Source: Gemmatimonadaceae bacterium (lineage in GTDB: Bacteria; Gemmatimonadota; Gemmatimonadetes; Gemmatimonadales; Gemmatimonadaceae). From it: DNA of 41,600 nucleotides. The stretch covers positions 1-41,600 of the forward strand of contig JADYYN010000105.1 of NCBI GenBank assembly GCA_020853635.1, read 5' to 3'. A model generated the notes under the pieces. That model was not told where the DNA came from and did no database searches. It worked only from the letters and a program-made list of their open reading frames with translations. Shown here piece after piece: positions 1 through 41,600 of this stretch; position 1 is the first letter of the stretch; the number at the start of each line of letters is the position of its first letter. The position numbers and the translations under genes are program-made.

Positions 1-660
1 ACCCTGAAGTCCGCGTACGGGATCATGAGGGTGTCACCGAGCGCGCCCTCACGATTCACTCGTACCAGGATCTTCTCGCGCACGACGCGCGGTGTTGATG
101 GCCCAGTCGTACACGTAGGGACCCCCTCCACCGTGCACATACAGCGGACGCAGCTCCGCCGCGTTGGTGAAGATGGGCCACGTCACGTGCAGCGTGTACG
201 TGGAGTCGTACACGTTGAATCGCCGGTTCCCGAAGTCCTGCGCGACGAGGCGGCCGTCGCTGAGCACCGTGAGTCCCGAGACGTTCTCGTACTCGCCCGG
301 CCCCGAGCCCCTCCGCCCGATGACGCCGAGGAATCGCCCGTCGGAACCGTACCGCCGCAGCTCCGTCGACTGCGATTCGTAGACCAGCAGCTCACCACGT
401 GCACTGACCTCCAGTGCACCGATGCGTCCGAACATCGCCTGGTCGGGGCCATCGAGTTGACCGACGCGGAGTTCTTCGACGAGTCACGCCCTGCCCCATG
501 CGCTGCCGGAGATCGTGCGGACGGTGATGGTGTCGGCGAGCGTATCGAGCTCGGCGAGCCACGGGCCGTCGATGGAGCCGGGGGTCGCGTCGCGAGAACT
601 GCAGGCGCCGACGGTGGCGGTGATCGCCAGCGCGAGTCTGACCAGGCGCCGCGTCGTCAC
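1..660 (-). pseudogene. 6-bladed beta-propeller lipoprotein, broken (stop plus frameshift), cut by window edge
   Basis: The product resembles the 6-bladed beta-propeller (NHL-like) lipoproteins that are common in soil bacteria and have no settled function. The GTG at 658-660 overlaps the upstream stop as GTGA. It begins a lipoprotein signal ending in VGAC. After the motif SGSAWGRA the frame meets an in-frame TGA near 484-486, but homology continues directly as LVEELRVGQLDG, then propeller repeats (GSGPGEYENVSGL, GRLVAQDFGNRRFNVYD). At about 91-92 the frame is lost: the expected continuation VVREKILVRVNREGALGD lies one frame over, as if one C of a short run were missing. It then runs off the window. 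A CGA-to-TGA change plus a one-base deletion explains everything seen. Either the gene is decayed or this stretch has sequence errors. Confidence 0.72.
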
Positions 661-2132
661 CGACGCCACTCCGGCATCCGCATGTACCCGGTGAAGCCGA
701 GCGGAAGCACCAGCCCCGTCTGCACATTGATCAGATCGATCACGGGGCCGTTGCGTTCGACCGCAATCCACGCCGCATCCGGAGAGAACGATGCCCATGA
801 GGTGTAGTTCGGCGTGTCGCCGAGCGTCCGGTAGCCCGTTCCGTTCGACGACACGACGAACAACTGCCCGTTCCATGCGCTCACGAGCAAGCCACTGCCG
901 TTCGGCGACCAGCGCACCGACGGAAAGCCACGCTGCGGGAGCTGTGTCGTGGTGCCTGTGAGCGTGTCCACCACGTGCAGAAAGAAGTCGATCTGCCCGC
1001 GATTCGAGATCATCGCCACGTAGCGCCGGTCCGGTGCGGGACTCGGGCAGAGGTCGAACACGCCACCACCGGATCCTGCGACAGGTGAAATGCGCACACT
1101 GTCGGCGCCGCCCGCGCCGACGCCCCAGCGCCACGCCGTCCCCGGTGCCGCACCGCCGTTGTCGATGTGACCATACAGCATCTGGCCATCGGGGGTGATC
1201 TGCGGACACTTCATGGTGCGTCCACCACCGGGTGCGGTGAGCAGCGGCGTGATCGAACCCGTGAGGTCGACGCGGCTGATGCCAGCGTCGATCGCGAACG
1301 CGAGACTCGCACCTCCGGCGAACCACGGCGCGGGGTGAGCGCTCCGCAGACCGAGGAACGCAGGCGACGTGTGCGGGACCAGCGTCTGGAATCCGCTGCC
1401 ATCGAGTTCCATGCGCGCATACACCCACTCACCCACGAGCGGGTTGTCGTCCTTCCGCACCGAGATCACACCGCGCGGCACGATGCTCAACCACGCTGAA
1501 TCCCGGAGCGCACCGACCGTCGCGCGCACGAGTTGACGACTCGGCGCGGCGTTGGCCGTGATCGTCGTACCGACGATGGTGATGCCGGCACTTCCCGCCG
1601 AGTAGGTCGCGGCGTCCGGGCGCGCGTTGCCGTACGCATCGACCACTGTGCCGCGCCACTGCAGCGTATTGCCTTGGTACACGGCGGTGTCCACCGGCAT
1701 GACGACGTCGGTCGCACGGCCGGGCAGCGACGTGATCTCCAGCGAGTCGCTCCACGTCACACCGCCCACGACCACGCGCGCGATCACCCACTCCGCTCCC
1801 GCGGTCGCGAACCGTCCGATGTAGAACCGCGCATCACCCGCGGCGTCCGTGATCGGCGCGACGTATGTGAGGAGCGTCGGATCGGCGGACGCACTCACGC
1901 TCGCAGTCCCGCGCGTGCTCAGCTGCACTGCTGCACCGACGACCGGCGCACGCGCGCTGTCGAGCAGCCGCAGCGACACCGGCTGCGGCGGAGCGAAGAC
2001 CGTATCGGACGCTGATCCGCGGAGGTCGAGGTTGAACCCCGGGGCGAACATCCGCGGCTCGGCAGGTGAATCGCACGCCGCGATCGTACAGACGAGCCCG
2101 ACGAGCACGGACGAACGCAAGGCAGGTGACAT
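657..2132 (-). CDS. Exported lipoprotein with Ig-like domain and TolB/PD40-type beta-propeller
   Basis: About 491 residues. I place the start at the ATG at 2130-2132 because it opens a clean lipoprotein signal (hydrophobic LVGLV segment, lipobox IAAC); the frame is open further upstream but that part is Arg/Ser-rich and not signal-like. The first half has Ig-like (bacterial Big-type) beta features: VVGAAVQLSTRG, DAAGDARFYIGRF, VVDAYGNARPDAATY. The second half repeats blocks such as CPQITPDGQMLYGHI, SVRWSPNGSGLLVSA and SWASFSPDAAWIAVE, the WSPDG pattern of TolB/PD40 beta-propeller blades. It probably sits anchored in a membrane facing the periplasm; the ligand is unknown. Its stop overlaps the start of the broken propeller gene, so the two were translated together. 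Confidence 0.75.
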   Translation of the reverse strand: MSPALRSSVLVGLVCTIAACDSPAEPRMFAPGFNLDLRGSASDTVFAPPQPVSLRLLDSARAPVVGAAVQLSTRGTASVSASADPTLLTYVAPITDAAGDARFYIGRFATAGAEWVIARVVVGGVTWSDSLEITSLPGRATDVVMPVDTAVYQGNTLQWRGTVVDAYGNARPDAATYSAGSAGITIVGTTITANAAPSRQLVRATVGALRDSAWLSIVPRGVISVRKDDNPLVGEWVYARMELDGSGFQTLVPHTSPAFLGLRSAHPAPWFAGGASLAFAIDAGISRVDLTGSITPLLTAPGGGRTMKCPQITPDGQMLYGHIDNGGAAPGTAWRWGVGAGGADSVRISPVAGSGGGVFDLCPSPAPDRRYVAMISNRGQIDFFLHVVDTLTGTTTQLPQRGFPSVRWSPNGSGLLVSAWNGQLFVVSSNGTGYRTLGDTPNYTSWASFSPDAAWIAVERNGPVIDLINVQTGLVLPLGFTGYMRMPEWRR

Positions 2133-2160
2133 CGGCACGGTGCGGGAGACGGAGCGTCGA

Positions 2161-2577
2161 CTACTGCGTCGCGCGCGTACGCTGCACATGCGCCGCGAAG
2201 TTGTCGAGGATCGCCTGCCACCCCGCACGCTGCATCTCCTCGGGATTTTCCTCTTCGCCGTCGAAGGTCACGCGCACCGCCACTCCTGCAGCCGTCTCGC
2301 TGAACTCACCGACCCCCTCCCGGCCACCGAAGGTGTACTCGAGCCGCTGATGAGGTACGACTTTGGTGTACTCGCCTTCGAAGTCGAAACCGAAGGAGCC
2401 ATCCTTGGCCTCCATGCGCGACGAGAACTTCCCGCCCACGCGCAGGTCCACCGACGCGGCGGTGGTGTGCCAGTCGGGTGTCGCGGTGTTCCACACCATG
2501 ATGTCAGCCGGCGTCGTGTAGACGCGCCAGACGTCGGCGATGGGTGCGGCGACGACGGTCGAGACGGTGATCTTCAC
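2161..2577 (-). CDS. SRPBCC / AHSA1-type START-like domain protein
   Basis: 138 residues, GTG start with a GAGAG-like ribosome site upstream. The N-terminus has the typical SRPBCC opening (an ITVSTVVAAPIADVWRVYTTP strand-helix pattern), a middle GGKFSSRMEAKDGSFGFDFEGEY segment like the AHSA1/polyketide-cyclase subfamily, and the C-terminal long helix beginning at GWQAILDNFAAHV that closes the hydrophobic cavity. The size fits a single domain. Members bind small hydrophobic ligands or act as Hsp90 co-activators; nothing here identifies the ligand. It lies downstream of the DUF6487 gene on the same strand with a 60-base gap. The fold assignment is firm; the function is open. Confidence 0.82.
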   Translation of the reverse strand: MKITVSTVVAAPIADVWRVYTTPADIMVWNTATPDWHTTAASVDLRVGGKFSSRMEAKDGSFGFDFEGEYTKVVPHQRLEYTFGGREGVGEFSETAAGVAVRVTFDGEEENPEEMQRAGWQAILDNFAAHVQRTRATQ

Positions 2578-2637
2578 TAGAGTGCTCTCGTGTGAGAAGT
2601 CGGAGTGGGCGTCCGGCGGCGTCGGATCGACACCACG

Positions 2638-2859
2638 TCAGGTCATCGGCGCATACGAATGCAGCACCGCGCACTTCGGGCAGCGATACGTCACGATCGA
2701 CAGTCGCTCCTTCCCACGAAGCTTGATGCCGTACCAGAACGACTTCTCTGGCGTACCGGCGGTCCACTTAGCCACGGTGGGCGAGTTCGCATGCGCGTGG
2801 TCGACGACGAAGCCGACCTCCATGGTCACGCGACAGGTCGGGCAGGTCGGGTCGGTCAT
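2638..2859 (-). CDS. DUF6487-like small zinc-binding protein
   Basis: 73 residues with two CxxC pairs, CPTC near residue 6 and CPKC near residue 60, which together should hold one zinc ion as a ribbon. Between them is the family pattern VVDHAHANSP and GTPEKSFWYGIKLRGKER. I recognise this as the small family annotated DUF6487 in many bacteria; its role is unknown. The ATG start is well placed for the length. It is preceded by a hairpin region and followed by the SRPBCC gene on the same strand, so the two may be co-transcribed. Confidence 0.75.
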   Translation of the reverse strand: MTDPTCPTCRVTMEVGFVVDHAHANSPTVAKWTAGTPEKSFWYGIKLRGKERLSIVTYRCPKCAVLHSYAPMT

Positions 2860-2882
2860 TCGGGCACTTTGAAGGTGTGTTC

Positions 2883-2903
2883 GATTCTCCGTGAAGGAGA
2901 ATC
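2883..2903. terminator. Perfect 8-bp hairpin, possible terminator
   Basis: GATTCTCC at 2883-2890 pairs exactly with GGAGAATC at 2896-2903 around a 5-base loop. It lies in the 138-base gap between the Uma2 gene and the DUF6487 gene, both on the minus strand. There is no clear T-run, so termination is only a guess. The rest of the gap (2904-2997) shows nothing I recognise. Confidence 0.35.
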
Positions 2904-2997
2904 TAACAGCGTGTCGGGGAGATGTTCACGCCAAGTATCGATGAGGCCGCGATACTCTATCGGTTGATGATGCCGCGCATCGTGGCGTCCTCACCCG

Positions 2998-3564
2998 CTA
3001 TCGCACGATCTCATCGAAATACTCCGCCACCCGCATCACGAACGGTTCGACCCCCGTACTCGGCGTCCACTCGAGTATCTCGGTGACAATCTCCGGCTCC
3101 ACATCACCCGGACGCCACCGTTCGATCAGCCGCTGCCCGGCATCGATGATCCAGTACTCTCCCACCGATTCGCTCTGGTAGATCATCCGCTTGCGATACC
3201 GGTCCGCGCGCGCAGTGCTCGGTGAGATCACCTCGACCACCAGCAACAGCGCCTTCACCTCGTCCCAATTCGCCGGCGGACCTCCTGCGCGCGCTGGCAC
3301 CACGAAGAGATCCGGCTGCACGAGGCGGCGCGCGGAGAACGTGATGTCGGCCGGCGCGAAGCGTGTCCACCCAAGCCCATGCCGTCGCACATAGGGCGAG
3401 AGAACGTGGAGCAACGCTTCAATCGCCGACTGATGCGCCCACGTGGGTGACGGCGTCACGAACAGCTCGCCGTCCAGTACCTCGTACCGCATGCCGTCGT
3501 CCGGCAGCGCGAGCGCGCGCTCGACGGTCCAATCCAGATCGGGGACGCGGGAAGGCATGGCCAT
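2998..3564 (-). CDS. Uma2 family (DUF820) restriction-endonuclease-fold protein
   Basis: About 188 residues from the ATG at 3562-3564; an open frame upstream to 3648 looks non-coding. It shows the Uma2 layout: RYEVLDGELFVTPSP near residue 26, then VQPDLFVVPA, then LLLVVEVISPST and DRYRKRMIYQSESVGEYWIID. The Asp of QPDL and the Glu of VEVISP are the PD-(D/E)XK catalytic acids, followed downstream by the usual Lys/Arg-rich helix and Tyr. Uma2 proteins are widespread in cyanobacteria and soil bacteria, often in many copies. Nuclease activity is predicted by fold, but the biological target is not known. It stands alone, with no toxin/antitoxin or modification partner next to it. Confidence 0.85.
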   Translation of the reverse strand: MAMPSRVPDLDWTVERALALPDDGMRYEVLDGELFVTPSPTWAHQSAIEALLHVLSPYVRRHGLGWTRFAPADITFSARRLVQPDLFVVPARAGGPPANWDEVKALLLVVEVISPSTARADRYRKRMIYQSESVGEYWIIDAGQRLIERWRPGDVEPEIVTEILEWTPSTGVEPFVMRVAEYFDEIVR

Positions 3565-3693
3565 ACGGTACGCTCGGCGCGGCGGGAGGGGCAAGGGTGC
3601 ATGCCCCACACTGCCGAGGATCGGACGCAGGTGCGTCATCGATTCCATGCGGCCAAGGGCGAAGATTCTGCAGAGCTCGGTGTCGCCTGAGGA

Positions 3694-4239
3694 CTACGGA
3701 ATCGGAACGTCGTAGCTGCGCGGAGCTCGATGGTGGCCAACCGGGGTGAGATACACCACCCCGACCGTGCAAACGATGGTTGCTGATATCTGCCCGAGGC
3801 ACTCCAGCTGCGCAGCGCTCGTGCGGTCGCCCTGCTTCTTGACTTCGAGGAACATCAGCCGGCCGTCTGGATGGTAGAGGAAGAGATCTGGTTCCCCGCT
3901 CCCTAGACGATGTCGTGGATCGGCGGCGCGCAGCGCTCGAAGGGCAGCGAGCTTCGGCGCGGGCACACGGCGCTCGAGTTCCTCCCGGCCCACCCGTCTG
4001 CGCTCCGATTTCGGATACTGCGGCCCGATCGCATAGTCGGCGAACCCGAACCAGCCTTCTTTGCGGTGGTAGTGACGCAGGACGAAGGCCTCGCCGAAGT
4101 GGTACTTGGGTTGCGTTAGCCAGATATCCGGACGCGCCATGAAGGCAGGGGCGAGCGACTTGTCACCCGACTTCCACCGGGTCAGCTCATCCGGGTCGTA
4201 GTCCAGCACGATCTCTTCGATCGAGAGGCTAGTAGGCAT
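3694..4239 (-). CDS. VRR-NUC domain protein (putative nuclease)
   Basis: 181 residues from the ATG at 4237-4239, which overlaps the end of the upstream DUF1643 gene by 11 bases; the longer frame upstream is in fact the DUF1643 coding region read in another phase. The C-terminal part has the VRR-NUC core: GEPDLFLYHPDGR, LMFLEVKKQGDRTSAAQ and LECLGQI. These give the Asp, Glu-x-Lys and Gln of a PD-(D/E)XK nuclease site. The N-terminal 90 residues (LVLDYDPDEL, FGEAFVLRHYHRKEGWFGFADYA) are of unknown type. VRR-NUC proteins process branched or phage-related DNA. The coupling to DUF1643 suggests one accessory unit. Confidence 0.75.
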   Translation of the reverse strand: MPTSLSIEEIVLDYDPDELTRWKSGDKSLAPAFMARPDIWLTQPKYHFGEAFVLRHYHRKEGWFGFADYAIGPQYPKSERRRVGREELERRVPAPKLAALRALRAADPRHRLGSGEPDLFLYHPDGRLMFLEVKKQGDRTSAAQLECLGQISATIVCTVGVVYLTPVGHHRAPRSYDVPIP

Positions 4240-4728
4240 TGCAAGTCCATGTGTATGGCAGCAGTGTGCGGGGCAGGTAGAGTGGATGCCGCGGACGCCC
4301 CGCCTTGGTCGTCCCGAGTACATGAACAGCGGGCAGCAGAGTCCGAACGCGCTGATCGCGATCGAACAGCTGACCGTGCTCGCCCCAACCGGCAACAACC
4401 GGTTCCGCCTCGCGAGCCAGGCGCCGGAGCCACGTGTCGTTCTCAGGTCCCACAGGATCACGTGCGATCTTCAGCCGCGCCGGGTTCGTGGAGCGGTACG
4501 CGAAGAGATTTCCGACGAGCATCCCCCGTATCCCCAGTCGCGCGCGTAGCCAATGCACCGACGAACGGTCGGGTCGTCCCGACGGGCGTCTGCCGTCGAC
4601 GGGTTGAGCAGCACGGACAGCACCAACGGAGCCCGACGGTCCCATTCCCTACGGAGTGCATACCGATACTTGCCGCACGAAGAGAACTCAGCGGAAGACG
4701 AGAGCGTGCCTCGGCGGATGGTAGTCAC
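4229..4728 (-). pseudogene. DUF1643 family gene with a frameshift in a G5 run
   Basis: Two overlapping frames together make one complete DUF1643 protein of about 166 residues. From the GTG at 4728 the first frame reads [30 protein letters not shown] and [10 protein letters not shown]. The family continuation [41 protein letters not shown] and AGRPRHPLYLP is found one frame over. The switch falls exactly at a run of five C (plus strand 4523-4527, five G in the coding sense); six would restore the frame. DUF1643 has no assigned function. The gene is broken as given, by a real deletion, by slippage that could be reversible, or by a homopolymer sequencing error. Confidence 0.8.
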
Positions 4729-4746
4729 CGGAGCGAGCGCGGCGGC

Positions 4747-5421
4747 CTATTTGATCACTCTGTCGTCCCTCAGCTTCCGCACTGTCTCCGCTGCCATGGA
4801 CGAGATGAGCGAGGGAGTATCGCTGAAGATCGACCCGTTGGTATTGGACGTCGCGATCCACACCACCTCACCGTTCGTCGCATCGTAGAGTCGCGCAGCG
4901 AACGACGCCCAAGGACTCTTCAACGTCCCACCGCCTACTGCTCTACTGGAGCAGCTGGTGGTCGAACTCCACGTCGTGCAACTTGTGACGAATGTCGGTG
5001 GCACATACGTCTCACTGACACCCGCCGCCGTGGGCGACAGGACCAGCGTCGCGTCCACGCGATGCTCGCGAAGTATCCGCTTCAGCTCGTCAGGCGCGTA
5101 CGTGCGCCCCGGAAACAGGATCGTATGGGCTGGAATGAACACGGTGCTGTCCGACTCCCGCATGACGGAACCGTCATTCTTGCGACAGATCGGATCGCAA
5201 ACGATCGTGTCCGGCAAGGTGGACACGGTATTCGTCGGCTCCGCGCGAACAGCCCGCTCGGCGAGCTGCATCATCGCCAAGTCCTGCAGATCCGCGATGA
5301 CAAGCACGCGCATGAAGGCTCGCCCTCGGATCTCGGGCGCCACCATCGAAGTAGTCTTAGTGGTCGCACACGCGGCTGACACCGCGGCCGCTGCGGCCAA
5401 TACGAAGAGCAAGTTCCTCAC
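4747..5421 (-). CDS. Lipoprotein of unknown function
   Basis: 224 residues starting at a GTG preceded by an AGGGA-type ribosome site. The first 18 residues are a lipoprotein signal ending VSAAC. After it come MRVLVIADLQDLAMMQLAE, a block with several Cys (CDPICRKNDG, TSCTTWSS, TSCSSRAVGGG) and a C-terminal SLISSMAAETVRKLRDD. The segment APDELKRILREHRVDATLVLSP followed by a Ser/Thr/Tyr-rich strand and the motif SFAARLYDATNGEVVWIATS recalls outer-membrane lipoproteins that sense or compare cell-envelope state, but I cannot place it in a family. The DUF1643 gene follows after an 18-base gap. Confidence 0.6.
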   Translation of the reverse strand: MRNLLFVLAAAAAVSAACATTKTTSMVAPEIRGRAFMRVLVIADLQDLAMMQLAERAVRAEPTNTVSTLPDTIVCDPICRKNDGSVMRESDSTVFIPAHTILFPGRTYAPDELKRILREHRVDATLVLSPTAAGVSETYVPPTFVTSCTTWSSTTSCSSRAVGGGTLKSPWASFAARLYDATNGEVVWIATSNTNGSIFSDTPSLISSMAAETVRKLRDDRVIK

Positions 5422-5460
5422 TCGGTCCCTACCTCGGCAATGCGTCTACTTGCTCTGAAC

Positions 5461-6774
5461 TCAACGAATCAACTGCACCCGATGATTGATCGGCGACAAC
5501 CACTCCACCCCCCGCGCCGTCACCACCGCATCATCCTCCAACGGGATCCGCAACTTCTTCCCACCCCACTCCGGCATCGGTGTATACGCGAAGAGTTCAA
5601 TGGAGAACAGATTCGACGCCCGCATCTCGAACTTCAACCGCCCCGGATTGAAGAACGCCATCGACGGCCCGATCCCGTGCCCCCAGTCGCCCAGCGAGTG
5701 TGACCCGATGATGAACTCCGTCGACGCATCGTCGCGCACCTGATTGAATCCGCGCATCGGCGTGAATCCCGCCGCCGCGATCGCCGCGATCACCTCGTCC
5801 ATCATCACCTGCGCGGTCTTGCCCGGCTTGGCCGTCTTGCGGATCACCTCGCGCACCTTCACCGCCTGATCGAACGCATGCTGAATGCTCTTCGGCAACG
5901 CCACCTCGCCCGGCTTGAGCACATACGCGATGCGCTTCTGGTCGGTCCACATGTTCAGGTACCCGACGCCGAAATCGATCATGATGATGTCGCCGCGCTG
6001 GATGATGCGGTCGTTCGACGTCGCCTCGATCCCGTTGGGCCCCGTGATATAGATGCTCGGCACCTCGAACGACGACCCCAAGCCACGCTGCAGCGGCTGC
6101 TCCTGGATCCACCACGCCACCTCGGCCAGCGTGGTCACACCGGGGGTGATCACTTCATTGGACAGCGCACGCTCGGCGATCTGCCGGCCCATCTCGGTCG
6201 CATCGCCGAACGCCACGAGCTCGCTCGTCACCCGGCGCGAACTGAAGTCGGAGATGAGTTTCTCCGCCGACGTGATCCGCGACGCATACGTGGGGCCGAG
6301 TGCGGCGACGATCTCCGTGTGCAGCGTGTGCGAGAGCCCGTCGGCCATCCCCATCTCGGTGGAGAGATTGAGGCCGATACGCTTGGGATTGCGCTCCTTC
6401 ACGAACGTGGCGAGGTCGGTGAACGCCGGCGTGGGATCATACGCCCCGCACGCCGCGCGGTTGTGATCGGTCACGTCGATCGCGATACGTTCAATGCGAT
6501 CCCCACCGCGATCCGTGAAGATGAAATACCCGCGCGTCCCCACGTAGCCGCGGCCGAGCATCTCCCAGAGCGGATCGTGATGGCCTTCGCGCATGGCCAC
6601 GATCCACATGTCGATGCCGTTCTCGCGCATGGCCTCGGGCAGGATGCGATCGAATTTCTCACGGCGCATCTCGCAGAGGCGGGCCCAGCGGTTGCGGGCC
6701 TCGAGGTGGGACTGGGCGGTCGCAGGACTAGCCGCGAGGGCGAGGGCGAGGAGGGCAAACGAAAGTCGACGCAT
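5461..6774 (-). CDS. Secreted M24 family metallopeptidase (Xaa-Pro peptidase-like)
   Basis: 437 residues with a Sec signal ending at ATAQ near residue 21. The C-terminal half is the pita-bread fold of methionyl aminopeptidase/prolidase: IMIDFGVGY and NMWTDQKR give the two Asp ligands, GDWGHGIG the His, NLFSIELFAYT and IPLEDDAVV the two Glu. All five dinuclear metal ligands are therefore present. The N-terminal half is a creatinase-like domain (MREGHHDPLWEMLGRGYVGTRG, GYFIFTD). It should cleave peptides in the periplasm, probably at Xaa-Pro or another N-terminal bond. It ends the long minus-strand run; a 51-base gap separates it from the gene before. Confidence 0.88.
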   Translation of the reverse strand: MRRLSFALLALALAASPATAQSHLEARNRWARLCEMRREKFDRILPEAMRENGIDMWIVAMREGHHDPLWEMLGRGYVGTRGYFIFTDRGGDRIERIAIDVTDHNRAACGAYDPTPAFTDLATFVKERNPKRIGLNLSTEMGMADGLSHTLHTEIVAALGPTYASRITSAEKLISDFSSRRVTSELVAFGDATEMGRQIAERALSNEVITPGVTTLAEVAWWIQEQPLQRGLGSSFEVPSIYITGPNGIEATSNDRIIQRGDIIMIDFGVGYLNMWTDQKRIAYVLKPGEVALPKSIQHAFDQAVKVREVIRKTAKPGKTAQVMMDEVIAAIAAAGFTPMRGFNQVRDDASTEFIIGSHSLGDWGHGIGPSMAFFNPGRLKFEMRASNLFSIELFAYTPMPEWGGKKLRIPLEDDAVVTARGVEWLSPINHRVQLIR

Positions 6775-6825
6775 GACGGCGGGGGCGAGCGGTGAGAGGC
6801 GGGACTGACTCCTGCCCTCAAACTA

Positions 6826-7710
6826 CTACCGATCCGGCGGCACCGTCCCCTGCGACTTCGCCTCCGCTTCCTTCCGCTCCCGCTCCTTCCGCTCTCTCAA
6901 CGCCCGCACCGCCGAGTAGAAGTCGTCGTCCCGCTGCTGCCGCTCCGCCTGCTCCATGATCTCCGAGCGGAACGAACTCAACCGACGCGCCCGGTCCATC
7001 GCGGTCGGGTTCCCCTGCGCGTTGTTCATCGGCAAGAGGGCGAGTAGCGCGGTGGGAATGGAGAAATCACCGAGCCGGATGAACTTGGGATCGATGCCGT
7101 ACTTCTTCCCGCCGCGCGAGAACGTCCAGTCGCCCGGCGTACGCCCCGCCTCCGGTGTCACACGACGCAGCGAATCGAGATACGCCTCGGCGGTCGCATT
7201 CAGGATGATCTGCAACGAGTCCGCACGTGTGAGCGGGATGAGCGGCGCTTCGACCACATCCGTCTCGCGTGACCAGAGCCGCGGGTCGTTGAACGACGGA
7301 CGCAAGCCCGACGTCGGGCCACCACCGCCGATCAGCGGACCTGTGCCACCCTCGACTGAACGCCCAGGACCCGCGGGTGCAGCTGGCACACCGGTCGGAA
7401 CGGTCGTCGGCGCAACGAACACCGGCGCAGGCTCGGCATTCGGATCGGTGCTCACCGGACGATCATCCCCACCATCGCGCGGCGCCTCACGACTCGGCCC
7501 CGTGCCCTGTGGCACCACCGGGATGAAGCTGATGCGCTCCGGCATGACCGCACGCCCCTGATCATCGCGCAGCAACTCGAACGCGATGGGCACAAGAAAG
7601 CTCGGCACGACCACGAACATGATCGCCAACTGTAGGAAGAACGCCGCCACCGACGCGCGCGGATCACCGCGGCGCGTCGGGAGCAAACGGATCTTCCGCG
7701 GCTGCTTCAC
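6826..7710 (-). CDS. Membrane-anchored protein of unknown function
   Basis: 294 residues, GTG start overlapping the stop of the upstream hydrolase gene (GTGA). After a basic N-terminus there is one membrane segment at about 24-46 (FFLQLAIMFVVVPSFLVPIA), then a Pro/Gly/Ala-rich linker (about 75-135), a compact part around RADSLQIILNATAEAYLDSLRR and GGKKYGIDPKFIRLGDFSIP, and a charged helical tail (RERKERERKEAEAK). A single anchor, proline-rich spacer and periplasmic end recall TonB-like energy transducers, but no TonB C-terminal domain is visible. I do not recognise the family. Confidence 0.65.
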   Translation of the reverse strand: MKQPRKIRLLPTRRGDPRASVAAFFLQLAIMFVVVPSFLVPIAFELLRDDQGRAVMPERISFIPVVPQGTGPSREAPRDGGDDRPVSTDPNAEPAPVFVAPTTVPTGVPAAPAGPGRSVEGGTGPLIGGGGPTSGLRPSFNDPRLWSRETDVVEAPLIPLTRADSLQIILNATAEAYLDSLRRVTPEAGRTPGDWTFSRGGKKYGIDPKFIRLGDFSIPTALLALLPMNNAQGNPTAMDRARRLSSFRSEIMEQAERQQRDDDFYSAVRALRERKERERKEAEAKSQGTVPPDR

Positions 7711-8321
7711 GCGTCAGCCACCACCGGACTGCGCACCATGCTCCACCCGACCACCTCGACCTCCACGACATCGCCGGCCTGCAATGGGCCTACCCCTTCA
7801 GGCGTGCCCGTGATCACTACATCGCCCGGCTCCAGCGTCATCGCCTGCGAGATGAAGCTCAACAGGTCCGGGATCGCGAAGAGCATGTCCTTGCTATGTC
7901 CCCGCTGACGTACTGAACCGTTTACTCGCGTGATCAGTTCGAGGTCGGCGAAATCGGGCGTGCCCTGCTTCTCGGCGCCCATCGGGCAGAATGTGTCGTA
8001 GCCCTTGGCGCGCCACCACTGCACGTCGCTCTTCTGCAGGTCGCGCGCGCTGATGTCGTTCACCGCCACCACGCCTCGCACCGCCGCGGCTGCCTGCCCC
8101 GGCGTCGCCTTGCGGATGGTCGTGCCGATCACCAAACCGATCTCACCCTCGAAGTCGATCCGCCCGATGCCCTGCGGCAGCACCACGGCCTCGCCGTCGG
8201 CGATCACCGAGGACGGCGGCTTGAGGAACACCACAGGCGTGGTCGGGACCTCGTTGCCGAGTTCCTTGGCGTGCTCGCGGTAGTTCCGGCCCACGCAGAT
8301 GATTTTTCCGGGTCGTCGCAT
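7707..8321 (-). CDS. Fumarylacetoacetate hydrolase (FAH) family protein
   Basis: 204 residues, the short single-domain form of the family. Visible signatures: KIICVGRNYREHAKELG at the N-terminus, the metal-binding GRIDFEGEIGLVIG with its two Glu, the GVVAVNDISARDLQ segment, then DTFCPMG and the C-terminal LEPGDVVITGTPEGVG. These are the hallmarks of 2-hydroxyhepta-2,4-diene-1,7-dioate isomerase, acylpyruvase (FAHD1-like) or oxaloacetate decarboxylase enzymes with a Mg or Mn ion. The substrate cannot be told from sequence; length and the NYREHAKE motif favour an acylpyruvase/oxaloacetate-type enzyme. It is cytosolic, 10 bases after the helicase gene. Confidence 0.88.
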   Translation of the reverse strand: MRRPGKIICVGRNYREHAKELGNEVPTTPVVFLKPPSSVIADGEAVVLPQGIGRIDFEGEIGLVIGTTIRKATPGQAAAAVRGVVAVNDISARDLQKSDVQWWRAKGYDTFCPMGAEKQGTPDFADLELITRVNGSVRQRGHSKDMLFAIPDLLSFISQAMTLEPGDVVITGTPEGVGPLQAGDVVEVEVVGWSMVRSPVVADA

Positions 8322-8331
8322 CCTTGAAAAT

Positions 8332-10854
8332 CTACCCCGCAGCGGGCCGTTCGGCCTGCTCGTAGAAGGCTTTCAACTCCTGTCTAAGCATGGCCCAGGG
8401 GCCCTGGATCCGGGCGGCGGGGGGCAGTCCCTCAATGAGACGGCGCCCGTAGGCCTTCGTTACCACCCGGGGGTCGCAGATGACCACCGCTCCCCGGTCA
8501 TCCGCCGTCCGGATGAGCCGCCCGAACCCCTGTTTAAGCCGCAGCGCCGCATGGGGGATCATGTACTCGGCGAACGCATCCCGGCCGTCGGCCTCGATGG
8601 CCTCGCACTGGGCGGCCGTGATGGGCTCGGTGGGCACACGGAAGGGGATCTTCCCTAGGAGCAGGCCGCGCAGCGCGCGCCCCGGGACGTCCACACCCTC
8701 CCAGAAGCTCGCCGTGCCAACCAACACAGCATCGCCGTGCTCGCGGAAGCGCCGCAGCAGGTCGTCGCGCGGAGCCTCGCTGTGCACCAGCAAGGGATGC
8801 GCACCGGCCACGCCCTTCTCGCGCAACACACGCGCGGCCTCCTTCACGTCCTTGTGACTCGTGAAGAGCAGGAACACGCCACCGCCCGCATACGCGATGA
8901 GATCCATCGCCGCGTCCATGGTGCGACGGAAGTGCGCCGCCCCGTCGGTATTGGGCGCCGGGAAGTCGCTGGGGATGGCCAGCATGGACTGCTTGGGATA
9001 GTCGAACGGCGACGCCAGCGACGCGGTGAGCGGTTCGAGCTCTTCGTCGTCCAAGCCAAGTCGTTTGGTGATGAACGTGAAGCCGTCGCCCACCGCGAGT
9101 GTGGCACTGGTGATGATCGCGGTCTCCACGCGACGGAACAGATCCTCGCGCAGGATCGGCGCGAGATCCAGCGGCACCGCCGTCGCACCCACGTTGCGTT
9201 CACTGCCGCGCACCTCGAGCCAGCGCACACGCGGCGCACCTTCGCGGTCGGGCTTGAGTGCGCCACGCAGTGCGTCGCCGGCCGTCTGCAGACGACGCGC
9301 CACGCCGCGCACTTCATTGAGCAGCGGTGCGAGCTCGTCGGCGCGCTTCTCGTCGCTCTCCAAACGGTCGCGCACCATGCGCAGGCCGTCGCCGAGCAGT
9401 TCGACTTCCTTCAAGAGATCATCGAGTGCCGCACCGAGCCCCGCGCGCCAGATCGGATCCTCATCGAACGCATCGGTGAGCCGCACCTGCGTCTCCCGCT
9501 GATCGCCGAGCCAGGTGCCGAGCATGTCGCAGAGGATAGCACTCTTGGCGCGCGCCGCATTGAGCGAGGGCACAAGGCGTGCACGCACGAGGTCCAAGCT
9601 CGCGACGCTGAGCAGGTCGCTGCTGCGGCTCAGTGCACGCTCGAGTGCGGGAAGCAGCCCCTTGCCGCGACGTTCCAGCCGCGAGAACAGGCGATCGAGC
9701 CCGCGACGCGAGACGGTCTGACCAAGATGGTCGGCCGCGGCGTCCTCGAGATGATGACCTTCGTCGATGATCAGCCGCTTGTACGCCGGCAACACCGCGG
9801 CCTCGTCCCAGCGCTGCGACGCGCGCCGCACGGCGAGGTCGGCCATCAGCAAATGATGATTCACCACGATCACATCGGCCTGCGCTGCGGCACGCCGCGC
9901 CTTGAACACGAAACACGGCTCGAAGTGCGGACACTTGAGTCGCGTGCACAGATCACCCTCGGCCGCGACTTCGTCCCACACTTCGCTCTTGGGTGGCGCG
10001 GGCAAGTCGGCCAGCGACCCGTCGGTGGTCTTCTCGGCCCACGCTTCAAGCATCGCGAGATCTTCCGACGCACCATCGTCGAACAACGCGGGGCCCTGCA
10101 GCCGCGCCTGCTCCAGTCGCTGCAAGCAGAGATAGTTGCGCCAGCCCTTGAGCAGCGCGAAGCGCACCTTCTGGTCCTTGAGCACACTCTCGAGGAACGG
10201 CAGGTCCTTGCCCGTAAGCTGTTCCTGCAGCGTGATCGTATTCGTACTCACCACGGTGCGTTCCCCACTCTCGGCGGCCCAACGCAGCGCGGGCACGAGA
10301 TAGCCGAGTGATTTGCCGACGCCTGTGCCGGCTTCGATCAGACCCACGCCACCGAATGAGAACAACTGCGCGATGAGTCGCGCCATCTCACGCTGACTGG
10401 GACGGTCCTCGTAGCGGCCGAGTTTCCGTGCGATCGGTCCGTCGGGCCCGAGCAGCGCGGCCACATCGCCAGGCGCGAGCTCGCTCTTCTTGGGCGCGGC
10501 CGGCACCTCCACCACCACGTAGAGGTGCGAGGCTTCGTTGTTGATGATCGCGAAGCCGATGCCATCGTCGTGCATCTTCGCCGCCACCGCGAGATCGGCG
10601 TTGCTCGGCTCGAGCCAGCCGCTCGGATGGTTGTGCACGAGCAACTCGCCGCGATTGGCGAAGCCCGGCAACGCGAGCACACTGCTCACATCACCGCGGG
10701 CGGCCACGCGCGCGGTCTGCACCACCCCTTCGTCGTTGATGGTGCAGACGAAGCAGATCTCACGCCCACCGGCGAGACGGATGGCGCTACGGATCGCATT
10801 GGCCGCCCCTGGTGCGAGGCGACCGGTCTCTCCATGCCCGACTTCAGCGCTCAC
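8332..10854 (-). CDS. dinG: DinG/XPD-type helicase with an N-terminal RadC-like JAB domain
   Basis: 840 residues, GTG start overlapping the upstream stop (GTGA). Residues about 14-120 form a JAB/RadC-like domain with the complete JAMM pattern H74-x-H76-x7-S84-x2-D87 (HNHPSGWLEPSNAD). A superfamily 2 helicase of the DinG/XPD type follows: Walker A EAGTGVGKS near 187, DEGHHLED box, and C-terminal motifs VLVGTASFWEGVDVPG and LKQGFGRLIRT. Four Cys (NYLC, then CTRLKCPHFEPC) are in place for the 4Fe-4S cluster of this family. It should unwind DNA with 5'-3' polarity, clearing R-loops, forks or repair intermediates. Usual DinG variants have no N-terminal extra domain or an exonuclease; a JAB domain is an unusual partner. 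Confidence 0.9.
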   Translation of the reverse strand: MSAEVGHGETGRLAPGAANAIRSAIRLAGGREICFVCTINDEGVVQTARVAARGDVSSVLALPGFANRGELLVHNHPSGWLEPSNADLAVAAKMHDDGIGFAIINNEASHLYVVVEVPAAPKKSELAPGDVAALLGPDGPIARKLGRYEDRPSQREMARLIAQLFSFGGVGLIEAGTGVGKSLGYLVPALRWAAESGERTVVSTNTITLQEQLTGKDLPFLESVLKDQKVRFALLKGWRNYLCLQRLEQARLQGPALFDDGASEDLAMLEAWAEKTTDGSLADLPAPPKSEVWDEVAAEGDLCTRLKCPHFEPCFVFKARRAAAQADVIVVNHHLLMADLAVRRASQRWDEAAVLPAYKRLIIDEGHHLEDAAADHLGQTVSRRGLDRLFSRLERRGKGLLPALERALSRSSDLLSVASLDLVRARLVPSLNAARAKSAILCDMLGTWLGDQRETQVRLTDAFDEDPIWRAGLGAALDDLLKEVELLGDGLRMVRDRLESDEKRADELAPLLNEVRGVARRLQTAGDALRGALKPDREGAPRVRWLEVRGSERNVGATAVPLDLAPILREDLFRRVETAIITSATLAVGDGFTFITKRLGLDDEELEPLTASLASPFDYPKQSMLAIPSDFPAPNTDGAAHFRRTMDAAMDLIAYAGGGVFLLFTSHKDVKEAARVLREKGVAGAHPLLVHSEAPRDDLLRRFREHGDAVLVGTASFWEGVDVPGRALRGLLLGKIPFRVPTEPITAAQCEAIEADGRDAFAEYMIPHAALRLKQGFGRLIRTADDRGAVVICDPRVVTKAYGRRLIEGLPPAARIQGPWAMLRQELKAFYEQAERPAAG

Positions 10855-12134
10855 GTCTTGAGCGGCTTCTTCTTCGCGGCCGGGAACAGGACGTTGTTGA
10901 GGATCAGCCGATAGCCCGGCGAGTTGGGATGCAGCGCGAGGTCAGTGGGCGGTGCGCCGATGTTGTGCTGCGGGTCCTCGGGATCATGGCCGCCGAGGTA
11001 GGTCCACGAGCCCAGCCCGTAGCTGCCGTGGATGTACTTGGCCCACGGTGCGCCTTCTTCGTGCGCGAGCACCGTCACGCCGGGCTTGAGCACTTTGCGC
11101 ATGAACGACGTGGTCACACCGTAGTAGTCGGCGATCACCGTGCGATGGTCCTGCACCAGCATGGTCGCGACCGGGTCGAACTTGGCCGAGAAGCCGAACA
11201 GCGTGTAGGTGCCGAGCGGCTGACGACGCGCGGCGACGTTCACCTGGTGCCCGTCGATATCGCTCATGGAGTTCACACCGCCCGCGAACTCCAGGCGTGC
11301 GCCCTGCATCGCGAACGAGCGGTCCCACTGCATCTTGGCGTCGGCATCGGGGTCCATCGGCGTGCCGTCGGCGAACGGCCCGGCGATGTCCACACCCTTC
11401 GATGCCAGCGCGAGCTCAAGCGTTTCGGTGGCGCCGCACATCGCGAAGAGGAACCCACCGCGCTCCACGAACGCGCGCAAACGATCCGCGACGGCCTTCT
11501 TGAGCGCCGGAATGTCGGCGAGCCCGTGCGTGCGCGCCATCGCCAGATCGCGATCCCGCGCCTGGATGAACCACGGGGCATCACGGAAGCCCAAGAACAG
11601 CTTGTTCGCCTGCCCTGTGAAGTCTTCGTGGTGCAAGTGGATCCAGTCGAACTGCGAGAGATCGGTGTCGAGCACATCGTCGTCCCAGATCTTCTCGTAC
11701 TTGATGCCCGCATACGTGAGCGCGAGTGTGACCGCGTCGTCCCAAGGCGGCGAGTCAGGCGGCGTGTACACGGCGATACGCGGCGCCTTCTCCAGCGGCA
11801 CCGCATCCATGTTGCCCTCGGAGATCTCACGCCGCATCTCCTGCACGCGGTCCGGGCCCACGGCCTCGAACGTCACACCGGCCAGCGCCGCCGCGCGACG
11901 CAGGTTGGGCACGTCGGGCAGCAGGAAGCTCCCACCGCGGTAGTTGAGTAGCCATTCGCTACGCACACCATCCACCAGCGCGGTGAACGTCACACCATAC
12001 GCCTTGAGATGATTCGCCTGCGCGTCGTCCATCGGCACGAGCAGATGCTGCGCACGCGCCGTCCCCGCCCCGACGGTCAATGCGCAGGTCGCCACCATCC
12101 ACCATCTCGCCATCCGCCATCCGCCTCTACTCAT
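10851..12134 (-). CDS. Secreted protein of the family often named 'asparagine synthetase B'
   Basis: 427 residues with a Sec signal ending GTARAQ near 29; the ATG at 12132-12134 overlaps the TPR gene's stop (ATGA), fixing the start. It follows a family common in Bacteroidota: LLVPMDDAQANHLKAYGV, LLNYRGGSFLLPD, EKAPRIAVYTPPDSPPWDDAVTL, FDWIHLHHEDFTG, and GGFLFAMCGATETLELAL. The last segment looks like the nucleophile elbow of a class I glutamine amidotransferase-like fold. No ATP pyrophosphatase loop and no N-terminal Cys nucleophile are present, so it is not an asparagine synthetase. It probably works in the periplasm; its partners may be the neighbouring DUF4159 and TPR proteins. Confidence 0.7.
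   Translation of the reverse strand: MSRGGWRMARWWMVATCALTVGAGTARAQHLLVPMDDAQANHLKAYGVTFTALVDGVRSEWLLNYRGGSFLLPDVPNLRRAAALAGVTFEAVGPDRVQEMRREISEGNMDAVPLEKAPRIAVYTPPDSPPWDDAVTLALTYAGIKYEKIWDDDVLDTDLSQFDWIHLHHEDFTGQANKLFLGFRDAPWFIQARDRDLAMARTHGLADIPALKKAVADRLRAFVERGGFLFAMCGATETLELALASKGVDIAGPFADGTPMDPDADAKMQWDRSFAMQGARLEFAGGVNSMSDIDGHQVNVAARRQPLGTYTLFGFSAKFDPVATMLVQDHRTVIADYYGVTTSFMRKVLKPGVTVLAHEEGAPWAKYIHGSYGLGSWTYLGGHDPEDPQHNIGAPPTDLALHPNSPGYRLILNNVLFPAAKKKPLKT
12091..12125. repeat. Short CCACCAT/CCGCCAT tandem repeat inside a gene start
   Basis: The 7-base units ACCATCC, ACCATCT and two copies of CGCCATC lie side by side. They encode the Arg/Trp/Met-rich first residues of the following secreted protein. 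The same kind of unit occurs again at 18003-18032, outside a gene. Confidence 0.5.
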
Positions 12135-13912
12135 TGCACCGTTCCCATGCGAAGAGCATCGAGCTCGCGCCGCGCCTGCGGCACCAGCGCACTCCCCGGG
12201 TATGTCAGGATAAGATGTTCAAGATGCTCACGTGCCCCCGCGCTGTCACCACGGCGCTTGAGCCCGCGCGCCCATTCCAGCTGCGCTTCCGGTGCCTCCG
12301 GCGCCTCGGCGTATAGCGTCGCAACCTTCTGCCACAGCGTCATCGCACGGTCATCGGCCTTGCGGGCGGTCTCGATGCGTGCAGCGAGTGTGAACAGTAA
12401 CGACGCGGCATCCGATAGTTCACCCGCCGCTTCCTCGAATTTCCGCGCCGCCTGCGCAGAGTCACCACGCGCGAGCGAGAGGAACGCCGCACCCGCGATC
12501 GGCGCCGACTTCTGCGACGACCGGTTCACCAACGACAGCGCCGAGATCACGTCCTGCCCCGGCGACTCGGTCATGCGCAGCGCTTTGCGCGCGCCTTCAA
12601 GATCACCTTCGAACAACGAGAGCCATCCCGACACCGCATCCTCGGCGTCGAGCGGCGCACCGACGAGCGCCGCACGCGCCTTGCCGACATCGCCCGCGCG
12701 GATCCAGGCCCACGCGATGGTGCGTGCATAGCCGCGCTGTCCCTCTTCGCCGAGCTGTGGTGCGGCCTTCGCGAGCACCTGCTCCGCTTCACGCGCACGA
12801 CCGAGCCGCGCGAGGGCTTCGAGTTCCGTCGGCATCACCTCACCGAGTCGGCGCGTGGCGTCGAGCGCGTTGCCTGCCTCGCGCGCGAGCATGAGCGCGG
12901 TGGTGGGATCATCCGCCTTGAGCGAGATCTCCGCACCGCGCAGCGCCGTCGCCGCATCCGGCCGGGCCTTGTTGATCGCCACGAGCGCATCACGCGTCGC
13001 GGCCCACGCACGCGCACGCTCGGCTTCGTCGACGAACTGGCGCCAGACCGACACGACCGTGTCACTGGGCGTCAGCGGTGCGAGCACCTGCCAACCCAGT
13101 CGCGCCGAGCCCCACGCGATCTCGAGGAACGCCAACGCCTGTGCCGCGCCGAGTGGTGCACCGGGCTTCCTGAGTTCGGTGCGCACACCATCGCGTGCCG
13201 CGGACGGTGTCGGCTGCAACGAGAACACCGTCGCCGACTCGTAGTACGGCTCCTCGATCATCGCCTCGCGCCACGCTTCGGCGCTCGCCTGCCAGAGCCC
13301 AAGCCCGGCGCGCATCTGTGCGATCTCCAGCACCAACGCACGGGTGTTGCCGAGCGCCGCGGTGGCCTGGCGCAGCACCGTGTCGGCTGCGGCGGCGCGA
13401 TTATGGAAGAGCAGCACCCGCGCGAACTCGCGGTACGGCGCTACGTCGTTCGGCTGCAGGTCGCGCCACTCCTCGAACGCACGCATGGCCTCGGCATCGC
13501 GGCCCACCGTGGCCAGCGTGCGCAACTGCGCCGAGCGCAGCTGCGCGTCGCGCGGGAACTTCGGGATCACCGCTGCGAACGTCGGGAGCAGCGAGTCCTC
13601 GAGTGCGAGAATGGAGAACACGCGCTCCAGACCGAGCACACCGGGGACCGTCGCGCCCGCGGCGATCACCTTGCGCCAGCCGTCGATCGCTTCGCGGTTC
13701 TTCCCCGCCGACTCGGCTTCGAGCGCCTTCGACATCAAGTCGGCGACGGGGTCGGCGGATCGCGCGGGGTTCGCTTGCGCGTGCAATGTCGCCCCGCCAG
13801 CGAGACGATGGAACGCGCCGGCCCACGCCGCGCCGTCGACCGCCGGACTCAGGCAGGCGATGACCGCAGCGCAGCGGAGCACACGCGCGACGGCGGACAT
13901 CGCCGAGGTCAT
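12131..13912 (-). CDS. Periplasmic TPR protein
   Basis: 593 residues from the ATG at 13910-13912, chosen because it overlaps the upstream stop as ATGA. An N-terminal signal (VARVLRCAAVIACLSP) is followed by many degenerate tetratricopeptide helices: KALEAESAGKNREAIDGWRKVI, FEEWRDLQPNDVAPYREFARVL, ARFEEAAGEL-like pairs and a last clear repeat LEWARGLKRRGDSAGAREHLEHLI. Ala content is very high. The C-terminal TPR resembles the YbgF/outer-membrane-assembly type (LTYPGSALVPQARREL). It likely acts as a scaffold for the DUF4175 and DUF4159 partners encoded just upstream. No catalytic motif is seen. Confidence 0.75.
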   Translation of the reverse strand: MTSAMSAVARVLRCAAVIACLSPAVDGAAWAGAFHRLAGGATLHAQANPARSADPVADLMSKALEAESAGKNREAIDGWRKVIAAGATVPGVLGLERVFSILALEDSLLPTFAAVIPKFPRDAQLRSAQLRTLATVGRDAEAMRAFEEWRDLQPNDVAPYREFARVLLFHNRAAAADTVLRQATAALGNTRALVLEIAQMRAGLGLWQASAEAWREAMIEEPYYESATVFSLQPTPSAARDGVRTELRKPGAPLGAAQALAFLEIAWGSARLGWQVLAPLTPSDTVVSVWRQFVDEAERARAWAATRDALVAINKARPDAATALRGAEISLKADDPTTALMLAREAGNALDATRRLGEVMPTELEALARLGRAREAEQVLAKAAPQLGEEGQRGYARTIAWAWIRAGDVGKARAALVGAPLDAEDAVSGWLSLFEGDLEGARKALRMTESPGQDVISALSLVNRSSQKSAPIAGAAFLSLARGDSAQAARKFEEAAGELSDAASLLFTLAARIETARKADDRAMTLWQKVATLYAEAPEAPEAQLEWARGLKRRGDSAGAREHLEHLILTYPGSALVPQARRELDALRMGTVQ

Positions 13913-16900
13913 GGGTTCTTTTCGGCGTTCAGCCGTCGGAAGTACTCGATCACCAGCCGCCGCTCTTCGGCGCTCAGCCCGCGCAGCTCTTCCCACGTGG
14001 GCACGGTGTAGCGCTCCGCGTCCTTACCACGCGCCGGACCATTGGGCGGCGTGAAGCGCTCGGCGCCGCGCGCCGCGCGCGACTCGCGACGCTGGCTCTC
14101 GTCCTTCTGTTCCTGTTCCAACGAACGCCCCGCGTCGAGCATGCGACGGAACAAGCGCTCCTGCCGCGCCTGCGTGTTGGGATCGGCGATGCCCTGATCG
14201 AGTGCGGTGGCGAGCACACGCGCTTCACGGGCCATCTCCTGCGCGCGGCCCGTGGGGTCCTGGTCGGCGATCTCGTCGAGCGCCCGCGCGACCTCACGCT
14301 GCGACTTGGCGAGTTCGCGCGCCTTGTTGCGCGTGGCCGCGTCGATCGCCTGCTGCGACTGCGACTGGCCCGTGGGGTTGGGCATCAGGCCCTGCATCTG
14401 TCCGTTGAGCTGGCCCTGCTGCTGCGCGAGCTGTTGCATCTGCTTCATCATCTCCGGCAGACCCGACGCCGACTCCGCACTCGCTGCACGATCACGGTCA
14501 CGCGTGAGCTGCGCGGCAGCCTGACGCAGTGCGTCGGCCGCTTCCTTCATGGCCTCCGGCGACTGCGCACGCTGCTGCCCTGACGCTTCCTTGGTGGCCT
14601 GCTCCACGCGCTGCTGCGCGGCGTCCATCATCTGCTGCGTGCGCGGCGACACGAGCGCGGACTTCTGTCCCTCTTCGCTCAAGCGCTGCTGCGCGGTCTG
14701 CACACCCTGCTGTAGCGCCGCCTGCCGCTGACGCAGGTTGGGATCGTTGGGATTCTGCTGGGCCTGCTGCGCGAGTTGGTCCTGCTCCTTCGCGAGCTGC
14801 AGCATCTCCTGCACCGACTGGTCGAGTGCGTCGGTGAGTTCGCCCTTCCATTCCTTCACCTGCCCGTCGCGCGCCGACTGCATGTTCTGCGCGGCCTGCT
14901 GCATGGCATCGGCGGCCTGCTTGGCCGCTTCACCCGCACGCTGCTGCGCCTGCTTCTGCTCAGCGCCGCTCGCGTTCTCGGCGGCCTTGGCCTGCTTCAT
15001 CGCTTCGTTGAGTGCGGCTTCCGAGCGACGCGCCTCGGCTTCGGCGCGCTCGGACTGGTTGGCACCGGTCTGCGCACGCTCCTGCTCCAAGCGCTCCTTG
15101 AGCGCTTCCATCTGCTGGCTCAGGTCCTTCGTCTGCTTGGCCAACTGCTCGGCGTTCTTGGAATCCGGCGCGCCGCCCTTGGTGCTGTCGGCGAACTCCT
15201 TCTGCTGCTGCGCGAGATCACGCGCCTGATCACCCAGCGTTTCCATCGCGCCCTCGAGTGCGGCGCGCTTGAGCATCTTGGCACTCTTCTCGAGTGTCTC
15301 GCGCAACTTCTTCTGCTGATTCGCGAGGTCCTGCAGCGACTGCCGCGTGCGCTCACCGTTCAGGTTCTGCGTGTTCGACTCCAGCTGCTGCATCGCCGCC
15401 TTCATCTCCGGCGTCATCGCTTCGCGCAGCAGCTTCTGCGCATCCTGCAGTTGCCGCGCGAGCGCGGTGTCGAGCGCACCGGCCGCACGCAGACGATCCT
15501 CCATCTCACGCGCCGCTTCTTCGAGCCCCGCGACACGGTTCTCCAGCGCACGCTGCTGTTCGGCGATCTCCTTGGCCTTCTCCGCGTTGTCGAAGCCCAT
15601 CGGGTTGTTCGCCGTCGCCTTGCCACCACCGGTGGAATCCTTCTTGGCGTTGGGCGAGGGCTCGGCGTTGCGATCCGTGCGCGTGCTAGCTGCGGTTTCC
15701 GTTTTCGCGTTGAGCTGCGTCTGCGCCTTCACTGCGGCGTTCGCGGCCGCGACCGCGGCATCACTCGCCGCACGCGCCGCGGCGCGTTCCTCCCTCGTGG
15801 TGGGAATGCGCAGCACCAACGGACGGCTCACACCTTCACGCGTGCTGGGCGCACCCGGCGCCGCATCGCGCGCCACCGCCACCAAGCGCACCGTCCATCC
15901 CGGCGCGAGGCCCAGCCCCGCGAGGTCCTGCACCACACCGCCGATCCACTCGCTCTCGCCCGCGTCGGAGACCTGCAGCTCTTCGTCCTTGCGCGTGGTG
16001 CCCGTTTCATCTGTCACCGTGCGACGCACCCAGATGCCCGACAAGCGATGATCGTCCTGCGCGAGCAACTCCACCGGCACGCGATCGCCCACCTGCACCA
16101 ACACCTCACCCGTGGGCTCGAGGATCTCGATGCGCGGCAGCGAGTCCACCAGCAGGTCGATCTCAAGCGGCGCCGGCAGGTCCGCGAACTCCGTGCGTTC
16201 ACCACGCGCTTCCCAATCGAGCACCATGCTGCGCGTGGGCGTGAGCACGCCGCTGAACAGCGTGCCTTCCGCGCGCAGCGCGATGCGGTTGGTACCATCG
16301 CGCAGCGTCACACTCGCCAACGGCTCCGACGCATGACCTTCGATCGCCAGGCGCGTGCCCGCGGGAACACGCAGCGGCTGATCGGCCGGGATGCGCTCGG
16401 TGGGACGCCCGAGGTATCCGGGATACGTCGCCATCACCGACACATCACCGACGAACGGCCGATCGACCACACGGATGTGCGCCGTGTCGCTCTCGGCGCG
16501 ACCATCCGCGACCACGAGGGCGAGATCGGCATCAACCGGGAAGATCACCGCACGCGCATGCCCGGTGGAGTCCACCGTGACCGTGGTGTCGCGCCAGCCC
16601 GCGCCCACCGCGCGCCAACGGAGCGTCACCGTGCGACGTCCTTCGGCGCTCAACGACAGTTGCGCGGTGCCGCCACGCGCCAAACGCGAGGGCGCGTTGT
16701 CGATGGTGAGCGCCGGCAACAGCGTGCCGCGCCATGCATCCACCGGCTGCAGCAGCGCACGCCAGCCATCCGCACGCAACGCCCACGAGGTGTTCGCGAG
16801 CCCCACCGCACCGACGAGCGCCGTGGGCCCGACCACCACACCCCGCGCCAACTGCCGACGGAACCGCGGCGCCGGTCGCGCCGCGACCGGCGCGAGCGAC

Positions 16901-17268
16901 GCGCCCAACATGTCAGCGGCGTTCTGCACGAACGCTCCACCTTGGTGCGCGACTTCGAGCAGCCCCGTGAGCGCGCCGCGGCGCAGCTTCTGTTCTTCTT
17001 CGATCGCCCGCGCCACCGCACCCGACGAACTCCGCCGCGTCGCGCGTGCGTGCACCAGCTTGGCCACGCCGAGCGTCGCCGCGATGGTCAGCGCCCACAC
17101 CACGAACGGGGCCACCGGCGGCAACGCCAACCAACGTCCGCGTGCCAGCACCATCGCGCCGAGCGTGAGCAGGCCCACGCCGAGTGCCACTGGCACCACC
17201 ACGCGCAACACCGTCGCCTGACGACCTGCGCGAGAAGTCTCGCGTTCGACGAGTTCGAGCACGCTCAT
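13909..17268 (-). CDS. DUF4175 family giant membrane protein with long coiled coil
   Basis: 1119 residues. Two membrane segments near 22-45 and 55-75 and perhaps a third near 145-160, then beta-rich Ig-like parts to about 500 (RLARGGTAQLSLSAEG, VDRPFVGDVSVMATYPGYLGRPTERI, VELLAQDDHRLSGIWVRR). From about 540 to 1060 it is almost wholly Gln/Ala/Glu/Lys-rich helix with heptads (QQRALENRVAGLEEAAREME, QQMEALKERLEQERAQ). The end, EELRGLSAEERRLVIEYFRR, is typical of the DUF4175 family. Such proteins sit with MoxR/DUF58/Bat-type and DUF4159 genes in Bacteroidota and related groups; their role in the envelope is not established. Overlaps both neighbours (ATGA). Confidence 0.82.
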   Translation of the reverse strand: MSVLELVERETSRAGRQATVLRVVVPVALGVGLLTLGAMVLARGRWLALPPVAPFVVWALTIAATLGVAKLVHARATRRSSSGAVARAIEEEQKLRRGALTGLLEVAHQGGAFVQNAADMLGASLAPVAARPAPRFRRQLARGVVVGPTALVGAVGLANTSWALRADGWRALLQPVDAWRGTLLPALTIDNAPSRLARGGTAQLSLSAEGRRTVTLRWRAVGAGWRDTTVTVDSTGHARAVIFPVDADLALVVADGRAESDTAHIRVVDRPFVGDVSVMATYPGYLGRPTERIPADQPLRVPAGTRLAIEGHASEPLASVTLRDGTNRIALRAEGTLFSGVLTPTRSMVLDWEARGERTEFADLPAPLEIDLLVDSLPRIEILEPTGEVLVQVGDRVPVELLAQDDHRLSGIWVRRTVTDETGTTRKDEELQVSDAGESEWIGGVVQDLAGLGLAPGWTVRLVAVARDAAPGAPSTREGVSRPLVLRIPTTREERAAARAASDAAVAAANAAVKAQTQLNAKTETAASTRTDRNAEPSPNAKKDSTGGGKATANNPMGFDNAEKAKEIAEQQRALENRVAGLEEAAREMEDRLRAAGALDTALARQLQDAQKLLREAMTPEMKAAMQQLESNTQNLNGERTRQSLQDLANQQKKLRETLEKSAKMLKRAALEGAMETLGDQARDLAQQQKEFADSTKGGAPDSKNAEQLAKQTKDLSQQMEALKERLEQERAQTGANQSERAEAEARRSEAALNEAMKQAKAAENASGAEQKQAQQRAGEAAKQAADAMQQAAQNMQSARDGQVKEWKGELTDALDQSVQEMLQLAKEQDQLAQQAQQNPNDPNLRQRQAALQQGVQTAQQRLSEEGQKSALVSPRTQQMMDAAQQRVEQATKEASGQQRAQSPEAMKEAADALRQAAAQLTRDRDRAASAESASGLPEMMKQMQQLAQQQGQLNGQMQGLMPNPTGQSQSQQAIDAATRNKARELAKSQREVARALDEIADQDPTGRAQEMAREARVLATALDQGIADPNTQARQERLFRRMLDAGRSLEQEQKDESQRRESRAARGAERFTPPNGPARGKDAERYTVPTWEELRGLSAEERRLVIEYFRRLNAEKNP

Positions 17269-17948
17269 CGGGTGCCTCCGCTGGTCACGGCGTACACGAA
17301 GAGATTCACACCCATGCGCAACGCGGCCTCGTGGGCCTCGGGCGGATCATCGGCGTAGGTGCCGGGATCCTCCCAGCCGTTGCCCAAGTCACTCTCGTGC
17401 GAGTAGAACACCGCGAGCCGGTCGCCGATGAAGATCCCGTACCCACGTGCCGGCTTGGCGTCGTGCTCGTGGATCTTCGGCACACCCTGCGGGAACGCGT
17501 AGACGATGCGGTAGATCGGATGGTCGAGCGGCACGTCCACCAGCGGACGGTCGGGGAACACCTTCGCGATCTCGCGACGGAAGTGTTCGTCGAGTCCGTA
17601 GTTGTCGTCGGCATGGAGGAACCCGCCGCGCAGCAGATACTCGCGCAACCGCGTCACCTCGAGCTCGCTGAACTTGAGCGAGCCGTGGCCGGTCATGTGC
17701 AGGAACGGGTAGTCCCACAGCCGCTCGTCGAGCAGCGTGGTGCGCACTTCGCGCGGCTCCACGTTGAGCGTGGTGCGCTCACGGATCGCGCGGATGAGAT
17801 TCGGCAGGCTCGACGGGTTCGCGTACCAATCGTCGCCGTCGTACTGCAGGCGTGCGACCGCGAGCTTGGGCGACAGCGACGGCCCGGGCCCTGCGGCGAG
17901 CAGCACCGGCAGCGCAAGCAAGGCCAACGGATTCAGGAATCGCTTCAC
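17265..17948 (-). CDS. DUF4159 domain protein, exported
   Basis: About 227 residues from the GTG at 17946-17948, which begins a signal peptide (LNPLALLALPVLLAAGPG); the frame is open to 18011 but the added residues spoil the signal. The DUF4159 pattern is clear: LAVARLQYDGDDWYANP, LRAIRERTTLNVEP-like segment, PFLHMTGHGSLKFS, LREYLLRGGFLHADDNYGLD, and the ending MGVNLFVYAVTSG. This is a class I glutamine-amidotransferase-like fold without an obvious catalytic triad. It is normally encoded with DUF4175 or aerotolerance-type operons, as here, where it overlaps the DUF4175 start. Confidence 0.8.
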   Translation of the reverse strand: MKRFLNPLALLALPVLLAAGPGPSLSPKLAVARLQYDGDDWYANPSSLPNLIRAIRERTTLNVEPREVRTTLLDERLWDYPFLHMTGHGSLKFSELEVTRLREYLLRGGFLHADDNYGLDEHFRREIAKVFPDRPLVDVPLDHPIYRIVYAFPQGVPKIHEHDAKPARGYGIFIGDRLAVFYSHESDLGNGWEDPGTYADDPPEAHEAALRMGVNLFVYAVTSGGTR

Positions 17949-18002
17949 CGGGAGCTCACTCAGCGGGACAGAAGTTGAACAGGGTCGACCACGGGCGCCC
18001 CC

Positions 18003-18032
18003 CACCATCAATCATCCACCATCCACCATCCA
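18003..18032. repeat. CCACCAT tandem repeat between rsmI and the DUF4159 gene
   Basis: Near-perfect 7-base units (ATCATCC, ACCATCC, ACCATCC) fill the short gap after rsmI. They resemble the units at 12091-12125 and belong to the window-wide class of short tandem intergenic repeats described under findings. Confidence 0.55.
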
Positions 18033-18035
18033 AAC

Positions 18036-18884
18036 TCACTCGTGCGCGAGACGATACGCGAGGTTCCGCGGCGCCTGCGCCCGCTCCATCAATACGCGCG
18101 TGATGTCGCGGGCGCTCATCCCCTGCGCGCGAAGCGTAGCCGCCTCTTCCCGGAGCGCCGCCTCGTCCAGCACCACCGGCGGCGCCCCCGCGAGCACGAT
18201 CACCACTTCCCCACGAATGTCGTGCTCTGAATAGTACGCTGCCAGCTCCGCCGCCGTTCCTCGGCGGAACTCCTCGTACTGCTTGGTCAGCTCCCGCGCG
18301 ACCACCGTTGCCCGCGCGCCAGCGCCAGCTGCCACAAGGTCCTCCAACGTGGCCCCCACGCGGCTGGGGCTCTCGTACAGCACCGCCGTGTGCGCCAGCG
18401 CCGCGATCTCGGCGATCGCCTTGCTGCGCTCGCCACCTTTGCGCGCCAGAAATCCGTAGAACGTGAACCGGTCCGTCGCGAGCCCCGCGCCCGCCAGCGC
18501 GGCCAACAAAGCACTCGGGCCTGGCACCGGAGAGACGGTCACGCCGGCCGCGATCGCGGCCGCCACCAACCGGCTGCCAGGGTCGGACAACAACGGCGTT
18601 CCCGCATCGCTCACCAGCGCGAACGACTCACCGCCCACGAGCCGCGCGACCAGCCCCGGCACCGTCTGCGCCTCGTTGTGCTCGTGGTGCGCCACCAACG
18701 GCGTCCTGAGGTCGAACCGCTCAGAGAGTGTACGCGTGTGCCGCGTGTCCTCGGCCAAGATGGCCGAGACGGAGCGCATGACCTCCACGGCGCGCGGGCT
18801 CAGGTCGCCCAGGTTGCCGATCGGCGTGCTCACGATGTGCAGCGTCCCTGCCGAGGCGACGGTGGTCGCGTCGGGAGGTGTCAC
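18036..18884 (-). CDS. rsmI: 16S rRNA (cytidine1402-2'-O)-methyltransferase RsmI
   Basis: 282 residues from the GTG at 18882-18884, which forms a GTGA overlap with the upstream stop; the open frame beyond it is not conserved. RsmI is a tetrapyrrole-methylase-fold enzyme that uses S-adenosylmethionine to 2'-O-methylate C1402 of 16S rRNA, tuning decoding at the P site. Signatures: LHIVSTPIGNLGDLSPRA at the N-terminus, ILAEDTRHTRTL, ALVSDAGTPLLSDPG (the SAM site), VSPVPGPSALLAAL and YGFLARKGGERSK, then the ELTKQYEEFRRG and RGEVVIVLAG segments. The length fits the family. It is cytosolic. Confidence 0.95.
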   Translation of the reverse strand: MTPPDATTVASAGTLHIVSTPIGNLGDLSPRAVEVMRSVSAILAEDTRHTRTLSERFDLRTPLVAHHEHNEAQTVPGLVARLVGGESFALVSDAGTPLLSDPGSRLVAAAIAAGVTVSPVPGPSALLAALAGAGLATDRFTFYGFLARKGGERSKAIAEIAALAHTAVLYESPSRVGATLEDLVAAGAGARATVVARELTKQYEEFRRGTAAELAAYYSEHDIRGEVVIVLAGAPPVVLDEAALREEAATLRAQGMSARDITRVLMERAQAPRNLAYRLAHE

Positions 18885-19861
18885 CACTGGGCCTTCCACG
18901 GCAGTTGATCGTAGAAGCCGGCCGCCTGGAACATGTGCCGCCGCGCGGTGGTCAGTTCCTTCACCACCTGCTCGGGCACACACTCGGGCGAGGCCACACT
19001 GCGCAGCACTTCCTGCGTCCAGTGCCCCACCGCCTTGGTGAGCGTCGCCGTGTCAGTGACCGGGTCGCGCACGGTGGGCATCGCCGGCGAGAACCGCTCG
19101 AGCAATTCGAACTTGGGCACCTGCGCACGCCGCACCGTCTCGATGAGTTCCTCGGCGCGAGGCACCCCGTGTTCACGCAGGCGTGTGCCCATCGCGACCA
19201 CAAGATCGCGATACGCTTGGATGAGTGCCGGTGCCGCCTGCGCCGGCAGCGCATCGGCGCGCGGCCAGAGCCGCACCACCGGCTTGGTCGCATGCGCACT
19301 CGGCGCCAGTAGCGCCTTCACGTGCGCCGAGAGATCACCCGGGCGATTGTCTGAGAAGTATCCGCGCAGCGGCGAGCCCGAGCTGATCACGATGTAGTGC
19401 ACCGAGCCGTCCACCTGGATCTCGAGCGCGCCGTCGTGCATGGTGGCGTAGAGGAACGCGAGCATCGCGTCGCCGTCCTCGAGCTTGAGCTCGCGCGGCC
19501 ATTCGAGTGGCGTGCCCATCTGCGTGGCGAACATCGTGTCGAGTTGCTCGTCCGCGGCTTCGTGGAAGCAAACGCTGCCGTACTCCGCCGAGCTGGGCAC
19601 ACGCGCGACCGCCTCGGAGATGCTCAGCGTGGAGAACTTGAGCCCGTCGGTGGTGGTGGTCGCGTTCACCACTTCGCCTTCTTCGAGGAACAGCGTGATG
19701 AGTTCCTCAGGCAGCCACACCGCCACGTAGCCGTACACGCGCGCCGACCGGTCGCGTTTGGCGTCGGTGAGCAGATTGCGCAGATGCACGTACGCCAAGC
19801 GGGTCCGGTGGAGCAGGACCCGCTTGGCGGGATACCGCAGGGCGTCGCGCGTGAGCGCCAT
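18881..19861 (-). CDS. Conserved protein of unknown function
   Basis: 326 residues, soluble, no signal or membrane segment. I do not recognise a family. The N-terminal third has alternating hydrophobic strands (ARVYGYVAVWLPEELITLFL, EEGEVVNATTTTDGLKFSTL) that could be a PAS- or GAF-like sheet, followed by LYATMHDGALEIQVDGSVHYIVIS and RGYFSDNRPGDLSAHVKAL, then a helical C-terminal part (LIQAYRDLVVAMGTRLREHG, LTKAVGHWTQEVL). The form resembles sheet domains that respond to or shape gene products with no enzymatic function. The stop overlaps the rsmI start, so the two are translated together. A 12-base gap separates it from trxA upstream. Confidence 0.65.
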   Translation of the reverse strand: MALTRDALRYPAKRVLLHRTRLAYVHLRNLLTDAKRDRSARVYGYVAVWLPEELITLFLEEGEVVNATTTTDGLKFSTLSISEAVARVPSSAEYGSVCFHEAADEQLDTMFATQMGTPLEWPRELKLEDGDAMLAFLYATMHDGALEIQVDGSVHYIVISSGSPLRGYFSDNRPGDLSAHVKALLAPSAHATKPVVRLWPRADALPAQAAPALIQAYRDLVVAMGTRLREHGVPRAEELIETVRRAQVPKFELLERFSPAMPTVRDPVTDTATLTKAVGHWTQEVLRSVASPECVPEQVVKELTTARRHMFQAAGFYDQLPWKAQW

Positions 19862-19873
19862 GCGTGCGCGGCG

Positions 19874-20200
19874 TTACGCCGCGTGCTGCTCGAACTTCGC
19901 GGCCAACACCGGCTTGGGCACCGCCCCGATCACCTGATCGACGAGCTTCCCGTCCTTGAAGAACAGGAGCGTGGGGATCGAGCGGACCTGGAAGCGCATG
20001 CCGGTCTTCTGGTTGGCGTCCACGTCGAGCTTGGTCACCTTCACGCGGCCCGCGAACTCCTCGGAGAGCTGATCGAGGATGGGCGCGATCATGCGGCACG
20101 GGCCGCACCAGGTCGCCCAGAAATCCACGACCACCAGGCCGGAGGCCTTCTCGACCTCACCAGCGAAGTTGTCGTCCGTCACTACCACCGTCTTCGACAT
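19874..20200 (-). CDS. trxA: Thioredoxin
   Basis: 108 residues from the ATG at 20198-20200, with a GGGAG ribosome site upstream. It has the active-site FWATWCGPCRM at about 27-37, the buried Asp of VVVDFWA, and the cis-Pro loop RSIPTLLFFKDG near 73-84; this is classical thioredoxin length. It reduces protein disulfides in the cytosol with electrons from thioredoxin reductase. Divergent from the epimerase gene across 105 bases that must hold both promoters. The downstream unknown gene starts 12 bases on, so it may share this transcript. Confidence 0.96.
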   Translation of the reverse strand: MSKTVVVTDDNFAGEVEKASGLVVVDFWATWCGPCRMIAPILDQLSEEFAGRVKVTKLDVDANQKTGMRFQVRSIPTLLFFKDGKLVDQVIGAVPKPVLAAKFEQHAA

Positions 20201-20305
20201 CGTTCCGTGCTCCCTGTGTTCGGCCGCCGGTGCCACGCACACGACGAGCCTGCTAACGTTCCGGTATCTCCTGCGAGTCTCCTCGCCACCGAAGACACCA
20301 CTGGT

Positions 20306-20716
20306 ATGTCCACCAGCTCTCCCCGCGGGACACGGATCGCCCATATCGGGCTCGCCGTCGAGTCCATCGAACGTATCCTGCCGTTCTATCGCGATATCCT
20401 CGGGATGCCCGAGGTTCCGCTGAACAACGAGGATGGCGCCCTGATCACCGGTCTGGCCGCGGGTGACTCACTCGTGGAGCTGCTACAACCTCAAGTATCC
20501 GATTCCCCTATCGGTCGGTTCCTGACCAAGCGGGGGCAAGGCATCCATCACATCTGCTTCGCGGTCGATGACCTCGAGGGCACGCTGGCGCGCTGCAAGG
20601 CCGCCGGCCTCCGACTCATCGACGAAGTCCCTCGCAAAGGTGCCGAGGGCAAACGCATCGCGTTCCTGCATCCGTCCTCGACCGCTGGTGTCTTGGTCGA
20701 GTTCACTGAATACTAA
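20306..20716 (+). CDS. mce: Methylmalonyl-CoA epimerase (VOC family)
   Basis: 136 residues, one vicinal-oxygen-chelate unit pair. The expected metal ligands are in place: RIAHIGLAV (His near 13), GIHHICFAVDD (His near 83) and VLVEFTEY (Glu near 133), with the middle LVELLQP and the family KGAEGKRIAFLHPSS loop. The enzyme interconverts the R and S forms of methylmalonyl-CoA, linking propionyl-CoA use to succinyl-CoA. No mutase or carboxylase gene is nearby, so the pathway is inferred. The ATG at 20306 is the only start that keeps the domain complete; the frame is open far upstream only as antisense to trxA. Another VOC enzyme is possible but the fit is good. Confidence 0.87.
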   Translation: MSTSSPRGTRIAHIGLAVESIERILPFYRDILGMPEVPLNNEDGALITGLAAGDSLVELLQPQVSDSPIGRFLTKRGQGIHHICFAVDDLEGTLARCKAAGLRLIDEVPRKGAEGKRIAFLHPSSTAGVLVEFTEY

Positions 20717-20729
20717 CCCGCTCAGGCAA

Positions 20730-20752
20730 CCCCGCTGCGTGCGTCGGCGGGG
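20730..20752. terminator. Hairpin between convergent genes
   Basis: CCCCGC at 20730-20735 pairs with GCGGGG at 20747-20752 around an 11-base loop, in the 50 bases between the converging epimerase and lipoprotein genes. No T-run follows on either strand. A two-way terminator is plausible. Confidence 0.4.
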
Positions 20753-20766
20753 CCGGGTACCCCAGG

Positions 20767-21210
20767 TTACGGCTTGGCCCCCGCGGCGCACACCGGCGCG
20801 AGCGGCTGCAGGTTGAAGTTCTCGACGAAGTACCGCCCAGACTTCTCGTTCTTGACGGTCGTGAACGGCGCAGCGACCGTGACGGTCCCCGCCTTCAGCT
20901 CGACGTCATAGATCATGCGGCCGCCCTCTGCCGCACGGTTCGACAAAATGCGATACTCATCGTGTCGCATGTGGCAGAGCATGATCAGCACGCGCTTCTC
21001 GTGCTCTTCGCGGCTCACCAGGTCACGCACGGGCGCCATGGCCGTGCCCCACACCGCACCCACCGCTTGGATATCCTGTCTCTTCGCGGCGGCCAGCATC
21101 TGCGTCACCGCGCCTTCCGCCGTCGTTGCGCCCGCCATCGGACCACCCGCCGTCCGGCGGCAGCCCGCGACCAGCAGCATCAGTCCGAACACCCAAAGTG
21201 CACGTCTCAC
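20767..21210 (-). CDS. Small lipoprotein of unknown function
   Basis: About 147 residues from a GTG at 21208-21210 with a well spaced GGAG ribosome site; an in-frame ATG at 21243 is possible but lies against the pdxJ start. The signal VFGLMLLVAGC ends in a lipobox Cys. The mature part looks like an NTF2/DUF4878-style fold: GAVTQMLAAAKRQDIQAVGAVWG, HEKRVLIMLCHMRHDEYRIL, MIYDVELKAGTVTVAAPFTTV, GRYFVENFNL. Function unknown. It is divergent from pdxJ across 35 bases. Confidence 0.65.
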   Translation of the reverse strand: MRRALWVFGLMLLVAGCRRTAGGPMAGATTAEGAVTQMLAAAKRQDIQAVGAVWGTAMAPVRDLVSREEHEKRVLIMLCHMRHDEYRILSNRAAEGGRMIYDVELKAGTVTVAAPFTTVKNEKSGRYFVENFNLQPLAPVCAAGAKP

Positions 21211-21245
21211 CGGTTTTCTCCGCAGCAAAGGATGACCGAGCAAAG

Positions 21246-21968
21246 ATGACCCACCAACGTCTCTACATCAACATCGATCACGTCGCGACCGTCCGTCAGG
21301 CGCGGCGTGCCTCGTACCCCGATCCGGTCGCCGCCGCTCGCCTCTGCGAGGACGCCGGCGCCGATGGCATCACCGCACACCTCCGCGAGGACCGTCGGCA
21401 CATCCAGGATGCCGACATCGAAGCCCTCGCCGCGGGCGCGCGCACGCCGTTCAATCTCGAGATGGCGGCCACCGATCCTATGACGACGCTGGCCGTGCGG
21501 CTGAAACCCCTCCAAGTCACATTGGTCCCCGAACGCCGCGAAGAAGTCACCACCGAGGGCGGACTCGACTGCCTCCGCGATCCCCAGCGCCTCGCCGATG
21601 TGATCGGCCGACTGCATGGCGCGGGCATACGCACCTCGCTCTTCATCGACCCCGATCGCGCCCAGATCGATGCCTCGGCACGGCTCGGCGTGGCGGCCAT
21701 CGAACTGCATACCGGGACGTACTGCCACCACCCGGCCGATACTGGGGCACTGAAGGCCCTGCAGGACGGTTCGGCCTACGCCAAGAGCCTGGGGCTCGCG
21801 GTGCACGCCGGGCACGGACTCACCCTCGAGAACGTCGGACCGGTCGCGGCCATTCCCGAGTGCGAGGAGCTCAACATCGGCCACGCGATCGTCGGCCATG
21901 CCATCTTCGTTGGGCTGCCGGCGGCGGTGCGGGCCATGCGCGAGGCCATGGACCGGGCCCGGCGATGA
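21246..21968 (+). CDS. pdxJ: Pyridoxine 5'-phosphate synthase
   Basis: 240 residues, the normal PdxJ length. Joins 1-deoxyxylulose 5-phosphate with 3-amino-2-oxopropyl phosphate to make pyridoxine 5'-phosphate, the last ring-forming step of DXP-dependent vitamin B6 synthesis. Visible: YINIDHVATVRQARRASYPDP, GADGITAHLREDRRHI (with catalytic His and Arg), FNLEMAAT, QVTLVPERREEVTTEGG, IELHTGTYC, AVHAGHGLTLENV, ELNIGHAIVGHAIFVGL. All phosphate-binding and catalytic segments are intact. The ATG at 21246 gives the family N-terminus MTHQRLYIN. Confidence 0.96.
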   Translation: MTHQRLYINIDHVATVRQARRASYPDPVAAARLCEDAGADGITAHLREDRRHIQDADIEALAAGARTPFNLEMAATDPMTTLAVRLKPLQVTLVPERREEVTTEGGLDCLRDPQRLADVIGRLHGAGIRTSLFIDPDRAQIDASARLGVAAIELHTGTYCHHPADTGALKALQDGSAYAKSLGLAVHAGHGLTLENVGPVAAIPECEELNIGHAIVGHAIFVGLPAAVRAMREAMDRARR

Positions 21969-22122
21969 GCGCCCGCCGGTCGGCGCGCCTCGGACTCACC
22001 GCCGGGACCGCACTGTCACACCGGACCCCGCATCGTGACGAGCGCCCGCAGGCCCGCGTCCTCACTCTACGACCAGTGGCGACATTGGGCGCTTCACGGT
22101 ACGGTACGGAATGGGGGGAGTG

Positions 22123-23670
22123 ATGAGCGGCGGGTTGATCGATTTCTTCATCCTGGAAGCCACGGAGTACGTCGACCAGCTCGACGGCCTCGTGTCGCGC
22201 GCGACCACGTCCGCCCCGGACACCGACAGCTTCACCCGTGCCGCCCGCGCTCTCCGGGGCAGCGCCACCATGGCCAAGCTCCGCGGCATCGCCGAGGTGG
22301 CCAGCGGGCTCGAGCGCCTCTCGCGCGCCATCCGCGATGGCCGTCTGCCGTGGGACGCCGCCATCCGCGGCACGGCCATTTCCGCCGTCGACGACCTCAA
22401 GTTCCTCGTCCGCGGGGCCCGCACGTGGGGCGAGTCCGAGGACAAGCGCGCCGCGCTCCGCGCCGCGGAGCTCAATCGTTTGGCCCCCCGCGAAGCGCAG
22501 CCGCTCTCGCGGGGTGGGGGGGCGGCCTTCCTCGCCACCGCGGCCGCCGACGCCGCCGCCGGGCTCCTCGCGTACGCCGAACAGCCCACCTCGGTGGAAG
22601 TCTTCACTTCCACCATGCAGCGCGTCCGTGCCCTGCGCGGTGTGGCCGCACTCAAGGACCTGCCACCGCTGTCCGAGGTGGTGGACACGCTCGACATCGC
22701 CGCCAAACCGATCGAGTTGCGCCAGGAGCCGCCCACGGCCGAGCGCCGTCGGCTGTTCCGCGCCGCGGCCCGCGTCCTTATTGAAGGCGGCGAGGCCGTC
22801 CGCACCGGCGGCATCCCGCCCACGGACACCATCGCCGTGCGCGAGTTCGCCCACGCCGCCGAGTCCGTTCGCACCGGTGAGAAGGAAACCGATGACGTGG
22901 TGCCGATCGCGAACCTGCTGCCCGACGGGCCGCAGAGCGCGTTCGTGCAGGCCGCGCCCAACCCGCCGACGTCGGCGCAGCAGCGCTTCCGTCTGGAAGT
23001 GGTGAGCCAGGCCGAACATCTGCGCCGTCTCGTGTTCGACGGCCGCGCGGCGGTTGATGCGGCGACCCGTGACCGGGTGGGCCGCGAACTCCGCTCCGCC
23101 GTGCGCGCGCTGGCCAAGGCCGCGCAGAGCTTCGCCGCACACGACATCGCCAACTTGTTCCTCGCCGCCGAACGCGGCGCCGCCATCCTCGACAAGAAGG
23201 CCCTCTGGGTCCTCGACGAGGCCGGCACCGACCTGAGCCGCCCCGACAACGGGCTCACCGACGTCGCGCCCCGCTTCCGGGCGCTGTGGCAGCGCCTGAA
23301 CGGCACCCCGCCCGCCCCGCTCACCGCGACCATCGCACGTCAGCGGAAGCTCTCGGGCACCCCGGCCTCCGCGTCGGTGGTGATCGGCAGCGCCTCAGGC
23401 AAGGCCTCGGGTGTGAGCGGCGCCGAACTGCAGCAGTTGCTCAGCACCGGGCTCGCCGGACTCGGCGCGCTCGAGGACTCGCACATGAGCGACCCCATCT
23501 GGGGCGAGGACGACGACATCATCCCCATCGAGGACCTGCTCTACCGCGGCAAGGATGCGCTGCGCGCCGCGAGCGACCTCGGGGCGAAGCTGCGCGACAA
23601 GGCGGAACCGCCCGATCCCGTGGTGCTCAACGAGCTCTACGATCTGCTGCAGCTCGCCTCCGCCGACTGA
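22123..23670 (+). CDS. HPt-repeat protein lacking the phospho-accepting His
   Basis: About 515 residues. The ATG at 22123 follows a run of G (22113-22118) that can act as ribosome site; an ATG at 22111 is also possible. At least two, perhaps three, four-helix HPt-like units are visible. The first opens as CheA-type P1 domains do (LIDFFILEATEYVDQLDGLV) and reaches RALRGSATMAKL at the place where active HPt domains have H-x-L-K-G-S. A second unit has RVRALRGVAALKDL, a third RSAVRALAKAAQSF. In each the His is Arg or another residue and the Lys is Arg or Ala. It ends with an acidic linker and EDDDIIPIEDLLYRG. No kinase or receiver domain. Probably a docking or regulatory protein. Six bases before the next gene. 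Confidence 0.7.
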   Translation: MSGGLIDFFILEATEYVDQLDGLVSRATTSAPDTDSFTRAARALRGSATMAKLRGIAEVASGLERLSRAIRDGRLPWDAAIRGTAISAVDDLKFLVRGARTWGESEDKRAALRAAELNRLAPREAQPLSRGGGAAFLATAAADAAAGLLAYAEQPTSVEVFTSTMQRVRALRGVAALKDLPPLSEVVDTLDIAAKPIELRQEPPTAERRRLFRAAARVLIEGGEAVRTGGIPPTDTIAVREFAHAAESVRTGEKETDDVVPIANLLPDGPQSAFVQAAPNPPTSAQQRFRLEVVSQAEHLRRLVFDGRAAVDAATRDRVGRELRSAVRALAKAAQSFAAHDIANLFLAAERGAAILDKKALWVLDEAGTDLSRPDNGLTDVAPRFRALWQRLNGTPPAPLTATIARQRKLSGTPASASVVIGSASGKASGVSGAELQQLLSTGLAGLGALEDSHMSDPIWGEDDDIIPIEDLLYRGKDALRAASDLGAKLRDKAEPPDPVVLNELYDLLQLASAD

Positions 23671-23675
23671 CGACG

Positions 23676-24740
23676 ATGAAGCTTGATTGGCGCGGCGCGC
23701 TCGGCATCGCACTGAGCGCGCTCCTCTTGTGGTACCTGTTGCGCGGGCATCTCGGGGACGTTGTGGGCGTGCTCCGCACGTCGAGTCTCTCGTGGTGGAT
23801 CATGACCGCGGCGGCCGCGACATCGATCTTCCCGCTGCGCGCACGCCGCTGGCAGGCCATCCTCGCGCCGCTCGCCGGGCGCATCCCGTTCGGCCCGCTG
23901 TGGCGTGCGACGGCGATCGGCATGATGATGAACAACGTGTTCCCACTGCGCGCCGGCGAGTTCGCGCGCCCGTTCGTGCTCTCGCGTGAGCGCAAGGACG
24001 TGCCGTTCACGGCGGGCTTCGCATCGCTGGCCGTGGACCGCCTGTTCGACGGCGTCGTGGTGCTGTTGCTCATGGTCGCGGCGACGTTCGACCCGCGCTT
24101 CCCCGCCGACGCGAACATCTGGGGCGTGCCGGCGTCTCGCATCGCCTTCTCCGCCGCCGGATTCCTTGGCGTGGTGGGCGTGGGTCTGTACGCGCTGGTG
24201 TTCTTCCCGCACTTCATGTTCCGCGTGGCGGAGACGATCCTCGGCGCCATCTCGCCCACGCTCGCCGATAAGGTCATCGGCTTGATGAAGACCTTCGCGA
24301 GCGGCCTGGGCATGCTGCGCTCGCCGGCGCTCGCGCTCGAGGTGTTCGTGTGGACCCTCGTGCACTGGATCATGAACGGTCTCGCGTTCTATTTCGGGTT
24401 CCTCGCCCTCGGCATCGACGCGCCGGTCTCGGCTGCGCTGTTCGTGCAGGGCATCGTCGTGGTGGGCGTCGCCCTGCCGTCATCGCCGGGCTTTTTCGGG
24501 GTGTTCGAAGGAGCGGCGAAGGTCGGCCTCATGCTCTATGGCGTCAGCGATGCGCTCGCACTGGGCTGGGGCATCGGCTTCCATATCTTCTCGTTCGTGC
24601 CGATCACGCTCATCGGCGGCTGGTACTTCTCCCGCATGAACCTGCATCTGCGCGACATCGTCGCGTCGAAGCAGGCGGCCGAAGCCACGGGAGCGGTCCC
24701 GGCGACGCCCGCGCCGGATGTCTCCGGTCGCGACCGATGA
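23676..24740 (+). CDS. YbhN / lysylphosphatidylglycerol synthase-like membrane protein (UPF0104)
   Basis: 354 residues, about 7-8 membrane segments (for example LGIALSALLLWYLL, FDGVVVLLLMVAATF, VGVGLYALVFFPH, LFVQGIVVVGVALPSSPGFFGVFE). The family signatures are the early RARRWQAILAPL and NNVFPLRAGEFARPFVLSRE segment and the later ALPSSPGFFGVFEGAAK. These match the flippase-domain part of MprF and the YbhN/AglD group, often tied to lipid or glycan transfer across the membrane. There is no soluble aminoacyl-transferase domain. It overlaps the ispE start (ATGA) and follows the HPt gene by five bases, so all three likely form one operon. Confidence 0.85.
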   Translation: MKLDWRGALGIALSALLLWYLLRGHLGDVVGVLRTSSLSWWIMTAAAATSIFPLRARRWQAILAPLAGRIPFGPLWRATAIGMMMNNVFPLRAGEFARPFVLSRERKDVPFTAGFASLAVDRLFDGVVVLLLMVAATFDPRFPADANIWGVPASRIAFSAAGFLGVVGVGLYALVFFPHFMFRVAETILGAISPTLADKVIGLMKTFASGLGMLRSPALALEVFVWTLVHWIMNGLAFYFGFLALGIDAPVSAALFVQGIVVVGVALPSSPGFFGVFEGAAKVGLMLYGVSDALALGWGIGFHIFSFVPITLIGGWYFSRMNLHLRDIVASKQAAEATGAVPATPAPDVSGRDR

Positions 24741-25618
24741 CCGCCACCGCCGCCTCGCTCGAAGCCCAGGCCAAGATCAACTTCCTTCTCCGCATCTTGG
24801 CGCGGGAGGAGACCGGATACCACCAGCTCGAGACGCTGTTCGCCCGCATCGAGTTGGCCGACTCCGTCCGCTGCTTCACCGGGACCTCGGGCCGCGAGGT
24901 CGTCGTCGAAGGCGCCGACGTGGGCCCGATGGAGCAGAACCTCGCCTACCGCGCCGCCGTCGCGTTCACCGAGGCGACCGGCTGGCCCACGGGCTTCCGC
25001 ATCGAGATCGAGAAGCGCATCCCCATGGGCGGTGGCCTGGGCGGTGGCAGCGCCGATGCCGGCGCCGTGCTCCGCATCCTCAACAAGCTCGCCCCGGCGC
25101 CGCTGCCGTCTTCCCAGCTGATGACGCTCGCCCTGCGACTCGGCGCCGATGTGCCCTTCCTCACCGGCGACTCGACACTGGCCCTCGCGTGGGGGCGCGG
25201 CGAGCGCATGCTCAGTCTGCCTCCCCTCCCCGCCCGCGAAATCGCCCTCTTGGTGCCGCCTTTCGGCGTGGAGACCAAAGCCGCCTTCGGGTGGATCGCC
25301 GAGTCGCGGAAGGGTGCTCCGCTCACCGCGCCGCAGCCGATGCAGCTGCAGGACCTGGATCGCTGGGAGGGGATCGCCCGGGTGGCGGAGAACGACTTCG
25401 AGACCCCGGTGTTCCATCAGCATCCGGAGTTGGCGGGAGGCTTGGACGCGTTGCACGAGGCCGGGGCGAAGATCGCGCGCATGAGTGGGTCTGGATCGAC
25501 GCTGTTCGGTGTGTTCGAGCGGCGGCCCAGCCTCGACAAGGCGCGTTGGCCCGCCGATATGCGGCTCCTCAGCACGCGGACCGCCACGGCCGTCGCTGCC
25601 GTGCGCGTCCTGGATTAA
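24737..25618 (+). CDS. ispE: 4-diphosphocytidyl-2-C-methyl-D-erythritol kinase
   Basis: 293 residues. Phosphorylates CDP-methylerythritol at the 2-position in the non-mevalonate route to isoprenoids. GHMP kinase motifs are complete: AQAKINFLLRILAREETGYHQLETLF at the N-terminus with the catalytic Lys-Asn pair, the ATP loop PMGGGLGGGSADAGA near 97-110, GADVPFLTGDS, and the C-terminal MSGSGSTLFGVFE. The ATG at 24737 overlaps the previous stop. Paired with pdxJ nearby, it shows that this organism makes isoprenoids and B6 from deoxyxylulose 5-phosphate (inference from both genes). Confidence 0.95.
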   Translation: MTATAASLEAQAKINFLLRILAREETGYHQLETLFARIELADSVRCFTGTSGREVVVEGADVGPMEQNLAYRAAVAFTEATGWPTGFRIEIEKRIPMGGGLGGGSADAGAVLRILNKLAPAPLPSSQLMTLALRLGADVPFLTGDSTLALAWGRGERMLSLPPLPAREIALLVPPFGVETKAAFGWIAESRKGAPLTAPQPMQLQDLDRWEGIARVAENDFETPVFHQHPELAGGLDALHEAGAKIARMSGSGSTLFGVFERRPSLDKARWPADMRLLSTRTATAVAAVRVLD

Positions 25619-25651
25619 GCGGGGGCCAGCGCGACCGCCCGCCCCAGCGCC

Positions 25652-25680
25652 TCGACTGCCGGGCGCCAGCCGACTAGTTT
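25652..25680 (+). promoter_or_regulatory. Candidate promoter of the tRNA-Gln gene
   Basis: TCGACT at 25652-25657 and TAGTTT at 25675-25680 are separated by 17 bases and end 15 bases before the tRNA. The -10-like TAGTTT resembles the TAGCTT elements in front of prs and rpsF in this window. Confidence 0.4.
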
Positions 25681-25695
25681 CGAAGAGTCTGCCGC

Positions 25696-25766
25696 TGCCC
25701 CTTCGTCCAATGGCAGGACATCGCACTTTGGATGCGAGAATGGTGGTTCGAATCCACCAGGGGCAA
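25696..25766 (+). tRNA. tRNA-Gln (anticodon UUG)
   Basis: A full cloverleaf can be drawn. The acceptor stem pairs TGCCCCT (25696-25702) with AGGGGCA (25759-25765), discriminator A at 25766. The anticodon stem TCGCA/TGCGA (25721-25725 and 25733-25737) encloses the loop CTTTGGA with anticodon TTG at 25728-25730. The T arm GGTGG-TTCGAAT-CCACC is perfect. The D arm is short, in keeping with Gln tRNAs of this kind. CCA is not encoded. It sits alone in the gap between ispE and prs. Confidence 0.95.
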
Positions 25767-25808
25767 CTCGAGCGTGATCGCGCCCATCGGCTTCCAACTG
25801 CAAAGGCG

Positions 25809-25900
25809 CTGTGAGCTATAATCTGTGAGCTGTGAGTAACGGCGATCCGGGAGCCCCCCGCATCGCCGTTACTTATAACTCTCGACTCACGACTCAAAGC
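25809..25900. repeat. CTGTGAG-type repeats flanking a 12-bp hairpin
   Basis: Two or three CTGTGAG units (25809-25836) run into AGTAACGGCGAT, which is repeated inverted as ATCGCCGTTACT around a GC-rich 15-base loop; degenerate GACTCAC units follow (to about 25899). On one reading this is a terminator for the tRNA transcript, but no T-run follows directly. The layout, short tandem units facing each other in inverted order, is the same as at 27031-27195 and 30609-31196. Confidence 0.55.
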
Positions 25901-26076
25901 GCCGTTCCCGGCCCTAGGGCGGATGTGAGCCTGTTTTTTTGCCTCTCCGCCCCCTGCCGAAGTCCCCCAGCCACCACTAGCTTTCGAGGCTGTCCCGCGC
26001 TTCCACGCGGGCCACTCCGCCGCCCGCCTCAGCGTGGGCTATCTCGTTCCCCGCCCGCCCCTTAGGCTCGCTCTCG
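25901..26076 (+). promoter_or_regulatory. Upstream region of prs
   Basis: This stretch has no gene. It holds the palindrome GCCCTAGGGC (25911-25920), a run of T at 25934-25940, a -10-like TAGCTT at 25978-25983 with a poor -35, and a hairpin CCCGCG/CGCGGG near 25994-26011 that would lie in the 5' leader of the prs transcript. The T-run may end transcripts coming from the tRNA. No riboswitch that I recognise. Confidence 0.35.
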
Positions 26077-27030
26077 ATGGACGGACTCGCAGTACCCATC
26101 CACGGTTATCGTGTGCTCACCGGCACGGCCAATCGGCCGCTCGCCGATGAGATCGCGAAGTCGCTCGGCGTCGAGATCACCAAGGCGACCGTGTCACGCT
26201 TCGCCGACGGCGAAGTCTTCATCCGACTCGACGAGAACGTCCGCGGCGCCGATGTGTTCATCGTGCAGCCCACGAACCCGCCGGCGGAGAACCTGCTCGA
26301 ACTGCTCCTCCTCGTGGACGCCGCGCGCCGCGCCTCCGCCGCGCGCGTCACGTGCGTGTTGCCGTATTACGGCTATGCGCGCCAGGACCGCAAGGACCAG
26401 CCCCGCGTCGCGATCGGCGCCAAGCTTGTCGCCAACATGATCATGCGCGCCGGCGCGGACCGAGTCTTGGGCGTCGACTTCCACGCGCATCAGCTGCAGG
26501 GGTTCTTCGACATCCCTGTCGATCACCTGTACGCGGCGCCGGTGTTCACGGCGCATTATCGCAAGAAGAAGTTGCAGGACCTCGTCGTCGTCGCCCCCGA
26601 CGTGGGTTCGGCGAAGATGGCCCGCGGTTTCGCCAAGCGCCTCAATGCCTCACTCGCGATCATCGACAAGCGTCGCCCCACGGCCAACGTGGCTGAGGTG
26701 GTGAACGTGGTCGGTGAAGTGGAAGGCAAGGACTGCTTGCTCGCCGACGACATGATCGACACGGCCGGCACGGTCTCCGAGGCCGCGCGCGCACTGAAGA
26801 ACCTCGGTGCGAAGGACATCTATGTCTGCGCGACGCACGCGTTGCTCAGCGGCCCGGCCGTGGAGCGGCTCTCCAACGCGCCGATCAAGGAAGTCGCGGT
26901 GACCAACACCATCGCGATCCCGGAGTCGCGGAAGTTCGAAGCGCTCACGGTGTTGAGTGTGGGAGAGCTGCTCGCGAAGGCGATCCGGTTCACGCATTCG
27001 GATCAGAGTGTCAGCTCACTCTTCGAGTGA
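26077..27030 (+). CDS. prs: Ribose-phosphate pyrophosphokinase (PRPP synthetase)
   Basis: 317 residues, standard class I length. Transfers pyrophosphate from ATP to ribose 5-phosphate, giving PRPP for purine, pyrimidine, His, Trp and NAD synthesis. Clear motifs: SRFADGEVFIRLDENVRGADVFIVQ, YYGYARQDRKDQPRVAIGAKL (ATP site and flexible loop), VDFHAHQLQGFFDIPVDHL with the metal-binding His, VVVAPDVGSAKMAR, and the PRPP loop LADDMIDTAGTVSEAA near 225-240. The ATG gives a family-like N-terminus. It is followed after repeats by rplY and pth, a common neighbourhood. Confidence 0.97.
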   Translation: MDGLAVPIHGYRVLTGTANRPLADEIAKSLGVEITKATVSRFADGEVFIRLDENVRGADVFIVQPTNPPAENLLELLLLVDAARRASAARVTCVLPYYGYARQDRKDQPRVAIGAKLVANMIMRAGADRVLGVDFHAHQLQGFFDIPVDHLYAAPVFTAHYRKKKLQDLVVVAPDVGSAKMARGFAKRLNASLAIIDKRRPTANVAEVVNVVGEVEGKDCLLADDMIDTAGTVSEAARALKNLGAKDIYVCATHALLSGPAVERLSNAPIKEVAVTNTIAIPESRKFEALTVLSVGELLAKAIRFTHSDQSVSSLFE

Positions 27031-27195
27031 CAGATGGGAGATGGGAGATGGGAGATGTGAGATGGGAGATGTGAGGGCGATGCGCGGGTGCGTCGCTGCA
27101 AGTGTGGGTGCAGGTGCAGTCCCCTGCAGCATGTGAGCGCCGAGATCGGCCGAGAGCATCGCTTCAACTCTCCCATCTCCCCTCTCCCATCTGCA
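27031..27195. repeat. GGGAGAT tandem repeats in inverted orientation between prs and rplY
   Basis: Starting directly after the prs stop, five or six GGGAGAT-like units (27033-27075; variants GTGAGAT) are followed about 95 bases later by the reverse complement, CTCCCAT/CTCCCCT units at 27169-27191. Folded as RNA the two ends would form a long imperfect stem. The part between them (27076-27168) holds a second small hairpin around GTGCAG/CTGCAG-like sequence (27113-27130). Nothing coding is seen. Confidence 0.65.
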
Positions 27196-27272
27196 GGCCA
27201 ATTGGCGCTCCGCCGGGCCGGATCTACCGGGAACCCACGTTGCGCGCCATTCACGTTCCAGAGGTGTTTCAC

Positions 27273-27920
27273 ATGGCTTCCGTTCCGTTCTCCGCCACCA
27301 CTCGCGACAACACCGGCAAGGGTGTCGCGCGCAAGCTTCGCGCTGTGGGCCAGGTCCCGGCGATCATCTACGGGCATGCCCGTGAGCCGCAGACGCTGCA
27401 GCTCGAAGCGCATCCGCTCCAGCTGCTTCTCGAGAAGAACCCGTACCAGAGCACCGTCATTGCGCTCACGGTCGGCGGCAAGACGTTCAACACGCTGATC
27501 CGCGAGATCCAGCGCCACCCGTACAACCGCCAGATCCTGCACGTCGACTTCCAGGAACTCGTCGCCGGTGAGAAGGTCACCGTGCCGGTACCGCTCCAGT
27601 TCACGGGCACGCCCGAGGGCGTCCGTCATGGCGGCGGCATGCTCGACCAGGTCCTGCACGAGCTCGAAGTCTCCTGCGATCCGGCCAACATCCCGCATCA
27701 CATCGTCGTCGATGTCACGCCGCTCACGATCGGTCACTCGATCCACGCCGGCGAGATCCCGCTGCCGGCCGGTGTGACGCTCGAGTCCGACGCCGACGCG
27801 ACGGTCTGCGTCTGCGCCGCGCCGAAGGTCGAGGTCGAGGCCACGCCGACGGCTGAGGCCGCGGCCGGCGAGCCGGAACTCATCCGCAAGGCCAAGGCTG
27901 ACGAAGCCGCCGAGAAGTAA
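27273..27920 (+). CDS. rplY: 50S ribosomal protein L25/general stress protein Ctc
   Basis: 215 residues, the long two-domain (CTC/TL5) form. It binds 5S rRNA in the central protuberance of the ribosome. N-terminal L25 domain: VARKLRAVGQVPAIIYG, TLQLEAHPLQLLL and FNTLIREIQRHPYNRQILHVDF; C-terminal beta domain: KVTVPVPLQFTGTPEGV, GGMLDQVLHELEVSCDPANIP, VTPLTIGHSIHAGEI. The tail is Ala/Glu/Lys-rich as usual. The ATG at 27273 follows a GAGGTG ribosome site and gives MASVPFSATTRD. Pth follows after 39 bases, the frequent rplY-pth pair. Confidence 0.96.
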   Translation: MASVPFSATTRDNTGKGVARKLRAVGQVPAIIYGHAREPQTLQLEAHPLQLLLEKNPYQSTVIALTVGGKTFNTLIREIQRHPYNRQILHVDFQELVAGEKVTVPVPLQFTGTPEGVRHGGGMLDQVLHELEVSCDPANIPHHIVVDVTPLTIGHSIHAGEIPLPAGVTLESDADATVCVCAAPKVEVEATPTAEAAAGEPELIRKAKADEAAEK

Positions 27921-27959
27921 CCCGCTGCACCGCACGGCACACCGAGTCCTTGGACGACC

Positions 27960-28538
27960 ATGAAAGTTTTCCTCGGACTCGGCAACCCGGGCAAGGAGTA
28001 CGCGAACACGCGACACAACGTCGGCTGGTGGGTGCTCGATCACCTCGCCGACGTGTGGCGCTTGGACGGATGGCGCAAGGATGGTGAGGCCCTGACGAGT
28101 TCGGGGTCGGTCGGTGCCATCAAGGTGCGGCTGGTGAAGCCACAGACGTTCATGAACCTCTCGGGGGCGGTGCTCAAGCCCTGGTTGCGGCGCCCGTTCT
28201 GGGCGGCGGCCACGGATTTGCTGGTCATCTCCGATGAGGTGCAGTTGCCGGTCGGGACCTACCGGTTCCGCGCCCGCGGCTCTGCCGGTGGGCACAACGG
28301 ACTCAAGAGCATCGAGCAGGCGCTCGGGAGTCAGGAGTATGCGCGGTTGCGGATCGGCGTCGGCCCGAGCGATCCGCAGCGGCGTGTGGGAGACCTCGCC
28401 GAGTTCGTGCTCGGTGAGTTCGGGAAGCAGGAGGCCGCTGACACACGGGCGCTGCTTCCGACGTTCGAGACCGCATTGCAGCAATGGGCCAAGGACGGCA
28501 TCGGCCCGGTGATGAACACGTTCAACTCCACCACTTAA
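27960..28538 (+). CDS. pth: Peptidyl-tRNA hydrolase
   Basis: 192 residues. Cleaves the ester bond of peptidyl-tRNAs that drop off ribosomes, recycling tRNA. Family signatures: [21 protein letters not shown] with the catalytic His near residue 19 and the Asn before it, [28 protein letters not shown] with the catalytic Asp, [12 protein letters not shown], and [10 protein letters not shown]. All active-site residues are present. Lies downstream of rplY and 10 bases before the pyrophosphatase gene. Confidence 0.96.
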
Positions 28539-28548
28539 CCCCCCTCTC

Positions 28549-30606
<2,058 letters not shown>

Positions 30607-30608
30607 GG

Positions 30609-30634
30609 GCAGATGGGAGATGGGAGATGGGAGG
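30609..30634. repeat. GGGAGAT repeat, left arm around the four-helix-bundle gene
   Basis: AGATGGGAG units follow each other after the hppA stop. The inverted counterpart is at 31166-31196, so the two arms flank exactly one gene. Same unit as at 27031-27075. Confidence 0.65.
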
Positions 30635-30656
30635 GGGGAGGCCTTTCGGCCTCCCC
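30635..30656 (+). terminator. Intrinsic terminator after hppA
   Basis: GGGGAGGCC (30635-30643) pairs perfectly with GGCCTCCCC (30648-30656) around a TTTC loop; a T-rich stretch (TTCTCGTTTCTGTT) follows. It ends the rplY-pth-hppA transcription unit and may also serve the minus-strand gene that converges on it. Confidence 0.7.
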
Positions 30657-30673
30657 TTCTCGTTTCTGTTCGC

Positions 30674-31105
30674 TCACCTCTCGTTTCGGCCGGCTCGCTC
30701 CGGACGCTGTCGGTCGGCTCGATCATCTGTGCAACTCTCGCGTTTTCGCAGCTTCTCCTGGACTCGCTTTCTCAGGCCCATGAGCATGCTTTGAACCTCG
30801 GAGAGTCGGGCTTCGAGCACGGCGTACTCCCTCGCTGTGATGAGTTCGAGGTCCTTCGCAAGCAGTAGGTGATAGTCCGCCTCCCGCGCGCTAGCGAGTG
30901 CGATCTCGAGGTAACGGTTGAACTGGGCCTGCGAGGCGTGGCCCGCGCCTTCCGCGAGGTTCGCAGGGATCGCGGAGATGGACCGTCGCAGCTGACTGCT
31001 CAGCCCCGGATAGCGACGGGCCAAAGGACCATCGACGGCGCGGTGAATGCGCAGCGTCAGTTCGTGGGCTTTCTCCCACACCTGGAGCTTTCGGAACGGA
31101 TACAT
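30674..31105 (-). CDS. Four-helix bundle protein (23S rRNA intervening-sequence protein family)
   Basis: 143 residues. The family pattern is clear: [20 protein letters not shown] at the N-terminus, [22 protein letters not shown] in the middle, [23 protein letters not shown] and [16 protein letters not shown] in the last helix. Such proteins were first seen inside 23S rRNA intervening sequences but are mostly free-standing, with unknown role; they may bind nucleic acid as pentamers. The last 25 residues are Arg-rich and reach into the terminator region. The gene stands alone between two inverted GGGAGAT arrays, in the opposite direction to its neighbours, as if inserted as a unit. Confidence 0.88.
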
Positions 31106-31165
31106 GACCTGAACCTCGGGTCCTCGGCACCGAAATCCGGTATCAGAAGCCCGCGAGTGGTTACC

Positions 31166-31196
31166 TTACATCTCCCATCTCCCATCTCACTTCTCC
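31166..31196. repeat. CTCCCAT repeat, right arm around the four-helix-bundle gene
   Basis: ATCTCCC units directly before the ychF start are the reverse complement of the array at 30609-30634. They overlap the place where the ychF ribosome site should be, so ychF has only a weak Shine-Dalgarno sequence. Confidence 0.65.
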
Positions 31197-32297
31197 ATGC
31201 TTTCCTTAGGCATCGTAGGCCTCCCCAACGTCGGCAAGTCCTCCCTCTTCAACGCCCTCACGGCAGCGAAGGCAGAGGCCGCCAACTACCCCTTCTGCAC
31301 CATCGACCCCAACGTCGGCGTCGTCACCGTCCCCGACAAACGGCTTGATGCCCTCGCAGTCGTGGTGAAGCCGGAGCGCACGGTGCCTGCGGCGGTGCAG
31401 TTCGTCGACATCGCGGGGCTCGTGAAGGGTGCATCGAAGGGTGAAGGCCGCGGCAACGCGTTCCTGAGTAACATCCGCGAGACTGACGCCATCGTGCACG
31501 TCGTGCGTTGCTTCGACGATCCTGACGTCATCCACGTCGATGGCTCGGTGAATCCGGCGCGCGATCGCGAGACGATCGAGTTCGAACTCGCGCTCGCCGA
31601 CCTCACGGTGGTGGAGAAGCGGCTCGACAAGGCCAAGCGCGCGGCGAAGACCGGTGACAAAGCCGCCGCCACCGAAGCCGCCGCGCTCGAGAAGGCTCAC
31701 GCGCCGCTCAGCGAAGGCCGCGCCCTGTGGCACGTGACGCTCACGCCCGAGGAGCGCGCGCTCATGCAGCCGCTGCAGCTGCTGACGCTCAAGCCCATCC
31801 TCTACGCCGCCAACGTCACCGACGCCGAACTCACGGGGCAGGAAGGCCCGCACGTCACCGCGCTGCGCGCCGCGATCGCCGCCGATCACGAGCCCGCCGA
31901 GGTCGTCACGTTCTCGGCGAAGATCGAGTCCGAACTCGCCGAGCTCCCGCCGGAGGATCGCGCGGAGTTCCTCTCATCGCTCGGCCTCGAGTCCGCAGGG
32001 CTCGACCGACTCATCCAGGCCGGCTTCCATCTCCTCGGCCTGCACACGTACTTCACGGCCGGTGAGAAGGAAGTGCGCGCGTGGACGCTGCATCAGGGCG
32101 ACACGGCCCCCAAGGCCGCCGGCGTCATCCACTCGGACTTCGAACGCGGCTTCATCCGCGCCGAAACGGTGGGCTACGACGACTTCATCGCGATGGGCGG
32201 TTGGAAGGGCGCGAAGGAGAAGGGCGCGGTGCGGGCGGAAGGCAAAGAGTACGTCGTGAAGGACGGCGACGTGTTGCTGTTCCGCTTCAACGTCTAG
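31197..32297 (+). CDS. ychF: Ribosome-associated ATPase YchF/OLA1
   Basis: 366 residues. Obg-family P-loop protein that hydrolyses ATP rather than GTP and binds ribosomes, with roles in stress and redox response. Visible: [19 protein letters not shown] (Walker A), the family [16 protein letters not shown] switch I segment, [21 protein letters not shown] (switch II) and the NVTD segment in place of the GTP-specific G4 motif. An alpha-helical hairpin follows near 130-180 and the TGS-like domain closes the protein ([45 protein letters not shown]). The start is supported by domain completeness although ribosome-site sequence is replaced by repeats. Converges on the RiPP cluster with a 12-base gap. 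Confidence 0.96.
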
Positions 32298-32309
32298 CGC
32301 GCGCTCGTT

Positions 32310-33383
32310 CTAGTCGCGGGCGCCGCGCACGGCGGTCCACGCCCGCCTGAACGGACGCAGCACCGGATACAATCCCACCAGCGCGTCGGGCAGTTGCACG
32401 GCGTTCCATTCCTGCAGCGTGGGATCGAACGTCGCCCGCGCGAGCAGACGGGCGCGGTCGCCGCTGCGCTCGGTCCACGCGAGATCCCAGCGCAGCGGCG
32501 GGCGCCACGCGGTCTCGCCGAGCCGCCAGCGTTCCTCCACCGTGGCGACCAACGACGGGATCGTGGGGTCCGCCCCCACCGCGCCCGCCAGTTCGCTGGG
32601 CAGTGGCAACTCGAGGGCGCGTGCGATGAGCGCCGCACCGAGACGCACGCAACGTCCGCCGCCGTTCGACTGCGCGCGTTCATGCGCCGCCACCAACGCC
32701 CGGGGTTCGCGCTGCGCCAATGCGGCGAACACCGCCACGTCCTCCAGCGAACTCCAGCCGTGTTTGGTCGCGTGCTGCGCGAGGAGCGCGAGCGTGTCGG
32801 CCATGCAGGGCACCGGGATCAGCGTCCCGGCGAGTGCGACATTGGTGGCGCGCTGCAGCACGTCGCGCACCGGGAGCCGACCGGCGTAGCGCCGCGCGCT
32901 GAACTCCCAGTGCAGCTCGAGCAGCCCGGGTTCGGCGTCGCCGTGGAACTCCCACGCCGCGAGTCCGTCGAAGATGGCGCGCTCCTGCGCCCGACTCATC
33001 GCGTGGCGCGGCGTCCACCCGAGGGCCAGCACCGCCGCGCGGGCGTCGTCACGCGCGTCATGCGGCACAACGATGTCGAGGTCGGAGAACACCCGCAGAC
33101 TCGGATCGCGCCAGGCCTGCACGGCGAGCGCCGGGCCTTTCCACGCCAGCGCGGGCACACCGGCCGATGCGATCGCGGCCATCAACGTACGCAGGGTCTG
33201 CGTAGCCACGAGGGCGCGGAGGGCATCGCCGCGGGCGAGGTCGGCATCGATCGGCGCGATCGTCGCGGGCAGCAACGGCCGGATGAGCGGGAGCACGCGG
33301 TGCGCGACTGCGAGTCCCTGCACGGTCGCCCATTCCTCGGGTGCGACGGCCATCGCGTCGAACGCGAGACGATCCCCGGTCAC
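32310..33383 (-). CDS. Nucleotidyltransferase family protein of a lasso-like RiPP cluster
   Basis: About 357 residues. The polymerase-beta type site is LAWKGPALAVQAWRDP with Lys82, then RVFSDLDIVVPHD with the metal pair Asp101/Asp103. Later come LELHWEFSARRYA and HATKHGWSSLEDVAVF, as in the nucleotidyltransferases (PF14907 type) of RiPP clusters. In the pseudomycoidin system such an enzyme decorates the phosphate put on by the kinase with hexoses; here the same partner kinase is present, so a similar job is likely but not shown. The GTG at 33383 is the only usual start, but the frame stays open upstream into the precursor B gene (LAVLRAALRARV), so the true start may lie further up. Last gene of the cluster. 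Confidence 0.8.
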   Translation of the reverse strand: MTGDRLAFDAMAVAPEEWATVQGLAVAHRVLPLIRPLLPATIAPIDADLARGDALRALVATQTLRTLMAAIASAGVPALAWKGPALAVQAWRDPSLRVFSDLDIVVPHDARDDARAAVLALGWTPRHAMSRAQERAIFDGLAAWEFHGDAEPGLLELHWEFSARRYAGRLPVRDVLQRATNVALAGTLIPVPCMADTLALLAQHATKHGWSSLEDVAVFAALAQREPRALVAAHERAQSNGGGRCVRLGAALIARALELPLPSELAGAVGADPTIPSLVATVEERWRLGETAWRPPLRWDLAWTERSGDRARLLARATFDPTLQEWNAVQLPDALVGLYPVLRPFRRAWTAVRGARD

Positions 33384-33444
33384 GCGCGCGCGCAGCGCGG
33401 CGCGGAGTACTGCGAGCGCGCGCGGCGGCGCGGCGCTCAGTGCG

Positions 33445-33639
33445 TCACCCGGTGCGGCGCCACCAGAAGCCGCCGTCCACGCGGCCCGGCGCGAACCAGT
33501 TGCGCTTGGTCAGCTCGGCCGCGGACCCGTGGACCGTCAACGTCGGCGCTCGATACGGCGCACGGGACGGCGCAGTGACGCGCGGCACCGACGTCTCGTC
33601 GGCGGATCGATCGTCTGGTCGTGAGCGATTGGGTTGCAT
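33445..33639 (-). CDS. Lasso-like RiPP precursor B
   Basis: 64 residues from the ATG at 33637-33639, with GGAG seven bases upstream. The leader has the lasso signature at exact spacing: Tyr29, Pro32, Leu34, Gly38, Leu43, Thr44 (YRAPTLTVHGSAAELT), the part bound by PqqD-type proteins. The rest is KRNWFAPGRVDGGFWWRRTG. If cleavage falls two residues after Thr44, as usual, the core starts at Arg46 and its only acid, Asp55, is position 10; cutting one residue later gives Asn47 to Asp55, a nine-residue ring. The ending RRTG is shared with precursor A. It lies between the kinase and nucleotidyltransferase genes; 120 bases upstream of it are empty. Confidence 0.75.
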   Translation of the reverse strand: MQPNRSRPDDRSADETSVPRVTAPSRAPYRAPTLTVHGSAAELTKRNWFAPGRVDGGFWWRRTG

Positions 33640-33759
33640 CGACGGACTCCGGGGAACACTGGGAACGATACCGAGTGACGCGCTGGTGCAGCAGGAACAT
33701 CGCCTGCGCCGCCACTCTGAACAAAGACGCACACTGCCGATGGAAGATAACGTCCCGGC

Positions 33760-34725
33760 TCAGTCCCGCCCGTCGATGTGCATCACGAAGTGCGACACCG
33801 TCTGGACGAGCGCATCGAGCCGGCCAGGATCCTCGTGCGGCACCAGCCGCTTGACCGGCACCACCGCGGCGAGCCGACCGACCGCCTGCAACTCCGCTCC
33901 CCGCTCGGCATCGTCGAGGAGATAGTTCGCGTACGAGTTGCTGACGAGGCCGAGCAACGCCTCGCCACCACCGACGGCCTCGATGCGCGGCGCGTCGATC
34001 GACTCGCGTGGCGCGAACAGCAGCAACGCACCCACCGGCACCGCCTCATGTGCGGAGACCAGACCCGCCTGCGCGAGCGAGAGTCCCCTCTTGGGGAATG
34101 TCGGCGTGAGCGGCGCCAATCTTGACCCGGCCCCGAACAGCAGACGCTCGCTGTCCTCCCACAGACGCACCTGATCCGGCGCCGGCGTGGTCATCCAGCC
34201 GCGCGGCGTCTCACGCAGTACGAGGATGTCGTCGGTGACCACGGCGTAGCCGCGCTGCGCACACGCCGTCACCAGCGTGGACTTCCCCGCTCCGCCCGGC
34301 CCAACGAACGCCACCGCACGCCCGTCGATCACCGCCGCACTCGCGTGCAACGCGAGCAGCCCGCGCCGTCGCAACGCATAGCCGAGCACCGGACCCACCA
34401 GGAAGGTCATCGCGTCAGCGAGGGTGAGCGGCGCATCCCAATCGGCCCACACCTGACGCCCGTCGGTGGTGATGTGGAATCGGATCCCTTCGGCGTACCG
34501 CAGCACGATCGCTCCCACGGTCGGCAGCGCGGAGACCACCACCGCCGGCTCGTCGCCCTCGCGTTCGTCGGAACGGTACCGCTCCTGTTCCGGCACCTCC
34601 GCCCACGGCGGCTGCGCGTCGAGCGCGATCACGACATCCGCGTCGCCCTGCGCGCCGACCTCCGCGAGCCCGGGCAAGGGGTGCGCACTGCGCAAACGGA
34701 GTCCGAACGCGAGATGATCAGCCAT
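33760..34725 (-). CDS. HPr kinase-like protein of a lasso-like RiPP cluster
   Basis: 321 residues. The C-terminal HprK-type core has LLALHASAAV with His127, Walker A GPGGAGKST at 142-150, VVTDDILVL with Asp165/Asp166, and later VGALLLFAPRESIDAPRIEAV. The first 100 residues are a beta-rich N-domain with no DRTGG-type motif, so it is not true HPr kinase. Homologues in paeninodin-type clusters phosphorylate the C-terminal Ser of the lasso precursor. Here both precursors end Thr-Gly, so Thr may be the acceptor (inference). The ATG at 34725 overlaps the cyclase stop by 8 bases. Confidence 0.85.
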   Translation of the reverse strand: MADHLAFGLRLRSAHPLPGLAEVGAQGDADVVIALDAQPPWAEVPEQERYRSDEREGDEPAVVVSALPTVGAIVLRYAEGIRFHITTDGRQVWADWDAPLTLADAMTFLVGPVLGYALRRRGLLALHASAAVIDGRAVAFVGPGGAGKSTLVTACAQRGYAVVTDDILVLRETPRGWMTTPAPDQVRLWEDSERLLFGAGSRLAPLTPTFPKRGLSLAQAGLVSAHEAVPVGALLLFAPRESIDAPRIEAVGGGEALLGLVSNSYANYLLDDAERGAELQAVGRLAAVVPVKRLVPHEDPGRLDALVQTVSHFVMHIDGRD

Positions 34726-36508
34726 GACGCGACACCGGCTGCGCGAGCCATCGCGCGACTTCGTACACGCGCCACGCGGCCATCACCGCGTTCGCATCAC
34801 CCGACTCCAGGAGCACGCGCTTCCACTCCGCCACGTCGATGAGATGCTCCATCGGATGTGCGAGCGCACGACGGGCACCGTCCGCCGCGCGCCACGCCGC
34901 CACGCCCGCCTCGATCGCACCGTGCACCGGCGTCTTGGGACGTGCGAGCACGTCGGCCGGCAGCTGGCCCTGCATCGCCCGGCGGATCAACTGCTTCTCC
35001 TGACACCACGGGATGGGCGCGATCGCATACACGAATGTGAACAACCGCGCGTCGAGCAACGGCAGCACGACCGTGAGCGGCACGCCGGTCACGCTCGTGT
35101 CGTCGATAGCGAACAACGTCTCCCACACCGGCTGCTCGAACGACCACGCGGAGAGCGGACGCAGCGGGTGACGGGCGGACTGTGGTGGCACCATCGTGCC
35201 GTGCTGCGCGAGGACGTCCGGACGCAGCCACGTCGGCGCCCGCCAGTCGCGCGTGCGTGACGCTGCGGCGCGCCCCGAGAACTCGCGCGCACCGATCCAT
35301 GGCCGACGCGTCGATCCGCCGCGGAACGCACGCCAACTCCGCCACGTGTCCGCCCACGGTCTCGTGCGCAACAGCGTGAGCAGGTCCGGCGGTGCGAGCA
35401 GTGAGTCGCCATCCTCTCCGTCAATCGTCACCGGTGCCTGCGCCGCGAGTGATGCCGCACGCGTGCGCCACATCGCGAGGTCGGGGTCGGACACAGGCTC
35501 AGGCGTGTGCACCAGCGGATCATCGCAGTGCGCGAGGAGCCCCGCGCCGTCGGCGTACGCGATCTCCTGCGGGATCCCCAGGTGGTCCGCGACACGCCGC
35601 GCCCACTGTGCTTCGTCGGTGGGCACCAGCCGCTCGTGCGAGACAGTGAGCGCCGAGAGCTTCACCGCACCCGCGTGGCTGCGCGCGGCGGCTGCGATCG
35701 CGGGGGAGTCGAGCCCGCCACTGAGCTGGATGGTCGCGCGCGGCGTGCGCAGGCGATCGCGCACCGCGGTGCCGAGCACTTCGCGGAACTCGGCGAGCAC
35801 CACATCGTCGCGCATGCCGGTCCGCGAGGCCGGCACGGGGAAGTCCCAATGCCGCGTCTCCTCACGCGACCCGTCGGCGCGCCAGACCCACTGATGCGCG
35901 GGTGGCACCCGATGCACACCCACCCGCGCTGTGCGCCAAGGATCGATGATGGAGCCCGAGCGCAGGAAGTCCGTGAGCGCGCGCTCATCCGGCGTGGCGT
36001 CCACGCCCGGCAGCAGCAACAGCGCGTCGAGATCGTTCGCGAGCGCGACGAACTCCCTCGTCTCGGCCACGAATAGTGGCTTCACGCCGAAGGTGCCGCG
36101 CGCCGCGATGAGCTCGCGCGAGGCGGTGCGCAACGCCGCGAACGCGAAGTCGCCGAGGCAGTGTGCGGCGGCGTCGCGCCCCCATACCTGCAGCGCCGCG
36201 TGACAGAGCGAGGCATCGGTGGCGTGCATGGCCTCGGCGATTCCGGCGTCGCGTAGCCGGGCGCGCAGACGATCGCGATCGTCGAGCCGCAGGTCGGCCG
36301 CGAGCAGCAGCGCGTCGCGCAGGATCGGCAGGTCGTCCTCCGCGCCCACCGCGTCGGTGAACGCGGTGTGCACCGCGACGGCGTCGGCCGTACGTTGCAC
36401 GCGGCTGCCTTCCGGCCCACGGAGCGCGAGCCGCGCGACCACGCGCGCGAGCACGGCATCATCCAACTGACCGCCAGCGCGGTGCCAGCACAGCAGGAAC
36501 CCGCTCAC
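34718..36508 (-). CDS. Asparagine synthase-like lasso cyclase (C protein)
   Basis: 596 residues. The N-terminal half has the glutaminase fold (GFLLCWHRAGG, CLGDFAFAALRT, RGTFGVKPLFVAET) but lacks the Cys at position 2, so it should not release ammonia. The synthetase half has the ATP loop IQLSGGLDSPAIAAAA with SGGLDS at 263-268, then a DGEDGDSLLAPPD segment matching the GDGGDE region of asparagine synthetases. In lasso systems this enzyme adenylates the Asp/Glu side chain and joins it to the new N-terminus. The only ring acid in each precursor core, Asp50 or Asp55, would be its target. GTG start overlaps the methyltransferase stop (GTGA). Confidence 0.87.
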   Translation of the reverse strand: MSGFLLCWHRAGGQLDDAVLARVVARLALRGPEGSRVQRTADAVAVHTAFTDAVGAEDDLPILRDALLLAADLRLDDRDRLRARLRDAGIAEAMHATDASLCHAALQVWGRDAAAHCLGDFAFAALRTASRELIAARGTFGVKPLFVAETREFVALANDLDALLLLPGVDATPDERALTDFLRSGSIIDPWRTARVGVHRVPPAHQWVWRADGSREETRHWDFPVPASRTGMRDDVVLAEFREVLGTAVRDRLRTPRATIQLSGGLDSPAIAAAARSHAGAVKLSALTVSHERLVPTDEAQWARRVADHLGIPQEIAYADGAGLLAHCDDPLVHTPEPVSDPDLAMWRTRAASLAAQAPVTIDGEDGDSLLAPPDLLTLLRTRPWADTWRSWRAFRGGSTRRPWIGAREFSGRAAASRTRDWRAPTWLRPDVLAQHGTMVPPQSARHPLRPLSAWSFEQPVWETLFAIDDTSVTGVPLTVVLPLLDARLFTFVYAIAPIPWCQEKQLIRRAMQGQLPADVLARPKTPVHGAIEAGVAAWRAADGARRALAHPMEHLIDVAEWKRVLLESGDANAVMAAWRVYEVARWLAQPVSRHG

Positions 36509-37686
36509 GCCGGATCCCCTTCCACGAGCCGCGCGAGTTCGCGCGCGGCGAAATCGAGCGCCTCTCGTTCGGTGGGGAACCGCCGCGGGAACGCCGCGCG
36601 CACCGTGTGAGCGATCTCACCGAGCGACCGTGCGCCATCCACTTGGGCGAGCAGCGCGGCCAGTGCGTGCACCGCGTCGTCGCGCGGTGGCACGGCGGTG
36701 CTCGCACGGCGCGCGAGCCGCTCCGGGGCGAGCAGTCGCGCACCCAAGTCGGTGGCCACCTGGCGGTCGCGCACATCGCCGGTGGCCGAGCTCACGGTCA
36801 CCTCCCATCGCCACACGTAGTCGCTGCCGTCATGCGTGGCGCGCATCGCAATCGCGATGCCATCGCCCACACGCACTGGCACCGTGCGCTCGAGCGGGAA
36901 CCAGGCGCAGTCGTACACCGACGCGCCTGCCTCCGGCCCACTACCGAATGACGCGCCGCCCGCGAGCTCGGCGTCGAACCATCCGCCGAGTCCTTGGAGT
37001 GCGCCGTCCTGCGTCACAGTCACCTGCACGGTCCCGCGCACGTCGGTGGGGATGGCGGCGGTGAGCTCGAGCGTGGCCCACCGCGCAGAGGCGGCGAGCG
37101 GCCGCAACGCCGAGGCGCGGACGCGCTGCCATCCCTGCGCCGCGCGCGCGCGGATGGTCGTGAGATCGAGTGGGGCGTGGTGCGATGCGTGATGCGATGC
37201 GTCGTTCGATGCATCGTGGGCGGTCTCCCGTGCCGACGTCACGTGCGCGGCCGCACACGGCGCGATCACGAGGTGATCCCGCAACGCGATGTGCCGCGCG
37301 TCGGTGCGAAGCAACCGTGCACGCGCGTCCGCGAGGATGCCCGAGCGCGCACCCATGAGCGGGAACACTCCGCGCAGATCCTCAAGGAGCACGTCAGCGA
37401 GGTTCGGCAACGTGATTTGTTCGGCACGTCGCTGCAGGAACGTGATGCGGTCGCCGACCCCGTGCTGCGCGGCGAGTGCCGGCCCGAGCGCCACCGCATC
37501 GTTGGGTTCGATGGCCCACACATGGGCGGCGCCGGCGAGCGCGGCGTGCACGGCGAAGAAGCCGAACCCCGTGCCGAGCTCGAGTACGTGGTCACCTGGC
37601 CGGACGGTGGCGCGGAGTGCAGCGATGTAGGCGGACGTACGGCGAGGGTCGTCCACCATCGCCAGATAGTCCGACAGCTCGTACAC
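36505..37686 (-). CDS. PRMT-like SAM methyltransferase with PqqD-like tail
   Basis: 393 residues. Residues about 10-150 are a class I SAM domain of protein arginine methyltransferase (PRMT) type: MVDDPRRTSAYIAAL, VLELGTGFGFFAVHAA (34-49), acidic Glu60 in WAIEPNDA, DVLLEDLRGVFPLMG. Residues about 185-305 follow the PRMT beta-barrel: LQGLGGWFDAELAGGASFGSG, RTVPVRVGDGIAIAM. The second Glu of the PRMT double-Glu loop and the THW motif are not conserved, so the substrate or activity may differ. The last 80 residues (DGARSLGEIAHTVRAAFP, ALDFAARELARLV) look like a degenerate PqqD/winged-helix fold. It follows precursor A without a gap. Arg methylation of the core is an idea, not shown. Confidence 0.75.
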   Translation of the reverse strand: MYELSDYLAMVDDPRRTSAYIAALRATVRPGDHVLELGTGFGFFAVHAALAGAAHVWAIEPNDAVALGPALAAQHGVGDRITFLQRRAEQITLPNLADVLLEDLRGVFPLMGARSGILADARARLLRTDARHIALRDHLVIAPCAAAHVTSARETAHDASNDASHHASHHAPLDLTTIRARAAQGWQRVRASALRPLAASARWATLELTAAIPTDVRGTVQVTVTQDGALQGLGGWFDAELAGGASFGSGPEAGASVYDCAWFPLERTVPVRVGDGIAIAMRATHDGSDYVWRWEVTVSSATGDVRDRQVATDLGARLLAPERLARRASTAVPPRDDAVHALAALLAQVDGARSLGEIAHTVRAAFPRRFPTEREALDFAARELARLVEGDPA

Positions 37687-37863
37687 TCAGCCGGTCCGGC
37701 GACCCATGAAGCCGTCCATCTGGCCCATCATCATGTTGTTCTCGGTGAGCGCGCTCACCGCGCCGAACTGCTTGAGTCGCGGGGCTGCGTACGCCGCCCG
37801 TGCTTCGCGCTCGCCGCGCGGCTCAGGCGCTGGGTCACTCGGCAGGGAATCGTCGCGTCGCAT
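37687..37863 (-). CDS. Lasso-like RiPP precursor A
   Basis: 58 residues from the ATG at 37861-37863 (a TTG three codons earlier is possible). The leader signature has exact lasso spacing: Tyr25, Pro28, Leu30, Gly34, Leu39, Thr40 (YAAPRLKQFGAVSALT). With cleavage two residues after Thr40 the core would be NNMMMGQMDGFMGRRTG, 17 residues, whose only acid Asp50 is position 9; a nine-residue ring with a tail GFMGRRTG would result. It shares the DG-F-x-x-RRTG ending with precursor B but its ring part is Met-rich while B has Trp, Phe and Arg. First gene after the recognition protein and directly next to the methyltransferase, the common place for a precursor. Confidence 0.8.
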   Translation of the reverse strand: MRRDDSLPSDPAPEPRGEREARAAYAAPRLKQFGAVSALTENNMMMGQMDGFMGRRTG

Positions 37864-37896
37864 GTCTCGCAATGTGTGAGGACGAGCGCCCGAGCG

Positions 37897-38235
37897 TCAA
37901 CCGTCGCCGGCCACCCGGGACACCAGGGCGCGGCGTTCGAGATCGTCTACGAGTGCGATGAGGTCATCGAACGCCTGCGGTTCGTCGACCTCGAACTCCT
38001 CGGCGATCGTGGCCGAGATCTCGCCGAGCGTGACCGGCTGCTGCAGCATGCTCCAGATCCGCGCGCCGACGCCGTCGAGTCCGTAGTACATGCCGTCGTG
38101 CATGGAGAGGATCACGGCCTCGGCGTCGAGCGCGGCCGACACCTGCGCGTCGGAGACGACGCAGCGGCTGGCCCGGCTCAGCGGCGTGCCGCCGGGCGAG
38201 GCCGATGACGGGGAGGGCGGCGTGGCGTCGGGCAT
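37897..38235 (-). CDS. PqqD-like RiPP recognition protein (B1)
   Basis: About 112 residues from the ATG at 38233-38235 (a GTG three codons upstream also fits). A Pro/Ser-rich start is followed by a PqqD-type winged helix: LSRASRCVVSDAQVSAAL, LDAEAVILSMHDGMYYGLDGVGARIW, and DDLIALVDDLERRALV. The pattern of a Tyr-rich strand followed by NxxG-like turn and IW helix is the RiPP recognition element that grips the leader's Tyr/Pro/Leu segment. In many lasso systems it is a separate B1 protein next to B2, the peptidase. Here B1 opens the cluster, but no B2 follows. Confidence 0.85.
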   Translation of the reverse strand: MPDATPPSPSSASPGGTPLSRASRCVVSDAQVSAALDAEAVILSMHDGMYYGLDGVGARIWSMLQQPVTLGEISATIAEEFEVDEPQAFDDLIALVDDLERRALVSRVAGDG

Positions 38236-38281
38236 CGTGCGCACGATACATTCGGAGTCCCTCCTCTCGCAAAGGGTGCGT
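38236..38281. promoter_or_regulatory. Very short divergent region in front of the RiPP cluster and the TPR gene
   Basis: Only 46 bases separate the two starts. On the minus strand TTGCGA-like and TATCGT elements 18 bases apart (about 38273 to 38244) would start RNA almost at the ATG at 38235, a leaderless start. On the plus strand TACATT (38247-38252) is a possible -10 for the TPR gene, which also has an AAAGGG ribosome site. The two -10 elements overlap, so the genes could exclude each other's transcription. Confidence 0.25.
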
Positions 38282-39139
38282 ATGCGCGTCGTTTCTTTCG
38301 TGGGGCTCGCCCTGCTCGGTTTCGCCTTGCCGCTGGCGGCACAGACCGCGACCGAGTCGCCGGAACTGCGCGCCGCGCGCGCGGCCTGGCAACGTCACCC
38401 GTCCAACGCCGACTCCATCATCTGGTACGGGCGCCGCGTCGGCTACACCGGCGCGTTCGCCGAGGCGGTGGCGATCGACACCGAGGGGCTGCGTCGGCAT
38501 CCCGACGAGCCGCGCCTGCTGCGGCATCGCGGCCATCGGTACATCTCCCTTCGCGACTTCCCCAAGGCGATCGCCGACCTCGAGCGCGCGCGGCAGGTGG
38601 TCGCGGGCAAACCGGACGAGGTGGAGCCCGACGGCCAGCCAAATGCGCGCGGGATCCCGACGAGCACACTGCACTCGAACATCCGGTACCATCTGGCGCT
38701 GGCGTACTTCGTGACCGGTGACTTCGCCAAGGCCCTGCCGATTTGGGCCGAGGACACACGGGTCGCCCCCAACGTCGACCAACGGGTAGCCGCCACGTAT
38801 TGGTGGGTGCTCACTCTGGCGCACCTGGACCGCCACACCGAGGCCAAGGCCGAGCTGGCGAAGATCCGCGCCGACTGGGACGTGATCGAGAACGGGAGCT
38901 ACCACCGGCTGTTGCTGTGGATGAAGGGGGAGCTCGCCGAGGAGGCATTGCTCGGCGCCGCGCCGAGCGCGCTGGAGCGGCAGACGATTGGCAACGGCGT
39001 GGGCCAGTGGCACGCCGCCCACGGTCGGACGGCGGAAGCCCGAAAGGCCTGGGAGGCCGTGCGGGCCACGGGCCCCTCGGCGGCCTTCGGCTACATCGCG
39101 GCGGAACAGGGGCTGGCCCGGTTGACCAAGTCCCGATAA
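38282..39139 (+). CDS. Secreted TPR protein
   Basis: 285 residues from the ATG at 38282, seven bases after AAAGGG. A signal peptide (VVSFVGLALLGFALPLAAQ) is followed by tetratricopeptide repeats: DSIIWYGRRVGYTGAFAEAV, LRHRGHRYISLRDFPKAIAD, YHLALAYFVTGDFAKALPIW, WWVLTLAHLDRHTEAKAEL, WHAAHGRTAEARKAWEAV. No catalytic site. Such proteins act as periplasmic scaffolds. The gene is divergent from the RiPP cluster but nothing ties it to it. Its 3' end holds the likely rpsF promoter. Confidence 0.82.
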   Translation: MRVVSFVGLALLGFALPLAAQTATESPELRAARAAWQRHPSNADSIIWYGRRVGYTGAFAEAVAIDTEGLRRHPDEPRLLRHRGHRYISLRDFPKAIADLERARQVVAGKPDEVEPDGQPNARGIPTSTLHSNIRYHLALAYFVTGDFAKALPIWAEDTRVAPNVDQRVAATYWWVLTLAHLDRHTEAKAELAKIRADWDVIENGSYHRLLLWMKGELAEEALLGAAPSALERQTIGNGVGQWHAAHGRTAEARKAWEAVRATGPSAAFGYIAAEQGLARLTKSR

Positions 39140-39150
39140 GCCAGTAGCTT
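39122..39150 (+). promoter_or_regulatory. Candidate rpsF promoter
   Basis: TTGACC at 39122-39127 and TAGCTT at 39145-39150 are 17 bases apart, overlapping the end of the TPR gene. The expected start of RNA near 39157 gives a leader of about 115 bases before rpsF. Confidence 0.4.
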
Positions 39151-39180
39151 ACGGGGCTGTCCAATACGGCACGTTTTCAG

Positions 39181-39202
39181 CCCGACCCTCCGAGCGGTCG
39201 GG
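39181..39202 (+). promoter_or_regulatory. Hairpin in the rpsF leader
   Basis: CCCGACC (39181-39187) pairs with GGTCGGG (39196-39202) around CTCCGAGC. Many bacteria carry an S6:S18-binding hairpin with an unpaired CCG in the rpsF leader; the loop here contains CCG, but whether it is that element cannot be settled by eye. Confidence 0.35.
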
Positions 39203-39271
39203 CGACTGCCGCTCTCCTCCGACGTCGGCAACCCGTCAGAGGCGATCACGACCAAAGGGAGGATTGCCGCA

Positions 39272-39637
39272 TTGTCTCGTGAATACGAGGCGGTGTACAT
39301 CTTCGATTCTGCACTCGAAGACGCCGCCATCGCTGAGAAGATCGAGAAGCACCACGCCCTTCTCGGCACCACCGACCCCATCACGCTCGACCACTGGGGA
39401 CGCCGTCAGCTCGCGTACAAGATCGGCTCGAAGGAAGCCGGCTACTACGTCGTGGCCCGCTTCAAGGCCGAGGGCAAGGTGCTGCCCGAGTTCGAGCGTT
39501 CGCTCAAGCTGGACGACACCGTGATCCGTTACCTCATCTCGGTGCACGAGCATGAGCTCGGCGCTCCGCCGATGACCGAAGAACAGCTCGCCGCGCGCCG
39601 TGCGCGTGATGGCGACGACGACGACGACGAGGAGTAG
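39272..39637 (+). CDS. rpsF: 30S ribosomal protein S6
   Basis: 121 residues. Binds 16S rRNA with S18 in the platform of the small subunit. Typical: [41 protein letters not shown] and [16 protein letters not shown]; acidic tail DDDDDEE as is common for S6. The start is the TTG at 39272, since no ATG or GTG precedes the conserved SREYEAV and AAAGGGAGGA lies nine bases upstream; another TTG at 39264 is possible. The weak start plus a strong ribosome site fits feedback by S6:S18 binding. Confidence 0.95.
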
Positions 39638-39641
39638 CCCC

Positions 39642-39866
39642 ATGCGCCGCAATAAGAAGGTCTGCCCGGTGACTGAGGCCGGCATCCGTTTCATCGACTA
39701 CAAGGACGAGCGCTTCCTGTCGCGCTTCGTGACGGACAACGGGAAGATCCTCCCGAGCCGTCTCTCCGGCGTCGATGCCCGCCACCAGCGTCAGCTGGCC
39801 AAGGCGATCAAGAAGGCGCGGTACCTCGCGCTCCTGCCCTACACGCGCAGCCAGAACGCGCAGTAA
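39642..39866 (+). CDS. rpsR: 30S ribosomal protein S18
   Basis: 74 residues. Partner of S6 on the 30S platform. Signatures: [60 protein letters not shown], all intact, single Cys (so a C+-like reduced form rather than a four-Cys type). Begins four bases after the rpsF stop. Confidence 0.96.
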
Positions 39867-39872
39867 GGCGGC

Positions 39873-40901
39873 GTGACCGAGGACGGAGCAGTCCCCCCGC
39901 GTGAGCGAGGGTGGTGGGGTCCGATCCTCACGTTGGTGTTGGTGTGGTGGCTGGCCTCGGAATCCACCACGCGGTTGATCCTCCCGGTGATCGACCTGAT
40001 GCTGCTGCTCGCCCCGGCCTGTGCCGGGCTGGCGATCATCGGGTGGCGGAGTGGTGGGCGGTTGTCGTTGGCCGTGCTCTGGTCGCTGTTCGCGATCTGG
40101 GTGGTGACGCAGGGATCGCGCAGTGATGGTGCGTTCGGTGCGTTCGCGGTCGGCTGGTCGGTTGCGTTGGGCATCGGCTTCACGGTGATCCTCGGGATGA
40201 CCCCGGGGCAGCACTTTCTGAGCCGAGCGTTGCGGACGCTCGCCGTCGTCGGCGGCGTCAGTGGCGCGGCCCTGCTGGGGTGGCGTGGCGGACCCTCCGG
40301 GGTGCTCACGCTGGTCCGGACGGAATCGGCCACACGGGCGGCGGCGGCTCGTGCGGAGTGGGAGACCGTGAAGTCGTCTCCCGAGTTCGCGCAGTTGCCG
40401 ACCGACTCCGAGGGTGGTCAGTGGTATGTGAAGCTCGTGGAACTCGGGCTCGAGACTTGGCCCGACGTGGGGCTACGGTTCTTCCCCGCGCTCCTCGTGC
40501 TGCAGTCCCTGTTGGTGCTGGCGTTGGCGTGGTCGGTCTATCATCGCGTGGGTCGGGAGCGGGTCGGTCCGCCGCTCAGTGCCCTGCGGGAGTTCCGCTT
40601 CGACGAATCGCTGGTGTGGGGTGTGGTCCTCGGATTGCTCTGCCTCGCAGTGCCACTGGGCGAAGCCGTACGAGTGCTCGGATTGAATCTCCTGGTGGTG
40701 TTCGGCGCGCTCTGCGCGCTGCGCGGACTCGGAGTGATGGTGTGGTTCCTCGCGCCTGGCCGGGTGATGGCGGTGATGCTGACGCTGTTCACCCTGCTGT
40801 TCTGGCCGTACATCATGCTCGCAGCTGCCGGGTTGGGACTCGGCGATACCTGGTTCGATTGGCGCCGCAGCCCGCGGCAGCAATCCCAACGTTCGGAGTA
40901 A
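39873..40901 (+). CDS. DUF2232 family membrane protein
   Basis: 342 residues, eight or so membrane segments (ILTLVLVWWLASES, LILPVIDLMLLLAPACAGLA, VALGIGFTVILGMT, FFPALLVLQSLLVLALAWSVY, WGVVLGLLCLAVPL, LFTLLFWPYIMLAAAGLGLG). The size, the membrane pattern and the place between rpsR and rplI match DUF2232 proteins (YybS-like), whose role is unknown. The GTG at 39873 is six bases after the rpsR stop. Two bases separate its stop from the rplI ATG, so it is a steady member of this ribosomal operon. Confidence 0.83.
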   Translation: MTEDGAVPPRERGWWGPILTLVLVWWLASESTTRLILPVIDLMLLLAPACAGLAIIGWRSGGRLSLAVLWSLFAIWVVTQGSRSDGAFGAFAVGWSVALGIGFTVILGMTPGQHFLSRALRTLAVVGGVSGAALLGWRGGPSGVLTLVRTESATRAAAARAEWETVKSSPEFAQLPTDSEGGQWYVKLVELGLETWPDVGLRFFPALLVLQSLLVLALAWSVYHRVGRERVGPPLSALREFRFDESLVWGVVLGLLCLAVPLGEAVRVLGLNLLVVFGALCALRGLGVMVWFLAPGRVMAVMLTLFTLLFWPYIMLAAAGLGLGDTWFDWRRSPRQQSQRSE

Positions 40902-40903
40902 AC

Positions 40904-41350
40904 ATGGAAGTCATTCTTCGGCAGGCCGTGGACAATCTCGGACATCCCGGCGACATCGTGGACGTCTCGTCCGGTTATGCCCGCAACTTCCTGCTGCCGC
41001 GCGGCGTCGCCTACGAGGCGACCCCGGGCAACAAGAAGCGCATCGCGCAGGAGAAGGAACGGCTCGAGGCGGCGGAGAACGCCCGCCGCGACGCCGCATC
41101 CGTCATCGCCAAGAAGCTCGAAGAGGTCTCGCTGACCTTCTCGGCCAAGGTCGGTGAAGAAGGCAAGCTCTTCGGCTCGGTCACCTCGGCCGACATCGCG
41201 CATCAGCTCGAGGCGCAGGGCTTCACGCAGGTCGAGAAGCGCATGATCGACCTTCACGAGCCCATCAAGGCGCTCGGCGTCTACAAGGTGCCGATCCGTC
41301 TGCACGCCGACGTCAAGCCCGAGATCAAGGTGTGGGTGATCAAGGGGTAA
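40904..41350 (+). CDS. rplI: 50S ribosomal protein L9
   Basis: 148 residues. N-terminal domain MEVILRQAVDNLGHPGDIVDV and YARNFLLPRGVAYEAT, a long connecting helix (KKRIAQEKERLEAAENARRD), C-terminal domain KVGEEGKLFGSVTSADIA and LHEPIKALGVYKVPIRLH. It binds domain V of 23S rRNA near the L1 stalk and helps reading-frame fidelity. Full length and intact; last gene of the rpsF operon. Confidence 0.97.
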   Translation: MEVILRQAVDNLGHPGDIVDVSSGYARNFLLPRGVAYEATPGNKKRIAQEKERLEAAENARRDAASVIAKKLEEVSLTFSAKVGEEGKLFGSVTSADIAHQLEAQGFTQVEKRMIDLHEPIKALGVYKVPIRLHADVKPEIKVWVIKG

Positions 41351-41387
41351 GCTGACGGCAGGCGGTTGGCTGGGTACATGGATCGTG

Positions 41388-41412
41388 GGGCGGCTCCCGT
41401 TCGGGGCCGCCC
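41388..41412 (+). terminator. Hairpin after rplI
   Basis: GGGCGGC (41388-41394) pairs with GCCGCCC (41406-41412), with an inner CCCG/CGGG step closing a TT loop; TTCG follows. A likely intrinsic end of the rpsF-rplI transcript, though with a short T tract. Confidence 0.55.
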
Positions 41413-41462
41413 TTCGCCGTTCGCTGCCAGCCGCAGACTGCCGACTGACTGCTGTGAGCTGA

Positions 41463-41506
41463 CCGGGCGGCGGCGCGGCGCGCTTGGGCGCCGCGCGGCC
41501 GCCCGG
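41463..41506 (+). terminator. Long GC-rich hairpin
   Basis: Nineteen bases at 41463-41481 pair with 41488-41506 with a single mismatch, around a 6-base loop. This is stronger than the rplI hairpin and lies 57 bases before a possible next gene. Short ACTGCCG/CTGTGAG-like units (41418-41461) come before it. A terminator without T-run or an element of the next gene's leader are both possible. Confidence 0.45.
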
Positions 41507-41563
41507 AACCTTTCGCCATCCTGCGGGTTCGCTCCTGAAACGGATCCCCTCCTCACCGACGCG

Positions 41564-41600
41564 ATGGTCACCGCCGCTCCCGAAGTGCTTCGCTCCGCCC
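41564..41600 (+). CDS. Possible first codons of a gene cut by the window edge
   Basis: An ATG at 41564 opens an uninterrupted frame (VTAAPEVLRSA) to the end of the window. In many bacteria the replicative helicase gene follows rplI, so that would be the first guess, but 12 codons say nothing about family. No good ribosome site is seen. Confidence 0.2.
   Translation, partial: MVTAAPEVLRSA

Follow-up and report, generated by a model that had tools for sequence, protein, structure and literature searches.

Results

The analysed window, a stretch of 41,600 nucleotides from a Gemmatimonadaceae bacterium, carries seven genes on the reverse strand at 32310-38244, and these coordinates, taken from an initial annotation, are borne out by the open reading frames of the window. 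The first gene, B1 (37897..38244), encodes a PqqD-type RiPP recognition element and is followed by precursor A1 (37687..37872), a PRMT-family methyltransferase (MT; 36505..37686), the asparagine-synthase-like lasso cyclase C (34718..36508), an HprK-like kinase (33760..34725), precursor A2 (33445..33639) and a nucleotidyltransferase (NTase; 32310..33383), whose reading frame stays open upstream beyond 33439. On the forward strand, ychF (31197..32297; PF06071, 3e-38) is convergent with the cluster and marks one end of a conserved site; the other end is formed by rpsF and rpsR (39272..39866; PF01250, 1.5e-21, and PF01084, 1.2e-23), with a TPR protein (38276..39139, start picked by eye) lying between the cluster and rpsF. 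The orthologous cluster of sister genera is usually found at the same rpsF-ychF site. This site is empty in 8 of the 17 genomes of the window's own genus, and loss of the cluster is therefore common. A lasso-type pathway at the rpsF-ychF site is apparently old and vertically inherited in Gemmatimonadaceae.

B1 matches PF05402 at 3.5e-17, as expected of the recognition protein proposed initially, and NF033536 (lasso_PqqD_Bac) at 2.3e-15 and 56.5 bits, under the cut-off of 80. The cyclase contains an Asn_synthase domain (8.8e-28) with an intact SGGLDS motif, and its best NCBIfam model is lass_lactam_cya (179.7 bits, under the cut-off of 525), compared with 133.6 bits for asn_synth_AEB (under the cut-off of 267.1). 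Its N-terminus reads (start)-S-G-F and has no Cys2, whereas the AsnB controls have MCG in nine of ten cases and VCG in the tenth; the absence of the glutaminase cysteine was thus correctly noted. In the tree, the window cyclase does not cluster with ordinary asparagine synthetases but falls inside the lasso cyclases, with 100% SH-aLRT against AsnB, and is nested among cyclases of clusters that possess the leader protease B2.

Both precursors carry the YxxPxL...G...T(-2) leader, in agreement with the lasso leader signature attributed to them. A1 comprises the leader YAAPRLKQFGAVSALT and the predicted core NNMMMGQMDGFMGRRTG, with Asn1 and Asp9; the TTG at 37872 may be a less likely start codon than the ATG at 37863. 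A1 gave no match to the Pfam and NCBIfam lasso models and was called from its leader motif and its relatives, which occupy the same place in G003, G015 (two copies) and G006. A2, of 64 residues, comprises the leader YRAPTLTVHGSAAELT and the predicted core (R)NWFAPGRVDGGFWWRRTG, and matches lasso_leader_L3 at 21.5 bits (cut-off 19). It has relatives in G003 and G015, and the precursor at the A2 place in G010 looks more A1-like. Both frames have relatives at matching positions in the genome closest to this one, so that the conservation on which their standing as precursors had been made to depend is found. The ring acid of A1 is Asp9, and that of A2 is Asp10 with the usual cut, or Asp9 only if the cut falls one residue later; A2 and several relatives would need rings of 10 or 11 residues, the usual lasso ring acid being at core position 7-9. 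The undecorated macrolactam is predicted at 1914.78 Da for A1 and, for A2, at 2302.14 Da with the usual cut or 2146.04 Da if the cut lies one residue later. Thr(-2), 15 residues after the Tyr, is kept in 9/9 own-genus precursors found, a count to be read with the search pattern, which itself requires this Thr. The same nine all have a penultimate Thr in the tail with Arg beside it, the conserved motif there being R-T-G. Predicted core residue 1 is V or R in six of the nine B2-less precursors vs 2/26 in B2-bearing relatives, and ring closure at this residue therefore looks odd.

The PRMT-like nature of the methyltransferase is weakly seen from the single protein (PRMT5_C, 0.0042) and strongly from a 13-member profile (3.2e-38 against PRMT2 of the PDB) and from the fold, as the structure model (pLDDT 91.4) gave only PRMTs among the 50 Foldseek matches listed. 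The double-E loop of PRMTs holds the guanidinium of arginine. In the window clade this loop is replaced by EDLRG, in which the first Glu has become Asp and the second is non-acidic, followed by Arg; since both glutamates are lost, the enzyme, judged by its sequence, probably does not methylate arginine. It also carries about 80 extra C-terminal residues, a part absent in L043 and L044. By eye this domain appeared PqqD-like, but its reading as a second RRE was rejected, as its profile reached a probability of only 4.7 against the B1 proteins of the cluster. In a second MT clade, with a DQIG loop, precursors end in Cys-Leu in 6 of 8 such lasso loci (by eye), a pattern confounded by descent.

The kinase, proposed initially to be HprK-like, matches HprK-related kinase A at 3.9e-9 and 36 bits, far under the model cut-off of 200. 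Its H127, K148, D165 and D166 are invariant in 10/10 aligned sequences and are, by our own residue assignment, the His-Lys-Asp-Asp catalytic set described for such kinases in the available part of PMC9266682; this set is intact in the window. The NTase is confirmed by PF14907 (5.2e-30; 105.3 bits vs a curated cut-off of 31.2), and its Asp101 and Asp103 are invariant in 9/9.

The combination of tailoring genes was unfamiliar in the initial annotation, but it is not unique to this cluster. HprK and NTase occur together in 38 of 53 B1-B2-C clusters surveyed in Gemmatimonadota, the NTase being found in 38/40 HprK-positive vs 0/13 HprK-negative clusters; this survey was anchored on B2, so that B2-less clusters lie outside the count. 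A lasso-type cyclase lies within 8 kb of the MT in 33 of 80 MT loci from several phyla (the best 80 from a scan with at least 593 stretches and 129 relatives), and MT-bearing lasso-type clusters come from records whose titles name Gemmatimonadetes, Acidobacteria, Chloroflexi, Myxococcales, Nitrospira and Proteobacteria, eight weaker places (G140, G124, G047:C48, G362:C86, G068:C12, G312, G107:C20 and G066) being left out. Where candidate precursors were present, one ended in Ser/Thr in 26/27 HprK-positive clusters lacking the MT, 9/12 with both and 0/8 HprK-negative clusters. The cluster surveys used custom HMMs with score thresholds, not Pfam, and candidate precursors were called by pattern, which includes some spurious frames. 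The tail motif was rejected as evidence for arginine methylation, as basic-Thr/Ser tails are also found in HprK-positive clusters lacking the MT and in MT-less sisters; the motif therefore seems to belong to the kinase.

No B2 (PF13471) was found on the cluster contig, nor by a pattern scan of the whole window that recovered 9/9 positive controls. The missing B2 was not remarked on in the initial annotation, nor were the B2 of sister clusters, the fixed chromosomal site and the altered active site of the PRMT-family enzyme. In sister genera, the orthologous cluster has B2 directly after B1; among 20 other-genus Gemmatimonadaceae genomes with a strong MT match, this in-cluster B2 was seen in 14, while the remaining six are truncated at a contig end or lay outside the loci inspected. 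Therefore, the own genus probably lost its cluster B2 once. The source genome does encode a B2, as part of a second lasso cluster on contig C199, and four of the six cluster-bearing own-genus genomes (the source genome G000, G003, G006 and G010) have a B2 elsewhere in this way. G015, a 92%-complete genome with a complete cluster and three precursors, gave no B2 at E<=1, and the 77%-complete G007 no true B2. The C199-type B2 is present in 4/6 cluster-bearing vs 1/11 cluster-less own-genus genomes (one-sided p 0.028, kinship ignored), the p value being 0.07 once the different B2 of G008 is counted. Split cases also occur: a B1-B2 pair (L273) and a lone B2 (L274) stand with no cyclase close by, each in a genome with an MT cluster from which the corresponding genes are missing. 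PF13471 matches on C100 and its relatives (20-30 bits, in frames of 531-792 residues) were rejected as B2, because they occur in 14/17 own-genus genomes, whether or not a lasso cluster is present, and match the B2 profile A4 only at E>=8e-4.

Compared with the nearest relative, dN/dS is 0.26-0.32 for the five larger genes, 0.44 for A1 and 0.33 for A2; the comparison with the most distant relative used from the own genus gives 0.47-0.62, a near-saturated range. All genes are intact in the four complete clusters, with catalytic motifs kept, and at the level of sequence the remaining cluster genes are under purifying selection.

Discussion

The locus stands as the lasso-type RiPP cluster that was initially proposed, with the HprK/NTase pair for which paeninodin and pseudomycoidin clusters had been cited, plus a PRMT-family enzyme. 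We favour, with moderate confidence, a split lasso-type pathway without a B2 of its own, in which the peptide tail is decorated and B2 acts in trans, and we infer the following chemistry and order of steps. B1 would bind either precursor, A1 or A2, at its YxxPxL leader. The HprK-like kinase would phosphorylate the conserved Thr of the R-T-G tail, and the NTase would add onto the tail phosphate, by likeness to the hexose addition reported for PsmN. The PRMT-family enzyme would add a methyl group, probably to a non-arginine acceptor and perhaps near the tail. B2 supplied from elsewhere, in the source genome from the second lasso cluster, would cut after Thr(-2), and C would then close the ring between the new N-terminus and the conserved Asp.

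Against this reading speak the two cluster-bearing genomes without B2, the weak co-occurrence of cluster and B2, the V or R predicted as core residue 1 in most B2-less precursors, and the 10- or 11-residue ring that A2 and several relatives would need. It is possible, if not likely, that maturation is independent of B2, a general or unrelated protease removing the leader before C closes the ring. The lack of B2 in G015 agrees with this, as do the non-B2 (SpI-like) leader protease known from LPPs, an HprK/NTase RiPP family (available part of PMC13381572), and the pseudomycoidin paper, the title of which tells of synthesis without leader and leader peptidase; however, Thr(-2) is kept in all own-genus precursors found, and no other protease gene was recognised within the cluster. 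The leader might instead never be removed, C and the tailoring enzymes making a leader-bearing, branched or linear phosphopeptide that is not a lasso. A cluster without B2, the bulky predicted core residue 1 and the example of LPPs, an HprK/NTP-transferase family that has no cyclase in the available part of PMC13381572, would fit such a product, which we nevertheless consider improbable, since Thr(-2) and the ring Asp are conserved and the cyclase is under purifying selection and nested among those of B2-bearing clusters. A decaying cluster, in which degeneration began with the loss of B2 and the locus makes nothing, is very improbable: the empty sites in the own genus and the higher, near-saturated dN/dS against the most distant relative could be read in this way, but the genes are intact in the four complete clusters, the catalytic motifs are kept and dN/dS against the nearest relative is low.

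A separate question concerns the acceptor of the methyltransferase. Its fold and profile, together with the Arg beside the tail Thr, would suit an ordinary arginine methyltransferase acting on tail or core Arg, which we regard as doubtful; the window clade has other residues in place of both double-E glutamates, Lys stands instead of Arg beside the tail Thr in relatives that share this loop, and the MT-less sisters L194 and L201 keep R-R-T or K-R-T. A bolder and rather remote proposal is a pathway that has no B2 of its own, and uses none in at least one lineage, in which a repurposed PRMT-fold enzyme would methylate the tail phosphate or carboxylate. To our knowledge, such methylation is known neither for lasso peptides with a PRMT-family enzyme nor for PRMTs.

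These results point to a broad lasso-type class in which a PRMT-family enzyme accompanies phosphorylation of the tail and, in many cases, an NTase, a class not described in the literature searched. A PRMT fold with a rebuilt arginine-gripping loop could represent new acceptor chemistry. Nature also provides pairs with and without a component at one chromosomal site, as B2 was lost in one genus and three members of another have no MT; both the requirement for B2 and the methylation target are therefore directly testable. That a lasso-type locus has stayed at a single housekeeping site in several genera suggests that its role is a stable one and not that of a mobile weapon.

In the literature searched, no paper was found that names a lasso combination of HprK, NTase and PRMT-family MT, and a 2024 review of RiPP methyltransferases has no occurrence of PRMT. 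Methyltransferases are also present in the lasso clusters of StspM and LasF (C-terminal carboxylate) and of LihM (PIMT type, aspartimide), but these belong to other families. LPPs, the linear polyphosphorylated peptides, share the RRE, HprK kinase and NTP transferase with the window cluster; in the available part of PMC13381572 they have a leader protease that is not B2, and their SpI-like protease and MsbA-like transporter were not recognised in the window cluster. The ring of metanodin begins with Asn, as is also predicted for that of A1, but the peptide is made from a classical A-B-C cluster, with no occurrence of kinase or NTase in the available part of PMC12670498. Both the paeninodin and the pseudomycoidin cluster have a B2; the former, as far as we know, has neither NTase nor MT, and PsmN of the latter is presumably a member of the PF14907 family. 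The paeninodin-type kinases PadeK and ThcoK share the His-Lys-Asp-Asp set with the window kinase and act on the C-terminal Ser of the precursor (available part of PMC9266682), whereas the own-genus precursors present a penultimate Thr. Pseudomycoidin, with a kinase and an NTase of the same kinds, differs in its tail, a Ser there and R-T-G here, and the available part of the same paper tells of no PRMT-family MT; there, the tail Ser is phosphorylated by PsmK and a hexose is then added by PsmN.

Results

The cluster is a real and conserved lasso-type RiPP locus. Its seven genes all lie on the minus strand, in the order B1 (PqqD-type recognition protein, 37897-38244), precursor A1 (37687-37872), MT (PRMT-family methyltransferase, 36505-37686), C (lasso cyclase, 34718-36508), HprK (HprK-like kinase, 33760-34725), precursor A2 (33445-33639) and, last, NTase (PF14907 nucleotidyltransferase, 32310-33383). 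This parts list, with its positions, had been proposed in the initial annotation and is borne out by the gene coordinates and by Pfam and NCBIfam searches, which support the gene families with several scores below the curated cut-offs of narrow models. The assembly behind the contig (C105) comprises 4.17 Mb in 295 contigs and is 83.7% complete. We do not class the locus as an ordinary lasso cluster because the defining gene, that of the leader protease B2, was tested for and is absent from it.

A PF13471 search found no B2 on contig C105, and a C...HAW pattern, validated by the recovery of B2 in 9/9 positive controls, found none in the window, in loci L035-L039 or in locus L081. Among the other five loci tested, the pattern recovered the true B2 of L152 and a single chance frame in L136, and had no match in L090, L097 or L085. 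An in-cluster B2 was seen in 14 of the 20 family genomes of other genera with a strong MT match, the clusters of the remaining six (G151, G166, G171, G173, G219, G221) being cut by contig ends or outside the examination; wherever seen, it directly follows B1. Complete clusters in the window's own genus number four (G000, the window's genome, with G003, G010 and G015), and in genomes G006 and G007 B1 is followed by A1 or MT.

The cyclase was placed in a tree of 53 rows (43 lasso-type cyclases and 10 AsnB-type proteins), where it falls among the lasso-type enzymes, the AsnB-type proteins splitting off at 100% SH-aLRT; a grouping with asparagine synthetases was looked for in this tree and not seen. 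Together with four own-genus cyclases it forms one group (100% support), and the own-genus cyclases are nested in a group of 19 otherwise drawn from B2-bearing clusters of the family. AsnB N-termini read MCG (9/10) or VCG (1/10), and the N-terminal Cys is absent from 5/5 own-genus cyclases. Tree position and N-termini therefore dispose of the main objection foreseen in the initial annotation, a kinship of the cyclase with asparagine synthetases. At L090:3833-7719 a single cluster holds two lasso-type cyclases in tandem, along with two differing precursors.

Twelve further family genomes carry near full-length MT relatives (MT search of 149 genomes), and a profile search with MT across 179 family genomes added further relatives. 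MT stands beside B1 in all 12 fetched neighbourhoods, with C and HprK in 11 and NTase too in ten; the members missing from G007 and G006 reflect contig ends inside the cluster, and the G006 NTase adjoins ychF on a separate contig. Lasso-leader precursors were recovered by pattern in ten of the 12 neighbourhoods, locus L044 has two found by reading, and the pattern search saw none in the truncated locus L037. The MT of genome G170 is split over two overlapping frames (L214:5189-6240), by frameshift or assembly error.

Against the nearest relative, dN/dS was 0.26 for NTase, 0.30 for HprK, 0.32 for C, 0.30 for MT and 0.32 for B1, and 0.44 and 0.33 for A1 and A2; against L038, the most distant own-genus relative compared, the five larger genes gave 0.47-0.62, with synonymous sites near saturation. 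Precursors were tabulated (9 own-genus, 26 from B2-bearing clusters) with a pattern that itself requires Thr at position -2. A looser pattern, also allowing Ile, Ser or Val, returned the same seven precursors from four own-genus loci and one extra frame, which lies beyond the cluster in L038. Each of the nine own-genus precursors carries Asp at core position 9 or 10 and an R-T-G tail end. V or R is the predicted opening residue of the core in 6/9 precursors of the B2-less loci (window, L035-L039) versus 2/26 from B2-bearing clusters (nominal p 0.001, which the relatedness of the rows makes unreliable).

MT matches PRMTs by profile (3.2e-38), and its structure model (pLDDT 91.4) retrieved PRMTs in all 50 fold matches listed (E 8e-23 to 3e-20). 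The double-E loop of PRMTs is the part that holds the guanidinium. The counterpart of the PRMT2 SEWMG loop has the form D[LVMTI][RH][GA] in 26 of 43 aligned relatives including the window; in the window the first Glu is replaced by Asp, the second position is non-acidic and Met is replaced by Arg. Judged from its sequence, MT would act on an acceptor other than arginine, perhaps an anionic one. A second MT clade (L112, L115, L119, L120, L121, L130) retains the second PRMT Glu (DQIGxFGxExG) and accompanies precursors ending Cys-Leu (6/8 by eye). A cyclase match (>=100 bits, either strand) lies within 8 kb of MT in 33 of the best 80 of at least 129 MT relatives, several on truncated contigs; near these 33 lie HprK (32), NTase (20) and B2 (23), the sole locus lacking HprK being on a contig that stops 11 bases past MT. 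MT is absent from three otherwise alike clusters of genus g13 (L193, L194, L201) and is therefore accessory.

A phylum survey examined 88 clusters and retained the 53 that have B1, B2 and C with 2.7 kb or more of sequence on each side. MT, HprK and NTase occur together in 12 of these; HprK and NTase without MT occur in 26, none of the three in 12, HprK alone in two and MT alone in one. The initial annotation's view of a singular combination is not borne out. Among clusters with a candidate precursor, one ending in Ser/Thr was found in 26/27 with HprK and no MT, 9/12 with both and 0/8 without HprK; the kinase therefore goes with a tail Ser/Thr. The C-terminal Ser is the phosphorylation target of paeninodin/pseudomycoidin-type kinases, and PsmN adds a hexose there, according to PMC9266682. 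Candidate precursors of four clusters without HprK and NTase (L249, L253, L256, L260) end in GFxL or GYSL, another tail type.

Discussion

A single loss of B2 in the window's genus is the simplest account of the B2-less clusters of that genus. The cluster's surroundings bear on its history: 21 of 22 family clusters examined, across four genera, adjoin rpsF and/or ychF (both flanks visible in 14; sole exception L046), with the flanking gene names in the window verified by Pfam. The site is occupied in six of 17 own-genus genomes and empty in eight (G004, G005, G008, G009, G011, G013, G014, G016), where ychF adjoins a TPR gene or rpsF, the count leaving G001, G002 and G012 unjudged. This pattern suggests that the cluster was inherited vertically and lost several times over, although it may instead have been gained repeatedly at the same site. 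Between the H+-pyrophosphatase gene and ychF, the window also holds a gene for a 23S rRNA-intervening-sequence protein (PF05635, 30674-31105).

B2 is encoded outside the main cluster in G000, G003, G006 and G010. The B2 proteins of the last three share 63-67% identity with the G000 one, and all four belong to second lasso clusters that are complete and include HprK and NTase. The second cluster of G000, on contig C199 (L033:7225-14775), lacks MT and comprises B1, B2, C, HprK, NTase and two precursors that contain Cys, and similar clusters occur in G003, G006, G010 and G016; five second-type clusters of the own genus are located away from the rpsF-ychF site. Co-occurrence of the main cluster with a C199-type B2 in the genus is 4/6 versus 1/11 (one-sided p 0.028, or 0.07 when the other B2 of G008 is counted, kinship ignored in both). 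G015 (92% complete) yielded no B2 at E<=1, and G007 only a weak match inside a 766-aa frame. In other genera, locus L136 combines C, HprK, MT and NTase but lacks both B1 and B2 across 19 kb, and its genome carries a B1-B2 pair elsewhere with no cyclase within 8 kb; L136 and L273 form a split lasso system, the pair lying on another contig of a MAG titled Candidatus Korobacter. L097, an acidobacterial (gp6) MT cluster, has B1 without B2, and its genome holds a lone B2 (L274), with neither B1 nor a cyclase within 8 kb of it. In L090 two cyclases are present and B2 is lacking; its genome holds a weaker B2 with B1 and a partial HprK-like match. These clusters lend general plausibility to a B2 acting in trans, which is not proof for the window.

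Across titles and abstracts, subscription papers being largely outside reach, we found no account of such a cluster type. Searches on lasso peptides in Gemmatimonadetes/Gemmatimonadota, HprK with methyltransferase, kinase with nucleotidyltransferase, and B2-less clusters left it undescribed at that level; lasso peptide with arginine methyltransferase gave a sole match, unrelated by title, and with PRMT none. The absence of the protease, which the initial annotation did not notice, is the more interesting feature. The novelty of the cluster lies in its B2-less state and its PRMT-family MT; the lasso-type pathway itself is already known.
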